A stretch of 64,000 nucleotides of DNA from Arcobacter arenosus. Lineage in GTDB: Bacteria; Campylobacterota; Campylobacteria; Campylobacterales; Arcobacteraceae. The translations under genes were made by a program, and so were the position numbers. The notes below the pieces were generated by a model. It made no database searches, had not been told where the DNA came from, and saw only the letters and a program-made list of their open reading frames with translations. Of this stretch, positions 1 to 64,000 are shown in pieces. The first letter of the stretch is position 1, and each line of letters starts with the position of its first letter. Where the stretch lies: contig NZ_VANU01000001.1 in the NCBI RefSeq assembly GCF_005771535.1, positions 682,001-746,000 of the forward strand, given 5' to 3'.

Positions 1-473
1 ATTACTGCAATATCTTGCATAATCAAAATTCCAAGAACCCTTTGTCCATGTCTTTTTTTAATATCATTTGTCTCATTATAAGTTTTTAATACAATTGCCG
101 TTGAAGATAAAGATAAAGCTGCACCTATAATAAGTGAAGTTTGAAAATCAAAACCTAAAACATACTGACAAATAATTACCACAAAGGCTGTAGTTACAAA
201 TATTTGTAATGAACCAGTAAAGAAAACCTCTTTTCTCATCCTTTTTAAATGTTCAATTGAAAACTCTAAACCAATTGTAAACATTAGAAAAACAACACCA
301 AATTCAGCAATCTCTTTTAAGGTATAATTATTAACTGCTTCATGCAAGTTAAAAACATAAGCTATTATTGTACCTGTAACTATATATCCTATAATTGTAG
401 GTAAATGAAACTTCTTTAATATGATATTTACTACTATTGCAATTAGTAGTGTTGAAACTATAATCCCTAACAT
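1..473 (-). CDS. Kef-type cation/proton antiporter (CPA2), N-terminal part
   Basis: The reading frame is open to the left edge, so only about 157 N-terminal residues are present. The translation begins MLGIIVSTLLIAIVVNIILK, followed by a second hydrophobic helix (LPTIIGYIVTGTIIAYVF) and a third containing LMFTIGLEFS, the usual start of the sodium/hydrogen exchanger fold of Kef/CPA2 proteins. Such proteins exchange K+ or Na+ for H+ across the inner membrane. A later helix reads LSLSSTAIVLK, also typical of CPA2. The ATG at 473 lies 8 nt after the stop of the upstream helicase gene, so it is probably the last gene seen of the long minus-strand transcript. Whether a C-terminal TrkA-N (RCK) domain follows cannot be seen. 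Confidence 0.85.
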   Translation of the reverse strand, partial: MLGIIVSTLLIAIVVNIILKKFHLPTIIGYIVTGTIIAYVFNLHEAVNNYTLKEIAEFGVVFLMFTIGLEFSIEHLKRMRKEVFFTGSLQIFVTTAFVVIICQYVLGFDFQTSLIIGAALSLSSTAIVLKTYNETNDIKKRHGQRVLGILIMQDIAV

Positions 474-481
474 CTTTATCC

Positions 482-2593
482 CTATAGATAATGCATTTGT
501 TTGTAACCCTCAACTCTTTTTTTATAAGCTGAGTTCAACATTGCATTTTTATTATCAAGAAAATCTATTGCTAAACACTCTTGATTTCCTCTACCTATTC
601 TTCCTAAATACTGAACCAATCTTCCATAATAAGAGATTGGCGTAGCAAAAATAATCGTATTTAGATGGGGAAAATCTATCCCCTCCCCAAAATAAGAAGT
701 TGTAGCTAAAATAAGAGCACTTTTATCAACTAAAGCCATCTTTTCTTCTTGCTCTTTTTTATTTAAACTTCCATGAATAGAAACAAAATCTAAGCCCTCT
801 TCTAAAAGCTTACTTTCTAAAATATTTATATGCTCAATTCTATCAGTTAAAACTAAAATTTTTCTGTTTTTATTTATTTTTATTTGATCAATTAAAAGAT
901 TATTTCTTTTTTCATCCCTTGAAAGCTCATTTATTAACTCTGCATATGTATCAGCAGTACTTTCAAAATCTGTTCGTATTATTTCTAATTTATTTTTAAA
1001 AGTTCTTTTTTTCTTATGCTCATAGGCTATTTCACCTAACTGTTCAATTAAAATTGGATCAAGACCATCTTTTCTTTTAGGTGTAGCACTTAAACCTAAA
1101 ATATATTTTCCAAAAAACTGCTTTACAATTTGCTCAAAGGTTATTGCAGGGATATGGTGACATTCATCAACAATTACAAAAGAGTAGTTATTTATCACAT
1201 CTGTGTTGTTTTTTAAACTTTGCATCGTTGCAACATCTAAATTGCCATTTAGTTTGTTTTTCCCTTTACCTAAATAACCTATATCTTTTTTTGTATAGCC
1301 AAAATAATCAACAAATCTATCAATCCATTGGGTAAGCAACATGTTTTTATTTACAATAATAAGTGTTTTACAAGCTCTTAATTCAAACATTTTTGCCCCA
1401 AGAAGTGTTTTCCCAAAACCTGGAGGTGCGACACAAATAGAAAAATCTTTTTTACTTATCTCTTTAATTGCTTTTTTTTGCTCATCTCTTAGTTCAAATT
1501 TTATCTTTTTTGTTTCAATTTTTTCAAATTGTGTTTTATTTTCTATTATAAAATTTGCATTATTTTCTTCTAAAAACTCTTTTACCTTATAAACTAAACC
1601 CCTAGGAAGTTTTAAATAAACATCATCTTCTTCAAAGCTTTTTATTTGTCTAGGAGTGTTATATAAAGGTTTCCTAAGACTTAATAAAACTTTTATTTGT
1701 GGATTATCAAATGTTGCAAAACTTTTTAATTTGTTAATTAAACTTTTTGATAAATTTTTAGTTGGGATATAAACAAAGTCATAAAGTTTGATTTGTAATT
1801 TAAAACTTGGAAACTCTATATCTTCAAACATATAACTTGTACTATTTACAGTTTTAAAATTAACATATTTTAAAACTGTGTCTTTACTAACTTTTTTTAC
1901 TCTTTGTAAAATTTCCCATTGGTCTTTATATACTGTTTTTGTTTGTGGGTTAAAAAAAAGTGTTTTATTCTCTTGTCTAAATTTTAAATGTAAAGGTAAC
2001 TCTACATAATCACCTAAATTAGCATTTGTAACAAACTCATTATTGGGTAAAATTCTTGCACTAATATGTGCTTTTTTTAAAATATATTCAGCAAAGTTTT
2101 TTACATTTTTTGTTTCGATTTTCTCTTCAAAAAATATCCATAAAAAGCAAGACTTGTAAGAGCTATATTCAAATAGAAAATTTGTTTTTAACATAGAAAA
2201 AGTCTCTAAAATCTTTGATATATCATTTTCTAAAATTTCAAAGACCACATACTTTGATTTGTTTTCACTATCAACTAAATAAGAAGCTAATTGTATTTGT
2301 CCCCTTAAATGGCTTTCTATATCTTTATTTGAAATAGGGATATAGTCATTTCCTTTAAAGGTTCTTGTAACTGGATAAAAACTTTGTTTTTGTCCATCTT
2401 TACTTATCCATTTTTTTGCAAAAATATCTTCTCTATTTATAAATAAAGTTTTAAAAAGTTCAATCTTTTCAAATTTGTTTAATTGCCTTGTAGGTTTATT
2501 TTCTTGTAGTTGTTGTTCAAGAAGCTTTATCTCTTCTTCTATTTTTTGTTTCTGAGAATAAAGCTTTTTTAATTTTTCATGAATTTTGATCAT
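482..2593 (-). CDS. DEAD/DEAH helicase with degenerate TOTE-type AEP primase domain
   Basis: 703 residues. A coiled coil (about 1-35) precedes a region that resembles the primase domain of TOTE conflict-system proteins (about 42-235): NREDIFAKKW (53-62), LWIFFEE (151-157), ELPL and KDQW (223-226). Next comes a superfamily 2 helicase with APPGFGKT (389-396), DECHH (476-480), SATPKR (502-507), a GEGID-type motif near 636-640 and QYLGRIGRG (661-669), so it is probably an ATP-dependent helicase. Where TOTE primases carry the metal-binding DFD, this protein reads F-E-I (118-120), and where they have a nucleotide-binding His before VWIFF it has Phe (150). The zinc-binding Cys cluster and any C-terminal nuclease are absent. 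The primase part is therefore probably inactive. It overlaps the bactofilin gene by 17 nt. Confidence 0.85.
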   Translation of the reverse strand: MIKIHEKLKKLYSQKQKIEEEIKLLEQQLQENKPTRQLNKFEKIELFKTLFINREDIFAKKWISKDGQKQSFYPVTRTFKGNDYIPISNKDIESHLRGQIQLASYLVDSENKSKYVVFEILENDISKILETFSMLKTNFLFEYSSYKSCFLWIFFEEKIETKNVKNFAEYILKKAHISARILPNNEFVTNANLGDYVELPLHLKFRQENKTLFFNPQTKTVYKDQWEILQRVKKVSKDTVLKYVNFKTVNSTSYMFEDIEFPSFKLQIKLYDFVYIPTKNLSKSLINKLKSFATFDNPQIKVLLSLRKPLYNTPRQIKSFEEDDVYLKLPRGLVYKVKEFLEENNANFIIENKTQFEKIETKKIKFELRDEQKKAIKEISKKDFSICVAPPGFGKTLLGAKMFELRACKTLIIVNKNMLLTQWIDRFVDYFGYTKKDIGYLGKGKNKLNGNLDVATMQSLKNNTDVINNYSFVIVDECHHIPAITFEQIVKQFFGKYILGLSATPKRKDGLDPILIEQLGEIAYEHKKKRTFKNKLEIIRTDFESTADTYAELINELSRDEKRNNLLIDQIKINKNRKILVLTDRIEHINILESKLLEEGLDFVSIHGSLNKKEQEEKMALVDKSALILATTSYFGEGIDFPHLNTIIFATPISYYGRLVQYLGRIGRGNQECLAIDFLDNKNAMLNSAYKKRVEGYKQMHYL

Positions 2594-3020
2594 GCTTAAT
2601 TTGGTGAGCTGGAGTTAATATAATATTATTGATTTTATTTTCAACTTCATCATATCTACTTTCAAGTTTAGAACCTTTTCTAATACCTTGTCCTTCAAAC
2701 TTTCCATTTTCTTCTATAATTAATTCATTGTATTTCATATTACCAATCACTTTACCCTCAGGTAAAATTTGTACCTCATTACAATCAATCTTTCCATCAA
2801 GAAGCCCACTTACAATTAAGTTATTAGCTTTTATATCACCAATTACTTCACCTGTTTTACCAATTGAAATTAAATCAGCTTCAAGGATTACACCCTCAAA
2901 TTTTCCATCAATATGAACACTTCCTTCAGTGGTAATTCCACCAATAATACATGTCCCCTGTGCTATAACTGTTGCACCATTCTGTACTGTTCGTTTATTA
3001 GCCTTACCAAAGATTCCCAC
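2577..3020 (-). CDS. ccmA: bactofilin, CcmA-like cytoskeletal protein
   Basis: 147 residues. The core (about 15-120) is a run of short hydrophobic beta-strands with regular glycines (GSVHIDGKFEGVI, ISIGKTGEVIGDI, LIVSGLLDGKI), the right-handed beta-helix of bactofilins, flanked by short polar tails. Bactofilins polymerise without nucleotides and position cell-wall enzymes; in Helicobacter pylori CcmA acts with Csd peptidases to set helical shape. The start is a GTG at 3020 behind GAGGAG six nt away. The gene overlaps the end of the M23 peptidase gene by 58 nt and the helicase start by 17 nt, so the genes are almost certainly co-transcribed and perhaps translationally coupled. Confidence 0.9.
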   Translation of the reverse strand: MGIFGKANKRTVQNGATVIAQGTCIIGGITTEGSVHIDGKFEGVILEADLISIGKTGEVIGDIKANNLIVSGLLDGKIDCNEVQILPEGKVIGNMKYNELIIEENGKFEGQGIRKGSKLESRYDEVENKINNIILTPAHQIKHDQNS

Positions 3021-3892
3021 TGAATTCTCCTCTCTTTTTTGAAAATTGTTTCATATGTTTTAAAATCCCATCTTATAAATTCTCTTGGATTCAATACCAT
3101 TGACCCAAATCTTATCTCATAGTGTAAATGTGGTGCTGTACTACTTCCACTATTACCACTTAAGCCTATCTCTTGATTTTTTCTTATTATATCACCAACT
3201 TTAACATTTGTCTTGTTTAAATGAGCATAAACCGTTTGAAATCCAAAATTATGTTGAATTTTAATAACTCTACCAAAACCACCTCTATCTTTTGATTGTA
3301 CAAAACTTACAACTCCATCTGCAGTTGAATAAACTGGAGTTTTTCTTTTTGCCCTTAAATCAATCCCTTTATGAAAAGTTTTTTTCTTTGTAATGGGATG
3401 AACTCTATACCCATATCTTGAAGTTATAGTTGATTCTTTTAAAGGTGCCCCACTAGGGATTGTTGTCAACATAAATAGTTTTAACTTTTCACTTATAGAT
3501 TTTAAAGTTTCTTTTGATATCTCTTCTTTTTTATCTTCTACATTTTTAAGACCAATCATCTCTTCAATATGATCAAGCTTTGAACTTAAAGCCTCAATAT
3601 CTTCAACTTTACCTTTTATTTGCATAGAATAAAATTGATTTTGAGCTTGTAGTTTTTTCTCTTTTTCATTTAGAGTTTCAATTTCAATCTCTTTTAATTC
3701 AATTTCTCTTTCTTTTTGCGTCTTTAAATCATCCATTTCTTCATTTAGTTCTTTTATAAACCAAAATGCACCTGCGATAATTAAAGTGGTAACAAGAATA
3801 ATAAGAACGATAAGTTTTTTTGCAATTTGATGAATATTAAATGCTCTTGTTCCTTTAACATCAGAAATTGTAATTATTAATCTATCTTTCAT
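2963..3892 (-). CDS. membrane-anchored M23 peptidase, Csd1-like
   Basis: About 309 residues from the chosen start. A short cytoplasmic stretch precedes one transmembrane helix (LIVLIILVTTLIIAGAFWFI), then a charged coiled coil of roughly 80 residues, then the M23 (LytM) domain with HKGIDLRA (HxxxD) and HLHYEIR (HxH) zinc ligands. It probably cuts peptidoglycan peptide crosslinks in the periplasm. Adjacency to a bactofilin mirrors csd1-ccmA of Helicobacter, which set cell curvature. An ATG at 3925 is also in frame. I prefer the ATG at 3892 (MKDRLIITIS) because it has GGGG just upstream and overlaps folC by only 11 nt rather than 44. Confidence 0.88.
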   Translation of the reverse strand: MKDRLIITISDVKGTRAFNIHQIAKKLIVLIILVTTLIIAGAFWFIKELNEEMDDLKTQKEREIELKEIEIETLNEKEKKLQAQNQFYSMQIKGKVEDIEALSSKLDHIEEMIGLKNVEDKKEEISKETLKSISEKLKLFMLTTIPSGAPLKESTITSRYGYRVHPITKKKTFHKGIDLRAKRKTPVYSTADGVVSFVQSKDRGGFGRVIKIQHNFGFQTVYAHLNKTNVKVGDIIRKNQEIGLSGNSGSSTAPHLHYEIRFGSMVLNPREFIRWDFKTYETIFKKERRIQWESLVRLINEQYRMVQQL

Positions 3893-5045
3893 TAAACCCC
3901 ATATCTTTAATAAATTTTTCCACAACTAAAAAAGAACCAAAGACTAAATATTCTTCATCTTTTTTTATTTCTAGATTATATTTTATTATTATATTCAAAT
4001 TTTTACAAATTTCTAATAAATTATTTTTATCAACTATTCTTTTATCATTAAGTTCTAGTATAGTTATTTTAGAAATTATAGGTTTCAGTATAGAAAGAAC
4101 TGTTTGAAAATCTTTATCTTTATATGAATTATAAATTAAATTTACTTTTTTATTTTCAAACTCTTTTACCAAAACTTTTGCTGCTAAAGGGTTGTGTCCT
4201 ACATCAATTGTAATATTTGGTGTAATTTTTTGACATCTTCCAAAAAGCTCAACATCATCAAAAAGTTTTGTATCAATATCAATTTTTAGTTCATTTAAAG
4301 TTTCGATTACTAAATGAAGATTTAGCTTTAAGTAGTTTGCAAATTTATTATTTAATTGATATTTGTCAAATTGTTTAACATTTTGTATAAGTATATCTTT
4401 ATCAAATTCATCTTTTAATTCTTTAACTAAACTATTTGCAACTCCATAAACTTCATCATGAATTTGATATCCAATAATCATTTTTCTATCTACTGAACGC
4501 ATCTTAGTTTTTGCAATTTGTTCAATACTATTTCCTAAAAATGCCTGATGGTCTAAATCAATTGTAGTAATTAAAGATAAATCATTTTTTACAACATTTG
4601 TTGCATCAAACTCTCCACCAAGTCCAGCTTCTAAAACAATATAATCAAAACCATCACATAAAATAAAAGCTAACAAAGTTGTATACTCAAAATATGTTAA
4701 TTTCTCTAAAAGGTTAATTGGTAAATATTTTTGTAGTTTTTTATTTGCAAAATCAAGTTCAAAATCACTTGAATCTTTACCATTTATCCATATTCTTTCA
4801 TTAAATTTTAAAATATGAGGAGAACTATAATGAAGAGTTTTATATGATTTTTTATTTAAATAGTGGGCTAAAAATCTTCCTATACTTCCCTTACCATTTG
4901 TTCCAACTATGTGGATTACGTATGGTAAGGTAATATACTTTGAGATTAGATGAAAAGATTTTTTTACAATAGAAAAATCTATCTTTTCATAATACATTGT
5001 TTTATGACTTAAAACCTCTTTTAAAGAGGCAGTTTTAAAATCCAT
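3882..5045 (-). CDS. folC: dihydrofolate synthase / folylpolyglutamate synthase
   Basis: 387 residues of the Mur-ligase fold. The ATP-binding loop is GTNGKGS near residue 48, followed by HYSSPHILKFNERIWING, the conserved substrate-side segment of FolC, and LEAGLGGEFDATNV. The enzyme adds glutamate to dihydropteroate and folates in the cytoplasm. The protein is somewhat shorter than Escherichia coli FolC (about 420 residues), with the C-terminal domain (about 270-387) trimmed but retaining DVGHNPLAA. The ATG is only 3 nt after the lptE stop codon, so translation is probably coupled. Confidence 0.93.
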   Translation of the reverse strand: MDFKTASLKEVLSHKTMYYEKIDFSIVKKSFHLISKYITLPYVIHIVGTNGKGSIGRFLAHYLNKKSYKTLHYSSPHILKFNERIWINGKDSSDFELDFANKKLQKYLPINLLEKLTYFEYTTLLAFILCDGFDYIVLEAGLGGEFDATNVVKNDLSLITTIDLDHQAFLGNSIEQIAKTKMRSVDRKMIIGYQIHDEVYGVANSLVKELKDEFDKDILIQNVKQFDKYQLNNKFANYLKLNLHLVIETLNELKIDIDTKLFDDVELFGRCQKITPNITIDVGHNPLAAKVLVKEFENKKVNLIYNSYKDKDFQTVLSILKPIISKITILELNDKRIVDKNNLLEICKNLNIIIKYNLEIKKDEEYLVFGSFLVVEKFIKDMGFNER

Positions 5046-5048
5046 TGT

Positions 5049-5558
5049 TTACTTTTTAAAAGATTGAACAGCTATAGTGGAGATTACGTCTTCTAAAGCT
5101 TCACTAGCAGCACTTTTAATCGCTTCAAATCTTCTTGTATCTGTAATAGTAGTTCCTGAATCAATTGAAAAATCATAATCCCCAGAAACGCTAAACGATT
5201 TTTTATTTAATCCATTATCATAATCTACTGCAATTTTTACAACAGCTTTATATAATTTGTTATATCCTGAATCATCATCTTGTAAAACTTGTAAAGATAC
5301 AGCTGAAAGTTTTAAATCCATAATTGTATCAGCAAGTTTTCTATCATAAACAAGTTTTGAGTCAAGTCTATGTACTAAAAGTTCATTCATAGCATCTTTT
5401 ATTAATACTGTATTTCTTGGGTCTCTTAAATCAATTATAAGATTTACAAAGATTTTTTCACCCAACTCTTTTTTTACGTATGTAGTTGATGGTTTATATC
5501 CACAAGCAGTTAAAAATAATACTAAAAAAAATGAAACTAGTAATTGACTTAACTTCAC
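5049..5558 (-). CDS. lptE: LptE-like LPS-assembly lipoprotein
   Basis: 169 residues. The N-terminus is a lipoprotein signal with lipobox LTAC (Cys19), followed by GYKPSTTYVKK, which resembles the start of mature LptE. The remainder is a small alpha/beta domain containing IKDAMNELLVHRL, as expected for this family. LptE sits in the outer membrane inside the LptD barrel and helps insert lipopolysaccharide. The start is GTG at 5558 with AAGGA five nt upstream. It lies 2 nt from the leuS stop; in many Gram-negative bacteria lptE also follows leuS, which supports the call. LptD is not in the window. Confidence 0.82.
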   Translation of the reverse strand: MKLSQLLVSFFLVLFLTACGYKPSTTYVKKELGEKIFVNLIIDLRDPRNTVLIKDAMNELLVHRLDSKLVYDRKLADTIMDLKLSAVSLQVLQDDDSGYNKLYKAVVKIAVDYDNGLNKKSFSVSGDYDFSIDSGTTITDTRRFEAIKSAASEALEDVISTIAVQSFKK

Positions 5559-5560
5559 AC

Positions 5561-8026
5561 CTATCCTTTTATAACAAGGTTAACTAATTTATTTGGAACA
5601 ACAATCTCTTTTATTATCTCTTTACCCTCTATCCATTTTGATGAATTATCTTTTGCACTTGCTAAAATTTCATCTTTTGTAGCACTTGGACTAACTTCTA
5701 TTTCACATCTTTTTTTACCATTGATTGTTACAGCAAGGATAATTGAGTCTAAAGTAAATACTTCTTCTTTTACTTCAAGTTTATCATCAAAATTCTTTCT
5801 AGCAAAAAGTTTATCTGCTAATTCCCAAGAAAGGTGAGGAATAATAGGTTCTAAAATATTTGTTAAAATATAATAACCCTCTGCCCATACAAGTTCATTA
5901 TCTTGAGCTTGAAGAGCATTCATAGCTTCCATTGATGCAGCAATTAAAGTATTAAAAGCATAAGTTTTTGCAAATACATCATTTGATTTTTCTAAGGCTT
6001 CATAAACTTTCTTTCTAGCTTCTTTCTCTTCTTTATTTAAAGTTGAATGGTCAATATTTGAGAAGTTTTTAGCAGCATCTTCACTTACATGAGAACTTCT
6101 TTCTGCAAATTTTCTAATAAATCTAAATGCTCCATCAACAGCAGAATCATTCCATTCTAACTCTTTTGTTGGTGGTGCAGCAAAAAGAATAAATAATCTT
6201 GCTGTATCTGCCCCATATTTTTCAACAATTAAATCAGGGTCTACAACATTACCTTTTGATTTAGACATTTTTGCACCATCTTTTAAAACCATACCTTGAG
6301 TAAGTAATCTTTTAAATGGCTCCCTTGAATTTGTATACTCTAAATCATTTAATACTTTTGTGAAAAATCTAGCATATAAAAGGTGTAAAATTGCATGTTC
6401 AATCCCACCAATATATTGGTCAACATCCATCCAATAATCAGAATCAGCTTGACTAATTCCCTCTTTATTCCATTTTTTTGGATTTGTTGCATATCTTAAA
6501 AAATACCAAGATGATTGAACAAAAGTATCTAGTGTATCAGTTTCTCTTATTGCATCTTTACCACAATTTGGACATTTACAATGTTTCCAAGTAGGATGTG
6601 TATCAAGGGGATTTCCTTCACCTGTAATCTCCACATCTTCTGGAAGTGCAATTGGTAAATTCTTGATTTTTTCTGGAACTAAACCACAATCATCACAATG
6701 AACAAAAGGGATTGGAGCTCCCCAGTATCTTTGTCTTGAAACACCCCAATCTCTTAATTTAAAATTGATTTGTTTTACCCCATTAGAGTTTTGTTCAAAG
6801 TGGTAAATAATAGCTTTTTTTGCTTTTGTATTTTTAAGACCTGTAAAGCTTTCAGAGTTGATTAATTCACCCTCACCTGTGTAAGCTTCTGTCATTCTTT
6901 CAATTAATCCATCTGGTCCAACAATAACTTGTTTTATTGGTAAATCATATTCTCTAGCAAATTCAAAGTCTCTTTGGTCATGAGCTGGAACTGCCATAAC
7001 AGCTCCACCACCATATGATGCTAATACAAAGTTTGCAACCCATACAGGGATTTTTTCAGCGGTTAAAGGATGGATAACATCAATCTCTAATGAAACCCCT
7101 TGCTTAGGCATAGTAGCTCTATCCCGTTCACTTACCTTTTGCATAGCTTTGATTTTATTTATTTTTTCTTCAGATAAAAGTTTATTTTCAACTATATATT
7201 TTACAATTGGGTGTTCTGGAGCTAAAGCCGAATATGAAACACCATAAATTGTATCTGGTCTTGTTGTAAATACATTATATGAAGTAAAGTTTTTATTTAA
7301 TTTATATCTTGAATCTTTTGATAAATCAAAAGTAAATTCTAAACCTTCACTTCTTCCAATCCAGTTTTCTTGCATAGTTAAAACTTGAGAAGGCCATTCT
7401 CCCTCTAAAGATTTTAAATCATCTAATAATTCTTGGGCATATTTTGTAATTGCAACATAATATCCTGGCATCTCTTTTTGCTCAACAGGTGTGTCACATC
7501 TCCAACAACAACCCTCTTCAACTTGTTCATTTGCTAAAACAGTATGACATGGTTCGCACCAATTTACAGTTGTAGATTTTCTGTATAAAAGATCTTTTTC
7601 ATACATTTTAATAATGAATTCTTGTTCCCACTTTGTATAAAGTTCGTCAGAAGTTGCAAATTCTCTAGTACTTGAAAATGAAAGACCTAAAGCCTTTAAC
7701 TCATCTCTCATATAATCTATATTTTCATAAGTCCATTTTTTTGGATGAAGTTTATGTTTAATTGCTGCATTTTCTGCTGGCATACCAAAACTATCCCAAC
7801 CAATTGGGTGTAAAACATTATAATTTGCTTTTCTAAAATATCTAGCAAAAGCATCACCTAAACAATAGTTTCTAACATGCCCCATATGAATCCTACCACT
7901 TGGGTATGGAAACATACTTAAAATATATTTTTTTTCTTTTTTATAACTATCATCTGGCTCAAAACTATTGTTTTCATTCCAATAGCTTTGCCACTTATTT
8001 TCTATATCCTTTGGATTATACTCCAT
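5561..8026 (-). CDS. leuS: leucyl-tRNA synthetase
   Basis: 821 residues, full length for the bacterial enzyme. It charges tRNA-Leu in the cytoplasm. Visible class I signatures are the HIGH motif as HMGH in [15 protein letters not shown] near residue 42 and the KMSKS loop in [12 protein letters not shown]. Between them is the large editing domain with [12 protein letters not shown]. Cys pairs (CEPCHT...CCWRCD and CDDCG...CPNCG) suggest structural zinc sites. The ATG overlaps the upstream gene stop by 1 nt (TAATG), so the two are coupled, and lptE follows directly. Confidence 0.98.
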
Positions 8027-8370
8027 TAATAATCATCCTTATCTTGACTTTTTGCACTCTCAATTAAAGCTAAAGCAATTGAGAAAATATTTGCTACAAC
8101 TGCACCAATTGCAAGAGATGTAGCCATTGGTTCATCACCAATAAAAGTTAAAACCATAAATGCAGGTATAAGGTGTAAGTCTGCAACTAGTGAACTTGCA
8201 AGTAATTCTGCTGCTAGTAGATTTTTTACCCCAATTTTTAAAATTGTTGAAATTACATTTACCCCAGCTGCTAAAAATAGTGCAACAGCATTTGGCTCAT
8301 ATAAAAATCCTGCAGTAGTCGTTAAAGACATAAGTGAAAAGAATATATAAGTTACCTTACCCCAATCCAT
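8026..8370 (-). CDS. small membrane protein, DUF6394-like
   Basis: About 114 residues with three or four hydrophobic segments ([71 protein letters not shown]) and a charged C-terminus. It resembles the DUF6394 family, an uncharacterised membrane protein of Campylobacterota placed before leuS. Two ATGs are possible, at 8376 and 8370. AGAAGG abuts the first but is 6 nt from the second, so I use 8370. It is the first gene of the minus-strand transcript; a possible -10 (TAAAAT on the minus strand, 8402-8407) lies upstream. Function is unknown. Confidence 0.75.
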
Positions 8371-8422
8371 GATCATCCTTCTAAAGTTTCTTTAAGGCTA
8401 GATTTTATCTAAGAAATGCTAA

Positions 8423-8446
8423 AAAATCACTTTTGAGGTGAGTTTT
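8423..8446 (-). terminator. probable terminator after the 162-residue membrane protein
   Basis: On the minus strand a short stem (AAAAC-TCAC with GTGA-TTTT, one bulged C, loop of 7 nt) runs into a T-tract. It begins at the stop codon of the gene that ends at 8445. The stem is weak, so the call is tentative. Confidence 0.4.
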
Positions 8447-8933
8447 AGTTGTCTTTAATTATATTATTGTTTTTAAGAGTTTTTATAAATTGGTAGATTA
8501 AATATAATATCACTAGTTTTAAAACAATTTCAATAATAAATATTAAACCAAACTCCAAATCAAAAAAATGAAGCGGATTTAAATTTTGAAGTAAAAAACC
8601 TAATGTAAAATCTCCTGTTAGTATAAAATATGAGGCAATAACTCCAATAAACAAGAGTCTATTAATATATACTCTATTTGTAAAAATAATATTATAAATA
8701 CAAAACCAAATAAATAAAGTAACTAATATCCCTAAAATGATTTCAGTAGTAAGAGTGTGTTCTATTTTAATTGTATATTGTGAAGAGTTTTCTATATAAA
8801 AAAACTCAATCAGTGAGGCAATTATCTCAAAAACTATAATCCATACAAAAACCAATTTCCAGTTTGTAGAATGAGCTGATGTAATCTTATCAAAACCATG
8901 TTTCACTGTTTTTAATTTGCTATTATTAGCCAT
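8445..8933 (-). CDS. four-helix membrane protein of unknown function
   Basis: 162 residues with about four membrane segments: LVFVWIIVFEIIASLIEFFY, TEIILGILVTLFIWFCIYNI, NRLLFIGVIASYFILTGDF and LIFIIEIVLKLVILYLIYQF. The ends are polar. The layout is somewhat like phosphate-starvation-inducible PsiE-type membrane proteins, but I do not see a diagnostic motif and leave it unnamed. The start at 8933 has GAGGA close upstream. It appears to be a single-gene unit with its own hairpin at the end, separate from the leuS transcript. Confidence 0.7.
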   Translation of the reverse strand: MANNSKLKTVKHGFDKITSAHSTNWKLVFVWIIVFEIIASLIEFFYIENSSQYTIKIEHTLTTEIILGILVTLFIWFCIYNIIFTNRVYINRLLFIGVIASYFILTGDFTLGFLLQNLNPLHFFDLEFGLIFIIEIVLKLVILYLIYQFIKTLKNNNIIKDN

Positions 8934-9205
8934 GATATCCTCGATAAATAATAAATATTAACAATTATATATGAACATATGTCAAGAAAAGTTTAAGAAA
9001 GTGTATGATTTATGACTTTTATTATATATTATTTAATTAAATATTTTTAATATTAAAAAATAGGCATTTTTATTAATTTAGATTTTGAGGAAAAATCTAG
9101 GCAGATAGATTATTTATAAAGGAGTTTACATAAAGTAAATGACTGAAATAAATCATCGTATCTAACGACGATTTATTCCAAAAGATGAATTAAGAAAAAT
9201 GTTTA
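8934..9205. other. 272-nt intergenic region with hairpins
   Basis: No open reading frame with a ribosome binding site is visible. It holds the secF-distal hairpin (9145-9179) and a second perfect 8-bp stem, TAGATTTT with AAAATCTA around a GAGGA loop, at 9079-9099. The 8933 gene probably has its promoter in the lower third. A small RNA is possible but nothing proves it. Confidence 0.4.
9145..9179 (-). terminator. hairpin at the end of the yajC-secDF operon
   Basis: A 15-bp stem with a 5-nt loop. On the minus strand the arms are GGAATAAATCGTCGT and ACGATGATTTATTTC; the only two imperfect pairs are G-U wobbles in that strand but A-C mismatches in the other. This fits a transcript from the minus strand ending after secF (stop at 9206). 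No strong T-tract follows, so it may act as an RNA end or stability element. Confidence 0.6.
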
Positions 9206-10174
9206 TTAAACAGTTCCTTGCTCATACATAGCCCTCATCTTATCCTTCTCTTTTTGTCTTTTAGTCTTCTCAGCTTCTTTTGCTCTAAAATTAGCAATTG
9301 AGAATTTTAATTGCACTAAAAATGATGCCGCTATAAAAATAGATGAATAAGTACCAACTACAATACCCACAAGTAAAGTAAAAGCAAATCCATGAATAAT
9401 CTCACCACCAAACATAAATAGTGTTATTACAACAAAGAATGTTGTTAATGAAGTAAGAGTTGTTCTTGAAAGTGTTTTAGAAACAGAATCATTTACAACT
9501 GACTCCAAAAGAGTTTCTTTTGAACTTTGAATACCTTCTCTAACCCTGTCAAATACAATAATTGTATCGTTTAGTGAATACCCTAAAATAGTAAGGATTG
9601 CTGCTAAAATATCAAGATTAACTTCTACACTAAATAAAGATATTGCACCCATTGCAATAGTAACGTCATGTGCTAAAGCCAAAATAGATGCAACTGCAAA
9701 TCTCCATTCAAATCTAAATGAAACATAAATTAAAATAACAACTAATGAAAGTCCTAAAGCCATAAGACCTTTTTCTCTTAATTCTCCACCAACTTTTGGC
9801 CCAACCATATCAACTCTTCTTACTTCAAAGTTTCCAGTTGAGTCAAGCAATTTATGCATTTGGTCACCAATATCAGTTGCTAAATCACCAGAAGTTCCTG
9901 TAATTCTAATTACTACTTCTTCAGGACTACCAAATTCAGTAATTGATGAACCCTTATATTGAGTCCCATTTAATACTTCTCTAATTTTATCAATTGGTGC
10001 TTTTTGTTCATATTTTACTTGAACCAATGTACCACCAGCAAAGTCAATACCAAAGTTTAGACCTTTTGTAACAAGTAATACAATAGAAGCTGCAACTAAT
10101 AGTGCTGAAAGTCCAAGGAATGGGATTCTTTTTCCCATAAAATCATATATTTTTCCGCTTTTAAATATTTCCAT
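9206..10174 (-). CDS. secF: protein translocase subunit SecF
   Basis: 322 residues. An N-terminal helix (IPFLGLSALLVAASIVLLVT) is followed by the SecF signature GLNFGIDFAGGTLVQVKY, a periplasmic P4-like domain (about 60-125) and five further membrane helices with ILGYSLNDTIIVFDRVRE. With SecD it uses the proton gradient to pull exported proteins out of the SecYEG channel. Its ATG overlaps the secD stop by 1 nt. The tail is charged (KEAEKTKRQKEKDK). Confidence 0.97.
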   Translation of the reverse strand: MEIFKSGKIYDFMGKRIPFLGLSALLVAASIVLLVTKGLNFGIDFAGGTLVQVKYEQKAPIDKIREVLNGTQYKGSSITEFGSPEEVVIRITGTSGDLATDIGDQMHKLLDSTGNFEVRRVDMVGPKVGGELREKGLMALGLSLVVILIYVSFRFEWRFAVASILALAHDVTIAMGAISLFSVEVNLDILAAILTILGYSLNDTIIVFDRVREGIQSSKETLLESVVNDSVSKTLSRTTLTSLTTFFVVITLFMFGGEIIHGFAFTLLVGIVVGTYSSIFIAASFLVQLKFSIANFRAKEAEKTKRQKEKDKMRAMYEQGTV

Positions 10175-11739
10175 TACTTAATCCCAAACCATTTTCTTAA
10201 GTTTTTGTCCCTTGATATTTTTGGCATAATCGCCTCATAAATACCATGAGTTCCTAAAATTGCTGTTAACATTGATGCTAAAATACCAATAGAGATTGTT
10301 ACTGCAAACCCTTTAATTGGTCCTGTTCCATATGCGTAAAGAATAACAGCAACTAATAAAGTTGTAATATTTGCATCAAGAATTGCTCTCATTGCATTTG
10401 AATAACCATCTTCAATAGCTTTTGGAATAGACATTCCTGCTCTTAATAATTCTCTAATTCTTTCACCAATAATAACATTGGCATCAACTGCCATACCAAC
10501 AGTTAATACAATACCTGCCATACCTGGAAGTGTTAAAGTTGCACCAAACATTGCCATTACAGCAACAATAATAAATATATTTGTAACAAGTGCAACATTT
10601 GCAATAATTCCTGCATATCCATAATAAACAATCATAAAAATAAATACTAATGCAAAACCAGATACTAAAGCAATCGTTGAAGCTTTAATAGAATCAGCTC
10701 CAAGTGATGGCCCAACACTTCTTTTTTCAAGTAGTGTAACACCAGCAGGAAGTGCTCCAGATCTTAAAGCAATTGCAACATTTCCAGCTTCTACAACAGT
10801 AAATCCACCAGAAATTTGTCCAGATCCACCACCAATTCTCTCTCTAATATTTGGTGCTGAATAAACTTTTCCATCTAATACAACTGCAAGTCTTTTACCT
10901 ACATTTTTACCTGTAAAATCACCAAAGATTCTTGCACCTGCAGCATTTAGTGTAAAATTAATAATTGGTTGATTCCCTTGGTCAAAAGCAACTTGAGCAT
11001 CAACAACTTGGCTACCATTTAAAATTGGAATCTCTTTTACAAGATATTTTTTATTTGGATCTGTTGTATCTTCTAAAATAATATCACCATACTCTGATGC
11101 CTGTGCTCGACTTAGTGTATAAACTTGATCAGCTCTTTCTTCATCAATAGCCATAAGTTCAAGATTAGCAGGCTTTGAGATAAGTTCTCTAGCTGCCTTT
11201 TCATCCTCTTGTGTTTTAATACCTGGAAGTTGAACAACAATATCAGTTTCCCCTTGTCTAATAACAGTAGGTTCTGCTAGACCAAATTGGTCAAGTCTAT
11301 TTCTTATTGTTTCAACAGCTTGAGCAACTGCTAAGTCTTTTGTTACTGCTACTTCTTCTGAAGTAATTTCAACCTTATACTCAAGATCACTTTTTGTGAT
11401 ATTAAGTCCTTTTATCTCATCAAGCATTTTATCAACTCTTGGTAATTCATCTTTATCAAGTACAGTAAAAACAATACTTTTTTCTCTAATAGATAAACCA
11501 TCAATTAAAATATCTTCATCATCTGTAAAATACTTAATTGAAGTTGCGATTGATTTAATTTTTGAAGTAACTGCTTCTTCAGTTTTTACACCTAAAAGCA
11601 TATGTAGTCCACCTTGTAAATCAAGTCCTAGAGATATTTTTTTACCTGAATCTGTTTGTAGAAAAGAGGGGATAGAGAATACTACTCCAAAAATAATACT
11701 TAGTGTGAATATAATCATTCTGTAATTAAAGATTTTCAA
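10174..11739 (-). CDS. secD: protein translocase subunit SecD
   Basis: 521 residues. One N-terminal helix, then GLDLQGGLHMLLGV (the SecD signature), a large periplasmic domain (P1, about 45-330) and five C-terminal helices with AVDANVIIGERIRELL. The AVDANVI segment carries the conserved Asp of the proton path. The start is TTG at 11739, with AAGGA seven nt upstream, and the protein begins KIFNYRMIIF. It is co-transcribed with secF (1-nt overlap) and lies 67 nt after yajC, with a perfect hairpin in the gap. Confidence 0.97.
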   Translation of the reverse strand: MKIFNYRMIIFTLSIIFGVVFSIPSFLQTDSGKKISLGLDLQGGLHMLLGVKTEEAVTSKIKSIATSIKYFTDDEDILIDGLSIREKSIVFTVLDKDELPRVDKMLDEIKGLNITKSDLEYKVEITSEEVAVTKDLAVAQAVETIRNRLDQFGLAEPTVIRQGETDIVVQLPGIKTQEDEKAARELISKPANLELMAIDEERADQVYTLSRAQASEYGDIILEDTTDPNKKYLVKEIPILNGSQVVDAQVAFDQGNQPIINFTLNAAGARIFGDFTGKNVGKRLAVVLDGKVYSAPNIRERIGGGSGQISGGFTVVEAGNVAIALRSGALPAGVTLLEKRSVGPSLGADSIKASTIALVSGFALVFIFMIVYYGYAGIIANVALVTNIFIIVAVMAMFGATLTLPGMAGIVLTVGMAVDANVIIGERIRELLRAGMSIPKAIEDGYSNAMRAILDANITTLLVAVILYAYGTGPIKGFAVTISIGILASMLTAILGTHGIYEAIMPKISRDKNLRKWFGIK

Positions 11740-11772
11740 ATCTTAGTCCTTAAGTGAAAGTAAAACATAGAA

Positions 11773-11804
11773 TTTAAAACATGTAAAAAATTACATGTTT
11801 TAAA
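11773..11804. repeat. perfect 14-bp inverted repeat between yajC and secD
   Basis: Arms TTTAAAACATGTAA and TTACATGTTTTAAA flank an AAAA loop. The hairpin starts 2 nt beyond the yajC stop and sits between yajC and secD on the minus strand. It could trim or stabilise the mRNA, or partly terminate it; there is no long T-tract. Confidence 0.7.
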
Positions 11805-11806
11805 GA

Positions 11807-12079
11807 TTAGTCAAGTTTTTTAGCAACGAACTCTTTTACAAGTTTCATTTCTGTGTTGTCATGGTTTTTTACGATTAAGTTATCTTCATCAACTTTTGTA
11901 ATTTCTACCATTAAGCCACCATTAGTTACAATCTTATCGCCTTTTTTCAGTTCAGCAATCATTTGCTTATGGTTTTTAGCTTGTTTTTGCTGTGGTCTGA
12001 TAATCAAAAAGTAAAAAATTGCGAATAATGCAACTAGGGGTAATAATGAGCTTATTAAATCAGCGCTTTGACCTTCCAT
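11807..12079 (-). CDS. yajC: YajC, Sec translocon accessory subunit
   Basis: About 90 residues. One transmembrane helix (LISSLLPLVALFAIFYFLII) is followed by RPQQKQAKNHKQMI, the hallmark of YajC, and a small soluble domain (KKGDKIVTNGGLMVEITKVD). YajC associates with SecDF in the inner membrane. Both TTG (12082) and ATG (12079) are possible; AAGGA lies 6 nt from the ATG and only 3 from the TTG, so the ATG is used. Its start is only 27 nt from the divergent lnt start, so the two promoters must overlap or lie inside coding sequence. Confidence 0.95.
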   Translation of the reverse strand: MEGQSADLISSLLPLVALFAIFYFLIIRPQQKQAKNHKQMIAELKKGDKIVTNGGLMVEITKVDEDNLIVKNHDNTEMKLVKEFVAKKLD

Positions 12080-12106
12080 CAAATTTCCTTTTAAAAAGTT
12101 TTTTCT

Positions 12107-13342
12107 ATGTTTTTAGTAAAACGCGAATATTTTAACAAAACTAATATAATAAAAGGCTTGATAATAGCTTTTGGTTTTAGTGCTTTTATATATCTTGCCT
12201 ACTTTGGGATTTTTAATAAAACAATAAACTCTATTTTTGCTATTGTTTCACTATATTTTATCCTTACCTCTTCTAGGCAAGTTGCATTTTATATTGGTTT
12301 TTTTATAGGTATTTTTTGGTTCTATTGGGTAAGTATCTCTTTACAATATTATGAGCTTACTTTTTTCGCTCCTATTGTTGTAATTCTTTTTGGACTAGGG
12401 TTTGCTGTTATTTTTTACATAATAAATTTTATTGATAATATTTTTCTACGTGCATTATTAATATTCTCTCTTTCATATATTCATCCCTTAGGTTTTAATT
12501 GGTTTATTCCAGAACTAGTGTTTATTGATACTTATTTTAGTATTGAAAAGGAATATTTTGCTGTAATTCTTGCGTCTTTAGTAATGTTTAATAAACTAAA
12601 AAGATACAAGTTTTTGGCAGTTTTCCCTTTGATATTTGTAGTTTTAAATTCAAATAGTAATTCTGAGATTAAACAAGCTAATATTAAAATCGATATGCCA
12701 AAATATCAAGTTTCACAAGATAAAAAATGGTTAAAACATAATCTCTCAAATATTGTAGAACAAAATCTAAAGATTATAGATAATTCTATAAAAGAAGAAA
12801 ATGAATTGGTAATTTTACCTGAAACAGTTTTTCCAATATTATTAAATCATGATACTTTTCTAATGGAAAAATTGTTAGAAAAATCTCTTAAAATCAATAT
12901 TATTGCAGGTAGTTTATTTTATGAAGATGATAACTTTTATAATGCCACATACTTTTTTTCAAAGGGTAAAGTAGAGATTGCAAAAAAATATGTTCTTGTT
13001 CCTTTTGGAGAAGAGATACCTTTTCCACAATTTTTAGTTGATATCATAAATGAGATTTTTTATAATGGTGCAAAAGATTATAAAAAAGCTGATAAACCAA
13101 CAGATTTTTTAATAAAAGGTGAAAAATTTAGAAATGCAATATGTTATGAAGCAACAAGTGATAAGATTTTTGAAAATCTTGGAGATACGAAATATATGAT
13201 TGCTATTTCAAATAATGCTTGGTTTACACCGTCAATTGAGCCAACATTACAAAAACTTTTACTTAAATATTACGCAAAAAAGTACAATGTAATAATTTAC
13301 CATCAAATAAATGGAAGTGAGAATTATATAGTAAAACCTTAA
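12107..13342 (+). CDS. lnt: apolipoprotein N-acyltransferase
   Basis: 411 residues, shorter than Escherichia coli Lnt (about 510) but similar to what I recall for Campylobacterota forms. About six hydrophobic segments fill residues 15-180. A nitrilase-fold domain follows with the expected triad: Glu239 in ILPETVFP, Lys293/294 before YVLVPFGEEIPFP, and Cys346 in AICYEATS. It adds the third acyl chain to lipoproteins at the outer face of the inner membrane. Several lipoproteins in this window (LptE, the 61112-62152 product) would be substrates. No clear ribosome binding site precedes the ATG; the start is chosen by N-terminal content. Confidence 0.9.
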   Translation: MFLVKREYFNKTNIIKGLIIAFGFSAFIYLAYFGIFNKTINSIFAIVSLYFILTSSRQVAFYIGFFIGIFWFYWVSISLQYYELTFFAPIVVILFGLGFAVIFYIINFIDNIFLRALLIFSLSYIHPLGFNWFIPELVFIDTYFSIEKEYFAVILASLVMFNKLKRYKFLAVFPLIFVVLNSNSNSEIKQANIKIDMPKYQVSQDKKWLKHNLSNIVEQNLKIIDNSIKEENELVILPETVFPILLNHDTFLMEKLLEKSLKINIIAGSLFYEDDNFYNATYFFSKGKVEIAKKYVLVPFGEEIPFPQFLVDIINEIFYNGAKDYKKADKPTDFLIKGEKFRNAICYEATSDKIFENLGDTKYMIAISNNAWFTPSIEPTLQKLLLKYYAKKYNVIIYHQINGSENYIVKP

Positions 13343-13366
13343 GAATAAAGAATAATCTTTATTCTT
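13341..13366. terminator. bidirectional terminator between lnt and the DUF1566 protein
   Basis: Perfect 11-bp inverted repeat, AAGAATAAAGA and TCTTTATTCTT, with a 4-nt loop, followed by TT on the plus strand. It starts within the lnt stop codon and lies 7 nt from the stop of the convergent gene, so it can serve both. Confidence 0.65.
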
Positions 13367-13373
13367 TTGGAAA

Positions 13374-14783
13374 TCAGTTATACCCTTTATCCCTAAAATG
13401 CATAAACTTTTCCCAGTCTCTATGTTGTTTTGTATAATAAGCTGCCATTTCTCTATCAGCTTTTGCATCTTCAAAACCTCTCTTAGAAATACTAACTACT
13501 TCTTTAATATAGCTATTTGTTTGATTAAGTGTTCTTTGTATGTTTTTCATAACATATCTAAAGTCTTTTACAAAATCTTTAAATTCTTGTGACTCAAGGT
13601 GTCTTAAAGTAGCTTCACTTTCAATAAACTCTTTTTGTAAAAGTTCATACATTCTATTTGCTACTATCTTATAACCCATTGAAGAAGAACCATTAAGATT
13701 ATTATCAAGGGGATATCTTTCTATCTGTTTTGCTTTAATTAGTAAAGCTCTTGCTTTTCTATCTAATTTTTCATTAGTTCCTATAAAGCTCAAAAGTCCT
13801 AAACTTGTGTATTCTTCTCTTTCTAATTCATTTGCTTTTTTATTTGCTTGTTTAACTTCTTTGGCCAAAGGATAATTAAATACAAAGGTATTATAAGAAG
13901 ATATTGTATCAATATCTTTAGCTTCTTCAAAAGCTAGTTTATGTATTTGTTCTATGGCTTGTTTTGCATTTGATGATTTTGAATATTTATTTACATACCA
14001 TTCATATCCTGCAATATTATCTTCTTCTTTTACAAGTTTATAAATCTCTTTTGTAATATCATCTTCTATAGATGAATTAGGATTATTTTTTAAAAAAATT
14101 TCATAAGCTATTATCGTATTTTCTTTTTTAAGTTTTTTTATTTCATTTGAATATAGTTCTTTAAGTCTCTTTTCTATTTTTTGATTTATACTTGTATTTG
14201 GATATTTCCTTAAAAAACTTCTATACTCTTTTATTGAATCTTCTTTTTGAAGCATGGTATAATAATCATTAAGTTTTTTATTTATTGCCTCTTTTCTATT
14301 TTTATCAATTACTTTTTTAATTTCATCTTTTGAAGCATAACTAGGACCACTTACACATCTTACATTGTAGTAAGTATATTTCGGTCTATTAAGTGAAATC
14401 TTAACTTTTTTATTATATGTATCGAAGTAGTATTTAGATCTAAGGTTGTTTCTATCTTCATCACCATTTTGATGAAGCCAGTAGCTATCAGAAATTCCAG
14501 AAGGCCCATAAAATTCATTTTTTATATTATATAAATGAAAAACTTCTAAAGATTTTGGTAAACGCCAATTATTTTTTCCATGCAGTTTTAAATCATTACA
14601 ATATTTTACTGAATCATCCCAAGTCATTTTATTAATTTTTTTATTATCTTCCCACACTAAACCCATAAAGCTATCAATTAAAACACCATTTTCTTTTATA
14701 AATCTCTCTTTTTCTACTTCACTTTCTATTGAAGCAAAAAGAAGATTCATGCTAATACCTAAAAATATAATTATTTTAAACAT
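13374..14783 (-). CDS. secreted DUF1566-domain protein with degenerate repeats
   Basis: 469 residues. A signal peptide (1-17, FKIIIFLGISMNLLFAS) precedes a DUF1566/Lcl-like domain (about 30-146) with MGLVWED, MTWDDSVKYCNDL, NNWRLPKSLE and VRCVSG; the two Cys may form a disulphide. Then come four imperfect repeats starting at Tyr187, Tyr227, Tyr260 and Tyr297, each Y-x-x-[FY]-[LV]-x-x-[YN]-P/S, resembling TPR-like helical repeats. The last 150 residues are alpha-helical and charged. It is probably a periplasmic or surface protein binding something unknown. GAGGG precedes the ATG. It lies 54 nt after cca and could be the last gene of that transcript or independent. Confidence 0.8.
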   Translation of the reverse strand: MFKIIIFLGISMNLLFASIESEVEKERFIKENGVLIDSFMGLVWEDNKKINKMTWDDSVKYCNDLKLHGKNNWRLPKSLEVFHLYNIKNEFYGPSGISDSYWLHQNGDEDRNNLRSKYYFDTYNKKVKISLNRPKYTYYNVRCVSGPSYASKDEIKKVIDKNRKEAINKKLNDYYTMLQKEDSIKEYRSFLRKYPNTSINQKIEKRLKELYSNEIKKLKKENTIIAYEIFLKNNPNSSIEDDITKEIYKLVKEEDNIAGYEWYVNKYSKSSNAKQAIEQIHKLAFEEAKDIDTISSYNTFVFNYPLAKEVKQANKKANELEREEYTSLGLLSFIGTNEKLDRKARALLIKAKQIERYPLDNNLNGSSSMGYKIVANRMYELLQKEFIESEATLRHLESQEFKDFVKDFRYVMKNIQRTLNQTNSYIKEVVSISKRGFEDAKADREMAAYYTKQHRDWEKFMHFRDKGYN

Positions 14784-14837
14784 ACATTTTCCCTCATTTT
14801 TTTGTGATAAGATAATTAAATAAATGTAAAAATTACC

Positions 14838-16238
14838 TTAAAGAAATTTTGATTTAATTCTTTTTAAAATCTCTTCTTTTTCTAAATTTTTATCTATTTG
14901 AAGATTTAGTGCAAATTCTAGAATCTCTTTAAATTCTTTTGATGGCTTCATACCAAGTTCAATTAAATCTCTTCCTTTAACTAAAGGTTCTAAAGCAGTT
15001 TGTGAAATATTCAACTCCCTAGCTTTCTCTAAAACCCATATAACTGCTTTATCACATTTTTCTTTATCTGGGATTGTTCTTCCCTTACAATCGGCAAGAC
15101 ATACCATACATAAATCTTCAATATTACATTTTAAAGACAATCTTTTTACTGCATTTATACTTGATTCAGCTTTATAAAGTTGAAATGGTGCTAGATGATT
15201 TTTTACTAGTGGAATAACTTTATCAATAAATTTTTTTTCATCAGTTAAACGAGATAAAAATGATACGGTAGGTTCAATACCTAAAGATTCATGTTTGTGA
15301 GAAGTTATTCTTCCATTTATCTCTTTGGTACAAAATGGTTTTCCAAAATCATGACAAAGTATTCCATAAAAAAGATATAGTTTTCTATATTCATCTTTTA
15401 TATCTTGTTCTTTTATTATCATCGATAATTCATCTATTGTCATTAGAGTATGAACCCATACATCACCTTCTGGATGATACTCTTTATCTTGAATACAATC
15501 AACTAAATTTTTTAACTCTGGGAAATACTTTAATAAACCAAACTCTTTTAAAACTTCAAAGCCAATTGATGGTTTAGGTGATTTTAAAAATAGTTTTTTA
15601 AACTCTTCATAAACTCTTTCTTTTGGAAGATATTTACACTCATCATTGTCAACTATTTGCTTACACAACTTTTTAGTTTTATCATCAATATTTAAATCAA
15701 ATCTTGAAACAAACTGAACAGCTCTATAAACCCGTAAACTATCTTCTAAAAATGTTTTATCATTAATATGTTTTAAAGTTTTAGTTTTTATATCTTCTAA
15801 TCCATTAAAAGGGTCTAAAAACTTTTTTTCTTTGTAATCATATCCAATAGCATTTATAGTAAAATCTCTTCTAAGTGCTGCTTTTTCAAAACTTAAATTT
15901 CCATTACTTATAATCTCAAATGAAGTATGGGAATTACCTACTTTCTTTTCAGTTCGAGGAAGGGCAAAATCAAATTCATAATCTTTTGTTTTTAGAAGTA
16001 GAACACCAAATGATTTTCCTACAAGTTTAACATCTCCAAATTTTTGTAGTGTTTTTTCTATAGTATCTAAGCAGTTTAATCCAAATAATTCAATATCATA
16101 ATCTTTATTTGGGATTTTAAAAAAATAGTCTCTTATACAACCACCTACTAAAACTGGAATTACTCCAATTTTAAGTAGGTCATCTAAAATATTTTCTAAA
16201 ACAACGGGTAGATTAATCGTTGTTGTAGTGGTGAACAT
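14838..16238 (-). CDS. cca: CCA tRNA nucleotidyltransferase with HD domain
   Basis: About 466 residues. The polymerase-beta-type head has VGGCIRDYFF and KDYDIELFG (metal-binding D-x-D), then RRDFTINAIGYD and RVYRAVQFVSRF, typical of class II CCA-adding and poly(A) polymerase proteins. A C-terminal HD domain follows with HPEGDVWVHTLMTI and CHDFGKP, which may give phosphohydrolase activity as in Escherichia coli Cca. It completes or repairs the 3' CCA of tRNAs. An earlier ATG at 16277 would overlap mscS by 65 nt; the ATG at 16238 (MFTTTTTINLP) is used, still overlapping mscS by 26 nt. Confidence 0.92.
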   Translation of the reverse strand: MFTTTTTINLPVVLENILDDLLKIGVIPVLVGGCIRDYFFKIPNKDYDIELFGLNCLDTIEKTLQKFGDVKLVGKSFGVLLLKTKDYEFDFALPRTEKKVGNSHTSFEIISNGNLSFEKAALRRDFTINAIGYDYKEKKFLDPFNGLEDIKTKTLKHINDKTFLEDSLRVYRAVQFVSRFDLNIDDKTKKLCKQIVDNDECKYLPKERVYEEFKKLFLKSPKPSIGFEVLKEFGLLKYFPELKNLVDCIQDKEYHPEGDVWVHTLMTIDELSMIIKEQDIKDEYRKLYLFYGILCHDFGKPFCTKEINGRITSHKHESLGIEPTVSFLSRLTDEKKFIDKVIPLVKNHLAPFQLYKAESSINAVKRLSLKCNIEDLCMVCLADCKGRTIPDKEKCDKAVIWVLEKARELNISQTALEPLVKGRDLIELGMKPSKEFKEILEFALNLQIDKNLEKEEILKRIKSKFL

Positions 16239-17022
16239 CTTGTTGAGGATAAGGAATTGAAATTCCCTCTTTATCAAATGTTAATTTGATATTTTCTGTT
16301 AAATCAAACTTAACTGCCCAATAATCAGGAGTATTAACCCAAGCTCTAACAACAAAATTTACAGAAGAATCAGCTAATTCAGAAACTGCAACTGTAATAC
16401 CTTTATCTTTTAAAACTCTTTCATCAGCTTCAATAATAGCAGTTAAAACTTCTTTTGCTTTTTTAATATCATCGTCATAACCAATACCAACAACTAAATC
16501 AACTCTTCTTTCTGGCTTAGCATTTACATTTGTAATTGTTCCACCTGTTATTGATCCATTAGGTACGATTAGTTTTTGATTATCTCCAGTTTTTAAAATT
16601 GTATTGAAAATTGTTACCTCTTCAACTGTTCCACTAACACCTGCTGCATTAATAAAATCTCCAACTTTAAATGGTCTAAATAAAATAATCATTACACCTG
16701 ATGCAAAATTCCCTAAAGAATCTTTTAATGCTAAACCAATAGCTAAACCAGCTGCACCTAAGATTGCAAAGAATGATGTAGTATCAACACCTAATTGTTT
16801 TAAAGCAGTTAAAACAACCATTACAACTAAAATGTAATAAATAATATCATCTAAAAATTTAGCAAGAGTTTCATCAATCTTACTATTTTTCATCATTAAT
16901 TTAAAAGCAATATCTGCAACTTTTCTTGCTACCCATTTACCAATAACAAATATAACTATTGCCATTGCAACATTTAAAGCATAAACACCAATCATATCTG
17001 AAACAGTTTCAACACTATTCAT
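16213..17022 (-). CDS. mscS: small-conductance mechanosensitive channel
   Basis: 269 residues, near the size of Escherichia coli MscS (286). Three transmembrane helices occupy residues 10-125; TM3 is Gly/Ala rich (FFAILGAAGLAIGLALKDSLGNFASGVMII), the pore-lining pattern. The cytoplasmic beta domain includes PFKVGDFI and VPNGSITGGTITN. The protein opens on membrane tension to release osmolytes. AGGAG lies 6 nt before the ATG. The gene is 47 nt after proS, consistent with the same transcript or a nearby promoter. Confidence 0.95.
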   Translation of the reverse strand: MNSVETVSDMIGVYALNVAMAIVIFVIGKWVARKVADIAFKLMMKNSKIDETLAKFLDDIIYYILVVMVVLTALKQLGVDTTSFFAILGAAGLAIGLALKDSLGNFASGVMIILFRPFKVGDFINAAGVSGTVEEVTIFNTILKTGDNQKLIVPNGSITGGTITNVNAKPERRVDLVVGIGYDDDIKKAKEVLTAIIEADERVLKDKGITVAVSELADSSVNFVVRAWVNTPDYWAVKFDLTENIKLTFDKEGISIPYPQQDVHHYNND

Positions 17023-17069
17023 ATGTACTCCTAATAATTTTATTAATTATAGCTAAAAACTATAATAAG

Positions 17070-18776
17070 TTATTTAAGTTTTTCTTCTATTTTTGATACA
17101 ACTTCATCAAGACTAACATCTTCTTTTTCTAATGTTCGTCTATCAACAATTTCAACAATACCATCTTTTAGTTTCTTACCAATTACAACGGCATAAGGGA
17201 ATCCAAGAAGCTCAAAGTCTCCCATTTTAAAACCAAATCTTTCTTTAGTTCTATCATCAATAATTGTATCAATTCCTGCATCTTTTAAGGCTTCATAGAT
17301 TTTCATTCCAGCTTCAAGTTCATCATCTTTTTTAGCATTTGAAACAATAACATCAACTAAATATGGAGCAGTAGCTTTTGTCCAAATACACCCTTTTTCA
17401 TCGTGATTTTGTTCAATTACAGCTGCAACAAGTCTTGAAACTCCAATTCCATAACATCCCATTTCAAAAGGCTGTGCTTTACCATTTGAATCTAAAAATT
17501 TAGCATCCATAGCTTCAGAGTATTTAGTTCCCAATTGGAAAATATGCCCAGCTTCAATCCCTTTTGTATAAGAAAGTTTCCCACCACAACAAGAACATAA
17601 ATCTCCCTCTTGTACTGCAACTAAATCTTTATATACAATATTTTCCATTGATGTTAAATCTACACCTTTAAAATGGTAGTTTTCTTCATTTGCACCACAA
17701 ACTAAATTATTATCTTCTGCTAGTTCATTATCAACAAATACTTTAATATTTTCAGGTAAATTTACAATTCCACAATATCCAGCACAAAGTCCAGCTTTAG
17801 AAACATCTTCTTCACTTGCATCTTCTAATTCTAATGCATCAACAGCATTGCAAGCTTTTGTCTCTTCAAGTTCATCTGTTCCCCTTACAAAGAAAACTAC
17901 TACTTCTGAACTTTCTTCAAAAATCGCTTTTTTAATTACTGCTTTCATTGAATAATAAGCATCTGCATTTAAAAAGTTACTTACCTCTTCTATTGTCTTA
18001 CAATTTGGAGTTTCAACTTTTTCTTGAGAGATTGTTTCTAGTTTCTCTTTTTTATTTGCTTTTCTAGTTGCTGCCTCAATATTTGCACCATAATCACATG
18101 AATCACATACAACAATTGTATCTTCACCAGAATTTGCTAAAACATGAAACTCTTTAGATCCACTACCACCAATAGCCCCACTATCAGCTTCAACAACTCT
18201 AAATTCTAGTCCTAATCTATTGTAAACATTTTTATATGTTTCTTCCATTAGATTAAATTCTCTTATTAAATCTTCTTTTGAATCATGGAAAGAATAAGCA
18301 TCTTTCATAAGAAACTCTCTACCTCTCATAAGTCCAAATCTAGGTCTTGCTTCATCTCTAAATTTTGTATAGATTTGATAAAGGTTAATTGGTAAATCTT
18401 TATAAGAAGTGATTCTATTTTTTACCATATTTACTACAGCTTCTTCATTTGTAGGAGATAGAACATAATCACCATTTTTTCTATCTTTAAATCTTAGAAG
18501 CTCATTTCCCATTGTTGTAGCTCGTCCTGATTCTTGCCATAATGAAAGTGGCGTTACAAAACCAAATTGAACTTCATTTGCACCAGATTTATCCATCTCT
18601 TCTTTTACAATAGCTCTAATTTTATCAAGAACAATTTTTCCCAATGGCATATAATCATAAATACCAGCACCCGTTTGAGAAATAAAGCCACCTCTTACTA
18701 AAAATTGGTGTGATGGCAAAGTTGCATCATTTGGAGTCTCTTTTGTTGTTGGTATAAACATTTTTGAAAATTTCAT
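17070..18776 (-). CDS. proS: prolyl-tRNA synthetase
   Basis: 568 residues, the bacterial-type class II enzyme with an inserted editing domain (about 225-385). Visible signatures are [20 protein letters not shown] (motif 2 region) and [20 protein letters not shown] (motif 3), with a C-terminal anticodon-binding domain ([13 protein letters not shown] onward). It charges tRNA-Pro. A CCGG-type Cys pair (CSCCGGK) lies before motif 3. It follows hemA by 11 nt, and the order proS-hemA-ispB is, as I recall it, shared with Helicobacter pylori. Confidence 0.98.
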
Positions 18777-18787
18777 ATATTTAAATC

Positions 18788-20077
18788 CTATTCATTTATT
18801 TTATTACAATTGTGAGATAAAAAACTTGTTTCAGAATCCATCCCAAATACAGATTGAACTGTACTTACAACTATGTCACATTGATTATCTTTTGAAATAC
18901 TTTTTATCTTTTTTTGAGGTTGATGAAGATATTCAGTTAAAACTGTTTGACAAAGTTTTCTAATATTTTCTTCACTCTCTTTATCTATGAAACCTTTTTT
19001 CAAGGCATTTTTGATTTTTTTATCAATTATAGCATCACCTCTTGTGTACATATTTTTGATAACGGGGTCAACTTCAAGTGACTTTAACCAATCAAAAAAT
19101 TCTAAAGACATTTTATTTACAATTTGATATGCTGTTTTTGCTTGCTCTGCTCTTAAACTCATATTTTCATTTACTATTTCTTGTAAATCATCAACAGAAT
19201 AAATCATCAAATTGGGAGAATCAATCTCCTCTATATCCCTAGGAACTGCTATATCAAACCAAAATCTTTCAAAAGAACAGTTTTTAGTAATATCTTGTGT
19301 GATAATTGGATATGGAGCTGAAGTTGCGGTAATCATTACAGGTATTTCATTTAATAACTCAGGCAGATTTACATAATCCTCAACTTGGATATAATCTTCA
19401 AAAGTATCAGCTAATATTTGTGCTTTTTTTCTATCTCTTGATGTTAAAACAACATCAAAACCAGATGAAAGAAGATGTTTAATAGTTAATTCACTCATCT
19501 CCCCTGCTCCAATAACAAGAGCTTTTACACCAGCAGTATCTTTAATAATCTCTTTAGCTTTTGCAACTGCTGTTGAAGCAACTGAAACAGAACCTGTACC
19601 TAAAGATGTTGCATTTCTAACTGCGGCTGCACATTTAAAAGAATAATGTAATGCTCTACTTAATTCTTGGTCACAATACTCCTTTGATAAAGAAAATCTA
19701 AAGGCATCTTTTAACTGACCTACAATTTGAGTTTCACCAATTACCAATGAATCAAGAGCCGATGCAACAGAGAATATATGGTGTATTGCACTATCATTTA
19801 CAGAAATATCTGCTCTCTCATACAAATCATCAAATTCAATATTTGAATATTTTGATAACTTATTTATAATATTCTTAGAAGCAACATCAGGATTTGATGC
19901 CCTTGATATAATCTCTACCCTATTACAGGTAGATAATAAAATTGCTTCTTTTAAATGTTGGTCTTCCAAAATTTGTTTTAAGAATCTATCTTTATTTTCT
20001 TCATTAGGAAATGCTAATTTTTCCCTTGTTTGAATATCTGTATTCTTGTGTGAAAAACTAATACTTAAATAACTCAT
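18788..20077 (-). CDS. hemA: glutamyl-tRNA reductase
   Basis: 429 residues. The active-site Cys51 lies in [10 protein letters not shown], followed by [18 protein letters not shown], the conserved NADPH-domain entrance, [17 protein letters not shown]-like Rossmann residues ([11 protein letters not shown]) and [11 protein letters not shown]-type sequence ([12 protein letters not shown]). It reduces glutamyl-tRNA to glutamate semialdehyde, the first step of heme synthesis in most bacteria. A C-terminal dimerisation helix region is present. It lies 28 nt after ispB on the same strand. Confidence 0.97.
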
Positions 20078-20105
20078 AATTTCAACTCTCTCTTCGCATA
20101 TCTAA

Positions 20106-21002
20106 TTAAAATTCTCTATTTATCATTGCACTCATAATTTGAACTAGTGATTCATTTTTTTCAGCTTTAACTGCTTCTATTGCTTCAAGTCCAAGCTCTT
20201 TTGCTTGATTAATTGAGTCTTCTAAAGCTTTTGTACTAATCATTTGCTCTTTTATCCATGATGATTCTTCAGAACTTAACTCTTTTTTATATAAAGACTC
20301 CAATTTTTGTTTATCTTCAATTCTTTCATGTAATAAAAGATAAGGGATTGTAACTTTACCCTCAACAAAATCAAGCATTGCAGGTTTTCCTAAAGTTTGG
20401 CTATCTTGTGTGATATCTAAAATATCATCAACCATTTGAAAGGCAATACCAAGATTTTTTCCATATAAGGCATATTTTTCTTTATCTAAATTTGCTAGTA
20501 TAGCAGCAGATTTAGCAGATGCTTCTATTAATGAAGCTGTTTTTTTGTAAATCATATCAATATATTTGTCATATGAAGTATTAAAGTTTTCAGTTAAATT
20601 TACATCTAACATCTCACCAATACTAAGTAGAGTTACTGCATTTGAAACACAATATGCAACTTCTCTATCCATTTGACTCAATTCAGTAAATGCTTTAGAG
20701 TATAGAACATCTCCAAACATAATTGAAGTTTTATTATCAAATAATGCATTTATTGAAGGTTTCCCTCTTCTTGTATCAGCTTCATCAATTACATCATCAT
20801 GAAGAAGTGATGCAGCATGAATCATTTCAATAATTGCACAAAGTTTAATTGATTCTTCAGTTACTCCTGCAATCTTTAATACTAATTTACTTCTTAACAT
20901 TTTTCCAGTTGCAAGTAAATCTAAAAGCTCTAAACTTTTTTCATCATTACACTCAATTACAAATTTTTTTATTTGCTCTTTAACTTTTACTAACTCTTCC
21001 AC
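20106..21002 (-). CDS. ispB: polyprenyl diphosphate synthase (octaprenyl type)
   Basis: 298 residues. Both Asp-rich motifs are visible: DDVIDEADTRRG (first, near residue 68) and DDILDITQD (second), along with GKMLRSKLVLK at the N-terminus. The enzyme elongates farnesyl diphosphate with isopentenyl units to make the side chain of menaquinone or related quinones. Exact chain length cannot be read from the sequence. The start is GTG at 21002 with AAGG seven nt upstream. It sits 8 nt after the DUF2018 gene. Confidence 0.92.
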   Translation of the reverse strand: MEELVKVKEQIKKFVIECNDEKSLELLDLLATGKMLRSKLVLKIAGVTEESIKLCAIIEMIHAASLLHDDVIDEADTRRGKPSINALFDNKTSIMFGDVLYSKAFTELSQMDREVAYCVSNAVTLLSIGEMLDVNLTENFNTSYDKYIDMIYKKTASLIEASAKSAAILANLDKEKYALYGKNLGIAFQMVDDILDITQDSQTLGKPAMLDFVEGKVTIPYLLLHERIEDKQKLESLYKKELSSEESSWIKEQMISTKALEDSINQAKELGLEAIEAVKAEKNESLVQIMSAMINREF

Positions 21003-21010
21003 TCTTTACC

Positions 21011-21307
21011 TTATGAATCTAATCTACAAATTATATCTCCAGTAAGCTCTACATAAAGACCTTTTTTCATCTCTTCAACTTCATCAAGGTTTTGTATAAC
21101 ATACTGTTTTACCACATCATTAATATCAAAGTCTAAATCTTTATCTTTTGATAAAAGAAGCTCCATTACTGCAACTTTTTCAAGGAGTTTATCAAACTCT
21201 TCTTCTACAATTTCACTATTTGCAGTTCTTGCAACATCAAAATATTTTGATTTAGGACTCCCTACGAAGATATCATCTTCATCTTCTAAAAACCAATCCT
21301 TAGACAT
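21011..21307 (-). CDS. DUF2018 family protein
   Basis: 98 residues, acidic and helical, with no signal or membrane segment. It resembles the DUF2018 family (Helicobacter pylori HP0242), known as an all-helical homodimer with an unusual knotted topology and no assigned function. The pattern SEIVEEEFDKLLEKVAVMELLL followed by VVKQYVIQNLDEVEEMKKG fits, split here by an Asp-rich loop. It is 3 nt from the hisD stop and 8 nt from ispB, so it is part of the aroK-to-cca transcript. Confidence 0.8.
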   Translation of the reverse strand: MSKDWFLEDEDDIFVGSPKSKYFDVARTANSEIVEEEFDKLLEKVAVMELLLSKDKDLDFDINDVVKQYVIQNLDEVEEMKKGLYVELTGDIICRLDS

Positions 21308-21310
21308 AAA

Positions 21311-22609
21311 TTATTTGCCTTCTCTTAATCTAACTCTAACTGATTCAGCGTGGGCAGTAAGACCCTCTGTATCTGCTAAAATAGCACAAGCTTCACCTAA
21401 CTCGTCAATTGCTTGTTTAGAGAAGTTGATAATTGAACTTTTTTTCATAAAGTTTTCAACATTTAATGGGCTATAAAACTTAGCTGTACTTCCTGTAGGA
21501 AGAGTATGATTTGGTCCTGCTATATAATCACCAATTGGTTCAGGTGTATTTTCACCTAAGAAAATTGCACCTGCATGTTTTATTTTTGGTAATAATTCAA
21601 AGGCATTTGTTGTCATAACCTCTAAGTGCTCTGGAGCAATTTCATTCATAAGTTCAATTGCTTCATCCATAGAAGATGCAACAATAATAGCACCTCTTTC
21701 TTCAATAGATTTTCTAGCAATCTCTTCTCTACTTAAAGTTTTTAAATAAGCTTCAACCTCATCAGAAGTTTTAGATGCAACATCACTTGAAGTTGTAATC
21801 ATAATTGAACTTGCCATCTCATCATGTTCTGCTTGTGATAAAAGGTCAATTGCTAAATATTTTGGCTTAGCAGTTTCATCACTTAAAATACCAATTTCAG
21901 AAGGTCCTGCAATCATATCTATGTTCACTTCACCAAATACTAATTTTTTAGCAGTTGCTACAAAAATATTTCCAGGACCTGTTATTACATCAACCTTTGG
22001 AATAGTCTCAGTTCCGTATGCCATTGCAGCAATTGCACTTGCTCCTCCAACTTTAAATGCCTTACTTACATTACAAATATGACATGCTGCAAGAACTAAT
22101 TCATTTATCTCATTATTTGGAGTTGGTGTACAAACAACAATCTCCTCAACTCCTGCTACAATAGCTGGAATTGCATTCATTAAAAGTGAACTAGGGTATG
22201 CTGCTTTTCCACCAGGAATATATAATCCAGCTTTATCAACAGGAGTTACCTTTTGTCCTAAAACTGTCCCATTTTTTTCAAAATCAATCCATGATTTTGG
22301 TAGTTGTTTTTCATGGTAAGACTTAATTCTATCGTATGCAATATGTAAAGCTTTTTTTAAATCATCATTAATATTTTCATAGGCTTTTTTCATATCTTCT
22401 TGAGAAATCATTAAATCTTCATCTGATTGAACTTCCCATTTATCGAATTTTTCAATATGAGCCTTAACTGCTTTGTTTCCCTCGTCAACAATCTCATCAA
22501 TTATATCTGTAACAATTGCAGAAACATGTTTAATATCTGTTTTTGCTCTACTTAAAATATTTTCAAATTCACTTTTGAAATTTGCATCATTTGTATTAAT
22601 AATCTTCAT
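21311..22609 (-). CDS. hisD: histidinol dehydrogenase
   Basis: 432 residues. Signatures include YIPGGKAAYPSSLLMNAIPA, GPGNIFVATAKKLVFG, DMIAGPSEIGIL, LLSQAEHDE and IAPEHLEVM; the last two contain the zinc ligands and the catalytic Glu-His pair. It oxidises histidinol to histidine, the last two steps of the pathway. Its ATG overlaps the aroK stop by 1 nt (TAATG). hisG is 40 kb away in this window, so the his genes are scattered. Confidence 0.97.
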   Translation of the reverse strand: MKIINTNDANFKSEFENILSRAKTDIKHVSAIVTDIIDEIVDEGNKAVKAHIEKFDKWEVQSDEDLMISQEDMKKAYENINDDLKKALHIAYDRIKSYHEKQLPKSWIDFEKNGTVLGQKVTPVDKAGLYIPGGKAAYPSSLLMNAIPAIVAGVEEIVVCTPTPNNEINELVLAACHICNVSKAFKVGGASAIAAMAYGTETIPKVDVITGPGNIFVATAKKLVFGEVNIDMIAGPSEIGILSDETAKPKYLAIDLLSQAEHDEMASSIMITTSSDVASKTSDEVEAYLKTLSREEIARKSIEERGAIIVASSMDEAIELMNEIAPEHLEVMTTNAFELLPKIKHAGAIFLGENTPEPIGDYIAGPNHTLPTGSTAKFYSPLNVENFMKKSSIINFSKQAIDELGEACAILADTEGLTAHAESVRVRLREGK

Positions 22610-23121
22610 TATATCTTTCCTAATATATCTTTTACGATATCTTCAATATCTTTATCTTCCACATTTACAATTACATCGGCAACTTTTTTATAATCTTCTA
22701 CTCTTTGCTCGTAAAGCTTTTTACCCTCTTTTAAATCTTTTAAAAGTGGTCTTTTTCTAAGTTTTGCTTTTGCATTTGGTGATTTATTGATTCTTCTTAA
22801 AATCCCTTCAAAACTTGATTCAAGATAGATTACTTTCCCAATATTGTGGATATTTTCTTGTCTAAAGAAACCTCCACCTGTTGAGATAATTGTATTATCA
22901 ACATTTTTTTCAAGCCACAAAGCACATTTTTTTTCAAGGTTTCTAAAATAAGCTTCACCCTCTTTTTTGAAAATCTTTTTTATGGTTCTTTTTTCGATAC
23001 TCTCAATTAAGTCGTCTGTATCGATAGCAAAATAGTCTGAGGCTTTAACTAATGCTCTAGCAGTTGTTCCCTTTCCAACTCCCATAAATCCAATTAGTAT
23101 TATATTGTTTTTTCTTTCCAA
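22609..23121 (-). CDS. aroK: shikimate kinase
   Basis: 170 residues. It phosphorylates shikimate in the aromatic amino-acid pathway. The P-loop is GFMGVGKGTTARAL (from Gly11): the position after GK is Gly instead of the usual Ser/Thr, followed by Thr19, resembling the GKGT of adenylate kinase. Other family marks are DTDDLIE, FRNLEKK, ISTGGGFF and RKRPLL (lid). The start is TTG at 23121 with AGGA seven nt upstream. It is the first gene of the minus-strand aroK-to-cca set; the upstream gap of about 126 nt probably holds the promoter. Confidence 0.93.
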   Translation of the reverse strand: MERKNNIILIGFMGVGKGTTARALVKASDYFAIDTDDLIESIEKRTIKKIFKKEGEAYFRNLEKKCALWLEKNVDNTIISTGGGFFRQENIHNIGKVIYLESSFEGILRRINKSPNAKAKLRKRPLLKDLKEGKKLYEQRVEDYKKVADVIVNVEDKDIEDIVKDILGKI

Positions 23122-23247
23122 TGAAATTTCCTGTAAATGATTAAATCGTAAGATTATATCTAAATTAAAGTAAAAGTATAAATGACCTAAATCAACAAGG
23201 TAATTTATTTTGAAGTGTTAATATAGTAGATTATTAAATTAATATTG

Positions 23248-26106
23248 TTATTTTAAAGGTAGATAAATACTAAACTTTGCACCTTTATATTTGATATTAT
23301 TATATTCAAACTTTTCATTTTCTACAATAATTTTTCCACCCATATGTTTTTCAATAATTTGGTGAGTCATATAAAGACCTATTCCAGTCCCTTGTGCTTG
23401 GTGTTTAGTTGTAAAATATGGATCAAATATTTTTTCTATTATACTATTTTTTATCCCTCCACCATTATCTAAAACTGTCACAATAATATTTTCTTTATCT
23501 GATTTTACATTTACAAAAATTAGTTTTTCTTCTTGAGTTTTATCTTTTAAAGCATCCTTTGAGTTATAAAAAATATTTAATAAGGCTTGAGTAAATTCAT
23601 TTTCATAACTTTTGATTTTACAATCATCTTTTTGCTCAAATATCATTTGAATATTATTGCTTTTTAATATCCCCTCAATTAGCATAAGATTCTTTTCTAT
23701 AGATTTTAAAACTGAAAACTCTTTTTTCTCTTTATCAGTTTTAAAAAAGTTTCTAAAGTCTTCAATAGTTTGAGAGAGGTGTTGTGCTGTATTATTAATT
23801 TTTTCCAAATCTTTCTTTTCATCATCAAAATCTGTTACACCTAACTCTTTTTTTACAATAATTCCTGTTGCTATACTAGAAACTAAACTTAAAGGTTGTC
23901 TCCACTGATGAGCAATATTTTCAATCATCTCACCCATAGCTGCCATTTTTGATTGTTGTGATAAAAGTTTATCTTTTTGTTTTAACTCAGTTAAATCAAT
24001 AACAGATGAAATTCTAACTCTTTTTGAATCTAATATAGCATCTTTACCTTTTGCAAGTACATGAAACTCTTCCCCATCTTTTTTTTGTACAATAATTTCA
24101 TAGGCATCTTCTTGGTCTGTTTTTATATTTTTAGCCACTAAATCATATGATTTAGGACTAACAAAATCTTTTATGTGCTGACCTATTACTTGATCTTTAT
24201 TTTCAAAACCAAAAAGCTCTGCCGCAATTTTATTTGACTGTAAACATTTTCCATTTTCATCAAATACAAAAACTCCTTCATTTACTGAGTCTAAAAGTAT
24301 TTCAAAACTTTCTAGGGAGGTTTCTAATTTTTTTTGAGTTTTACTTAAAATATTATTGTATTTTTTTAATTGTCTGTTTCTAAAATATGCAATTATTATT
24401 ATAATAAGAAATATCCCTAAAATCTCAAATAAGTATTTAAAATTGTCTGAGGATTCAACCTTTACAGAGATATATCTATTAAAAATCTCCTGCATTGTTG
24501 AATGGGGAATACTCTCAATAGCCTTTTGAATTATTTCATATAATAATTCATCATCATTTCTAACTGCAATTCCTAAATCAAATTTTCTATCAAATTTACC
24601 AGTAATCTTTAAAGTATCAATAAATTCATGTTGAAGTACATATGCAATTGTTGGTAAAGAATCTACAAAACCATACAATTCGCCAGATCGAACTTTTTCA
24701 AGTCCTTGTTTTATATTATTAACATCAACAATTTTATTATTAGGGTATTTATTTTTTAAATATTCTCCCATAGAATACCCTTTTACAATACCTACTTTTT
24801 CTTTTTCAATAATATCTTCAGGATTTGGTAAAAAGAATTTCTCAGTGGAAGTTGCTATTACCACAGGAAAATTAATATAAGAGCTTGTAAATTTTAAATA
24901 TTTTAATCTTGAAGGTGTTTCTTGGGCAAGGGAAAGGATATCGCATTTTCTTTGTTTTGCAAGATTTAAAGAATCAGACCATGTTTTTGTAGGGATTACG
25001 TTTATTTCTAAATTAGTTTTTTCAGAAATTAATTTAAGAAAATCAGCTGTCATACCAATATGTTTTCCCTCTTCATTAAACATTTCATAGGGCATCCAAT
25101 TTGGATCAATACATACTTTAATCTCTTTTTTCTTTTTTATATACTCTTTTTCTTTTTCTGAAAAATCTATATTACTATATGTAAATATTTTATTAAAAAG
25201 AAGTTTATCAAGGGGAATATTAGAATGGGATCTTAAAATATCTTGATTAACAACATTCTCAATAATTTCACCAACTTTATAAATAGCAGTCATCATTAAT
25301 TTTTCAGTCTCTTTTGCTTCAAATAATAAGGCATCCTTTGATTTTATTTTTGAATATTTTTCAATAATAATATCAGATATCTCTTCTTTATTATCAAATG
25401 CATAATTCCACCCTTTGTTTGTGGCTTCTAAAAACTTTTGTACCATCAAAGGATTTTTTTTTGCGTTAGAATATGAAGTAAATAGATTTAAACCACCACC
25501 AATAATTCCATAATTTTCTGGGTCTATAATTCGATATGGTATTTGTGATTTTTTTACATGGTAAAGTTCATTTGAAACAAATGCAGAAAAAGCATCAACC
25601 TCACCATTTATAAATTTTTCTCCCGTAAAATCATGGTCAACTGAAATAAAATCGCTTTGTTTTATTTTATGTTTTTTTAAAAGTTCCCCAAGTAATGAAT
25701 CTTTTAATTCATTTTTTAAATACATTACTTTTTTACCCTTTAAATCTTCAGGGACTATAATATCTTGTTTTGTAACAAAAACTAAAGCAGATTTTTTAAA
25801 ATAATTGGCAACTAATACAATTGGTTTTTTTTCATCGTAAAGATTTAAATATGAAGTATCATAAAGCCCAAAAGTAGCTCTATCATTTTTAACTTCATCT
25901 ATTACATTTATATCTCCAACAAATTCATTTATTTGAACATCTAAACCCAAATCTTTATAAAAACCTTTTTCTTTTGCTGCAATAAAACCCGCAAATTCAA
26001 ATTGATATTTCCAATTTAATTGTAAAGTTACTTTTTCTAAGTTTTGAGAGGAGAAAAGTTCACTAGTAATAAGTAAAGAAAAGATTATTAATCTTATAAA
26101 GTTCAA
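23248..26106 (-). CDS. sensor histidine kinase with two different periplasmic binding domains
   Basis: 952 residues. Signal peptide (1-20); a THI5/NMT1-type binding domain (about 24-310; LQLNWKYQFEFAGFIAAKEK); an SBP_bac_3-type amino-acid binding domain (about 327-548; VCIDPNWMPYEMFNEEGKHI); one membrane helix (557-576); a PAS domain (about 598-705); and a kinase core with His733 in HQWRQPLS, an N-box, DNGGGI and GTGIGLYM. The HWRQPL H-box is the variant frequent in Campylobacterota. It probably senses a small nitrogenous ligand in the periplasm and phosphorylates an unlinked response regulator, since none is adjacent. The start is TTG at 26106 with AAGG nearby. Confidence 0.9.
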   Translation of the reverse strand: MNFIRLIIFSLLITSELFSSQNLEKVTLQLNWKYQFEFAGFIAAKEKGFYKDLGLDVQINEFVGDINVIDEVKNDRATFGLYDTSYLNLYDEKKPIVLVANYFKKSALVFVTKQDIIVPEDLKGKKVMYLKNELKDSLLGELLKKHKIKQSDFISVDHDFTGEKFINGEVDAFSAFVSNELYHVKKSQIPYRIIDPENYGIIGGGLNLFTSYSNAKKNPLMVQKFLEATNKGWNYAFDNKEEISDIIIEKYSKIKSKDALLFEAKETEKLMMTAIYKVGEIIENVVNQDILRSHSNIPLDKLLFNKIFTYSNIDFSEKEKEYIKKKKEIKVCIDPNWMPYEMFNEEGKHIGMTADFLKLISEKTNLEINVIPTKTWSDSLNLAKQRKCDILSLAQETPSRLKYLKFTSSYINFPVVIATSTEKFFLPNPEDIIEKEKVGIVKGYSMGEYLKNKYPNNKIVDVNNIKQGLEKVRSGELYGFVDSLPTIAYVLQHEFIDTLKITGKFDRKFDLGIAVRNDDELLYEIIQKAIESIPHSTMQEIFNRYISVKVESSDNFKYLFEILGIFLIIIIIAYFRNRQLKKYNNILSKTQKKLETSLESFEILLDSVNEGVFVFDENGKCLQSNKIAAELFGFENKDQVIGQHIKDFVSPKSYDLVAKNIKTDQEDAYEIIVQKKDGEEFHVLAKGKDAILDSKRVRISSVIDLTELKQKDKLLSQQSKMAAMGEMIENIAHQWRQPLSLVSSIATGIIVKKELGVTDFDDEKKDLEKINNTAQHLSQTIEDFRNFFKTDKEKKEFSVLKSIEKNLMLIEGILKSNNIQMIFEQKDDCKIKSYENEFTQALLNIFYNSKDALKDKTQEEKLIFVNVKSDKENIIVTVLDNGGGIKNSIIEKIFDPYFTTKHQAQGTGIGLYMTHQIIEKHMGGKIIVENEKFEYNNIKYKGAKFSIYLPLK

Positions 26107-26146
26107 ATTTTTACCTTAACAATGTTAATACAATATAATATCTAAA

Positions 26147-27046
26147 TCAATTATTTAAGTCAATTTTATTTTTAAACTTCCTTAGATATCTATCTATCAT
26201 TGTCTTATTTCCTAAAATTCCACCTTGATGTATATATAAAAGTGTTGTATCCTCATTAAAATATTTAGAAGAACACATTGAAATAAAACCTAAAGGATCA
26301 TATAATAGATCAAATTCAATATTTGTATCTCTTAAAACTTCTTCATAAATTTCAAAAAACTCCTTATAAAGTTTCCCAAAATGGTACTTTTTACCAAGCC
26401 TTATTATATTTGGATGATAGTTTTCATTTTTTTCCAAATGAAAAAACTGATTTTTTAAATACTCTTCCCCACCCACACAAGGTACAGTTAAAACTTCAAA
26501 AGATAAGTTTTTTTGTAAAAAAAGTGCCGTTGTACCTGTGCCACTTGGTAAAAATATTTTTAAATCTTTTATAGAGTTTTCCTTTGCCCAAGAGTTAATT
26601 TCATCGGCTAAGATTTTAATTCCATATTGGGCTTCTTGAACTCTACCACCCTCTTCTATAAATAAAGTCTCTTCATTTAATAAATTTTTTTCAATATATT
26701 CTTGAATATTTTCATCATTTTTTTCAATGATATTTGCCCCATTTTCCAAACTTGCCTTATAATTTCCACAAGGGTTTTCTTTTAAGTATGAGCTTATATG
26801 ATTTACATAAAAATCAAGTTTTAAATTTTTTAATTTGGCTAAAACAGATAAAGAGTATAAAGAATTAGCTTGAGCAGAACCAAAACTTACTATTTTTTTA
26901 ATATTTGGAAAATCATTTTCTAAAAAATAGTAAAATTTTCTAGCTTTATTTCCAGAAAATTTTTCATCTAAAAGATCGTCTCTTTTGATATATATAGTTC
27001 TATTTCTAAATTTTGTTTTTGTTATGGGAGAGTTTTTATAATTCAT
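26147..27046 (-). CDS. PLP-dependent enzyme of the ACC deaminase / D-cysteine desulfhydrase family
   Basis: 299 residues of fold-type II. The Schiff-base lysine is Lys34 in KFSGNKARKF, the phosphate-binding loop is PSGTGTTALFL, and the C-terminal HQGGILGN matches this family. Substrates in the family are 1-aminocyclopropane-1-carboxylate, D-cysteine or L-cysteate; I cannot tell which from the motifs. It lies 40 nt upstream of the sensor kinase on the same strand and may be transcribed with it. The start at 27046 is 46 nt from the divergent exbB start. Confidence 0.85.
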   Translation of the reverse strand: MNYKNSPITKTKFRNRTIYIKRDDLLDEKFSGNKARKFYYFLENDFPNIKKIVSFGSAQANSLYSLSVLAKLKNLKLDFYVNHISSYLKENPCGNYKASLENGANIIEKNDENIQEYIEKNLLNEETLFIEEGGRVQEAQYGIKILADEINSWAKENSIKDLKIFLPSGTGTTALFLQKNLSFEVLTVPCVGGEEYLKNQFFHLEKNENYHPNIIRLGKKYHFGKLYKEFFEIYEEVLRDTNIEFDLLYDPLGFISMCSSKYFNEDTTLLYIHQGGILGNKTMIDRYLRKFKNKIDLNN

Positions 27047-27092
27047 TAAAATTATTATACTAAAATAAACAAAAATTTTATAATGAGGTATT

Positions 27093-27572
27093 ATGGATTT
27101 AAATTTAATGGAATATATTGATAAAGGTGGTTTAATAGTTTATATTTTAATCTTTTTAAATATTATTGGTTTTACTATAATTATTTGGAAGTTTTTAACA
27201 ATTCCAAGAAAAAATGCAATGGTAAAAAAAATAAAAGATAAACTCAATGAACAAAACAAACACAATATAAATATTGAGATTGAGTATGAAGTAAAAAAAT
27301 TAGAAACTGGCTTAACATATATTAAAAATATTGCTTCTGTTGCACCATTATTGGGACTTTTGGGAACTGTTTTTGGAGTATATAAAGCCTTTGAAGAGAT
27401 AACACAAAAAGGTTTAGGTGACCCTACAGTTTTTTCAGGGGGAATTTCAATTGCACTTATAACAACAATTGCTGGTCTAATTGTAGCAATCCCACACCAT
27501 ATAGCTTATAATCATTTTATTTCAATGATTGACACAATTGAGTTAAAAGCAAAAAAAGAGTTAATAGATTAA
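27093..27572 (+). CDS. exbB: ExbB/TolQ/MotA-family proton channel
   Basis: 159 residues. Three transmembrane segments are visible: YILIFLNIIGFTIIIWKFL, then ASVAPLLGLLGTVFGVYKAF, the family hallmark, and ISIALITTIAGLIVAIPHHIA. With ExbD/TolR it uses the proton gradient to energise TonB- or TolA-type systems. GAGG lies just before the ATG. No tonB gene or TonB-dependent receptor is in the window, so TolQ versus ExbB cannot be decided; the small size favours ExbB. Confidence 0.9.
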   Translation: MDLNLMEYIDKGGLIVYILIFLNIIGFTIIIWKFLTIPRKNAMVKKIKDKLNEQNKHNINIEIEYEVKKLETGLTYIKNIASVAPLLGLLGTVFGVYKAFEEITQKGLGDPTVFSGGISIALITTIAGLIVAIPHHIAYNHFISMIDTIELKAKKELID

Positions 27573-27971
27573 ATGAAAAGAAGAGAACACTTAGGAATTG
27601 ATTTAACACCTGTTATTGATGTTGTTTTTATTCTGCTGATATTTTTTATTGTAACTTCTGTTTTTAAAAAAGAACAATTAGCTTTGATGCTTGATTTACC
27701 TGAAGCTAATGCAAAAGAAACACAAATAAAAGAGGACCAAGTATTTATAGAATTAAGTTCTGAAAAAATAGCAATTAGAGGTGTTGAAGTAAATTTAATA
27801 TCTTTAGAAGAGAGTTTAAAAGTAATAAAAGATAAGAAAAAAGCTGTTATTGTTAGAATTGATAAAAATGTAACCTATGATAGGGTTGTTACTATTTTAG
27901 ACCTTTTACAAAAATATAGTCTTAATAATCTTGCTCTAATTACAAATGAAAAAGGAGAAAAAAGTGAATGA
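27573..27971 (+). CDS. exbD: ExbD/TolR-family protein
   Basis: 132 residues. A short cytoplasmic N-terminus precedes one helix with the essential acid Asp16 in LTPVIDVVFILLIFFIVTSV. A periplasmic domain follows (about 35-128). It pairs with the ExbB homologue; its ATG follows the exbB stop with no gap. Its stop overlaps the mgtE start region by 8 nt, which couples a proton-driven energising pair to a magnesium transporter in one transcript. Confidence 0.92.
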   Translation: MKRREHLGIDLTPVIDVVFILLIFFIVTSVFKKEQLALMLDLPEANAKETQIKEDQVFIELSSEKIAIRGVEVNLISLEESLKVIKDKKKAVIVRIDKNVTYDRVVTILDLLQKYSLNNLALITNEKGEKSE

Positions 27972-29331
27972 TACAAACTTGAGTATTGAAGAGTTAGTAT
28001 CCCATCTTTTAGAGATTATCTCTGCTTATAAAGATGAGATTGAGACACCTCACCCTTTTGATATTGCCAAAGAGCTTGAAAAATTAAGAGAGCTTGATGA
28101 AGAAGAGTATAAATCAATTTGTAAAAAGATGCCAAGTGAACTTTTGGCTGAAACACTTTGTGAAATGCCAAATTATGTTCAAGAAGAGATTTCTGAAGTA
28201 ATTAGTGAAAAGAAAATTGCAAATATTGTTTCAAAAATGGATAGTGATGATGCATCTATGCTTATTTACAATATTGCTCAAGACCATGAAGATGCTGCAG
28301 AAACTATTCTTTCTAAACTAGATGATGAAGATAAAGAAGTAATTGAAAAACTAAATTCATATGAAGAGAATGTTGCTGGTTCCCATATGCAAAGTGAGCT
28401 ATTTAGTGCAAAGTTAGATGAAAATATTGGACTTGCATTAAAAAGATTAAAACAATTAAAAGAGATAGATGAATTAGACAATATTTTCCATGCCTATTTA
28501 ATTGATAAAGATGATAAATTTATTGGAACAATTGGCTTAGAAGAACTTATTTTATTTGAACACTCACAAAGTTTTGATGATATTCCAAAGGAAAAAATTA
28601 AAAACTATTCTTGTAAAGATAATGATGATATCTCTGATGTTGTTGAAACTTTTACAAACTATAATTTAAGTGCCTTAGCAGTTATTGATGAAAATGAAAA
28701 ACTTGTAGGTAGAATTACACACGATGATATTCATGATATTATTCAAGAACAAAATACAAAGCAAATCTACTCACTAGCTGGGGTTAATGACGAAGCTGAA
28801 CATGAAGAAGATATTGTAATCATTGGAAAAAATAGAGCATTTTGGTTAGGAATAAATCTAATAACTGCAATCTTAGCTTCTCTTGTTATAGGTATTTTCG
28901 ATTCAACAATACAATCTTTAGTTGCCCTAGCCGTTCTTATGCCTATAGTTGCTTCTATGGGTGGGAATGCAGGTACTCAAACTCTAACTGTAACAGTTAG
29001 ACAAATGGCACTTGGTGAGATATCATATACAGATGCAAAAAAAACAATAAAAAAAGAAGTTTTAATATCCCTTGTTAATGGTTTATTATTTGCAGTTGTT
29101 ATAGGAATAATTGCTTTTATTTGGTTTAGCATGCCACTTTTAGGTGTTGTAATTGCTTTATCAATGGTAATAAATCTTTTAAGTGCTGGATTTTTTGGAG
29201 CAGTAATTCCTATTGTTTTAGAAAAATTTGATGTTGACCCAGCAATTGGTTCAACAGTAATTTTAACAACTGTAACTGATGTGGTTGGATTTTTTTCTTT
29301 TTTAGGATTAGCTACAATAATTTTATTGTAA
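27964..29331 (+). CDS. mgtE: magnesium transporter MgtE
   Basis: 455 residues. An acidic N-domain (about 1-125) is followed by two CBS domains (about 130-250) and five C-terminal helices containing LMPIVASMGGNAGTQTLTV and VILTTVTDVVGFFSFLG, which line the Mg2+ pore. The N and CBS domains gate the pore in response to cytosolic Mg2+. I start the protein at GTG 27964 because AAGGAG lies exactly 6 nt upstream; an ATG at 27946 is in frame but would place that site inside the gene. Overlap with exbD is 8 nt. Confidence 0.95.
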   Translation: MNDTNLSIEELVSHLLEIISAYKDEIETPHPFDIAKELEKLRELDEEEYKSICKKMPSELLAETLCEMPNYVQEEISEVISEKKIANIVSKMDSDDASMLIYNIAQDHEDAAETILSKLDDEDKEVIEKLNSYEENVAGSHMQSELFSAKLDENIGLALKRLKQLKEIDELDNIFHAYLIDKDDKFIGTIGLEELILFEHSQSFDDIPKEKIKNYSCKDNDDISDVVETFTNYNLSALAVIDENEKLVGRITHDDIHDIIQEQNTKQIYSLAGVNDEAEHEEDIVIIGKNRAFWLGINLITAILASLVIGIFDSTIQSLVALAVLMPIVASMGGNAGTQTLTVTVRQMALGEISYTDAKKTIKKEVLISLVNGLLFAVVIGIIAFIWFSMPLLGVVIALSMVINLLSAGFFGAVIPIVLEKFDVDPAIGSTVILTTVTDVVGFFSFLGLATIILL

Positions 29332-29339
29332 AGAGAAAT

Positions 29340-29362
29340 AAAAGCGTGAGATTCACGCTTTT
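29340..29362. terminator. bidirectional terminator between mgtE and fba
   Basis: Perfect 10-bp stem, AAAAGCGTGA and TCACGCTTTT, with a 3-nt loop. It lies between the mgtE stop (29331) and the convergent aldolase stop (29371) and has T-tracts on both strands, a classic intrinsic terminator. Confidence 0.85.
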
Positions 29363-29370
29363 ATAAATTC

Positions 29371-30438
29371 TTAGTTTTTATTTAGTGCACAAAGGTCAGA
29401 GAATGCAACTTCAAGTCTTGCAATCATAGACTCTTGTCCAGCTCTTAACCATTTTCTTGGGTCATAATAAGATTTATTTGGTTTATCTTCACCCTCAGGG
29501 TTACCAATTTGACCTTGTAAATAATCATGATTTTTAGCAACATATTCTCTTACACCATCCCAAGTTGCCCATTGAGTATCTGTGTCAATATTCATTTTAA
29601 TTACACCATAATCAATAGCTTCTCTAATCTCTTCAAGTGCCGAACCAGATCCACCATGGAATACAAAATCAACTGGTTGTGCAACAGTTGAGTGTTTTTC
29701 TTCAATGAATTTTTGTGAATTATCTAAGATTTTTGGAGATAAAACAACATTACCTGGTTTATAAACCCCATGTACATTTCCAAATGATGCAGCAATTGTA
29801 AAGTTTGGTCCAACCTTACTTAACTCCTCATAAGCATAACATACCTCTTCAGGTTGTGTATAAAGTAGTGCATTGTCAACATCAGAGTTATCAACACCAT
29901 CCTCTTCACCACCAGTAATACCAAGTTCAATCTCAATCATCATATCGATTTTATTCATTCTTTCAAAAAAATCAACACAAGTTCCTACATTTTCTTCAAG
30001 TGTATCTTCACTTAAATCAAGCATATGTGATGTAAATAATGGTTTACCATGCTTTTCATAAAAAGTTTCACCAGCTTGTAGTAAACCATCTATCCAAGGA
30101 AGAAGTTTTCTTGCAGCATGGTCTGTATGTAAAATTACAGGAATACCATAAGATTCTGCTAATGCATGAACATGCATAGCTCCAGAAATTGCTCCAATTG
30201 TAGCAGCATTGGCAGTTTTTAATCCCTTACCAGCAAAAAATTGCGCTCCACCATTTGAGAATTGAATAATCACAGGTGAATTCACTTTTGCAGCAGCTTC
30301 CATAACTGCATTTACTGAATCAGTACCAACTACATTTACAGCAGGAATCGCAAATTTATTCTCTTTTGCATATGCAAAAAGTTTTTTTGCTTCACTACCA
30401 CTTAATACACCTGCATTAACAACTTCTAAAACACCCAT
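29371..30438 (-). CDS. fba: class II fructose-bisphosphate aldolase
   Basis: 355 residues. Zinc-ligand and active-site regions are visible: VILHTDHAARKLLPW, IEIELGITGGEEDG, FGNVHGVY and DFVFHGGSGS. The enzyme interconverts fructose-1,6-bisphosphate with two triose phosphates in glycolysis or gluconeogenesis. AAGGAG precedes the ATG. It lies 18 nt after the foldase gene on the same strand; the same pair (Cj0596-Cj0597) is, as I recall, adjacent in Campylobacter jejuni. Confidence 0.97.
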   Translation of the reverse strand: MGVLEVVNAGVLSGSEAKKLFAYAKENKFAIPAVNVVGTDSVNAVMEAAAKVNSPVIIQFSNGGAQFFAGKGLKTANAATIGAISGAMHVHALAESYGIPVILHTDHAARKLLPWIDGLLQAGETFYEKHGKPLFTSHMLDLSEDTLEENVGTCVDFFERMNKIDMMIEIELGITGGEEDGVDNSDVDNALLYTQPEEVCYAYEELSKVGPNFTIAASFGNVHGVYKPGNVVLSPKILDNSQKFIEEKHSTVAQPVDFVFHGGSGSALEEIREAIDYGVIKMNIDTDTQWATWDGVREYVAKNHDYLQGQIGNPEGEDKPNKSYYDPRKWLRAGQESMIARLEVAFSDLCALNKN

Positions 30439-30456
30439 CTCTTCTCCTTAATTAAA

Positions 30457-31278
30457 TTACTTGATAACAATTTTTGCTTTGCTTTTTAATGCATCAACTT
30501 TACTTTGGATATGTTCTTGGAATTTACCTTGAACTACCATTTGCTTAATCTTTTCTTTTACTTTATCATAGGCTAAATCTGAAGCTGGTTTTTTATCTTC
30601 TAAATAGATTACATGATAACCAAATTGAGTTTTAACAGGAGTTGCAGAATATTTACCTTTATTTAAAGCTTTTGCTGCTTTTGAAAACTCTGGAACCATT
30701 TGATTTTCTGTAAATTTACCTAAATATCCACCTTTTGGACCTGATGGACCAACTGATTTTGATTTTGCTAATTCTACAAATGTTGCTTTTTTATCTTTTG
30801 CTTTATCTAAATCTTTGATAATAGCTTTTGCTTCATTTTCTGTTTTTGTTAAAATATGTCTAGCTTCTAGAGTTGCTGGTACTTTAAACTTTTCTTTATT
30901 TTTATTATAAAAATCTTTTGCATCTTTATCTGAAACAGAAACATTTTTAAACTCTTTTTGCATCCAAATCTCTAAAGCTAAATCTTCTTTTAGTTTTTCT
31001 AAGGCTACTTTATATGCTTCATCAGATGAAACACCACTTTTTACAGCATTTTGTGTTAAAAGTTTTTTCTCAACTATTTGCTCTAAAATTTTATCTTTAC
31101 TCTTTTTTGGTAAATCATCAAACTTTACGTTTGGATTTCTTAACATAGCTGCAATATCTTCTTTAGTGATGTTATCACCATTTACAGATCCATAATCTGC
31201 TGCATTTAAAGAAATTGATGAAATTGCTAGTGTTGCAATTAAACTTGTTATTAATCTTTTCTTTGTAAATAAACTCAT
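30457..31278 (-). CDS. periplasmic peptidyl-prolyl isomerase, PEB4-like
   Basis: 273 residues, matching the length I recall for Campylobacter PEB4 (Cbf2). A signal peptide (LITSLIATLAISSISLNAA) is followed by a SurA-type helical chaperone region (about 28-125) and a parvulin domain (about 130-225) with ARHILTKTE, GPSGPKGGYLGKFT, MVPEFSKAA and TQFGYHVIYLED. A C-terminal helix packs back on the N-domain in homologues. It helps fold outer-membrane proteins. AAGGA lies close before the ATG. Confidence 0.92.
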   Translation of the reverse strand: MSLFTKKRLITSLIATLAISSISLNAADYGSVNGDNITKEDIAAMLRNPNVKFDDLPKKSKDKILEQIVEKKLLTQNAVKSGVSSDEAYKVALEKLKEDLALEIWMQKEFKNVSVSDKDAKDFYNKNKEKFKVPATLEARHILTKTENEAKAIIKDLDKAKDKKATFVELAKSKSVGPSGPKGGYLGKFTENQMVPEFSKAAKALNKGKYSATPVKTQFGYHVIYLEDKKPASDLAYDKVKEKIKQMVVQGKFQEHIQSKVDALKSKAKIVIK

Positions 31279-31607
31279 TATTTTCCTTCTTTTATTTAAT
31301 AGGCAATATTTTATCTTCTTTTTTTTAATAAAAAGTTAACTACTTTATATTTAGTCAATTAAAACATGTTAAAATTAAGAGTTCTTTAAAACTTGCTTAT
31401 TTGAACTTTAAGCAAATTTTAATACAAATTTCCATCACTTCTTGTAAATTTTGGCTAAAATAATATAAAATTTGCACATTTTTTTAACGAATTTCAAAAT
31501 TTACCTTAGAAAACCTTTAAATTTTACTGAATTTGTGTTATAATGCCGACCAATTTTAAACTTAACTTAAATTTAAGCTTACAAAAACTAATAAGAGGAA
31601 TGTCTAA
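31279..31607. other. 329-nt divergent regulatory region
   Basis: No gene is visible. It carries divergent promoters for the foldase (minus) and the response regulator (plus). An inverted repeat, TTGCTTA (31393-31399) with TAAGCAA (31409-31415), could be an operator. The best -10 for the plus strand is at 31539-31544. Confidence 0.5.
31535..31544 (+). promoter_or_regulatory. extended -10 promoter of the response-regulator operon
   Basis: The sequence GTGTTATAATG contains a perfect TATAAT at 31539-31544 with an upstream TG. It lies 64 nt before the regulator ATG. The -35 region is not conserved, as is usual in Campylobacterota, but AT-rich stretches precede it. Confidence 0.6.
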
Positions 31608-32288
31608 ATGAGAATATTAATTATTGAAGATGAAATCACATTAAACAGAACACTACAAGAGGGACTAACTGATTTTGGTTACCAAGTAGATGCTGCTGAA
31701 AACTATAAAGATGCTGAATATTTTATCGACATTAGAAATTATGATTTAGTTCTAACTGACTGGATGTTACCAGATGGTGATGGAATTGAATTATGTAAAA
31801 TCGTAAAAAACAGAAGCTCAAGAACTGCAGTTGTTATTCTTTCTGCAAGAGATGATAAAGATTCTGAAATCGAAGCATTAAAATCAGGAGCTGATGATTA
31901 TATTAAAAAACCATTTGATTTTGATATCTTACTTGCAAGAATTGAAGCAAGATTAAGATTCGGTGGAACTAATATTATTGAAATTGAAGATTTATCAATT
32001 AACCCTGATGAAGAAAAAATTGAATACAATGGTGAAGAGATTGAATTAAAAGGTAAACCTTTTGAAGTATTAACTCACCTTGCAAGACATAGAGATCAAA
32101 TTGTTTCTAAAGAGCAATTATTAGATGCTATCTGGGAAGAGCCAGAATTAGTAACTCCAAACGTAATTGAAGTTGCAATTAACCAAATTAGACAAAAAAT
32201 GGATAAACCATTAAATATCTCTACTATTGAAACTATTAGAAGAAGAGGTTATAGATTCTGTTATCCAGATACTCAAGAAGAAGCATAA
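31608..32288 (+). CDS. OmpR-family response regulator, HsrA/CosR homologue with intact receiver
   Basis: 226 residues. The DNA-binding half (about 125-220), with FEVLTHLARHRDQIVSKEQL and RRRGYRFCYP, closely matches my memory of Helicobacter HsrA (HP1043) and Campylobacter CosR. Those orphan regulators lack a normal phosphoacceptor. Here the receiver is complete: Glu7/Asp8, Asp51 in LTDWMLPDGDG, Ser79 and Lys101 in IKKPF. A histidine kinase follows 13 nt downstream. It is probably a global transcription regulator that can be phosphorylated. GAGGAA precedes the ATG. Confidence 0.93.
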   Translation: MRILIIEDEITLNRTLQEGLTDFGYQVDAAENYKDAEYFIDIRNYDLVLTDWMLPDGDGIELCKIVKNRSSRTAVVILSARDDKDSEIEALKSGADDYIKKPFDFDILLARIEARLRFGGTNIIEIEDLSINPDEEKIEYNGEEIELKGKPFEVLTHLARHRDQIVSKEQLLDAIWEEPELVTPNVIEVAINQIRQKMDKPLNISTIETIRRRGYRFCYPDTQEEA

Positions 32289-32301
32289 TATTTTTTAAAA
32301 A

Positions 32302-33630
32302 ATGAGTATTCTAAAACCAAAGAGCATTTACAAGCAGTTTCATCAAAAGCTTGTAATTGCTACTTCATTACTAATCATTATTTTATCTTTTATTTTTTAT
32401 GGATATACAAAATCAACAATCTTTGATGAGATTCAAGATTCACTTTATGCTGATGCACAGTTGATTTTAGAAGTTAGTAAAACTTCAAATGTAAATACAA
32501 ATAATTTTAACCTTATAACTAGTAATGGAATTAATGTAGATATAGTAGAACTACTAAATGTTCCTCAAAGCGGATATACATACTTTAAAGTTGGAAATAA
32601 ACATTTTATTCAGATTCTTTATCCCTTTGATGTAACAAAAAGAAAATATATAAAAATTGTAAAAAATATTGATTCTTCTATTGAGATGTTAAATAAAATA
32701 TTTAACAACCTTTTATTAATCTCTTTGGGAGGTTTAATAATGGTAGTTTTATATGCCTTTACAGTTTCAAAAACACTTTTAAGACCTATTATTCAAATTA
32801 CAAATAAATTGTCAAATATGGATGAAAACTTTTTATCTCAAATAAAAAAAGACAATTTACCAATTGAGTTTCACCCACTTGCAAACTCAATAAACTCTTT
32901 AATGACAAGAATTGAAACTAATATAAAATTTAAAAAAGAGTTGTTTATTGGTGTTGCCCATGAATTAAAAACACCCCTAGCTGTTATGAAACTAAAAAAT
33001 GAAGTTGCTCTTATGAAAAAAAGAGAAGCTGAAAAATATCAAGAGACTATGAGATTAACAGTTGAACAAATTAATGATATGAATAAAATGATTAGTTCAA
33101 TCTTAGATATTGGTCGTGCTGAAGGTGCTCAATTTGAAAAACCTGAAGAGATTGATTTAGTTAAATATCTACAAAGAAAAACTAATGATTACAGAATGCT
33201 TAGTGCTAAGAAAAAAATAGTAATTACATTTTTTTCAAATGTAAATCACCATGAAATTTATGTTCAACCAACTTTATTAAATCAAATAATTCAAAATTTT
33301 GTTCAAAATGCTATAAAGTTTACACCCGATGAAAAATCTATTGCAATTAGATTAGAAAAAGAAGCTAACACTACAACTATAACAGTAACAGATGATGGTC
33401 CAGGAATTGATGAATCAATAGACCTTTTTGCCCCATTTAAAAGAATGGGAGAAGAAAGTGGTGCTGGATTGGGATTATTTTTAGCTAAAAATGCAGCTGA
33501 TTCTTTAGAAGCTACTGTAAGTTTAAAAAATAGAACAGATGATAAGAACGGTTGTGTGGCAACACTAATATTGCCAAACACTACCATACCAAAAAAGAAA
33601 GAATCTAAAAAAGAGACTAGCCAAAAATAG
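32302..33630 (+). CDS. sensor histidine kinase, partner of the HsrA/CosR-like regulator
   Basis: 442 residues. TM1 (16-34), a periplasmic loop of about 100 residues without a recognised domain, TM2 (136-156), a HAMP-like linker, then HisKA with His220 in VAHELKTPLAV, and an ATPase domain with NQIIQNFVQNAIKF, DDGPGID and GAGLGLFLAK. It probably autophosphorylates and passes phosphate to the regulator just upstream. The C-terminal tail is Lys-rich (PKKKESKKE). Its end overlaps the convergent CoA-binding gene by 14 nt. Confidence 0.93.
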   Translation: MSILKPKSIYKQFHQKLVIATSLLIIILSFIFYGYTKSTIFDEIQDSLYADAQLILEVSKTSNVNTNNFNLITSNGINVDIVELLNVPQSGYTYFKVGNKHFIQILYPFDVTKRKYIKIVKNIDSSIEMLNKIFNNLLLISLGGLIMVVLYAFTVSKTLLRPIIQITNKLSNMDENFLSQIKKDNLPIEFHPLANSINSLMTRIETNIKFKKELFIGVAHELKTPLAVMKLKNEVALMKKREAEKYQETMRLTVEQINDMNKMISSILDIGRAEGAQFEKPEEIDLVKYLQRKTNDYRMLSAKKKIVITFFSNVNHHEIYVQPTLLNQIIQNFVQNAIKFTPDEKSIAIRLEKEANTTTITVTDDGPGIDESIDLFAPFKRMGEESGAGLGLFLAKNAADSLEATVSLKNRTDDKNGCVATLILPNTTIPKKKESKKETSQK

Positions 33631-34054
33631 CTCTATGTTCTATCTTTGTACACTTATTTTGTATAACCTTCATACCCTTTTCTTGTGCTTTTTTTGCAGC
33701 TTCATTGTTTACAAGTCCTAGTTGAGTCCAAACTGTATCAACATCACCACGCTCAATAGCTGCATCAACTACTTGTCCTATAACATCAGGTTTTCTAAAT
33801 ATATCAACCATATCAACTTTAAAAGGTATCTCTTTTAAACTTCTATATACTTTTTCACCTAAAATTTCATCCTCTTTTGGATATACAGGTACCATTTTAA
33901 AACCAGCATTTTTTAAATAGTTTGCAACCATATTACTAGCTTTACTTGGGTCTGGAGAACAACCAATTACTGCAATTGTTTTTGTATTTTCAAAAATCTC
34001 TTTAATCTCTTCAATATTACTATTAACTGATGGGAATTCACACTCCATTTTCAC
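33617..34054 (-). CDS. CoA-binding (YccU-type) Rossmann protein
   Basis: 145 residues. A single Rossmann domain with TIAVIGCSPDPSKASNMVAN, VYPKEDEILGEKVYRSL and DVDTVWTQLGLVNNEAA, the CoA_binding family pattern seen in stand-alone YccU-like proteins. No catalytic activity is established for these. AAAGGAG lies well before the ATG. Its 3' end overlaps that of the convergent kinase gene by 14 nt. Confidence 0.85.
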   Translation of the reverse strand: MKMECEFPSVNSNIEEIKEIFENTKTIAVIGCSPDPSKASNMVANYLKNAGFKMVPVYPKEDEILGEKVYRSLKEIPFKVDMVDIFRKPDVIGQVVDAAIERGDVDTVWTQLGLVNNEAAKKAQEKGMKVIQNKCTKIEHRAIFG

Positions 34055-34142
34055 TCCTTTTAATATTTACAATATACATAAAAATATATTGGTATTTATT
34101 ATACCAAATTAAAAAACAAAGATAAAAGTTATAAATTATGAA

Positions 34143-36272
34143 CTATTTATCTTTAAACTTCTTTTCATTTACCGCATCTAATATCTCTTGTGCAATATTT
34201 GATGTCTGAATTGCTACACTATGGGTTTGATTTGCCACTGATGCATTATTTTGTGTTTGTTGATCAAGCTTATTTACAACATCATTAATCTGTTCTATAC
34301 TTATTTTTTGTTCTTTCGAAGAATCAGAGATTTCAGTGATAGCTTTTGTTGTTTTTAAAATATTTTCATTTAATTGACTATATCCTTTAATCATTTCATC
34401 AGCAATTTGTTTACCATTATTAGTTTTTTGTGTTGCACTTTCCACTAACTCTTTAATCTCTTTAGCTGCTTCTGCACTTCTTGATGCAAGATTTCTAACC
34501 TCTTGGGCAACAACTGCAAAACCTTTTCCTGCTTCCCCTGCAGTTGCTGCTTCAACTGCTGCATTTAAAGATAAAATATTTGTTTGAAATGCAATTTGGT
34601 CAATAACAGTAATAGCTTCAGCAATTGCTTGTGTTTGTTCATTTATCTCATCCATAGAAGTAACTGTAAAATTTGCTAATTCTTGACCTTTTTTAATAGA
34701 AACTGATAATTCATTTGAATGAACTCCCATCTCGGTAATTCTATTTGTGTTACTAGAAACTGTACTAGTAATCTCTTCTAAAGCTGCTGCTGTTTCTTCT
34801 AAAGATACTGCTGTTTCATTGGAAGATTTATTCAAAATATCTACATTTTGAAGTAAGGTTTTGGCATTTTCACCTAGAAGTTCACCATTATTTTTATTCT
34901 CTTGTAACATTTTATTAATAATCTCACAAAGATTATTTAATCCTTTAGATACATTACCATTTGCATTTGGAATAGTATTTCTAAAGTCAAGATTAGAATA
35001 CTCTTCTAGGTGCGATAATATTGGATTTATATCACTATTTACATTTTCATTGATAGTTTCAATCATATCATTTAATATATCTTTTAATTCGTTTAATGAT
35101 TTATTAGAAGTTGATTTTTCAACTTTTATATCAAGTTTACCACTTTTAATATGGGATACTACATCTTTTACATTATTAATTAATTCTCTATCTTGATTTA
35201 TTCCTTCAGAAATAGACTCCATCTCAATATTTATTTTTTCGGCCATAAAACCAAATTCGCATTTACTTTTTACATCAATCTTTTTAATATCATTTTCATC
35301 ACCTTTTAAGTATCTAAAGAAGTATTTAAAACCATCTTGTAATTTCACTAATGGAGCTAAAATTTTCAATAAGGAAAAGAAAATTATTGCAAGAATAACA
35401 ACTAATAATACTAAATATAAAAACACCTCTTCTATAACTGAATTATTGATTGCTTCATAATAAGAAGATTTATCTAAATTTAGAACAATTTTCCATTTGG
35501 TAGTATCAATTGTACTATAGGCAATAAGTTTTTCATCATTGTTATAGTTAACTTCTGCAAATGAATTTTTTTCTTTAGTATTGATTTGTTCTAGAAAGAG
35601 ATCTTTTTTGTCAAGTAGTTTTTTATCTTTATGAATTATTATTTTATTGTTTTCATCTACTAAATAAGCAATTAAATCTCCACCATCAAGTTTTACTTTT
35701 AAAATTGTATCAACTATTGTATCAATAAAAATGTCTGAACCAACAACACCAATAGTTTTTCCATCTAATAAAACTGGAGCAAAAACAGAAACTACTAATT
35801 TACTTGTACTAAAATCAATATATGGAGGAGTTACTCCACCTTTACCCTCTTTTACAGCTTGAATATACCAACCTCTTTTTCTTGCATCATATTTTGTTGT
35901 TTCAGGGGTTCTTTGTTCTCCTAATGAGTTTAAAAAATTACCATTTTTTTCAACACCAATATATAATTGCTCAAATCCACCAGAATCAGAACCAATTTTT
36001 AAATACTTTTCTATTGTTTTATTACCATAATTAAAGTTTTTATCTTTTGGCATATTTTTACTTATTGTTTCTAAGATTTTTACTTTTGATTCTAGGTATT
36101 CATTAATGAATTTTGAAGTTTGAATTGCTAATTCAACACTATTTCTTTTAAGATTTATATCTTGAGAATTGTAATTACCTTGTGCATTAAAAAAGCCAAG
36201 TATAGCAAAAGAGAAAAAGATACTTACTAGTACTAAAGATAAAAGTTTAAACTTTATACTATTTTTGTTCAT
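34143..36272 (-). CDS. methyl-accepting chemotaxis protein with dCache sensor
   Basis: 709 residues. TM1 (about 9-29), a periplasmic dCache domain (about 35-275), TM2 (about 281-303), a HAMP-like stretch and a cytoplasmic signalling hairpin whose tip is [20 protein letters not shown]...[20 protein letters not shown]. The sensor has [17 protein letters not shown] and later [11 protein letters not shown], resembling the Tyr-Arg-Trp-Tyr-Asp pattern of amino-acid-binding dCache receptors, so an amino-acid-type ligand is plausible. It signals to CheA/CheW at the cell pole. No che genes are nearby. Confidence 0.92.
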
Positions 36273-36365
36273 GGAAAGCCCCTATATAAATTTTAAAAAT
36301 CATATCAGAGGCGAGTGTACTTTTGGTGTCAAATTAAGAAAATATAACACAAATAATAATATAGA

Positions 36366-37415
36366 TTATTTTAAGTTGTCAAGTTTATTTTGTATGTAAG
36401 TTTTTATATCATTGTAATCAATAGATTCTTTAAAGTCTTCAAATTTACAACCAGAGGCATTTGGATGTCCTCCTCCATTTGCTAAAGCTTGTGCTATTAA
36501 AGATACATCTACCTTTCCGTCTGCTCTAAAAGAGGCATTCCCTTTTTTACTAACATCAATAAAAAAATCATAATCATCATTTGCCACTAAGAATGCATTT
36601 GCAGGTATTGAGATAGAACCTAAAGTATAAGTTAAAAGTCCTTTATGTCCTTTATATGTTACTGTTAATTTCTCTTTTAATTTATCTAAACAAGACACTA
36701 AATATTTTGCACTAAGATTATCAATAGTGTCATCACATCCATCTTGCATAAGAAAGTTTTTCTTTAAAAAATGGATTTCATTATCTAATTTAATATTTCC
36801 ATTCTCTTCATTTATATATTTTGCAGATTCTTTTAGTAGGTAAATTCTAAAGTCCCTATTTAAATCTGGGAAAAGCACATTATTGATCTCTCTTACTTGA
36901 GAAACCATTCTAAGTAAAACCTTACCAAATTCAAAGTTTTTAACCTCTTTATCTACCCAAATATCAATTGCATTAATTGCATCTACTAATGGTTTTATCC
37001 ATGAGTTCTTTTCATCTAAAAAAGCATTATATGTAGTATTTAGATAATCATAAACTATTTTTGTAGCACATCTTTTCGTATCTAAGTAATACCAATTAAA
37101 TGCATCTGCACTTTTTTGACCCGTTGCATGGTGGTCAAGTAATTGAAGTTTTATATTAAAACCATTTTCATTTAAATCGTTTATCTCTTTATCTAAATCT
37201 TTTGCCTCTTGAAAAGTAAGATTTAAATCAGTAATAAAAAATAAAATCTCATCATCTTTATATTCTTGAATATCTTGAACAATTTTTTTTAAATTTAATT
37301 TTACCTCTAAACCATAATTGGCATTGAAATAAAAGCCATCATTAAAATACTCTTTCATCAAAAGTTGACAAGAGTATCCATCTAAATCTGTATGAGACAA
37401 ATGAAAAATTTTCAC
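36366..37415 (-). CDS. DHH-family phosphoesterase (NrnB-like)
   Basis: 349 residues. The N-terminal DHH domain has SHTDLDGYSCQLL, FFITDLNLT and LLDHHATGQ, and the C-terminal DHHA1 domain ends in NGGGHPNASGCKF. These metal-ligand motifs fit oligoribonuclease B-type enzymes that degrade short RNAs or dinucleotides; a related phosphoesterase substrate is possible. Its start overlaps the Rrf2 regulator stop by 4 nt, so the regulator and enzyme are co-transcribed. Confidence 0.85.
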   Translation of the reverse strand: MKIFHLSHTDLDGYSCQLLMKEYFNDGFYFNANYGLEVKLNLKKIVQDIQEYKDDEILFFITDLNLTFQEAKDLDKEINDLNENGFNIKLQLLDHHATGQKSADAFNWYYLDTKRCATKIVYDYLNTTYNAFLDEKNSWIKPLVDAINAIDIWVDKEVKNFEFGKVLLRMVSQVREINNVLFPDLNRDFRIYLLKESAKYINEENGNIKLDNEIHFLKKNFLMQDGCDDTIDNLSAKYLVSCLDKLKEKLTVTYKGHKGLLTYTLGSISIPANAFLVANDDYDFFIDVSKKGNASFRADGKVDVSLIAQALANGGGHPNASGCKFEDFKESIDYNDIKTYIQNKLDNLK

Positions 37416-37813
37416 GAAGCAATATCCTTTAATGTTAATCCCTCTAAAAAGCCATTAATTCTTGTTTGAAGATTATTTAAAACTGGCCATAAACCACACA
37501 CCATTCCAATATCTGAAGGGCATGATGATACAGAAGGAGAACATTCAAATACAGAAGGAATCTTTTCTTCAGCAACAGTTGTAATTTCTAAAATTGTAAT
37601 CTCATCATATGGTTTTTTTAAAACAAATCCACCATTTACACCCCTATGGGAAACTACAATATCATTTTTTGCAAGATTTTGCATTATTTTTGCTAGAAAA
37701 GATTTAGGAATATTAAGTTCACGGGATAAAACATCAACATTTTTAAGCTCTTCACTTTTTGCAATTGATATTAAAGCAAGTAGAGCATATTCACTTTTTT
37801 TTGTAAGTAACAT
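37412..37813 (-). CDS. Rrf2-family transcription regulator
   Basis: 133 residues. An N-terminal winged helix (KKSEYALLALISIAKS, IPKSFLAKIMQNLAKNDIV, RGVNGGFVLKKP) is typical of Rrf2. Three cysteines follow in CSPSVSSCPSDIGMVC, spaced C-x6-C-x7-C, near the iron-sulphur cluster position of IscR/NsrR, so it may sense iron, NO or redox state. AGGA lies 5 nt before the ATG. It is upstream of and overlaps the DHH phosphoesterase gene by 4 nt. Confidence 0.9.
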   Translation of the reverse strand: MLLTKKSEYALLALISIAKSEELKNVDVLSRELNIPKSFLAKIMQNLAKNDIVVSHRGVNGGFVLKKPYDEITILEITTVAEEKIPSVFECSPSVSSCPSDIGMVCGLWPVLNNLQTRINGFLEGLTLKDIAS

Positions 37814-37901
37814 AGTGTTCCTAATCTTTTTTTAAATTATTTTACAAAAACAACTATTAAAGAAGTTTATCTTGGTAAATTAATTTATTAGTTTATCAAA
37901 A

Positions 37902-37935
37902 AAAAAGGTTGCAAGGAAATTCTTGCAACCTTTTT
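37902..37935 (-). terminator. intrinsic terminator of rpsO
   Basis: Perfect 14-bp stem, AAAAAGGTTGCAAG and CTTGCAACCTTTTT, with a 6-nt loop, followed on the minus strand by a run of T. It begins 22 nt after the rpsO stop. Confidence 0.92.
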
Positions 37936-37956
37936 CAAAACAACTAAATGTCAAAT

Positions 37957-38229
37957 TTATTTAGCTCTGATTCCTAAATCAGCTACTAATGTAGTAAATC
38001 TTGCATAATCAGTTTTTCTAAGGTATGCTAAAAGTCTTTTTCTTTTACCAACCATTTTTAAAAGACCTAATCTTGATGAGTGATCTTTTTTGTTAGTTTT
38101 TAAGTGCTCTGTTAAAACTTTAATTTGCTCTGTTAATAAAGCAATTTGTACTTCTGCTGAACCAGTGTCTTTGTCATCTCTTCTGTATTTTGCAATAATA
38201 TTTGCTTTTACGTCCTGATCTAAAGCCAT
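37957..38229 (-). CDS. rpsO: 30S ribosomal protein S15
   Basis: 90 residues, the standard length. Conserved segments include [34 protein letters not shown] and [10 protein letters not shown]15 binds 16S rRNA early in small-subunit assembly. A strong AGGAGGT lies 5-6 nt before the ATG. It is monocistronic: its own terminator follows, and the promoter must lie in or near the 5' end of the divergent ABC gene. Confidence 0.98.
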
Positions 38230-38343
38230 GATTGACCTCCTAATAGGTATATAAATCTCACTTTTCTTAAAGTGGACGCGAATTATATATTAAACAACTT
38301 TAAACATTCTTTAAGTAAAATTGTTTTTTTAAGGATATTAAAA

Positions 38344-39132
38344 ATGAAAATAATAGATTTTAACAATATTTATGTAAGTTATGAAGTAAATCCTGTTTTA
38401 GAAAATATAAATCTAGAGATAGAAGAAGGTCAACATTGGGCAATATTAGGCTCAAATGGAAGTGGGAAATCAACTTTAATTAAACTTCTTTCAAATGATT
38501 TATACCCAAATACAAAATACAAATTTAAAAAACTAATTTTTGGTAAAGAGAGATGGAGTATCTTTGATTTAAAGAAAAATCTTGGAATTATCACAAATGA
38601 TTTACATAACTATTTTGAAAAACATGGAAATTTTTTAACTGCCTATGAAGTTGTATTAAGTGGTTATTATAGTTCAATTGGAGTATTTAAACATCAAGAT
38701 TTTACTAAAACTCAACACAAAAAAGCTTTAGAGGTTTTAGAATTCCTTGAGATTTCACACATAAAAGATAAAAAAGTACATCAAATGAGTACAGGTCAAT
38801 TAAGACGATGTATCATTGGACGTGCATTAATCCATGAACCTAAAGCTTTTATTTTGGATGAACCTACTGTTGGTCTTGATATAAAAGCACAAAACTCATT
38901 TTTACAAATAATTAGGAAACTTTCATCAAAAGCTTCAATTATATTAGTTACTCATCATATAGAAGAGATTTTTTCTGAAATTTCCCATATTGCAATGCTT
39001 TATAATAAAACAATTTTCAAACAAGGTGAAAAAAAAGAGATTTTAAATTCAGATAATTTGTCTAAAATCTTTGAATCAAAAATCATTTTAGAAGAGGAAA
39101 ATCAGCGATACTACATAAAATCAATTGAATAA
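38344..39132 (+). CDS. orphan ABC transporter ATPase
   Basis: About 262 residues. Walker A is GSNGSGKST, the signature is MSTGQLRR (in place of LSGGQ), Walker B is FILDEPTVGLD, and the H-loop is THH. The mutated signature and the order of segments resemble ModF/PhnC-like or molybdate-type soluble ATPases. No permease or binding protein is adjacent, so transport function is uncertain. An upstream ATG at 38272 would add 24 residues; I use 38344, where AAGGA lies 8 nt upstream and the protein begins MKIIDFNNIYVSY. Confidence 0.85.
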   Translation: MKIIDFNNIYVSYEVNPVLENINLEIEEGQHWAILGSNGSGKSTLIKLLSNDLYPNTKYKFKKLIFGKERWSIFDLKKNLGIITNDLHNYFEKHGNFLTAYEVVLSGYYSSIGVFKHQDFTKTQHKKALEVLEFLEISHIKDKKVHQMSTGQLRRCIIGRALIHEPKAFILDEPTVGLDIKAQNSFLQIIRKLSSKASIILVTHHIEEIFSEISHIAMLYNKTIFKQGEKKEILNSDNLSKIFESKIILEEENQRYYIKSIE

Positions 39133-39146
39133 TATACACACTTTCC

Positions 39147-39175
39147 TTGCATTAAGAAAGTAAATATGATACAAT
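39147..39175 (+). promoter_or_regulatory. sigma70-type promoter before the unknown two-gene unit
   Basis: TTGCAT (39147-39152) and TACAAT (39170-39175) are separated by 17 nt, ending 39 nt before the ATG at 39215. This is one of the few matches with both -35 and -10 elements in the window. Confidence 0.55.
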
Positions 39176-39214
39176 TTTCTATGATTTAATCTAAAATAAA
39201 GAAAAGGAGAGATT

Positions 39215-39871
39215 ATGAGTAATTCACCTGATATACTAAATAACCCAAATAATCCCCTTTATAATTTAGAAGAAAATGAGATTTATTCATTAAAAGAAGC
39301 AAAAGAGTTAATAGAATTAGAAAAGTTTTCTTTTGTTTTATTTACTTTATGGGATTGTGTAATTGTTAATCTTCAAAGAAGAATTGAATTTTTTGGAATT
39401 AAAAATCTTGAAAATATATTGATAGAATCTGACCAATATAATTCCCAATCATCAAAATTAAAAGAAAGATGGTTAAAAATTAATGAATACAATCTAATTG
39501 ATTATGCAAAAAAACTAGGAATAATAAACCATGTAACACATGATCTAATCACAACTTTATTTTGGATGAAAAGTGAATTTAATGAAAACAATGAATCAAA
39601 AATCTCAAAAGATGAATTATATTCATTAATCTTTTTACTGGAAAAAAATCTATTTGAAAAAGAATTTAAAATTGATAAAAGAGATAATCAAGAACTAAAA
39701 GATAGAAGAAAAAATGAGATTACAGGTAGAAGAAGAGATGATAAAATAGAAAGCGATAATAATATTTCATCAACCCATCAAAAACTTTTAATACAATCTG
39801 GTGTAAAACTATTTGAAAAAAATTTAAACCCTAATGATAAAGATGATAAACTTTTGAGCACATATATCTAA
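39215..39871 (+). CDS. protein of unknown function
   Basis: 218 residues, no signal peptide or membrane helix. The N-terminus is Asn/Pro rich (SNSPDILNNPNNPLYNLEEN). A helical central part (about 25-150) includes SFVLFTLWDCVIVNLQRRIE. A strongly charged, low-complexity stretch (about 155-180; KDRRKNEITGRRRDDKIE) precedes the end. I do not recognise the family. AAAGGAGAG lies just before the ATG and a sigma70-like promoter sits upstream, so it is a real gene. A membrane protein follows 15 nt later. Confidence 0.75.
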   Translation: MSNSPDILNNPNNPLYNLEENEIYSLKEAKELIELEKFSFVLFTLWDCVIVNLQRRIEFFGIKNLENILIESDQYNSQSSKLKERWLKINEYNLIDYAKKLGIINHVTHDLITTLFWMKSEFNENNESKISKDELYSLIFLLEKNLFEKEFKIDKRDNQELKDRRKNEITGRRRDDKIESDNNISSTHQKLLIQSGVKLFEKNLNPNDKDDKLLSTYI

Positions 39872-39886
39872 CACTAAGGTTTAAAT

Positions 39887-40705
39887 TTGCAAAAATATAT
39901 TTTAGATAAAGGGTTTTCTTATAAACTTTTTATGCTTTTAGCTTTTGGTATCTTCGCCCTTGTTATGTATCAAGGGCATATAAAAAATGGTGCTATTTAT
40001 TCAATTTTATTTTTTGGGGCATTGGCACTTTGTGCTTTTCAAATTGCTTCTGCTATATATGTTACTTTTGTAAAAAGAAGTGTTGAGTTACATATTGATG
40101 AAAAAAACATTTCATGGGAAATATTTGATAATAAAAAACTTATTAGCAAAAAAGATATAACTAGAGAGCAGATAAAAGAAGTAAAAACAGAAATAAACTA
40201 TTTAACAGGTAACTTTTATTCAAGCTTTACTGTAACTTTTATTTTAAATAATGATGAAGAGATAGTTTTAACAGATGGTATTTTTTATGATTTCGGTTTA
40301 AAAAAAGCAGAAGACTTATGTAGATTTTTACTTGATAATGAGATTGGTCATGAACAAGATGTAAAATTTGCAAAAATAGTAAAAGAGAAAAATGTAGACA
40401 TAACAAAAGAGAATTTCAAATTTACAAAAAAAGATGGAAAGTCTTATTATTATGGTTTTATATCAAAAAACAAAAAAGAGTTTTTATCTTTAAGACTTCA
40501 AATTGAAGCTAGATACACTGATTATAAAAAAATTATCAAAAATGCAAACAATGAATATTTAGTAGAAAATCACGATAAAAAAGATAGTTTTATCTATCTA
40601 AGGTCAAATGCAATTGGTTTATTTATTGAACTTTACAATGTCCCTAAAATTGAAGAATTTAAAACGTTAAAAGAGATGGGGCATAGAAAGAAGATTGGAT
40701 TTTAA
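39887..40705 (+). CDS. membrane protein with PH-like domain, unknown function
   Basis: 272 residues. Two close transmembrane helices (LFMLLAFGIFALVMYQG and SILFFGALALCAFQIASAIY) are followed by a soluble beta-rich region: RSVELHIDEKNISWEIFDNK and FTVTFILNNDEEIVLTDGIF read like a bacterial PH (bPH) fold. The rest (about 165-272) is unrecognised. The start is TTG at 39887 with AAGG seven nt upstream. It follows the unknown 218-residue gene by 15 nt and probably shares its promoter. Confidence 0.75.
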   Translation: MQKYILDKGFSYKLFMLLAFGIFALVMYQGHIKNGAIYSILFFGALALCAFQIASAIYVTFVKRSVELHIDEKNISWEIFDNKKLISKKDITREQIKEVKTEINYLTGNFYSSFTVTFILNNDEEIVLTDGIFYDFGLKKAEDLCRFLLDNEIGHEQDVKFAKIVKEKNVDITKENFKFTKKDGKSYYYGFISKNKKEFLSLRLQIEARYTDYKKIIKNANNEYLVENHDKKDSFIYLRSNAIGLFIELYNVPKIEEFKTLKEMGHRKKIGF

Positions 40706-40723
40706 TCCAATCAAACTTTCAAA

Positions 40724-41692
40724 TCAACCACCTGTTTCGTAAAAAGCCCTTGAAGAAGTTTCATTCCCTTCTTCATCTGCCCATTTATTTTTTTCAGGTT
40801 TATTTGCTAACACATCTTTTAAAATTGCTGCTGCTTTATCTATATCATTTGATTGAATAGCTTCTTTAATACTTTGAGCATCTTCAAAATATAAACATGG
40901 GATTAAAACCCCACTTGCAGTTAATCTAATTCTATTGCATGTTGCACAAAAATCATCTTTATGAGGTTCAATAATACCAAATACATACCCATCTTCTAAT
41001 TGATAATTTTGAGAAGGAGAGCTCCCTTCCCTTTCTATCATCTTGAAATTGTATTTTTCTCTTATTATTGCTTGAATCTCTTCTGAATTTAAACCCATAG
41101 CTGTGTCTTTTGCATGTTGGTTTTCCATATATTCAATATATCTAATTGGATAACCTTTTTCTTTACAGAAGTCCATAATTTCAACTAGTTCACCATCATT
41201 TATCCCTTTCATAGGGACACAATTAACTTTTACCTTTAAACCAGCATCTGAAGCTGCTTGAATACCTTTTAAAACAGTTTTTAAAACATCCTTTTGTGCA
41301 ATTTTAGCTGCAACCTCATCATTTAAAGAATCTAAAGATACATTTATTCTTTTTAAACCTGCATCTGCTAGTTTTTGTGCAGCTTTAGGTAATAAATATG
41401 CATTTGTTGTAAGGGCTAAATCAATATCACTTTTATAATCAGCAATCATTTTTACAAAATTTTCAAGCCCTTCCCTTAAAAGCGGTTCTCCACCTGTGAT
41501 TCTAACTTTTCGAATACCTTCATCTATTGAAACTTTTACAAATTTAAATAAATCTTCATATGATAATAAATTCTCTCTAGGTACCCAAGAAAATGGTTTT
41601 TCAGGCATACAATATTGACATCTAAAATTACATCGTTCTGTAACAGAAACCCTTAGATAATCAACTTTTCTACCATGTCCATCAATTAACAT
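40724..41692 (-). CDS. moaA: GTP 3',8-cyclase (molybdopterin synthesis)
   Basis: 322 residues. The radical-SAM cluster is Cys21, Cys25 and Cys28 in [18 protein letters not shown] follows, and a second iron-sulphur cluster is bound by [19 protein letters not shown]. The protein ends in Gly-Gly, as required for MoaA activity. It converts GTP to the first pyranopterin precursor with MoaC. AGGA is upstream of the ATG. No other moa genes are nearby. It is convergent with the unknown 39887 gene (18 nt apart). Confidence 0.97.
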
Positions 41693-41802
41693 AACATCCT
41701 ACTTATTTTTTAAAATTTAGGTAGCTTATTATAAATTAGCTTAAATCTAGAATATGTATAAATTTTATCCTAAGTGTTAATGTTTATACTACTTTTATAA
41801 GT

Positions 41803-41808
41803 TATAAT
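41803..41808 (+). promoter_or_regulatory. -10 element of cobA
   Basis: A perfect TATAAT lies 20 nt before the cobA ATG, so the transcript would have a very short leader. T-rich sequence precedes it but no clear -35. Confidence 0.5.
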
Positions 41809-41828
41809 TCCATCAAAAAAGATATGAC

Positions 41829-42560
41829 ATGAGTAAAGTATATTTAACAGGTGCAGGACCTGGTGATGTTGAACTATTAACAATAAAAGCATTAAAGTCG
41901 ATTCAAAAAGCTGATGTAATAATTTATGATAGACTAGCAAACCCTGAAATTTTAAAAGAAGCAAAAAAAGATACAGAACTTATTTTTGTAGGAAAAGAAA
42001 AAGGAAACCATCGAATTCCCCAGAATGAGATAAATGAACTAATTTTCCAATGTGCATTAAAATATGAAACAGTTGTAAGACTTAAAGGAGGCGATCCTTT
42101 TGTATTTGGAAGAGGTGGAGAAGAAGCTCTTTATTTAAAAGAAAGAGGAATTAAATTTGAGATAATTCCTGGGGTAACTTCAGCAATATCTGTTCCAGCG
42201 TATGCAGGAATTCCTGTTACTAATAGAGGGGTTACTCCATCATTTAGAGTTGTAACAGGACATAGAAAATCTAGTGATAATATTGCAAATATTAATTGGA
42301 AATCTTTTATTGAAGATGAAACAATTGTTTTTTTAATGGGACTTCACAATATTGCACTTATCGTTTCAAAACTTTTAGAAGTTGGAAAAGGGGAAGATTA
42401 CCCGTGTGCAATTATTTCAAATGGAACTACAAAAAAACAAAAAGTTGTAACAGGGACACTAAAAGATATAGTTGAAAAATCTAAAGATGCAGTAAGCCCA
42501 GCTATTATTGTTGTAGGTGAAGTAGTAAAATTAAGGGAAGAGTTAAAGTGGTTTGATTAA
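41829..42560 (+). CDS. cobA: uroporphyrinogen-III C-methyltransferase
   Basis: 243 residues. Family segments are VYLTGAGPGDVELLTIKAL, RLKGGDPFVFGRGGEEA, EIIPGVTSAISVPAYAGIPV and RVVTGHR. It methylates uroporphyrinogen III twice to precorrin-2, leading to siroheme or cobalamin. It is a single-domain SUMT without the CysG oxidase/ferrochelatase part and stands alone here. Divergent moaA starts 136 nt away. Confidence 0.95.
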   Translation: MSKVYLTGAGPGDVELLTIKALKSIQKADVIIYDRLANPEILKEAKKDTELIFVGKEKGNHRIPQNEINELIFQCALKYETVVRLKGGDPFVFGRGGEEALYLKERGIKFEIIPGVTSAISVPAYAGIPVTNRGVTPSFRVVTGHRKSSDNIANINWKSFIEDETIVFLMGLHNIALIVSKLLEVGKGEDYPCAIISNGTTKKQKVVTGTLKDIVEKSKDAVSPAIIVVGEVVKLREELKWFD

Positions 42561-43007
42561 ACTACTTCTTCCCTGAATCAAAATATTCTTAAACTTTTTT
42601 ATCTAATAGAGTGGAAAATAAAAACTTAACACTCTTGAATATCAACACAATTATATAAGATATCTCTTTTTTTACACACATTTAGAAGCAATAAATGTGA
42701 TATTATTAAAAAATTCAAAAAAATTTTTAATTTTTCTATGTACAATTTTTTCTGCACAAATCACTAAAATTTTATTATCATTCATTTTTAATAATACTAG
42801 GAAACAAGCCATAAATATAGCTTTTTAAGCCTTTTGAAACATTTTATAATAAATTATTCTCATCTAAATAAAAATTATAAATTGCATATAAATTATACAT
42901 ATATTGTAATAAAAGTTACTATTTTATGTAATATAATCACAAATGCTACTTGATTGCTACTTATAGTTTCTATAATGGTAATCCAAATCTATAATAAGGA
43001 AAAAAAT
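42561..43007. other. 447-nt AT-rich region before aapJ
   Basis: No gene is seen. It begins after the cobA stop, holds a weak hairpin ATTAAAAA/TTTTTAAT near 42705-42735, and carries candidate aap promoters: a TATAAT at 42932-42937 and another at 42971-42976. The length suggests regulation, but no known riboswitch was recognised. Confidence 0.4.
42950..42976 (+). promoter_or_regulatory. candidate aap promoter
   Basis: TTGATT (42950-42955) and TATAAT (42971-42976) are 15 nt apart, 31 nt upstream of the aapJ ATG. A second TATAAT at 42932-42937 is an alternative. The spacer is short, so the pair is tentative. Confidence 0.4.
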
Positions 43008-44024
43008 ATGAAATTACTAAAAACTGCCTCTTTAAGTCTTGCTGCCTTAGCAATGACAGCTACAGTATCTATGGCTGATACTTTAGAAACTACAAAGAAA
43101 AATGGTGTTCTAAGTTGTGGTCTAAATACTGGACTTCCTGGGTTTGCTTCTCCTGATTCAAACGGAGTTTGGAAAGGTTTAGATGTTGATATGTGTAGAG
43201 CAGTTGCCGCTGCTGTATTAGGTGATGCGTCAAAAGTTAAATATGCTCATTTAAATGCAAAAGAGAGATTTACTGCATTATCAAGTGGTGAAGTTGACGT
43301 TTTAGCAAGAAATACAACATGGACTGCTACAAGAGATACATCATTAGGTTTAAATTTCACAGGGGTAAACTATTATGATGGTCAAGGTTTTTTAGTAAAA
43401 AAAGATTTAGGAGTAAAATCAGCTAAAGAATTAGATGGAGCTACTTTTTGTATCCAAGCAGGTACTACAACAGAGCTTAACTTAACTGATTACTTCAAAG
43501 CAAATAAAATGGAGTATAAACCAATCACTTATGATACATCTGCACAAACTGTTGAAGGTTTTGCTGCTGGAAGATGTGATGCTTTAACTTCAGATGCTTC
43601 TCAATTATATGGATTAAGAACAACTTTAAAAGATCCTGATTCTGCAGTGGTATTACCTGAAATTATCTCTAAAGAGCCTTTAGGACCAGTTGTAAGACAA
43701 GGTGATGACAAATGGTTTAATATTGTTAAATGGACTCACATTGCAATGTTAAATGCGGAAGAATTAGGTGTAACATCTGCAAATGTTGATGAAATGTTAA
43801 AATCTCCAAACCCATCAATTAAAAGATTACTAGGTGAATCAGGAGATATTGGTAAAAACTTAGGTTTAGATCCAAAATGGGCATATAACATTATCAAACA
43901 AGTAGGTAACTATGGTGAAGCATTCGAAAGAAATGTTGGTATGGGTTCTCCTCTTAAAATTTCAAGAGGCTTAAATGCTTTATGGAAAGATGGTGGTTTA
44001 CAATATGGAGCACCAATTAGATAA
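43008..44024 (+). CDS. aapJ: amino-acid ABC transporter, periplasmic binding protein
   Basis: 338 residues from the chosen start. The signal peptide is LLKTASLSLAALAMTATVSMA, and the mature protein starts DTLETTKKNGVLSCGLNTG. Sequence such as GVWKGLDVDMCRAVAAAVLG and LNAKERFTALSSGEVDVLAR resembles AapJ of the general L-amino-acid transporter. The ATG at 43008 has AAGGA 8 nt upstream; an ATG at 42954 would add 18 residues and misplace the signal peptide. A hairpin cluster after the stop probably raises its level above the permeases. Confidence 0.93.
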   Translation: MKLLKTASLSLAALAMTATVSMADTLETTKKNGVLSCGLNTGLPGFASPDSNGVWKGLDVDMCRAVAAAVLGDASKVKYAHLNAKERFTALSSGEVDVLARNTTWTATRDTSLGLNFTGVNYYDGQGFLVKKDLGVKSAKELDGATFCIQAGTTTELNLTDYFKANKMEYKPITYDTSAQTVEGFAAGRCDALTSDASQLYGLRTTLKDPDSAVVLPEIISKEPLGPVVRQGDDKWFNIVKWTHIAMLNAEELGVTSANVDEMLKSPNPSIKRLLGESGDIGKNLGLDPKWAYNIIKQVGNYGEAFERNVGMGSPLKISRGLNALWKDGGLQYGAPIR

Positions 44025-44048
44025 TTTAAATTTGATTAAATTTAATTC

Positions 44049-44096
44049 AAAAGGGGGAGAATTACTTCCCCTTTTTTTGTGGGAAGTAAAACTTCC
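44049..44096 (+). terminator. terminator and alternative hairpins after aapJ
   Basis: Stem A:B is AAAAGGGGGAG (44049-44059) with CTTCCCCTTTT (44065-44075) and a trailing T-run, an intrinsic terminator. Segment TTACTTCCC (44062-44070) can instead pair with GGGAAGTAA (44081-44089), and GGAAGT (44082-44087) with ACTTCC (44091-44096). The pairings exclude each other. The likely result is partial termination between aapJ and aapQ. Confidence 0.7.
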
Positions 44097-44146
44097 AAAC
44101 AATTAAAAAACATGATCCTTTTTAAGGATTGTTTTAAGGTTGAAAA

Positions 44147-45331
44147 ATGACAAAACATAAAAAAAAGCCACAAGCTAATGTAGCTTTTTATAATAACCCT
44201 GAAAAAAGGGCCATAATTTATCAGATTTTAGCACTAGCTGGTATCTTTATATTTACATATTTTGTTTTAAATAATATGTTTATAAACATTGAAAAACGTG
44301 GGATTAATACAGGATTTGATTTCTTAGGAAGCGAAGCTGGATTTGGTATTATTCAATCATTAATAGAATATGATGAATCCAACTCACATGGAAGAGTTTT
44401 CCTTGTTGGACTTTTAAATACAGTTTTAGTATCTGCAATTAGTATATTTTTTGCTACATTAATTGGATTACTAGTTGGTATTGGAAGACTTTCAAAAAAC
44501 TGGATGATTTCAAAATTATCTATGGTTTATGTTGAAACTTTTAGAAATATTCCTATTTTATTGCAAATACTGTTTTGGTATAATGTTGTATTAGCCTCAC
44601 TACCTAGTCCACGACAATCATTTTCTTATTTTGATACAATTTTCTTCAACAATAGAGGATTATATATTCCAAGTCCTGTTTTAGAGAGTGGATTTATTTC
44701 TGTAGTTATTGCATTTGTTTTAGCAATAGTTGGAGTTTTTTATCTTTCACGTTGGTCAAAGAAAAGACACGATGAAACGGGTGAAGAGTTTCCACTTATT
44801 ACAACCTCAATTGCAATTTTAATACTTGCACCAACAATTGTATTTTTTGTTAGTGGTATGCCTGCAACTTTAGATTATCCAGCACTTAAAGGATTTAACT
44901 TTAGAGGTGGATGGACTATGATTCCAGAACTTCTTGCTTTAGCATTTGCCTTAAGTATTTATACTGCAACATATATTGCTGAAGCTGTTCGTGCTGGTAT
45001 TGAAGCTGTACCAAAAGGACAAAAAGAAGCTGCAGCATCTTTAGGGTTAAAGGATAGTGTAATCTTAAAAAAAGTTGTTTTACCTCAAGCTCTTAGAGTT
45101 ATTATTCCGCCAGTTATTAATCAATATCTAAACTTAACAAAAAACTCGTCACTTGCAACAGCAATTGGTTATCCAGAGTTAGTAACTATTTTTGCTGGAA
45201 CATCACTAAACCAAGTTGGACAAGCAATTGAGATTATATTGATGACAATGGCAGTATATTTAACATTAAGTATTATCATTTCTATGGTGATGAACTACTT
45301 TAATGAAAAAATGAAGATAAAGGAGAGATAA
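44147..45331 (+). CDS. aapQ: amino-acid ABC transporter permease
   Basis: 394 residues, long for a His/Glu/Gln-type permease, as is typical of AapQ. About eight helices are present; the ABC permease loop is EAVRAGIEAVPKGQKEAAAS. A polar insert of about 100 residues lies between the first and second halves of the permease fold. It forms the channel with AapM and AapP. AAGG lies 7 nt before the ATG. The next gene starts 1 nt after its stop. Confidence 0.94.
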   Translation: MTKHKKKPQANVAFYNNPEKRAIIYQILALAGIFIFTYFVLNNMFINIEKRGINTGFDFLGSEAGFGIIQSLIEYDESNSHGRVFLVGLLNTVLVSAISIFFATLIGLLVGIGRLSKNWMISKLSMVYVETFRNIPILLQILFWYNVVLASLPSPRQSFSYFDTIFFNNRGLYIPSPVLESGFISVVIAFVLAIVGVFYLSRWSKKRHDETGEEFPLITTSIAILILAPTIVFFVSGMPATLDYPALKGFNFRGGWTMIPELLALAFALSIYTATYIAEAVRAGIEAVPKGQKEAAASLGLKDSVILKKVVLPQALRVIIPPVINQYLNLTKNSSLATAIGYPELVTIFAGTSLNQVGQAIEIILMTMAVYLTLSIIISMVMNYFNEKMKIKER

Positions 45332-45332
45332 T

Positions 45333-46409
45333 ATGGCTATTTATGGGAAAAAAGAAGCTAGACCTGCTCCTGCTGGGACAAAAGGATTAGTCCATTGGTT
45401 AAAAGAGAATTTATTTTCAGATATAACAAGTTCAATTTTAACAATTATATCTCTTTATGTTCTTTATTTAGTTTTACCACCACTATTAAATTGGTTAATT
45501 TTTGATGCCACATGGAGTGGAACGAAAGAGCAGATTACAGGTGATGGTGCAAGATGGATTTTTATTTATGAAAAATTCAATCAATTTATATATGGTTTTT
45601 ATCCAGAAGATCAATACTGGAGACCAAATTTAATCTTAGTCTTATTTTTTGTATCTATTTTTACATTTAAAAAAATGCCAACAATGTTAAAATTTGCAGT
45701 TATTGCACTTTTCCCTATTGTTTCATTTTTCTTAATCTATGGGGGATTAGGATTAGAAGTAATTCCTACAACTAAATGGGGTGGACTTTTACTTACTATT
45801 GTAGTTGCTTCTGTTGGTATTGTTGCGTCTTTCCCTATTGGTATTTTGTTTGCACTAGGTAGACAATCTAAAATGCCAATTATTAGAACAATATCTATTA
45901 TGTATATTGAGTTTATTAGAGGGGTACCTTTAATTACTTTATTATTTATGTCTTCGGTAATTTTACCTTTATTTTTCCCAGAGGGGATGGATTTTGATAA
46001 ATTGCTTAGAGCACTTATTGGTATTACGCTTTTCCAAGCAGCATATATCGCTGAAGTTGTAAGGGGTGGTTTACAAGCAATTCCAAAAGGACAATATGAA
46101 GCAGCTGATTCAATGGCACTATCATATTGGCAATCAATGGGATTAATTATTTTACCACAAGCACTTAAAATCTCAATTCCAAATATAGTTGGTGCTTTTA
46201 TTTCATTGTTTAAAGATACAACACTAGTATTAATTATTGGATTATTTGACCTTCTTGCAATGGTTACATTAACTACAACTGATGCAAATTGGTTAGGATT
46301 TGAAACAGAGGGTTATGTATTTATAACCTTTGTATATTGGGTGATTTGTTTTAGCATGTCTAAATATGCAAAATCAATTGAAGATAAATTTAATACAAAC
46401 CATAGATAA
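45333..46409 (+). CDS. aapM: amino-acid ABC transporter permease
   Basis: 358 residues. The AapM-type architecture is seen, with a long N-terminal membrane region and then the HisMQ-like fold with FIRGVPLITLLFM and AEVVRGGLQAIPKGQYEAAD (EAA loop). It is the second permease of the importer. AAGGAGAG precedes the ATG. aapP follows after 14 nt. Confidence 0.94.
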   Translation: MAIYGKKEARPAPAGTKGLVHWLKENLFSDITSSILTIISLYVLYLVLPPLLNWLIFDATWSGTKEQITGDGARWIFIYEKFNQFIYGFYPEDQYWRPNLILVLFFVSIFTFKKMPTMLKFAVIALFPIVSFFLIYGGLGLEVIPTTKWGGLLLTIVVASVGIVASFPIGILFALGRQSKMPIIRTISIMYIEFIRGVPLITLLFMSSVILPLFFPEGMDFDKLLRALIGITLFQAAYIAEVVRGGLQAIPKGQYEAADSMALSYWQSMGLIILPQALKISIPNIVGAFISLFKDTTLVLIIGLFDLLAMVTLTTTDANWLGFETEGYVFITFVYWVICFSMSKYAKSIEDKFNTNHR

Positions 46410-46423
46410 GAATAGGATAGATA

Positions 46424-47167
46424 ATGAGTACAGAATATATGATTGAAATGAATGATGTTAACAAATGGTATGGAGATTTTCACGTACTAAAAGATGTTAA
46501 TTTAAAAGTAAAAAAAGGTGAAAGAGTTGTTATTTGTGGACCATCTGGTTCTGGTAAGTCTACAACTATTAGATGTATCAATAGACTTGAACCTTTCCAA
46601 GAGGGTGAGATTTTTGTAAAAGGTTTACAATTAACAGAAGATGTAAAAAGAATTAGAGAAGTTAGAAAACATGTTGGTATGGTATTTCAACACTTTAATC
46701 TATTCCCTCATCTTTCTATCTTAGAGAACCTTGTTTTAGCTCCAACTTGGGTATCTAAGGTTCCTAGAAAAAAAGCAATTGAAACTGCAATGCATTATCT
46801 AGAAAGAGTAAAAATTGCAGACCAAGCAGATAAATATCCAAATCAATTATCAGGTGGTCAACAACAAAGGGTAGCAATTGCTAGATGTCTTTGTTCAAAT
46901 CCTGATATTATGTTATTTGATGAACCAACTGCAGCACTAGACCCAGAAATGATTGGGGAAGTTTTGGATGTTATGACAGAATTAGCTGAAGATGGTATTA
47001 CAATGGTTTGTGTAACTCACGAAATGGGATTTGCCAAAAAAGTTGCAGATAGAGTAATATTTATGGATGCTGGGCAAATTGTTGAAGAGAATGAACCAAT
47101 CGAATTCTTTGAAAACCCACAATCTGATAGATTAAAAATGTTCTTAGAACAAATATTAGATCACTAA
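46424..47167 (+). CDS. aapP: amino-acid ABC transporter ATPase
   Basis: 247 residues. Walker [11 protein letters not shown]-loop [11 protein letters not shown], signature LSGGQQQR, Walker [16 protein letters not shown] and the switch His in VCVTHEMGF are all intact. It powers uptake of polar amino acids by AapJQM. The [14 protein letters not shown]-type context is that of the polar-amino-acid subfamily. A hairpin follows the stop. Confidence 0.96.
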
Positions 47168-47194
47168 ACTTAAGAAGCCTTTAGCTTCTTAAGT
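47168..47194. terminator. hairpin after aapP
   Basis: Perfect 11-bp stem, ACTTAAGAAGC and GCTTCTTAAGT, with a 5-nt loop, starting 1 nt after the aapP stop. No T-tract follows, so it may mark the RNA end rather than terminate strongly. Confidence 0.6.
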
Positions 47195-47238
47195 ATAATA
47201 TTATTTAGAGATTAAACTTTCCATAAAAAAGGCACACC

Positions 47239-49476
47239 ATGTTTAATACAATTAATAAAAAATTTCTATTAGCATTTGGGGTTACTATACTTATATTAAT
47301 GACTATATTTGCAGTTATTTTAATTAATCTAGTAAATAAAAATCTTATCTTAGAACTTGAAAAAAATCTTCAAACTCAGACACAAAGTTATTATAAAACA
47401 GTAGAGTTATATAATGATACATTAGAAAAAAATTCAATTACATTAATAAATATTTTTGAAAAATCCTTTAGAAAACTACAAATTAAAGGTGATTTAACTA
47501 CAAAGATTAATGGCGTAGCTGTTAAAAATATCTATAATGGTTTTGCTAGTTTAAATAACAACTTTCATCCTGTAGATTTATTTACAGAACAAACTCAAGC
47601 GGTAGCTTCTGTGTATGTAAAAGAAAATGACTCATTTATAAGTGTTACTTCATCTTTAATAAGAAAAAATGGAGAAAGAGACCTTTTACATAAAATCACC
47701 CCTGATAGTAAAATATACAAAAGCCTTGAAAAAAATGAAAAATATATCTCTTTGGAAAATTTTGAAGGGGAGAGTTATATCTCAGCATATAAACCTATTG
47801 AACAAAAAGGTGAGATTGTAGGTGCATTATTTGTTGGATACAAATTTACCGATGGGTTAATAGCTGTAGAGAAAAAACTAAAAGAGGTTGTTATTGGAAA
47901 AACTGGTTTTATTTATATCTTAGATGAAAAAGGTAAATTAATAGTCCACAAAACATTGGAAGGGAAAAATGTATCTAATTTCAAAGATAAAGATGGAAAC
48001 TTTTATATAAAAGAGATTTTAGAAAAAAATGAGGGTGTAATTCACTACGATATGCTTGAAAATAACAAATCAAGGGAAAAGATTGCTGCTTTTAAAAAAT
48101 ATGATAAATGGGGTTGGACAATTGTACTTAGCTCATATGAAGATGAGTTTTTAGATATATCAAAAAAAGTTGGGAATCTATTTATTATAGGTTCAATAAT
48201 TCTTACAATAATCTTTTTATCAATAGTATTTGTATTAGTAAACAAACTAATTGCAAATCCACTAGAAAAATTTGAAAGTGGACTTCTAAACTTTTTTAAA
48301 TTTGTTAATAAAGAGTCAAAAGATGCTCAACTAATAGAGATTAATTCAAATGATGAAATTGGTACTATGGCAAAAGTTATAAATGAAAATATTAACTTTA
48401 GCAAAAAAGCTATAAATGAAGATATAGTCCTAATCAATGAGGTTAAAACTATTATTGAAGAGGTAAACAAAGGTTATTTAGATAAAAAAATAAATGCTAC
48501 AACCTCTACAGAGATGTTAAATGAACTTAAAGATTTAATCAATGAGATGTTATCAAATCTTAAAAAATTTGTTGGTGATGACTTAAATACTTTGGTTGCA
48601 GTTTTAGATTCATATGGAAAAAGAGACTTTACAAAACAACTTGATAAAGATAAAGCTGGAATTATTGGTAAAGAGATAAGTAATATGAACAATATTATAA
48701 CTCATATGTTAGTTGCAAGCCAAAATGACGGTATAACTTTAGAAAAAACTTCAAAAGAACTTTCAACTAATGTTAGTACCCTATCAGCAAATGCAACAAA
48801 CCAAGCTGCATCTTTAGAAGAAGTAGCTGCATCTATTACAGAAGTTACTGAGAATATTAATAATACAAGTCAAAAAGCACAAAATATGTTTAATCTTTCT
48901 TCAACTACTAAAGAATCATCATCAAAGGGTAAAGAGTTAGCATCTAAAACGGTTAGTTCTATGGATGAGATAAATGAAAAAGTACAAACCATAAATGAAT
49001 CTATTAATATTATTGACCAAATTGCATTTCAAACAAATATTTTATCTTTAAATGCAGCAGTTGAAGCAGCAACAGCAGGAGAAGCAGGAAAAGGTTTTGC
49101 AGTTGTTGCCCAAGAGGTTAGAAATCTTGCAGCTAGGTCAGCTGAAGCAGCAAGTGAGATTAAACAATTAGTAGAATCTGCTACAATTCAAACCCAAGAA
49201 GGGAAAACAATTAGTTCTAATATGATTAATGGTTTTGAAGAGTTAGAAGAGAAAATAAATGAAACAAATCAAATGATAAACGATGTAGCTTATGCTGCAA
49301 AAGAGCAAACAGAAGTTATGTTACATATTAGTAATACAATCAATAACTTAGATAAATTTACACAAGAAAATGCACAAGTTGCAGAAAAAACAAATGAGAT
49401 AGCAAGAGATACAAATTCTATTGCATCAAAAGTTGTTCAAAATGCAAGTGAAAGTGATTTTATAGGTAAAAAATAG
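47239..49476 (+). CDS. methyl-accepting chemotaxis protein with Cache sensor
   Basis: 745 residues. TM1 (about 8-30), a periplasmic region of about 270 residues with [20 protein letters not shown] and [19 protein letters not shown] (Cache_3/Cache_2 pattern), TM2 (about 312-337), a HAMP-like part and a signalling hairpin with [20 protein letters not shown] and [20 protein letters not shown]. The ligand is unknown. AAAAAGG lies 6 nt before the ATG. It follows the aap operon by 71 nt, so co-regulation with amino-acid uptake is possible. Confidence 0.92.
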
Positions 49477-49500
49477 TTAAAAGTCATTTGACTTTTAACT
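49475..49500. terminator. bidirectional terminator shared by two convergent genes
   Basis: Perfect 11-bp stem, AGTTAAAAGTC and GACTTTTAACT, with a 4-nt loop. It includes the stop codons of both the chemoreceptor (49474-49476) and lysE (49495-49497) genes. Confidence 0.65.
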
Positions 49501-50124
49501 ACTTGCTAACCAAACTCCAATACCTATCATTAAAGTTCCAGCAATTTTATTTATTAATCTTACATTTGAACTATCTTGTAAAATTTTCCTTAGTGTACTT
49601 CCACCTGATGCATATATTATTAAACATAAAAATTCTAAAGTTAAAATCATAAGAATAAGTATTGGCAATTGAGATATCATAGGCAATGAATCATCAATAA
49701 AAGGTGGTAAAAGTGCAATAAAAAATGCCCAACCCTTAGGATTTGCAATAGCTGTAACAAACCCTTGCATTGCAAGAGATTTTTTTGAGATTTCAAAACT
49801 ACAACTATTATCAAGTTTTAAAGCCATTTTTCCCTTTGACATCCACATTTGAATACCAAGATAGGCTAAATAAGCCCCTCCACCATATTTCAAAAAAAGA
49901 AATATAGTTGGATATTTTAACATTATAGTTGCAACACCAATAACAGAAGAAGTAGCTACTAAGCCTACTCCTAATAGTTCTCCATACATCATATAAAATG
50001 TTTTTTTTAATCCTATACTCATACCCATACTAAGGGCAAGTGTCATACACATTCCAGGAGTGATTGATACAAAAAAGAAAGTGGGAATAAAAACTAAAAG
50101 TAAAGTTATGTTTATTAAGTCCAA
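49495..50124 (-). CDS. LysE-family amino-acid exporter
   Basis: 209 residues with about six helices. Family marks are FVSITPGMCMTLALSMGMSI near the N-terminus, YLAYLGIQMW and FVTAIANPKGWAFFIALLPP. LysE/RhtB proteins export amino acids or similar small molecules across the inner membrane; the substrate is not evident. The start is TTG at 50124 with AAGGA six nt upstream. It lies downstream of ald, from which the ald terminator separates it. Confidence 0.9.
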   Translation of the reverse strand: MDLINITLLLVFIPTFFFVSITPGMCMTLALSMGMSIGLKKTFYMMYGELLGVGLVATSSVIGVATIMLKYPTIFLFLKYGGGAYLAYLGIQMWMSKGKMALKLDNSCSFEISKKSLAMQGFVTAIANPKGWAFFIALLPPFIDDSLPMISQLPILILMILTLEFLCLIIYASGGSTLRKILQDSSNVRLINKIAGTLMIGIGVWLASS

Positions 50125-50162
50125 ATATAATCCTTTAAAATTGGATTATATTTAAAAAAGTT

Positions 50163-50190
50163 AAAAAGGGGAAGGAAAATTCCCCTTTTT
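50163..50190 (-). terminator. intrinsic terminator of ald
   Basis: Perfect 11-bp stem, AAAAAGGGGAA and TTCCCCTTTTT, with a 6-nt loop and T-tracts on both sides, 17 nt after the ald stop on the minus strand. Confidence 0.85.
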
Positions 50191-50206
50191 TTTCAATTTT
50201 ATATTA

Positions 50207-51313
50207 TTAAAATGTTACAGGCTCATATGGGATATCTAAACTTTTTGCCACTGCTTCATTTGTTAGTTTCCCATCATAAGTATTTAAACCATTTAGTAAA
50301 TGTTTATCATCAGCTAAAGCTTTTTCCAAACCTTTATTAGCTATTGCTAATCCATGTCTTAATGTTGTTGCAGTTAAAGCTAAAGTAGAAGTTAATGAAA
50401 CTGCCCCTGGCATATTTGCAACACAATAATGAACTACATCATTTACAACATATGTTGGATTATCATGGTATGTAGCTTTACTTGTTTCAAAACATCCACC
50501 TTGATCAATTGCAACATCAACAATAACTGAGTTTTTCTTCATAAGTTTTAAATCATCTTTAGAGATTAGTTTTGGAGCTGTTGCTCCTGGAATTAGAACT
50601 GCACCAATAACTAAATCAGCTTCACTAATTGCTTTAACAATATTTGTTCTATTTGAAAATAATGTAGTTACCTTCGAACCAAAAAGATCATCATAAAAAG
50701 CAAGTCTTGATGCACTAATATCTAAAACAGTAACATTAGCACCTAATCCAACTGCCATTTTACAAGCATTAAGTCCAACTATACCTCCACCGATTATTAC
50801 AACATTTCCTCTTTTTACTCCTGGAACACCACCAAGTAATACACCTCTTCCACCAAAAGGTTTTTCTAAATATTTTGCACCCTCTTGAGTTGCAAGTCGC
50901 CCAGCTATTTCACTCATTGGTGTTAAACAAGGAAGTCCACCCTCTGAAGATGTAATTGTTTCATAAGCAACAGCTTTTACTTTTTTTTCTAAGAGCATTT
51001 GTGCTTGTGGTTTATCAGCAGCTATATGTAAATAAGTATATAAAATTTGTCCTTCATGGAAAAAGTCATACTCTTCAGGTAATGGTTCTTTAACTTTTAC
51101 TATCATTTCACTATCATCAAAGATTTTTTGTTTATTCTCTTCAATAATAGCTCCAACTTTTTCATATTCACTATTTTCAAAACCAGCACCAACACCTGCA
51201 TCTTTTTCTACAAATACTGTATGTCCTGCATTTACATATGCACTTACACAATCAGGAGTTAATCCAACTCTATATTCATGTACTTTGATTTCCTTGATTA
51301 AACCAATTTTCAT
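50207..51313 (-). CDS. ald: alanine dehydrogenase
   Basis: 368 residues. N-terminal GLIKEIKVHEYRVGLTPDCV, IVKVKEPLPEEY and YTYLHIAAD carry substrate residues, and the Rossmann part has VVIIGGGIVGLNACKMAV. The enzyme converts L-alanine to pyruvate and ammonia with NAD+. The divergent XRE-cupin gene starts 147 nt away, and three identical palindromes lie between, so ald is probably controlled by that regulator. Confidence 0.96.
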   Translation of the reverse strand: MKIGLIKEIKVHEYRVGLTPDCVSAYVNAGHTVFVEKDAGVGAGFENSEYEKVGAIIEENKQKIFDDSEMIVKVKEPLPEEYDFFHEGQILYTYLHIAADKPQAQMLLEKKVKAVAYETITSSEGGLPCLTPMSEIAGRLATQEGAKYLEKPFGGRGVLLGGVPGVKRGNVVIIGGGIVGLNACKMAVGLGANVTVLDISASRLAFYDDLFGSKVTTLFSNRTNIVKAISEADLVIGAVLIPGATAPKLISKDDLKLMKKNSVIVDVAIDQGGCFETSKATYHDNPTYVVNDVVHYCVANMPGAVSLTSTLALTATTLRHGLAIANKGLEKALADDKHLLNGLNTYDGKLTNEAVAKSLDIPYEPVTF

Positions 51314-51332
51314 TTAATTTCCTTTAAAAGAT

Positions 51333-51407
51333 TTTAATTAAATTAAATTTTATCCCTTTTTTATTGAAAAAAAGTTTAATTATATTAAATAATTTAATTT
51401 TATTAAA
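51333..51407. promoter_or_regulatory. three TTTAAT-N3-ATTAAA palindromes, candidate operators
   Basis: Perfect 15-bp palindromes occur at 51333-51347, 51375-51389 and 51393-51407, each TTTAAT-N3-ATTAAA. Centres are 42 and 18 nt apart. They lie between ald and the divergent XRE-cupin gene, as expected for an autoregulating repressor or activator. The region is very AT-rich, so chance adds some risk. Confidence 0.55.
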
Positions 51408-51459
51408 CTTAATATTAGTTTTGTTAAAATATCAATGTTTATTTATAAAAAGGTTAATA

Positions 51460-52042
51460 ATGGAAAATGAATTTTTTGTAGGAACAAAGATAAAAGAGTT
51501 AAGAGTAAATCTTAATATGAGTGCAAAAGATTTAGCAAATAATGCACAAATTTCAGTTGGTATGTTATCACAATTAGAAAATGGTTCTACACAAGGTTCA
51601 GTTGAAACGCTCAGAAAAATTGCAAAGGTTTTAAATACAACATTAGCACAACTATTTGCAAATGAAGAGGAGATTACAAGTAAAGCTATAAATGATGAAT
51701 CTTTTTATGTTGTAAGAAGTGAAAATAGAAAAAAAATCTCTTTTCCTGACCCCCCTTTACAATTGTGAACTTTTAGTTCCTGATTTGCAAGGTGATATTG
51801 AATTTGTATTGGTTAATCTTGAACCACAAAGAGTTACAGAGGATATAATTCCTCATACAAAAGGTGGTGAAGAGTGTAATTATGTTTTAAATGGTGAAAT
51901 TGTAGTAACTTTAAATGATAAAGAATTTATTTTGTCTCAAGGGGATTGTATTAGATTTAATCCTGAAATACCACATAAAATAGAAAACAGAAGTAATAAA
52001 AAAGCTTCTTATATTTCGGCTATTACTCCTGTTTCATTCTAA
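51460..52042 (+). pseudogene. XRE-cupin transcription regulator, frameshifted
   Basis: An N-terminal HTH (IKELRVNLNMSAKDLANNAQ, VGMLSQLENGSTQGSVETLR) continues to 51768, where it stops. A cupin domain (EFVLVNLEPQRVTEDIIPHT, GEECNYVLNGEIVV, HKIENRSN) is in the next frame to 52042. The frame changes at a tract of six C (51750-51755): with five the protein would read on as SFPDPLYNCELLVP, about 193 residues, normal for this family. Either one C was gained, the assembly has an error, or the tract varies. AAAGG lies 6 nt before the ATG at 51460. Confidence 0.85.
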
Positions 52043-52043
52043 A

Positions 52044-53009
52044 CTATTTTAATAGCCATTTCCAAAATCTTACAATACAACAATCTTTTTTATTAAGCAT
52101 CTCATATGCTTTTTCAATTGATTCAACTCTTTTTGCAGTAAAAAGAATAATTGCAACATTTAGTTTAACTAATTTCATTAGCTCAGCACTTGGATTTTCT
52201 AATATTTTTAGATTCTCCTCTAAAGTAATATTTTCATATTTTTCAGTATAGTTAATATCAAAATCAGCTAATTTTATAGGTTTTTCAACAATCTCCTCAC
52301 CCTCTTTTATCCAATATTTTGAGTTTGAAAAAACTTCAGTTGAACCTTCACTCCCTTTTAAAATAAGAAGATTTTCATAGTTATGTCCAAATAATTTTAT
52401 ATATTTTTCTACATAAGGTCTATGAAAAGCAGAAGTTATAGCATATTTCGAGTTTGCAGGATTTAAAAGTTTTTCAACAGTGTTAAAAATAGTTCTCATA
52501 TAAAGTTTTTTTCTTAACTGGGTTAAATTAGATAGCTCCTCAAAATACTCTTTTCTATCATAAAAAGCTATTATATTATCATCAAGTTCGATTGCTTGAG
52601 CTAACTCTTTTACAAAAAGTCCACTTTTTGCAGGTTGTAATTTATCTCCACTAATTACAAGTTTAAAAGGTTCAATCTCTTTATGTTGTTTAAAAAAATC
52701 ATTTAAAACCGAACTAAATAAAGGGAATAAATAAGGTTGGTCTGTTTTCCCATCAAAAGAATAACCAAGTTCAACTGATTGAGGGATATCATCTTTCTTA
52801 ATATATTTTTCACAAGCTTCTAGACAACCAGCTAATTCTTCATCACTCTCTAGTTTAACCCTCAAAAGCATTAAAAAAGCTGCTGCTTGTTCACTTTCAC
52901 ATTTATTTTGTAAGATTCCATCAATAGCTTCAATAATCTCTTCTTTAGTTAAATCACGATTTGATTTTGGGCCAGTACCCACTGCTTTAATATATTTGAA
53001 AAAGTTCAT
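52044..53009 (-). CDS. TrpD2/YbiB-like phosphoribosyltransferase-family protein
   Basis: 321 residues. The N-terminal helical part (RDLTKEEIIEAIDGILQNKC, QAAAFLMLLRVK) matches the anthranilate phosphoribosyltransferase fold, and GSEGSTEV sits where TrpD2 proteins have GTEG. The catalytic loop GTGGD of true TrpD is replaced by FDGKTDQP. TrpD2 proteins bind nucleic acids and lack normal activity, so biosynthesis is unlikely. AGGA lies 8 nt before the ATG. It is convergent with the XRE-cupin gene (1 nt apart). Confidence 0.75.
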   Translation of the reverse strand: MNFFKYIKAVGTGPKSNRDLTKEEIIEAIDGILQNKCESEQAAAFLMLLRVKLESDEELAGCLEACEKYIKKDDIPQSVELGYSFDGKTDQPYLFPLFSSVLNDFFKQHKEIEPFKLVISGDKLQPAKSGLFVKELAQAIELDDNIIAFYDRKEYFEELSNLTQLRKKLYMRTIFNTVEKLLNPANSKYAITSAFHRPYVEKYIKLFGHNYENLLILKGSEGSTEVFSNSKYWIKEGEEIVEKPIKLADFDINYTEKYENITLEENLKILENPSAELMKLVKLNVAIILFTAKRVESIEKAYEMLNKKDCCIVRFWKWLLK

Positions 53010-53155
53010 GCATGTATTCCTAAAATTAATAAATTGTGCCTATATTAGCATATTTTCACTTTCTAGTCTTAGAAATAGTTGTTAAAAAATCAACAAAAAA
53101 ATAAGAGAGTCTTTTTATTTACTATTTCTACACAAAAAAATGTTACTATTTTATT

Positions 53156-53536
53156 ATGAAAAAAATATTTATATTGTTTACTATTATTTTTACAACTCTT
53201 TTTGCTTATAAATCCAATATCAAAGGGATTTATGCAGTTGGGATTTTTGATGCTCAAGGTAGAGGAGAAAATATCCAACATACAAGAAAAACAAAAAATG
53301 ATTATAATGGAATATGTTACACAAAAATATTCTTGTATGGAAATGCTTTTAATGTAAAACCAGAAGTTTCAATAGGTAATTCTATTGGTTCTTATATTAA
53401 CTCTAAACCTATTTATGACAAAAGAAATATAAAAATTGGTGAGGAATTAACATATAAACATTTAAATGTTCAAAATGGACTTCTCAAAGTAACTCTTAGA
53501 AATAGGATATTTGATTCTAAGGTTTATGTAAAATAA
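53156..53536 (+). CDS. small secreted protein of unknown function
   Basis: 126 residues. A signal peptide (KKIFILFTIIFTTLFA) precedes a mature part of about 109 residues that is rich in Asn, Lys and Tyr, with one Cys and no recognised domain. No ribosome binding site is clear. It is followed at once by a bidirectional terminator, which supports real transcription in this direction. Confidence 0.6.
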   Translation: MKKIFILFTIIFTTLFAYKSNIKGIYAVGIFDAQGRGENIQHTRKTKNDYNGICYTKIFLYGNAFNVKPEVSIGNSIGSYINSKPIYDKRNIKIGEELTYKHLNVQNGLLKVTLRNRIFDSKVYVK

Positions 53537-53562
53537 AGTGATTTAAAAAATCACTTTATTTT
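53530..53562. terminator. bidirectional terminator
   Basis: Perfect 15-bp stem, AAAATAAAGTGATTT and AAATCACTTTATTTT, with a 3-nt loop. It lies between the convergent small genes ending at 53536 and 53568 and overlaps the stop of the first. Confidence 0.8.
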
Positions 53563-53567
53563 ACTAT

Positions 53568-53738
53568 TCAAGGCTCACCTAAAAACATAAGCCCTAAAAT
53601 AAATGATACAATTATAGTTGAACCAATAGGAAATGCTTTTGATAGTGGATTTTCTTTCCCAACCATTGACATACCAACTTTACTTAATACAAAGAAAAAA
53701 CCTATTAATACTAAGGCACCAATAATCTTAATAATCAT
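53568..53738 (-). CDS. 56-residue membrane protein
   Basis: The frame starts MIIKIIGALVLIGFFFVLSK, then VGMSMVGKENPLSKAFP, and ends in a second hydrophobic segment (GSTIIVSFILGLMFLGEP). Two membrane helices are likely. AAGGAGG lies 5 nt before the ATG, the best ribosome binding site in this part of the window. It is shorter than usual gene-finding cut-offs. A shared terminator sits after its stop. Function is unknown. Confidence 0.75.
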   Translation of the reverse strand: MIIKIIGALVLIGFFFVLSKVGMSMVGKENPLSKAFPIGSTIIVSFILGLMFLGEP

Positions 53739-53844
53739 AATAGCCTCCTTGAATTTTCATCTAAGTATATTTTAATTTCTTAAATTTAATTAAAAAGTAA
53801 ATTTTTTATATATTTTATTCTTTAAGGAAATCTATAAAAATAGT

Positions 53845-55920
53845 CTATTTTAAGCTATCATATTTTATTGGAATCTCTATAAAAAACTTAGCCCCTTTAT
53901 CAGTATTTTTTACAAAAAGGTTACCTTTTAAGCTTTCAGTAACAATTCTATAACTCATATAAAGTCCTAAACCAGTCCCCTGAGACTTATGTTTTGTTGT
54001 AAAGTAAGCATCAAAAATTTTATTGATAATATCATCAGGAATTCCTCCTGCATTATCTTCTAAAGTAATAATAATAATTTCTTTTTCAATTTTTAGATTT
54101 AATATTATATTTTTATCTTGAATATTTCTTTCAATAAAAATTTCATTAGCATTATTAATTATATTTATTAATACTTGTTCTAATTCACCTGAAATCATCC
54201 CAATAACAATATCATTTTTTTCTATATTATTTATAATATTTATATGATTACTTTTTATTGTTGTATCTAAAATTTGAAGTACATCATCTACACTTTTTTT
54301 AATACTAACTGCTTTAAACTCTTTATCATTTCGTATAAAGTTTCTAAAAGACTCTATTATATTAGAAAGATAATTTGCACTATCCATAATACTCTTCATC
54401 TCTTTTTCTAAATCAACTTCTTTTAACATTTTTAACTCTTGTTTTAATGAGACCGATGAAGCTACTGAAGTTATAATTGATAAAGGTTGTCTCCATTGAT
54501 GGGCAATATTACTTAACATTTCACCAAGTGCAGTCATTCTAGTTTGATTTAACATTTTTAGTTGATGTTCTTCATACTTTTTTTTAGCAGTTATATCTGT
54601 TCTAGTTGAAATATACTCTATGATTCGATTTTCTTGGTTATAAACAGGTTCTACCCTTGAATAAACCCAATAATATCCCCCATCTTTTTTAAGGTTTTTA
54701 ACCTCATTTTCCCAAACTTTTCCACTTTGAATTGTTGTCCATAGTTCTTTAAAAACAGTTTTTTTCATATCAGGGTGTCTGATTATATTATGAGGTTTTC
54801 CAATCAATTCATCTTTTGTATAACCTGATATCTCACAAAAAGCCTTACTAACATAAGTTATATAACCTTTTAAATCTGTTTTTGAAAAAATTACATTATT
54901 GTCATAGACATTTAATAAATCTTTTAACTTTTTTTTCTGTTTATCGATTTTTAGAGTCTTTTTTTCAACCTCTTCATTTAATCTTCCCACATAATTTTTA
55001 TTAAGTAAAAATAATATAAATAGAACATAGATTACTACAGCTACAATAACTTGAGATGAATATTCAAACCTAAAGTTATAAATTTTTGATTTATCAAGTT
55101 TTTTTTCATCAAAAAAGAAGATAAAAAAGCCCATCTCCCCACCATGAATATCTTTAATTTGAGTAGTAGTTACTAAATATTTATCAAAAAGTATGGGTTT
55201 TTCTAAATACATCAATTTTTTCAAACCATAAATTTTAACTTTCTTCATTAAACTTTTAGATGCATTTAGATTTGCAACATAATTATTACCTATAAACAGA
55301 GAAGTGAAGGGTTTTATAAATCTGGTTGTATAATCTTCATGAACAACCATTAATGGTTCAATATCATATTTCTTAAGAACTCTTGCTATTGAATTAAACT
55401 TAGAAATCATCTCAATAATTCCTACAAATTTACCGTTATCATATAGAGGAATCATTGTTTTAAATGTCATATCAAATCGTCCCGTACTAATACCCCTCAT
55501 AGGTCTAGGATTCTTTATCATATCAACAATATCTATTCTAGCACTTGCAGCATGGTCTCCAATTCTATTTGTCCAACTTCTATAAAAACTATATCCATCT
55601 TTATCAATAATTTGTATCCATAAATTTTTATATTCCCCAAAATTTTGGGTTTCTTCAATAATTTCTGAGTAATCTAATAGGGAGTTATCTTTTTTGACTA
55701 ATGCTTCAATTAACTTCTTATCTTTACTTAAAAGGTTTGTCAATGCAAAAGTTTTTCCAAATTTCTTTTCAACTTCATCATTAAAAAAAGCTATGATCTC
55801 TTCACTTTTTTTATTATGAATATCTTTTTCATACTCATTTTTTTTATCTAAATAATAAAACTCATGAGATAAAAAAATAAGAAATAGTAAAAAGATAGAA
55901 CTTATTAAAAACTTTTGCAT
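53845..55920 (-). CDS. sensor histidine kinase with Cache and Aer-like PAS domains
   Basis: 691 residues. TM1 (about 4-18), a periplasmic domain (20-288) with Cache-like features, TM2 (290-307), a coiled coil, a PAS domain (about 335-445) with FCEISGYTKDELIGKPHNII and RHPDMKK, as in the FAD-binding PAS of the aerotaxis receptor Aer, then the kinase core with His474 in HQWRQPLSI, DNAGGIPDDI and GTGLGLYMSY. The PAS hints at redox sensing; FAD binding is inference. It starts 13 nt after serS on the same strand. No response regulator is adjacent. Confidence 0.92.
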   Translation of the reverse strand: MQKFLISSIFLLFLIFLSHEFYYLDKKNEYEKDIHNKKSEEIIAFFNDEVEKKFGKTFALTNLLSKDKKLIEALVKKDNSLLDYSEIIEETQNFGEYKNLWIQIIDKDGYSFYRSWTNRIGDHAASARIDIVDMIKNPRPMRGISTGRFDMTFKTMIPLYDNGKFVGIIEMISKFNSIARVLKKYDIEPLMVVHEDYTTRFIKPFTSLFIGNNYVANLNASKSLMKKVKIYGLKKLMYLEKPILFDKYLVTTTQIKDIHGGEMGFFIFFFDEKKLDKSKIYNFRFEYSSQVIVAVVIYVLFILFLLNKNYVGRLNEEVEKKTLKIDKQKKKLKDLLNVYDNNVIFSKTDLKGYITYVSKAFCEISGYTKDELIGKPHNIIRHPDMKKTVFKELWTTIQSGKVWENEVKNLKKDGGYYWVYSRVEPVYNQENRIIEYISTRTDITAKKKYEEHQLKMLNQTRMTALGEMLSNIAHQWRQPLSIITSVASSVSLKQELKMLKEVDLEKEMKSIMDSANYLSNIIESFRNFIRNDKEFKAVSIKKSVDDVLQILDTTIKSNHINIINNIEKNDIVIGMISGELEQVLINIINNANEIFIERNIQDKNIILNLKIEKEIIIITLEDNAGGIPDDIINKIFDAYFTTKHKSQGTGLGLYMSYRIVTESLKGNLFVKNTDKGAKFFIEIPIKYDSLK

Positions 55921-55932
55921 ATAAAAGTATTC

Positions 55933-57171
55933 TTACATATACTTTACTAAAACATCTGGGATTTTAACAGTTCCATCTTCTTGTTGATAGTTTTCCATAA
56001 TTGCTAATAAAGTTCTTCCAACAGCTAATGACGAACCATTTAAAGTATGAGCTAAGATATTCTTTTTACCATCTTTATATCTGATTTTTGCACGTCTTGC
56101 TTGAAATTCTCTTGTATTTGAGATAGAAGAGATTTCTCTATATTTTCCTTGACCTGGAAGCCAAACCTCTAAGTCTATTGTAGTTGAAGCACTAAATCCT
56201 AAATCTCCTGTGCATAATTGAACTTTTTGATGAGCAAGTCCAAGTGAAGTTAATAAATCACTTGCACAAGCAACCATTTTTTCAAAAACTTCTTCCGATT
56301 CTTCTTGTTTAGTGATTGCTACCATCTCAACTTTATCAAATTGGTGTTGTCTAATTAATCCTCTTGTATCACGCCCTGCACTTCCTGCTTCTTTTCTAAA
56401 ACATGGAGTATAAGAAGTCATTAATAAAGGTAATTCATCAGCTGGTATAATCTCATCATTATAAAGATTTGTTAATTGAACCTCAGCAGTTGGAATTAAA
56501 TATAAATCTTCACCCTCAATTTTAAATAAATCATCTTCAAATTTTGGTAATTGTCCTGTTCCTTGAAGAGTGTTTGAATTTGCCATAAAAGGAACATACC
56601 ATTCTTCAAATCCTCGCTCTTTGTTAAAATCAAGCATATAGTTAATTAATGCTCGCTCTAATCTTGCCCCTTGACCTTTAATTGCAGAGAATCTAGATTT
56701 TGCTAATTTAACACCTCTTTCAAAATCTAACCATCCGTTGTTTAAATCCCAATGCTCTTTTGGTTCAAAAGAAAATACAGGTTTCTCTCCAATTATTTCT
56801 AAAACAACATTTTCATTTTCATCTGCACCATCAGGAACATTTTCATCAGGAAGATTTGGAATTCCTAAAGCAATAGAAGACAATTCATCTTCTAAAGTTT
56901 TAACTTCCTCTTCCATTGATTGTTTTTTTGATTTAAGTTCATTAATAGAATCTTGTAAAGGAGCAATATCTAAGCCCTCTTTTTTATATCTTCCAAACTC
57001 TTTTGAAAGTTTGTTTTGCTCTGCTGTAACATTTTCCATCTCTTGTCTTTTTTGCTTTGCATTATCAGTTAAGTCTTTTAACTTATCAAGAGTAGATTGT
57101 TCAACACCTTTTCTTTTTAAGGCATTTGCCATATTTTCAAAATCTTTTTGTAGTTGCTTTACATCAATCAT
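55933..57171 (-). CDS. serS: seryl-tRNA synthetase
   Basis: 412 residues. An N-terminal antiparallel coiled coil (about 1-105) that grips tRNA-Ser precedes the class II core with [20 protein letters not shown] (motif 2) and [20 protein letters not shown] (motif 3). It charges tRNA-Ser and also tRNA-Sec where present. The divergent TAXI gene starts 96 nt away; the histidine kinase gene follows 13 nt downstream. Confidence 0.97.
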
Positions 57172-57267
57172 TTCAATCTTTCTTATAAATTTTTCGTGAT
57201 TATATCTAAAATTAACTTTTTAGTGTTTTATAATGGCATCTATAATAAAATATGTTACTATACCATC

Positions 57268-58557
57268 ATGAAAGCTTTATGGATGAAATACAAATTTTTT
57301 ACGGTTACTATACCTTTTATTCTTCTAATTGTTGGTGCTTTTTATTTTACAGCATCTTTTATACAACCAAGTCCTAAAAAAGAGATTACAATTGCAACAG
57401 GAGGAAAGACTGGCAATTACTACAAAACTGCTTTGGAGTATAAAAAGTTATTAGAAAAAGACGATGTTACAGTTAATATAATCAATTCAGCTGGGTCTAT
57501 TGAAAATATTCAACTATTAAAAGAGAAAAAAGCTGATATTGCATTTATTCAAAATGGAACTATTAGCAATGAAACTTCTGAGGGGATAAAATCCCTTGCC
57601 TCAATCTATTATGAGCCTCTTTGGGTATTTTATAAAAACGAAGGTTTTATTGTTGATTATCTAATACAGTTTTATTCAAAAAAAATATCAATTGGAAAAG
57701 AAGGGAGTGGAACAAGGGATTTAGCATCAAATATTTTAACAGATAATGGTATTGATAATACAAACTCTAAAATCCTAGATTTAAGTAATGAAGAAGCAAA
57801 AAATGAGTTACTAAAAGGGAATATTGATGTTATGTTTGTTGTATCTTCACACAAATCAGAAATAATAAAAGAACTTCTAGCTTCTCCTAGTGTAAACGTA
57901 TTTAGTTTTAAAAGGGCAAGGGCATATAGCCAAAAATATACCTTTTTAGAAGATTTAACACTATATGAAGGGACATTAGATCTTTATAAAAATCTTCCAG
58001 ACCAAAATATAAACCTTCTTTCAACAACTGCAAATTTAGTAGTAAATGAAAATTTTCCTGAAGAGTTAAAAAGATTATTCTTGAAAAGAATAGTTGATGT
58101 TCATAATAAAAAAGATCTATTTTCAAAGGCTAGATATTTTCCAAATACAATAAATATGAAACTTGATTTAGATGAAGAAGCACAAAGATATTTTGAAAAT
58201 GGAGATACCTTTTTAGAAAAAATATTCCCTTATTGGATAGCTTCAAATATTGATAGATTAAAAATATTATTAATCCCTTTAATCACTTTATTGTTCCCAT
58301 TATTTAAAGGATTTTTTCCACTTTACAATTGGTCAATGAGATCAAAAATTTATAGATGGTATGATGAAGTTAAAGCTATTGATAAAGAATTAGAAAGTAT
58401 CGATAAAACTAAGTATCAAGAAGAACTTGAAAAACTTGAAAAACTAAGAATTGAAATTAGTAATGAAACAAAAGTTCCCCTATCATTTATGGGAGAATAT
58501 TATAATCTACAACTTCATATTGACCATGTAATAAATAAAATTGAAAAATCCATATAA
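57268..58557 (+). CDS. TAXI-family binding protein with C-terminal membrane extension
   Basis: About 429 residues. An N-terminal signal or anchor helix (FFTVTIPFILLIVGAFYF) precedes the TAXI binding domain (about 35-310) with ITIATGGKTGNYYKTALEYK and ISIGKEGSGTRDLASNIL. Then comes an extra part with a membrane helix (ILLIPLITLLFPLFKGFF) and a cytoplasmic coiled coil (about 370-429). TAXI proteins usually feed TRAP permeases, but none is nearby, so it may be a sensor or interact with a distant permease. An upstream ATG at 57154 lies inside serS; 57268 is preferred. Confidence 0.85.
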   Translation: MKALWMKYKFFTVTIPFILLIVGAFYFTASFIQPSPKKEITIATGGKTGNYYKTALEYKKLLEKDDVTVNIINSAGSIENIQLLKEKKADIAFIQNGTISNETSEGIKSLASIYYEPLWVFYKNEGFIVDYLIQFYSKKISIGKEGSGTRDLASNILTDNGIDNTNSKILDLSNEEAKNELLKGNIDVMFVVSSHKSEIIKELLASPSVNVFSFKRARAYSQKYTFLEDLTLYEGTLDLYKNLPDQNINLLSTTANLVVNENFPEELKRLFLKRIVDVHNKKDLFSKARYFPNTINMKLDLDEEAQRYFENGDTFLEKIFPYWIASNIDRLKILLIPLITLLFPLFKGFFPLYNWSMRSKIYRWYDEVKAIDKELESIDKTKYQEELEKLEKLRIEISNETKVPLSFMGEYYNLQLHIDHVINKIEKSI

Positions 58558-58592
58558 AAAGTTGTTTAAAAAGCTATTTTACTAAGTTTAGA

Positions 58593-58598
58593 TATAAT
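58593..58598 (+). promoter_or_regulatory. -10 element of trpS
   Basis: A perfect TATAAT in TTTAGATATAATTCC, 52 nt before the trpS TTG. T-rich sequence precedes it, typical of Campylobacterota promoters. A small imperfect hairpin (AAATTTTCCC with GGGAAATTT) follows in the leader. Confidence 0.55.
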
Positions 58599-58649
58599 TC
58601 CGCAAAAAAATTTTCCCTTTTGATTGGGAAATTTATAAGGAATTATATT

Positions 58650-59612
58650 TTGAGAATATTATCTGGAATTCAACCAAGTGGAACTATCCATATTGGTAAC
58701 TACTTTGGAATGATTAAAAAAATGATTGAATCACAAGATGATGGTGAACTTTTTGCCTTTATTGCTTCATATCATGCATTAACAACTGTTAAAGAAAAAG
58801 AGGTTTTAGAAAAAAATATTTTTGAAGCAGCTGTAAACTTTTTAGCTCTTGGAATGGATCCAGAAAAATCTACATTCTGGGTTCAAAGTGATGTAAAAGA
58901 AGTATTAGAACTATACTGGTTATTATCAAATCATACATCAATGGGACTACTTGAAAGAGCTCACTCATATAAAGATAAAACAGCAAAGGGTATCCAAGCA
59001 AATCATGGTTTATTTTCATATCCTGTTTTAATGGCAGCAGATATTTTACTTTTTGATTCAAATATTGTTCCTGTAGGTAAAGATCAAATTCAACATGTTG
59101 AGATGACAAGAGATATTGCTAATAGCTTTAATCACCACTATAAAACAGATATTTTAGTTTTACCTGAAGCGAAAGTTGATGAAGTAGTTGCAACAGTTCC
59201 AGGAACTGATGGAGCAAAAATGTCAAAATCATATGGAAATACAATTGATATGTTCGGAACAAAAAAAGGTATTAAAAAACAAGTTATGGGAATTGTAACT
59301 GACTCAAAAGAATTAGATGAAGTAAAAGATTATACAACTTGTAATATATATAAACTATGTGAACTATTTATGAATGAAGATGAATTAAAACAACTTCAAC
59401 AAAGATATGCAACTCCAGGTGAGGGATATGGTCATTTTAAACTTTCACTTTTGGATAAAATCAATGAACACTTTGCACCATATGTAGAGAGAAGACAACA
59501 CTTATTAGACAATCCAAAAGAAGTAAAAGAGATTTTAGAATTTGGAGCAAGTAAAGCAAGAAAAATAGCAAGTGTTAAAATGGAAGCTATTAGAGATATC
59601 GTAGGTTTATAA
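58650..59612 (+). CDS. trpS: tryptophanyl-tRNA synthetase
   Basis: 320 residues from TTG at 58650, which has AAGGA 8 nt upstream; an in-frame ATG at 58620 would put that site inside the gene. The class I signature is SGTIHIGNY, and the KMSKS loop is GAKMSKSYGNT. Also visible are GLFSYPVLMAADILL and VPVGKDQIQHVEMTRDIA. It charges tRNA-Trp. The diguanylate cyclase gene follows 9 nt after its stop. Confidence 0.97.
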   Translation: MRILSGIQPSGTIHIGNYFGMIKKMIESQDDGELFAFIASYHALTTVKEKEVLEKNIFEAAVNFLALGMDPEKSTFWVQSDVKEVLELYWLLSNHTSMGLLERAHSYKDKTAKGIQANHGLFSYPVLMAADILLFDSNIVPVGKDQIQHVEMTRDIANSFNHHYKTDILVLPEAKVDEVVATVPGTDGAKMSKSYGNTIDMFGTKKGIKKQVMGIVTDSKELDEVKDYTTCNIYKLCELFMNEDELKQLQQRYATPGEGYGHFKLSLLDKINEHFAPYVERRQHLLDNPKEVKEILEFGASKARKIASVKMEAIRDIVGL

Positions 59613-59621
59613 GGAGAAAAT

Positions 59622-60959
59622 TTGATTCCAACAGTATATGATATTTGTATTCAAAATGTATTAACTATTGACGTTCAAAAAACATTAGATGATGCCATTA
59701 AAAAAATGTCTGATTATAATTTAAGAACAATAATTTTAAAAAACTATGAAGATAAATCATATCATATATTAACAACAACCCATCTGTTGGAATTCAAAAT
59801 TTCAAATATTGATAAAAGTGCCATTTTACAAGACCTTAATATTCCAAAGGTAAAGGAACTTGATAAAGATATAAATCTTCTTTCTGTTTTAAATGATATT
59901 GATGCAAGTGATGAATATATGGTTATTACAGAAAATGAAAAACTTATAGGGATTGTTTCTTATACCGATATTGTTAATAATATCGACCCACAAATTATGA
60001 TGAAGAAACAAACCCTTTCTTCTTTAACACATCAATATAGAGCAATAACAACAGATGAAAATGCTTCAACTTTACAAGTGATTCATCTTTTAAAAGAAAG
60101 CTCTAGAGATGCCGTTATTATAATAGATACAGATTTAAAACCAATTGGTATTTTTACAACAAAAGATTTTATAGATATAGTTCACAATGATTTTGACCTT
60201 TTAAAACCTATAAAAAACTATATGACATCACCTGTAAGTACGTTAGATGATAAAACTACTATTGCTGAAGCTGTAAAATATATAAAAGATAAACACTATA
60301 AAAGAATTGTAGTTGTTGATGAAAACAGATATATTTCAGGGATTATTACCCAAAAAGAACTACTTAAAACAGTTTATAATAAATGGATTGAACTTATCAA
60401 AGAAGAGGGTTCAAAAATGTCAAGAACAAATGAAAAACTTCTAAAAGCAACATCAAAACTAAAAGAAGAGGTTTCCTTTGATTATTTAACTAAATTATAT
60501 AATAGAAGTATGTTTGATACACTTTTAATTGAACAAATTGAAAATTTTAAAAATTATAGTAATTATAGTTTTTCTTTAGCCATGCTTGATATTGATCATT
60601 TTAAAAAGATAAATGATAATTATGGTCACTTAGAAGGGGATAAGGTTCTTCAAGAGATTGCAAAAATATTAACAATTACTACAAGGGGAAGTGATATTGT
60701 TGCAAGATGGGGAGGAGAAGAGTTTGTAATACTTCTACCTAACACAAATATAGAACAAGCAACAATTTTTTCAGAAAAACTTAGAGACTCAATAGAGAGC
60801 TTTGATTTTAAAAATATTGGGAAGGTGACTTGTTCAATAGGTATTGCGCAATTTCATAGTTCAGATACAAAAGCTAACTTTTTTAAAAGAGCAGATGAAG
60901 CTTTATATAAAGCAAAAGAATTAGGAAGAAATAGAGTAGAACTAGAACACCTAAACTAA
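59622..60959 (+). CDS. diguanylate cyclase with CBS domains
   Basis: 445 residues. Two pairs of CBS domains (about 1-130 and 130-255; GIVSYTDIVNNI, PIGIFTTKDFIDIVH, ISGIITQKELL) may bind adenine nucleotides. A coiled coil leads to a GGDEF domain with FDYLTKLYNRSMFD, the active-site GGEEF (364-368), and an inhibitory RxxD site (355-358, RGSD). It should make c-di-GMP from GTP with feedback control. The start is TTG at 59622 with AAGGAG five to six nt upstream. It is probably co-transcribed with trpS. Confidence 0.94.
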   Translation: MIPTVYDICIQNVLTIDVQKTLDDAIKKMSDYNLRTIILKNYEDKSYHILTTTHLLEFKISNIDKSAILQDLNIPKVKELDKDINLLSVLNDIDASDEYMVITENEKLIGIVSYTDIVNNIDPQIMMKKQTLSSLTHQYRAITTDENASTLQVIHLLKESSRDAVIIIDTDLKPIGIFTTKDFIDIVHNDFDLLKPIKNYMTSPVSTLDDKTTIAEAVKYIKDKHYKRIVVVDENRYISGIITQKELLKTVYNKWIELIKEEGSKMSRTNEKLLKATSKLKEEVSFDYLTKLYNRSMFDTLLIEQIENFKNYSNYSFSLAMLDIDHFKKINDNYGHLEGDKVLQEIAKILTITTRGSDIVARWGGEEFVILLPNTNIEQATIFSEKLRDSIESFDFKNIGKVTCSIGIAQFHSSDTKANFFKRADEALYKAKELGRNRVELEHLN

Positions 60960-60960
60960 T

Positions 60961-61061
60961 CTATTTTTTACAAATATAGATTAGTTTATCAGCTTCATCA
61001 AAACCATGAAGATTAAACTCTTTTATCTTTTCAACTTCAAAACCTGCTTTTTTTAATAGTT
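60961..61061 (-). pseudogene. displaced 3' end of the methyltransferase gene
   Basis: Positions 60970-61058 match 62358-62446 at 87 of 89 bases. Read on the minus strand, it gives LLKKAGFEVEKIKEFNLHGF and ends in IYICKK with a TAG, almost the C-terminus of the intact methyltransferase (which ends ICRKI). Upstream the frame diverges (SYIKK). It is a gene fragment without a start. Confidence 0.85.
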
Positions 61062-61079
61062 TTTTTATATAAGAATCTT

Positions 61080-61104
61080 GGAAGAGGTAAAGATTTCCTC
61101 TTCC
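61080..61104 (-). terminator. hairpin after the lipoprotein gene
   Basis: Perfect 8-bp stem, GGAAGAGG and CCTCTTCC, with a 9-nt loop, 7 nt after the stop of the lipoprotein gene on the minus strand. The stem is GC-rich for this genome; no long T-tract. Confidence 0.55.
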
Positions 61105-61111
61105 TTGCAGA

Positions 61112-62152
61112 TTATTTTACTAATGAATTAATTTTATTAGCTAAATCATTATATAGTTGTTTATATATTTTAACTCTCTTTGGATGTAGATATTCTGTCT
61201 TTTGTCTAGTTGCAATGTTAAAATCTCCACTTCCTAATGATATTTTTGTTTCTACAGTATCTATAATTTCCATTGCTTTTGTATCAATAATTAATGTTTC
61301 AAAATTAGTATCATGGGTACTCATATTCCAGGCAGATTTCACTTTTCCCATAACAATATAATCCATAGGATGGAGTTTTAGAAAAGATTTAATTGTTCCT
61401 TGATTATCTAATAGGTCTTTTTCTACTTGTTCTTTAAATTTTTTATAATCAAATTGAGGATTACCGACATCTTTAAGAATTAAAAAGGGAGGAACTATAT
61501 TCATAGATGGGTTATCTTTCAATGCTGCACAACTAATGTAAAATGGAGCAGATTTATTGTGATTCCATGTAGAATCCTTACTATTCCAATATGGAGCAAA
61601 CCCAATTGTTACTTTTTTTTCAGCTTTTTCAATTTTCCCAAATTTTACTATATTAAATTCTTTGTTTATCACAAATTTACCATTTACATAAATTTCTAAA
61701 TTCCATGTACCTTGTAGTTGTTCTATTGGTGTTCCCTTTAAGTATAAAGTTCTTCCTATAGTCCATTTTGTATTGATTCTATTTGGAATAAAGTAGTCAT
61801 AGTGAGCAAACCTACCATCAGGAGCATAAAATTTAAATTCAAAAATGTCTTTCTCATTACAGTTATGCCATTTTGTTTGTATTACTACTTTTGGATCAGA
61901 TGCTAAAAATGTTTCATAATTAGTTACTGTAAAATCACCAAATTTATACTTTAATGTGGTTGCTGCAAAATCTAAAATGGGTTGTTTATTTTTTATTGCA
62001 TACTCGTTGTATTGATTCCATTGTTCTGTTTTTTCTATACCAGAATTGTATTGAGTGACTTGAGGCTCTCTATTACCTGCACAACCATTAAGTAAAAAAC
62101 CTAATAATGTTATAGTAAAAATTAACTTCAGTGAAGATTTTATATTTTTCAT
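61112..62152 (-). CDS. lipoprotein of unknown function
   Basis: 346 residues. The lipobox is LLNGC (Cys24), so it is likely membrane-anchored by a lipid. The mature part has a beta-rich domain (about 75-180; FEFKFYAPDGRFAHYDYFIP, GTWNLEIYVNGKFVINKEF), then a mixed domain with PYWNSKDSTWN. I recognise no family. AAGGA lies 6 nt before the ATG. The gene lies between the two copies of an 89-bp direct repeat, so it was probably inserted as a unit. Confidence 0.75.
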   Translation of the reverse strand: MKNIKSSLKLIFTITLLGFLLNGCAGNREPQVTQYNSGIEKTEQWNQYNEYAIKNKQPILDFAATTLKYKFGDFTVTNYETFLASDPKVVIQTKWHNCNEKDIFEFKFYAPDGRFAHYDYFIPNRINTKWTIGRTLYLKGTPIEQLQGTWNLEIYVNGKFVINKEFNIVKFGKIEKAEKKVTIGFAPYWNSKDSTWNHNKSAPFYISCAALKDNPSMNIVPPFLILKDVGNPQFDYKKFKEQVEKDLLDNQGTIKSFLKLHPMDYIVMGKVKSAWNMSTHDTNFETLIIDTKAMEIIDTVETKISLGSGDFNIATRQKTEYLHPKRVKIYKQLYNDLANKINSLVK

Positions 62153-62217
62153 TTTTTGTCCTTCTTTAAAAATATAAAAAATTATAACGAAATAATGTCT
62201 CAGAACGGTCTCATCTA

Positions 62218-62273
62218 ATATATTTATTGCTTTCTAAAATTCCTGTGAATAATTTTAGGCTCAATAAATATAT
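62218..62273. repeat. nested inverted repeat upstream of the lipoprotein gene
   Basis: Outer arms ATATATTTATTG (62218-62229) and CAATAAATATAT (62262-62273) are perfect. Inside them, CTAAAATT (62234-62241) and AATTTTAG (62251-62258) are also perfect, giving a long two-part hairpin. A T-run follows on the plus strand. It lies within the inserted segment and could be a terminator, an RNA leader or an end of a mobile unit. Confidence 0.7.
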
Positions 62274-62345
62274 CTTTTTTAAAACCTATATAATTTATAT
62301 TAAAAGATTAACAAAATAGTATTAGTTAATTAATTTGTTGTATTA

Positions 62346-63044
62346 CTATATTTTTCTACAAATGTAGATTAGTTTATCAGCTTCATCAAAACCATGAAGA
62401 TTAAACTCTTTTATCTCTTCAACTTCAAAACCTGCTTTTTTTAATAACTCTGTTAAACTCTTTTTATCATGGTAGTATTGAGTGATTTTATCTTTCTCTT
62501 TTTGGTATTTTCCATTTTCATCTTTTGAAAATAGTGTTAAAGATGTAATTAGTTTTCTATCTTCATATATTGCATCAATAGCAATAAATTTATCTTTTCT
62601 ATCAATAGTAATGCACCCTTGAGCAACCTCATCAAAACCAAATAATGAATTTACATCAAAGATAAAATAAGCATTATCATTTAAAACCTTAGAAGTATCC
62701 ATAAAAAACTTTTTTAGTTCATTTTTTGGAATATAGTTTATTACATCAAAAATTGCTGTTGCACAATCATATTTTTCTTTTACATCTTCAAGTGCAAGAC
62801 AAGAGGTATTTTCAATACCTTTTTCCTTACAAAAGTCAATTTGAGATTGGCTTAAATCTATTCCAAAAGCTTTTTTATTATTAAGTGCAAGATTTTGAAG
62901 AAAGTATCCTTGACCACACCCTATATCTAGGATATTATCAAGTTCTTTTTCCATAACATGAGACATAAACTCATTATGCAGATTATAAACCTCTTCATCA
63001 AAATCAAGATATGGTTCTATTTTAGCATAAAGGTCTAAGCCCAT
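62346..63044 (-). CDS. class I SAM-dependent methyltransferase
   Basis: 232 residues. The SAM-binding motif is ILDIGCGQGYFL near residue 38, followed by AFGIDLSQSQIDFC, CATAIFDVINYIPKNEL and the C-terminal LLKKAGFEVEEI. The substrate is unknown; the fold matches Methyltransf_25/11-type enzymes. Its ATG overlaps the hisG stop by 1 nt (TAATG). The last 30 codons are duplicated at 60961-61061 on the far side of the lipoprotein gene. Confidence 0.9.
   Translation of the reverse strand: MGLDLYAKIEPYLDFDEEVYNLHNEFMSHVMEKELDNILDIGCGQGYFLQNLALNNKKAFGIDLSQSQIDFCKEKGIENTSCLALEDVKEKYDCATAIFDVINYIPKNELKKFFMDTSKVLNDNAYFIFDVNSLFGFDEVAQGCITIDRKDKFIAIDAIYEDRKLITSLTLFSKDENGKYQKEKDKITQYYHDKKSLTELLKKAGFEVEEIKEFNLHGFDEADKLIYICRKI
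62358..62446. repeat. 89-bp direct repeat, copy within the intact methyltransferase gene
   Basis: This is the second copy of the repeat at 60970-61058, same orientation, with 2 mismatches. The two copies bracket 1.3 kb that contains the lipoprotein gene and the nested inverted repeat. Confidence 0.9.
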
Positions 63045-63652
63045 TAAAGAACTGCCTCTAACTTAGTTCTTAAATCAAAAATTAAATCTTTTTTTGCATA
63101 ATATGAGTTTTTATTTGCAATTAAATGTGCTGAACTTTCCATAATAGTAGGTCCCACTTCAAGGCCGTTTTGTTTCATAGTAGTTCCAGTTTCAACAATA
63201 TCAACAATACAATCACAAAGTCCAACTAAAGGTGCAAGTTCAATTGAACCATATAGTTTGATAATTTGAACAGCCATTGCTCTTTCTTCAAAATATCTTT
63301 TTGCAATTTTTTCATGTTTTGTTGCAACAGTAATTTTACTTTTTGACATATCAAGTTCTTCACCACGTCTAAGACCAAAAGCAACTTTACATTTTCCTAA
63401 CTGTAAATTTAACAATTTAATTAAATCATACTCTTTTTCTTCAAGAACGTCTAAACCAACAACTCCAAGATCTGCAGCACCATGCATTACATATGTTGGT
63501 ACATCTTGATTTCTTACATTTAAAAATCTGAATCCACTTTTTTCTAAAATTAATTTTCTATCTTCGAAAATAAATTTTTCACCAAAAGCTTTCTCAAATT
63601 TATCAAGAGTCTCTTCTGCAATTCTACCCTTAGGCAATGCAATTGTTAGCAT
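63044..63652 (-). CDS. hisG: ATP phosphoribosyltransferase, short form
   Basis: About 202 residues, the short HisG lacking the C-terminal regulatory domain; such enzymes normally work with HisZ, which is not in the window. Signatures are LTIALPKGRIAEETLDKFEK, DVPTYVMHGAADLGVVGLDV and VDIVETGTTMKQNGL. It starts histidine synthesis. Both TTG (63655) and ATG (63652) are possible; AAGGA is 6 nt from the ATG. The start overlaps coaX by about 23 nt. Confidence 0.96.
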   Translation of the reverse strand: MLTIALPKGRIAEETLDKFEKAFGEKFIFEDRKLILEKSGFRFLNVRNQDVPTYVMHGAADLGVVGLDVLEEKEYDLIKLLNLQLGKCKVAFGLRRGEELDMSKSKITVATKHEKIAKRYFEERAMAVQIIKLYGSIELAPLVGLCDCIVDIVETGTTMKQNGLEVGPTIMESSAHLIANKNSYYAKKDLIFDLRTKLEAVL

Positions 63653-64000
63653 CAATTATCCTTTTCATGTTCTCAAATATTAAATCTTTTTTATAAATGC
63701 TATTTTCAAAATGTTTACTTAATAGCTCTCCATCTCCACCTGTGAAGATAATTCTTCTATCTTTGCTTACTTCTTTGATTGGTAAAATGATTGATTTCAT
63801 CATAGCATATGTTATAGCATCTTTTGTTTGAAGCGGTATTTTATCTAAATTTATATTTTTTTCAAAATCAAACTTTAGTTTTTTAGAAATTTTTGGATAA
63901 GTTTTCATAAATGCTCTAAATCCAGGTAATATAAAACCACCTTTATGAATACCATTTTCCATAATATCAACTGTAATTGCACTACCTGCATCAACAATTA
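63630..64000 (-). CDS. coaX: type III pantothenate kinase, C-terminal part
   Basis: The frame is open to the right edge, so the N-terminus is missing. The visible part begins IVDAGSAITVDIMENGIHKG and continues GGFILPGFRAFM, the conserved CoaX region, followed by AITYAMM and IIFTGGDGELL. The enzyme phosphorylates pantothenate in CoA synthesis. Its stop lies inside hisG, an overlap of about 23 nt, so the two are probably coupled. Confidence 0.9.
   Translation of the reverse strand, partial: IVDAGSAITVDIMENGIHKGGFILPGFRAFMKTYPKISKKLKFDFEKNINLDKIPLQTKDAITYAMMKSIILPIKEVSKDRRIIFTGGDGELLSKHFENSIYKKDLIFENMKRIIDANNCIA

Follow-up and report, generated by a model that had tools for sequence, protein, structure and literature searches.

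The minus-strand gene at 23248..26106 of the window, by which we mean the whole 64,000-nucleotide stretch of Arcobacter arenosus DNA that was analysed, encodes a 952-residue sensor histidine kinase that we read, with good confidence, as a BvgS/EvgS-like Venus-flytrap receptor in which the first flytrap is of the NMT1 type and which would phosphorylate an unlinked response regulator. With its mixed flytrap pair it represents a BvgS-type variant that is common in its bacterial family.

Domain organization of the kinase

The gene begins with a TTG codon, preceded by the sequence AAGG, the end of which lies 7 bases away. The domains of its product follow the order signal peptide, NMT1/THI5 fold, SBP_bac_3 fold, transmembrane segment, PAS, HisKA, and HATPase. 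Hydropathy analysis revealed two hydrophobic segments, one at residues 1–19 and the other at approximately 553–580. The first corresponds to an N-terminal signal peptide or hydrophobic segment (residues 1–20; 26047..26106, on the minus strand like all other features of the kinase given below), which forms a helix at residues 2–19 in the predicted model, and the second to a transmembrane segment (residues 556–576; 24379..24441), modelled as a helix over residues 556–590. The combination of an N-terminal hydrophobic segment and one further membrane segment suggests that both binding-type domains are periplasmic.

Pfam places NMT1 (PF09084) at residues 36–242 (25381..26001; E 1.4e-40, 140 bits against a curated cut-off of 20.5), within a fold that spans approximately residues 22–306, and both score and fold assign this region to the NMT1/THI5 family. 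It is followed by SBP_bac_3 (PF00497) at residues 329–546 (24469..25122; E 1.1e-19, 70.9 bits against a cut-off of 26.4). Beyond the membrane segment, Pfam matches define a PAS domain (residues 604–707; 23986..24297; PAS at 604–686 and PAS_9 at 610–707), a HisKA/DHp domain (residues 724–791; 23734..23937), whose PF00512 score of 26.9 bits is exactly the cut-off (E 5.1e-6), and a HATPase_c catalytic domain (residues 836–951; 23254..23601). The kinase H, N, G1, and G2 boxes are all present. The phospho-acceptor H733, in the motif HQWRQPL (codon at 23908..23910), as well as N848, D880, G884, and G906, are conserved in 32 of 32 aligned sensors.

Two flytrap folds in profile and predicted-structure comparisons

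We built AlphaFold models from 32-sequence alignments comprising the window protein and fetched loci, which gave a pLDDT of 82.2 and a pTM of 0.42 for the full protein and a pLDDT of 90.2 and a pTM of 0.60 for the periplasmic part. Using VIA-align with the periplasmic model, residues 22–306 were superposed on ThiY (3ix1; Z 30.1, rmsd 3.2, 284 aligned) and on the thiamin-bound SBP 4nmy (Z 28.6, rmsd 3.0, 279 aligned). Residues 313–549 matched the PBP domain of RmcA (7ejg; Z 30.8, rmsd 1.7, 236 aligned), which is the closest solved structure to the SBP_bac_3 domain (Z 31.4 in a separate comparison), and the membrane-proximal domain of BvgS, VFT2 (3mpk; Z 29.6, rmsd 2.0, 232 aligned). The top tandem matches returned by Foldseek were the periplasmic regions of BvgS and EvgS, with large overall rmsd values (18.8 and 16.3). 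These values, together with the pTM of 0.60, support the fold of each half and not the packing of the halves, and we regard the domain packing in both predicted models as not reliable.

A preliminary description of this DNA had placed two unrelated binding-protein types in one polypeptide. Both types were recovered as Pfam domains and as predicted folds, and the VIA-align matches show a binding-protein fold in each region. The term unrelated was too strong, since both have flytrap folds and belong to the same periplasmic-binding-protein clan.

The NMT1 domain lacks residues common to thiamin-type relatives

ThiY (3ix1), 4nmy, and Thi5 (4h67, 4esx) share the NMT1 fold with the kinase (Z 25–30, 16–22% identity) but differ from it in that here the fold is fused to a kinase and a shared His is replaced by Phe or Tyr. 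In the stretch W32-x-x-Q35-F-x-F-A-G40 (25987..26013), all 32 aligned sensors have the same W, Q, and G residues. In 3ix1, 4nmy, and Thi5, a His that we take to be a ligand contact stands six positions past the shared Trp; the corresponding residue here is F38 (Phe in 28 of 32, Tyr in the other 4), and Q35 (Gln in 32 of 32) aligns with the Asn of 3ix1 and 4nmy. Both the Asn and the His of the W-x-P-N-x-x-H motif of ThiY and the thiamin SBP are therefore missing. Residues K62 and H66 and the CCCFC motif of Thi5, presumably the functional residues of this HMP-P synthase, are likewise absent and align with Y82, Y86, and GGGLNLF; neither Lys nor His is among the commonest residues at positions 82 and 86 in the 32 sequences. 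The loss of the shared His and Asn and of K62, H66, and CCCFC argues, short of proof, that the ligand is probably neither HMP nor thiamine.

The pyrimidine- or thiamine-like ligand put forward in the preliminary description is accordingly a weak guess. Sensing of thiamine or a thiamine precursor (HMP, FAMP), as the family name would have it, draws on the fact that the closest solved folds are the FAMP-binding ThiY and a thiamin-bound SBP, both at Z 28–30; given the replacements of His by F38 or Tyr and of Asn by Q35, and the disappearance of the Thi5 residues, we consider it improbable. A search of the open-licence literature returned no published account of the ThiY pocket. Gene context was also tried as a guide to the ligand and set aside, as the neighbours of the relatives, mostly judged from the beginnings of their ORFs, were mixed and gave no clue.

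The SBP_bac_3 domain keeps a carboxylate-site arginine

In LAOBP, R77 holds the alpha-carboxylate and D161 the alpha-amino group (PMC5431781, in excerpt). Alignment to RmcA suggests that R400 of the kinase is the equivalent of LAOBP R77 and that the RmcA Asp is the equivalent of D161. The arginine expected of an amino-acid binder is kept as R400 in 27 of 32 sensors and in 15 of 16 syntenic orthologues, whereas the alpha-amino Asp, at a position that aligns without gaps to that of RmcA, is replaced by S483 (Thr in 10, Ala in 8, Ser in 7, Cys in 2, and Asn in 2 of the 32 sequences). Residue 395, five before the Arg and corresponding to a Ser/Thr site, is Met, Val, Ile, or Ala in 25 of 32. RmcA, which is reported as an L-arginine sensor (PMC8846402, in excerpt), keeps the alpha-amino Asp and, in the alignment, also has no Ser/Thr five residues before the Arg. 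With R400 kept and the Asp and Ser/Thr positions changed, binding of an amino acid by this domain is possible, although not in the canonical manner; the amino-acid ligand guessed earlier is likewise a weak guess, agreeing with the carboxylate-site Arg and disagreeing with the replaced Asp.

Apart from Cys332 (25111..25113) and Cys388 (24943..24945) of this domain, the periplasmic part has no cysteine. Both are kept in 29 of 32 sensors, exactly one in 1, and neither in 2, and this conservation makes a C332–C388 disulfide likely.

The mean pairwise identity among 16 syntenic orthologues was 0.53 for NMT1, 0.53 for SBP_bac_3, 0.41 for PAS, and 0.64 for DHp. The two binding domains are thus equally conserved, and with both folds present the anatomy makes two-input sensing plausible. 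We weighed this against a single-input arrangement in which NMT1 senses and SBP_bac_3 serves as a ligand-free mechanical relay, like the membrane-proximal VFT2 of BvgS, which is described as closed without ligand (PMC4352136, in excerpt). The replaced alpha-amino Asp (S483; Thr, Ala, or Ser in 25 of 32) and the variable residue 395 would fit a relay, but R400 is retained, SBP_bac_3 is as conserved as NMT1, and L-arginine sensing is reported for RmcA, its nearest relative of solved structure. In addition, the syntenic orthologue L102 (genome G023) keeps the position and the kinase and retains SBP_bac_3 while its NMT1 domain is absent, indicating that NMT1 is dispensable in that protein. A pure relay is possible in our view, and somewhat doubtful.

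Comparison with BvgS, EvgS, and flytrap receptors of c-di-GMP signalling

The kinase resembles BvgS of Bordetella and EvgS of E. coli in having tandem periplasmic flytraps, one transmembrane segment, PAS, HisKA, and HATPase domains, and it differs from both in its first flytrap, which is SBP_bac_3 there and NMT1 here, and in having no adjacent regulator. BvgS-type sensor kinases have been delimited by the joint presence of PF00497 and PF00512 at E<0.001 (PMC5829827, in excerpt), and the kinase shows both (1.1e-19 and 5.1e-6, respectively). It also has the layout of flytrap or flytraps, transmembrane segment, optional PAS, and kinase, with the periplasmic placement predicted from the membrane segments. 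In contrast to BvgS, which has two tandem PF00497 flytraps, we found a single PF00497 stretch, the first flytrap being PF09084. Pfam gave no receiver or HPt match C-terminal to the kinase of the sort present in the BvgS prototype; the protein ends at residue 952, just past HATPase_c.

By analogy with the mechanism of BvgS (PMC4352136 and PMC5829827, in excerpt), the membrane-distal NMT1 flytrap and the membrane-proximal SBP_bac_3 flytrap would be arranged in series in the periplasm, and their movements would be transmitted by the membrane-crossing helix to the PAS and DHp domains, shifting the balance between kinase and phosphatase activity. It is the anatomy common to both proteins that suggests such a relay from flytrap to kinase here. 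The phosphate would then pass to a response regulator encoded elsewhere.

CdgH of Vibrio cholerae and RmcA of Pseudomonas aeruginosa are likewise membrane signalling proteins with SBP_bac_3 flytraps (PMC5431781 and PMC8846402, in excerpt), but they end in GGDEF/EAL domains and signal through c-di-GMP, whereas the protein described here ends in a kinase. CdgH differs further in that its two flytraps are both of the amino-acid type, the first binding arginine. A ligand is reported to have been carried through purification with CdgH (PMC5431781, in excerpt).

A probable unlinked regulator partner

No response regulator adjoins the kinase gene. The nearest in the window (31608–32288, plus strand) is paired with its own kinase (32302–33630), which bears out the earlier remark that none lies nearby. 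Two regulator queries across 19 syntenic loci, several of them with short flanks, gave no abutting regulator, and many other relatives had no regulator match in the stretch covered.

Some relatives do have a neighbouring regulator. In one Desulfurellales clade (100% SH-aLRT), the kinase is abutted or overlapped in 7 of 7 loci by a REC-PAS-EAL protein related to that of L015, the other six being 65–91% identical to it; the domain assignment comes from Pfam on L015 and L017, and three of the seven loci are cut by the contig start. L016 is cut in this way, and the receiver itself is not visible there. L023, a Desulfurellales locus outside that clade, has no regulator upstream, and its contig ends just past the kinase. 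OmpR-type regulators lie alongside the own-genome paralogue L153 and a paralogue on an Arcobacter cloacae plasmid, and in L021 a REC-Trans_reg_C-PAS-GGDEF protein follows the sensor.

The REC-PAS-EAL pairs of the Desulfurellales relatives hint, by analogy, at a possible c-di-GMP-linked output for this kinase. A specific version of this idea is that the kinase signals to a REC-GGDEF-EAL regulator encoded elsewhere, with G000:C1:512113 as a candidate, an orphan of the same genome with no kinase beside it. The receiver of this orphan is 55% identical to a Desulfurellales REC-PAS-EAL receiver, and three sibling sensors in the genome end directly in GGDEF, which, with the seven Desulfurellales pairs, would favour such an output. 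On the other hand, candidate receivers number in the dozens in this genome, other relatives are paired with OmpR-type regulators, and the orphan regulator is also found in kinase-free genomes (e.g., G003, G004, G006, G009, G012, and G015). We therefore judge this particular route unlikely. Identification of the partner by co-occurrence was attempted across 60 genomes and abandoned, because the orphan regulator is present both with and without the kinase.

The kinase is an optional passenger at a conserved locus

The upstream neighbour of the kinase, separated by a 40-bp gap on the same strand, encodes a divergent PLP enzyme related to ACC deaminase and D-cysteine desulfhydrase (26147..27046, minus strand), and the conserved downstream neighbour is aroK, encoding shikimate kinase (22609..23121, minus strand). 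With at most 14 candidates scored per genome, full-length syntenic orthologues of the kinase were found in 14 of 60 genomes, its own included, or in 15 of 60 counting L102. The PLP gene lies immediately upstream in all 19 distinct syntenic loci examined (those of the 15 genomes plus L011–L014).

This constant adjacency is what speaks for a functional pair in which the enzyme makes or consumes the ligand, as the preliminary description had supposed. The distribution of the two genes speaks otherwise. The PLP gene is present in 54 of 60 genomes against 15 of 60 for the syntenic kinase, and among 30 PLP loci, again counting that of the own genome, the kinase is present in 12, aroK comes directly after PLP and the kinase is absent in 8 (L113, L117, L118, L119, L122, L124, L125, and L127), and another arrangement is seen in 10. 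In L126, which is one of these ten, and apparently in L129, a dCache_2 kinase occupies the same place beside PLP. The wider gene order exbB/PLP-aroK-hisD is conserved, so synteny accounts for the adjacency of PLP and kinase. The kinase therefore appears to be an optional passenger in a conserved housekeeping row, and its position next to the PLP gene says little about its ligand. On this distribution we rejected a functional link: the enzyme is probably not part of the sensing system, a role in ligand processing is unlikely, and the functional pair as such is highly improbable. Neither this role nor thiamine-type sensing should be propagated.

Mixed flytrap receptors recur in the genome and the phylum

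A search with the NMT1 domain at E <= 1e-25 recovered seven NMT1-subfamily proteins in the own genome, this kinase included, six of which have SBP_bac_3. The six siblings of the kinase show the architectures NMT1-SBP3-SBP3-GGDEF, NMT1-SBP3-HK (two proteins), NMT1-SBP3-PAS-GGDEF, NMT1-GGDEF, and NMT1-SBP3, the last being a 589-residue protein in which the membrane segment is present and the output domain absent. The Pfam NMT1 model returned the same seven; its six additional matches are weaker and fall in frames of 248–467 residues. At the same threshold of E <= 1e-25, the subfamily has 141 matches in 44 of 60 genomes, own genome included. Taking frame length as a proxy for sensor architecture, all but one of these matches lie in frames of at least 418 residues, the exception being a 228-residue frame in G054, and the subfamily looks sensor-only as judged by this threshold and these lengths, a reading against which the six weaker own-genome matches count.

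With a threshold of E <= 1e-110, the NMT1/SBP_bac_3 tandem was found in 29 genomes out of 200 sampled evenly across the phylum. For the class to which a Cycloclasticus relative belongs the figure was 4 of 185, a count that takes in the relative itself; a Methylophaga genome also has the tandem, with one in-frame stop. The presence of two binding types in one polypeptide, as first described, is therefore real, but it is not a rarity, since the arrangement recurs in the genome and the phylum, and within Arcobacteraceae genomes mixed NMT1/SBP_bac_3 flytrap receptors are ordinary. In the tree built by a quick search from 47 NMT1 domains, 17 of the 44 inner branches are weak; when three rows without output are set aside, it requires five changes between kinase and GGDEF outputs, of which at least three are forced by well-supported branches. 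These changes suggest that the sensor has moved between outputs.

We tentatively propose, with rather more reserve than conviction, that Campylobacterota and some other bacteria possess a sensor-only NMT1 subfamily, marked by W-x-x-Q-F-x-F-A-G and having its own non-thiamine ligand, which together with SBP_bac_3 would form a portable gate with two inputs, located in the periplasm and joined on repeated occasions to kinases and to diguanylate cyclases. The Desulfurellales kinases would feed c-di-GMP phosphodiesterases, and a cell might use as many as seven receptors to detect one environmental compound. Were the conserved NMT1 pocket to have a single ligand, its identity would explain several receptors per genome, and the compound might be tied to c-di-GMP signalling.

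Among the matches listed in a search of titles and opening abstracts in open-licence PMC, no paper describes NMT1-type sensor kinases. The term NMT1 is absent from the excerpted text of the Arcobacter butzleri genome paper (PMC2147049), and a table in PMC6690266 (in excerpt) lists BvgS genes. A protein encoded on the Arcobacter cloacae plasmid pACLO, WP_129013766.1, is 38.5% identical to the kinase over 100% of the query and differs in that a response regulator gene comes next, with an 8-bp overlap. This entry, the one annotated record examined, carries the annotation "ABC transporter substrate-binding protein".

Sensors beside the PLP gene

One chromosomal place, beside the gene for the PLP enzyme, is occupied by differing sensors across genera. 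A different sensor kinase directly follows the PLP gene in comparison locus L126 (2382-3854, + strand; dCache_2-HisKA by Pfam), and the one directly after the PLP gene in L129 (2383-3861, + strand), also different from the window kinase, resembles that of L126 by eye. The PLP enzyme (window 26147-27046, - strand) is very divergent: its sole Pfam match at E 0.1 was DUF7004, which is sub-threshold, and it scored 41.5 bits against NCBIfam TIGR01275 (cut-off 289.4). Despite this divergence, matches to it were present in 54 of the 60 compared genomes, one per genome.

The syntenic orthologue of the kinase in genome G023 (L102, 1498-3528, - strand) lacks the NMT1 domain, running from an N-terminal hydrophobic segment through SBP_bac_3 and a PAS region to the kinase, and retains its position with PLP on one side and aroK on the other. 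In one relative (L009), a PAS-PAS-GGDEF gene (8958-10583, + strand) intervenes between the kinase gene and aroK.

Domain conservation and neighbouring regulators

Cys332 and Cys388 of the SBP_bac_3 domain (codons at window 25111-25113 and 24943-24945, - strand) are retained or lost jointly in nearly all relatives; among 32 aligned sensors, 29 carry both, 1 a single cysteine and 2 neither.

The genome that contains the window also encodes a 589-aa NMT1-SBP_bac_3-TM protein (G000:C9; L154, 2626-4392, - strand) that ends about 10 residues past the membrane segment, without an output domain, and is either a broken receptor or one requiring a partner.

At all seven loci of one Desulfurellales clade (L015-L019, L022 and L036), a count that includes loci cut at contig ends, a REC-PAS-EAL-type gene abuts or overlaps the NMT1-SBP_bac_3 sensor kinase gene. 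A plasmid-borne NMT1-SBP_bac_3 sensor kinase relative and a response regulator, on pACLO of Arcobacter cloacae (L171, 6001-9643), adjoin type I secretion genes.

Follow-up and report, generated by a model that had tools for sequence, protein, structure and literature searches.

The minimal mobile element was described in Neisseria by Saunders and Snyder (2002), as cited in PMC1538595 and PMC4269198. Homology-facilitated illegitimate recombination (HFIR) is described in competent bacteria, where inserts of roughly 1 kb share homology at one end and a similar length of recipient DNA is usually deleted (PMC3240628). In E. coli, incoming linear DNA is either degraded, or circularized and integrated by a single crossover (PMC3240628). 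Integration of genomic islands or phages at gene 3' ends is a further kind of insertion. Here we compare with these systems a locus of Arcobacter arenosus, whose draft genome comprises 3.13 Mb in 18 contigs; the window, that is, the whole stretch of DNA analyzed, is 64,000 nucleotides long. Our analysis confirmed an insertion scar at this locus, specific to the lineage and lying in a slot of variable content. It contains the following features, in window coordinates.

59622-60959, plus strand: gene for a CBS-CBS-GGDEF protein (diguanylate cyclase; Pfam CBS and GGDEF), the conserved neighbor at empty sites, in the same place in 12 of 20 relatives.
60952-60988, unstranded: terminator-like 13-bp inverted repeat bridging the ends of the cyclase gene and the outer fragment, with arms TAAACTAATCTAT and ATAGATTAGTTTA.
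60961-61058, minus strand: outer copy of the direct repeat, the native methyltransferase 3' end left as a fragment, placed and oriented as the methyltransferase end is in seven relatives.
61056-61079, minus strand: probable insert junction, at which the lipoprotein tail meets the methyltransferase around codon 196-200; the two repeat copies cease to be identical near 61055, and the tail hairpin starts at 61080.
61080-61104, minus strand: 8-bp, G+C-richer hairpin directly past the lipoprotein stop codon, probably a weak terminator (RNA fold z -2.97).
61112-62152, minus strand: inserted orphan lipoprotein gene (ORF of 346 aa, lipobox LLNGC), with no relative in the searched collections.
62181-62212, minus strand: promoter-like element ahead of the lipoprotein gene, made up of the direct repeat GAGAC-N6-GAGAC and then TATAAT; the motif recurs across the genus.
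62217-62274, unstranded: nested inverted repeat with a 13-bp outer and an 8-bp inner stem, between the methyltransferase and lipoprotein genes.
62346-62446, minus strand: inner copy of the direct repeat, the complete 3' end of the intact methyltransferase, delimited by repeat searches and alignment.
62346-63044, minus strand: intact gene for a class I SAM-dependent methyltransferase (232 aa; Pfam Methyltransf_23/25/31), adjoining hisG, with a hisG-adjacent orthologue in nearly all relatives that have a full-length match.

The initial annotation had read about 30 codons of the methyltransferase end as duplicated around the lipoprotein unit, and repeat search, blastn and MAFFT all bore this out. 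The last ~32 codons are present twice, as copies of about 95-98 bases lying 1,388 bases apart. An ungapped repeat search paired 60964-61067 with 62352-62455 (93% identity over 104 nt, spacing 1388), and blastn against the joined genome stretch paired 60962-61058 with 62349-62446 (96.9% identity over 98 aligned columns with one gap, E 2e-38). In the MAFFT alignment the copies form a sharp-edged block of ~95 columns that differ by two substitutions, one in an E/K codon and one in a synonymous Tyr codon, and by one 1-nt gap. The outer copy keeps the reading frame of the methyltransferase 3' end and terminates in its own stop codon at 60961-60963. A survey of 404 kb of the 3.13-Mb genome (the window plus 340 kb of other stretches) turned up no other non-tandem local direct repeat of at least 50 nt and at least 80% identity within 8 kb. 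Elsewhere, at C1:535594-536366 (in L065), overlapping short direct repeats of 83-100% identity are clustered within 0.8 kb. Because the genome is a draft in 18 contigs, we considered that an assembly artefact might have created the arrangement. This is hardly credible, given that ordinary reads are longer than the repeat, the locus lies within an 860-kb contig and the outer fragment runs on into the expected neighbor.

To place the two copies in context, we used 20 relatives from which the locus region had been fetched, a comparison between species with one genome per species. The methyltransferase is flanked by hisG in all 20, and in most the other flank consists of the CBS-GGDEF gene and trpS. 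It had been suggested that relatives might retain an empty site in which the methyltransferase lies directly against the diguanylate cyclase gene, and exactly this arrangement was found in seven relatives of the same genus (G007, G012, G004, G009, G015, G006 and G011). In these the methyltransferase stop faces the CBS-GGDEF stop across a gap of 3-9 nt; here, the outer fragment is separated from the cyclase gene by 1 nt. The bridging inverted repeat at 60952-60988 folds at -12.5 and -14.6 kcal/mol, against shuffle means of -2.9 and -6.4 (P at most 0.005 by mononucleotide shuffling, both strands), and the same fold analysis found no such hairpin at the end of the inner copy. Since the outer copy occupies the empty-site position and pairs with the cyclase end in this 13-bp hairpin, we conclude that it is the native 3' end. 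This agrees with the initial annotation, in which the intact gene kept a complete 3' end and the outer fragment was left over.

The position of the outer copy also bears on a two-step history within the genome, in which the lipoprotein gene arrived first and the gene end was later duplicated beside the cyclase gene, or in which a tandem duplication of the methyltransferase and its neighbor was followed by a deletion. Short local duplications are common in general, and the repeat is indeed short. However, a later copy would not be expected at the ancestral position, sharing a hairpin with the cyclase end, and we regard this history as improbable.

In other relatives the same slot carries different genes. 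It is occupied by a gene for an SdiA-regulated protein (PF06977), by one for an FmdE-like protein (PF02663), or by both in eight relatives: both lie beside the methyltransferase in G003, G005 and G001, the former alone in G010 and G014, and the latter alone in G013, G023 and G024. A. arenosus has an FmdE-like gene at another position in its genome; no SdiA-regulated gene was detected in it. In G002, trpS directly follows the methyltransferase; the fetched regions of G001, G002, G013 and G023 showed no cyclase gene. In G020 (L053, 1-5331 when read with the methyltransferase on the minus strand), the methyltransferase adjoins a very large gene built from at least 11 copies of an identical 447-bp tandem repeat.

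We then examined the ancestry and age of the arrangement. In the rpoB tree, A. arenosus is sister to five empty-site species (G012, G004, G009, G006 and G015; 99/97), and because this sister clade is entirely empty, the empty state is the likely ancestor. The methyltransferase tree is in accord with rpoB (89/85), so that replacement of the native methyltransferase by a distant allele is unsupported. Thus, of the suggestion that a neighboring allele was taken up, the version with a distant allele lacks support, and uptake from a close strain or species stands as the favored route. In the cyclase tree, by contrast, A. arenosus groups with G003, G005, G007, G010 and G014; this departure from the rpoB grouping implies that the cyclase side has its own exchange history. 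The CBS-GGDEF gene next to trpS falls into two deeply separated types. Their distribution across the genus is at odds with rpoB, and the type in A. arenosus is missing from its sister clade.

No second methyltransferase fragment was present in the relatives searched. The initial annotation had named an arrangement shared by all relatives, with a diverged repeat, as the sign of an ancient duplication; no diverged repeat was found at the same place in the relatives searched, and we reject an ancient duplication common to them. The absence of the repeat from all relatives examined suggests a young event confined to this lineage. The small divergence of the copies, with two substitutions and one indel per ~95 nt, likewise points to a young event when set against the 58-71% amino-acid identity between the whole methyltransferase and those of same-genus relatives. 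Near-identity of the copies may reflect recency, or it may reflect later gene conversion that makes an old event look young. The homology of the outer copy possibly extends four codons past the near-identical block with diverged DNA (P about 0.005, calculated after the fact), and its YIKK matches the methyltransferase family better than SLTE does. Such an extension would point to conversion.

The lipoprotein gene is the sole ORF of the unit between the repeats. It has no Pfam or NCBIfam match over the cut-off and no PDB match, and its single-sequence fold has a mean pLDDT of 41, too low for use. We found no relative of it in 104 genomes of the family or 397 of the phylum (~500 together), in plasmids, phages or IMG/VR, or in GTDB contigs (a prefiltered search that reaches close relatives only). 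Its G+C content and codon use lie within the host range, and a distant donor is therefore not indicated. The 61080-61104 hairpin behind it has no T run and, like the rest of the locus, gave no match in a terminator scan. The nested inverted repeat ahead of it is single-copy in the genome at BLAST level and matched no Rfam family; its 85-nt RNA fold is better than 200 of 200 mononucleotide shuffles, and the 201-nt DNA fold around it is unremarkable (z -1.1). On the plus strand, CTTTTTT comes next.

ORF and Pfam searches of the unit revealed no recombinase, transposase or integrase. The absence of an integrase, noted at the outset, thus held: integrases occur only elsewhere in the genome. The suggested search for further copies of the unit was also run, and none was found in the genome itself, the family, the phylum sample, GTDB contigs (prefiltered), plasmids, phages or IMG/VR; we therefore reject a mobile unit with copies elsewhere. 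These results bear on site-specific integration at the gene end, in which a recombinase would act in trans and the repeat would represent attL and attR around an inverted core, CTTCAT-N7-ATGAAG. Insertion did rebuild the gene 3' end, as in tRNA- or gene-end integrations, and seven tyrosine-recombinase matches lie elsewhere in the genome. Against this, the unit has no recombinase and was found at no other site in this genome or in the collections searched, and the palindrome is the coding sequence of an LHGFDEA stretch that is partly conserved in insert-free relatives. Identity between integrase att sites usually starts at the crossover, and an extension of 40 bases to both sides is not required. 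Coding homology alone explains the repeat. Site-specific integration, which the initial annotation had raised, is consequently unsupported, and we consider it quite improbable.

Upstream of the lipoprotein gene, the promoter-like motif can be written GAGAC-N6-GAGACATTATTT-N3-TATAAT; the box at this and the other sites reads GAGAC-N6-GAGACATTNTTT-N3-TATAAT, an 11-bp-spaced direct repeat set against a -10 box. Of 16 genus genomes, 11 carry it, at 23 places in all (0 for a control pattern), and in A. arenosus it is found at 4-5 places including the lipoprotein site, the others being C1:642478, C2:355737, C6:80578 and C3:218687. The motif sits about 35-95 nt ahead of start codons, and the genes behind it encode secreted proteins, lipoproteins, a hemerythrin-like pair, giant adhesin-like proteins and a stand-alone OmpR-type winged-helix protein. 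The sites look like a putative OmpR/PhoB-type regulon of the genus.

Taken together, we think it moderately probable that a single recent recombination event left this scar, inserting a donor methyltransferase end and the lipoprotein gene into a slot resembling a minimal mobile element. In the ancestor, the methyltransferase gene would have stood end to end with the diguanylate cyclase gene, as it does in the seven empty-site relatives. DNA from a close relative, in which the lipoprotein gene came after a methyltransferase 3' end, may then have been taken up and placed by RecA through homology on the methyltransferase side, and its other end would have been joined without homology about 32 codons ahead of the old stop, near 61056-61079. 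This would yield the anatomy seen here, with a complete methyltransferase whose 3' end is the donor-side one and a lipoprotein gene that has a promoter of its own; the old gene end would have become a non-coding leftover against the cyclase gene that kept the shared terminator-like hairpin. The slot itself is a cargo site of the genus, like a minimal mobile element, in which single genes come and go between conserved genes without mobility genes.

Competence of the organism is plausible: ComEC is present, and natural transformation occurs in a family member, Aliarcobacter butzleri (PMC8308473). No donor with the methyltransferase-lipoprotein order was found in the collections searched. The net duplication at the locus, unlike the usual deletion in HFIR, speaks against the favored route. 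An alternative is a Campbell-type single crossover, in which a methyltransferase 3' end and the lipoprotein gene, joined end to end as a circle, would integrate via the ~95-base homology. Such a crossover inevitably places the shared sequence on either side of the unit as a direct repeat and accounts exactly for the anatomy, namely repeat, unit and repeat in the same orientation with native sequence outside both copies. However, it needs an extra circularization step, and no plasmid carrying the unit was found. We judge it rather unlikely, and note that HFIR and a single crossover of a small circle yield the same product and are indistinguishable from one genome. It is very improbable that small cargo cassettes without a recombinase or integrase of their own land preferentially at the methyltransferase 3' end, being inserted and excised through the rebuilt gene end by a recombinase resident in the genome or by a competence pathway.

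Under the favored reading of a single recent recombination event, the locus shares with each described system some features and not others. Like HFIR in S. pneumoniae, A. baylyi and P. stutzeri (PMC3240628), it gained ~1.3 kb of new DNA and would have one homologous side and a non-homologous joint at the other; unlike in HFIR, about 95 bases were duplicated in net terms with no matching deletion. An HFIR joint would be expected to carry 3-10 bp of microhomology. As with genomic islands and phages at gene 3' ends, an incoming copy rebuilds the gene end and the old end is left over, but here there is no integrase, the element is only 1.4 kb and it has no second copy. Because the old gene end was kept, a single genome reveals the direction of a mobility-gene-free insertion, and empty relatives provide a check. 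The locus leaves the current view of how such insertions work unchanged; it is a clear but ordinary instance of drifting gene content at a variable spot. It contributes an Arcobacter-type case of a slot resembling a minimal mobile element: the insert lies between conserved genes, has no recombinase or transposase, and is replaced elsewhere by different cargo or none. With the minimal mobile element it shares conserved flanks, alternative cargo across genomes, a lack of mobility genes and membership of a family with known natural transformation; it differs in that species rather than strains are compared, that presence of the cyclase gene itself varies, and that a scar of the neighboring gene's end marks one event.
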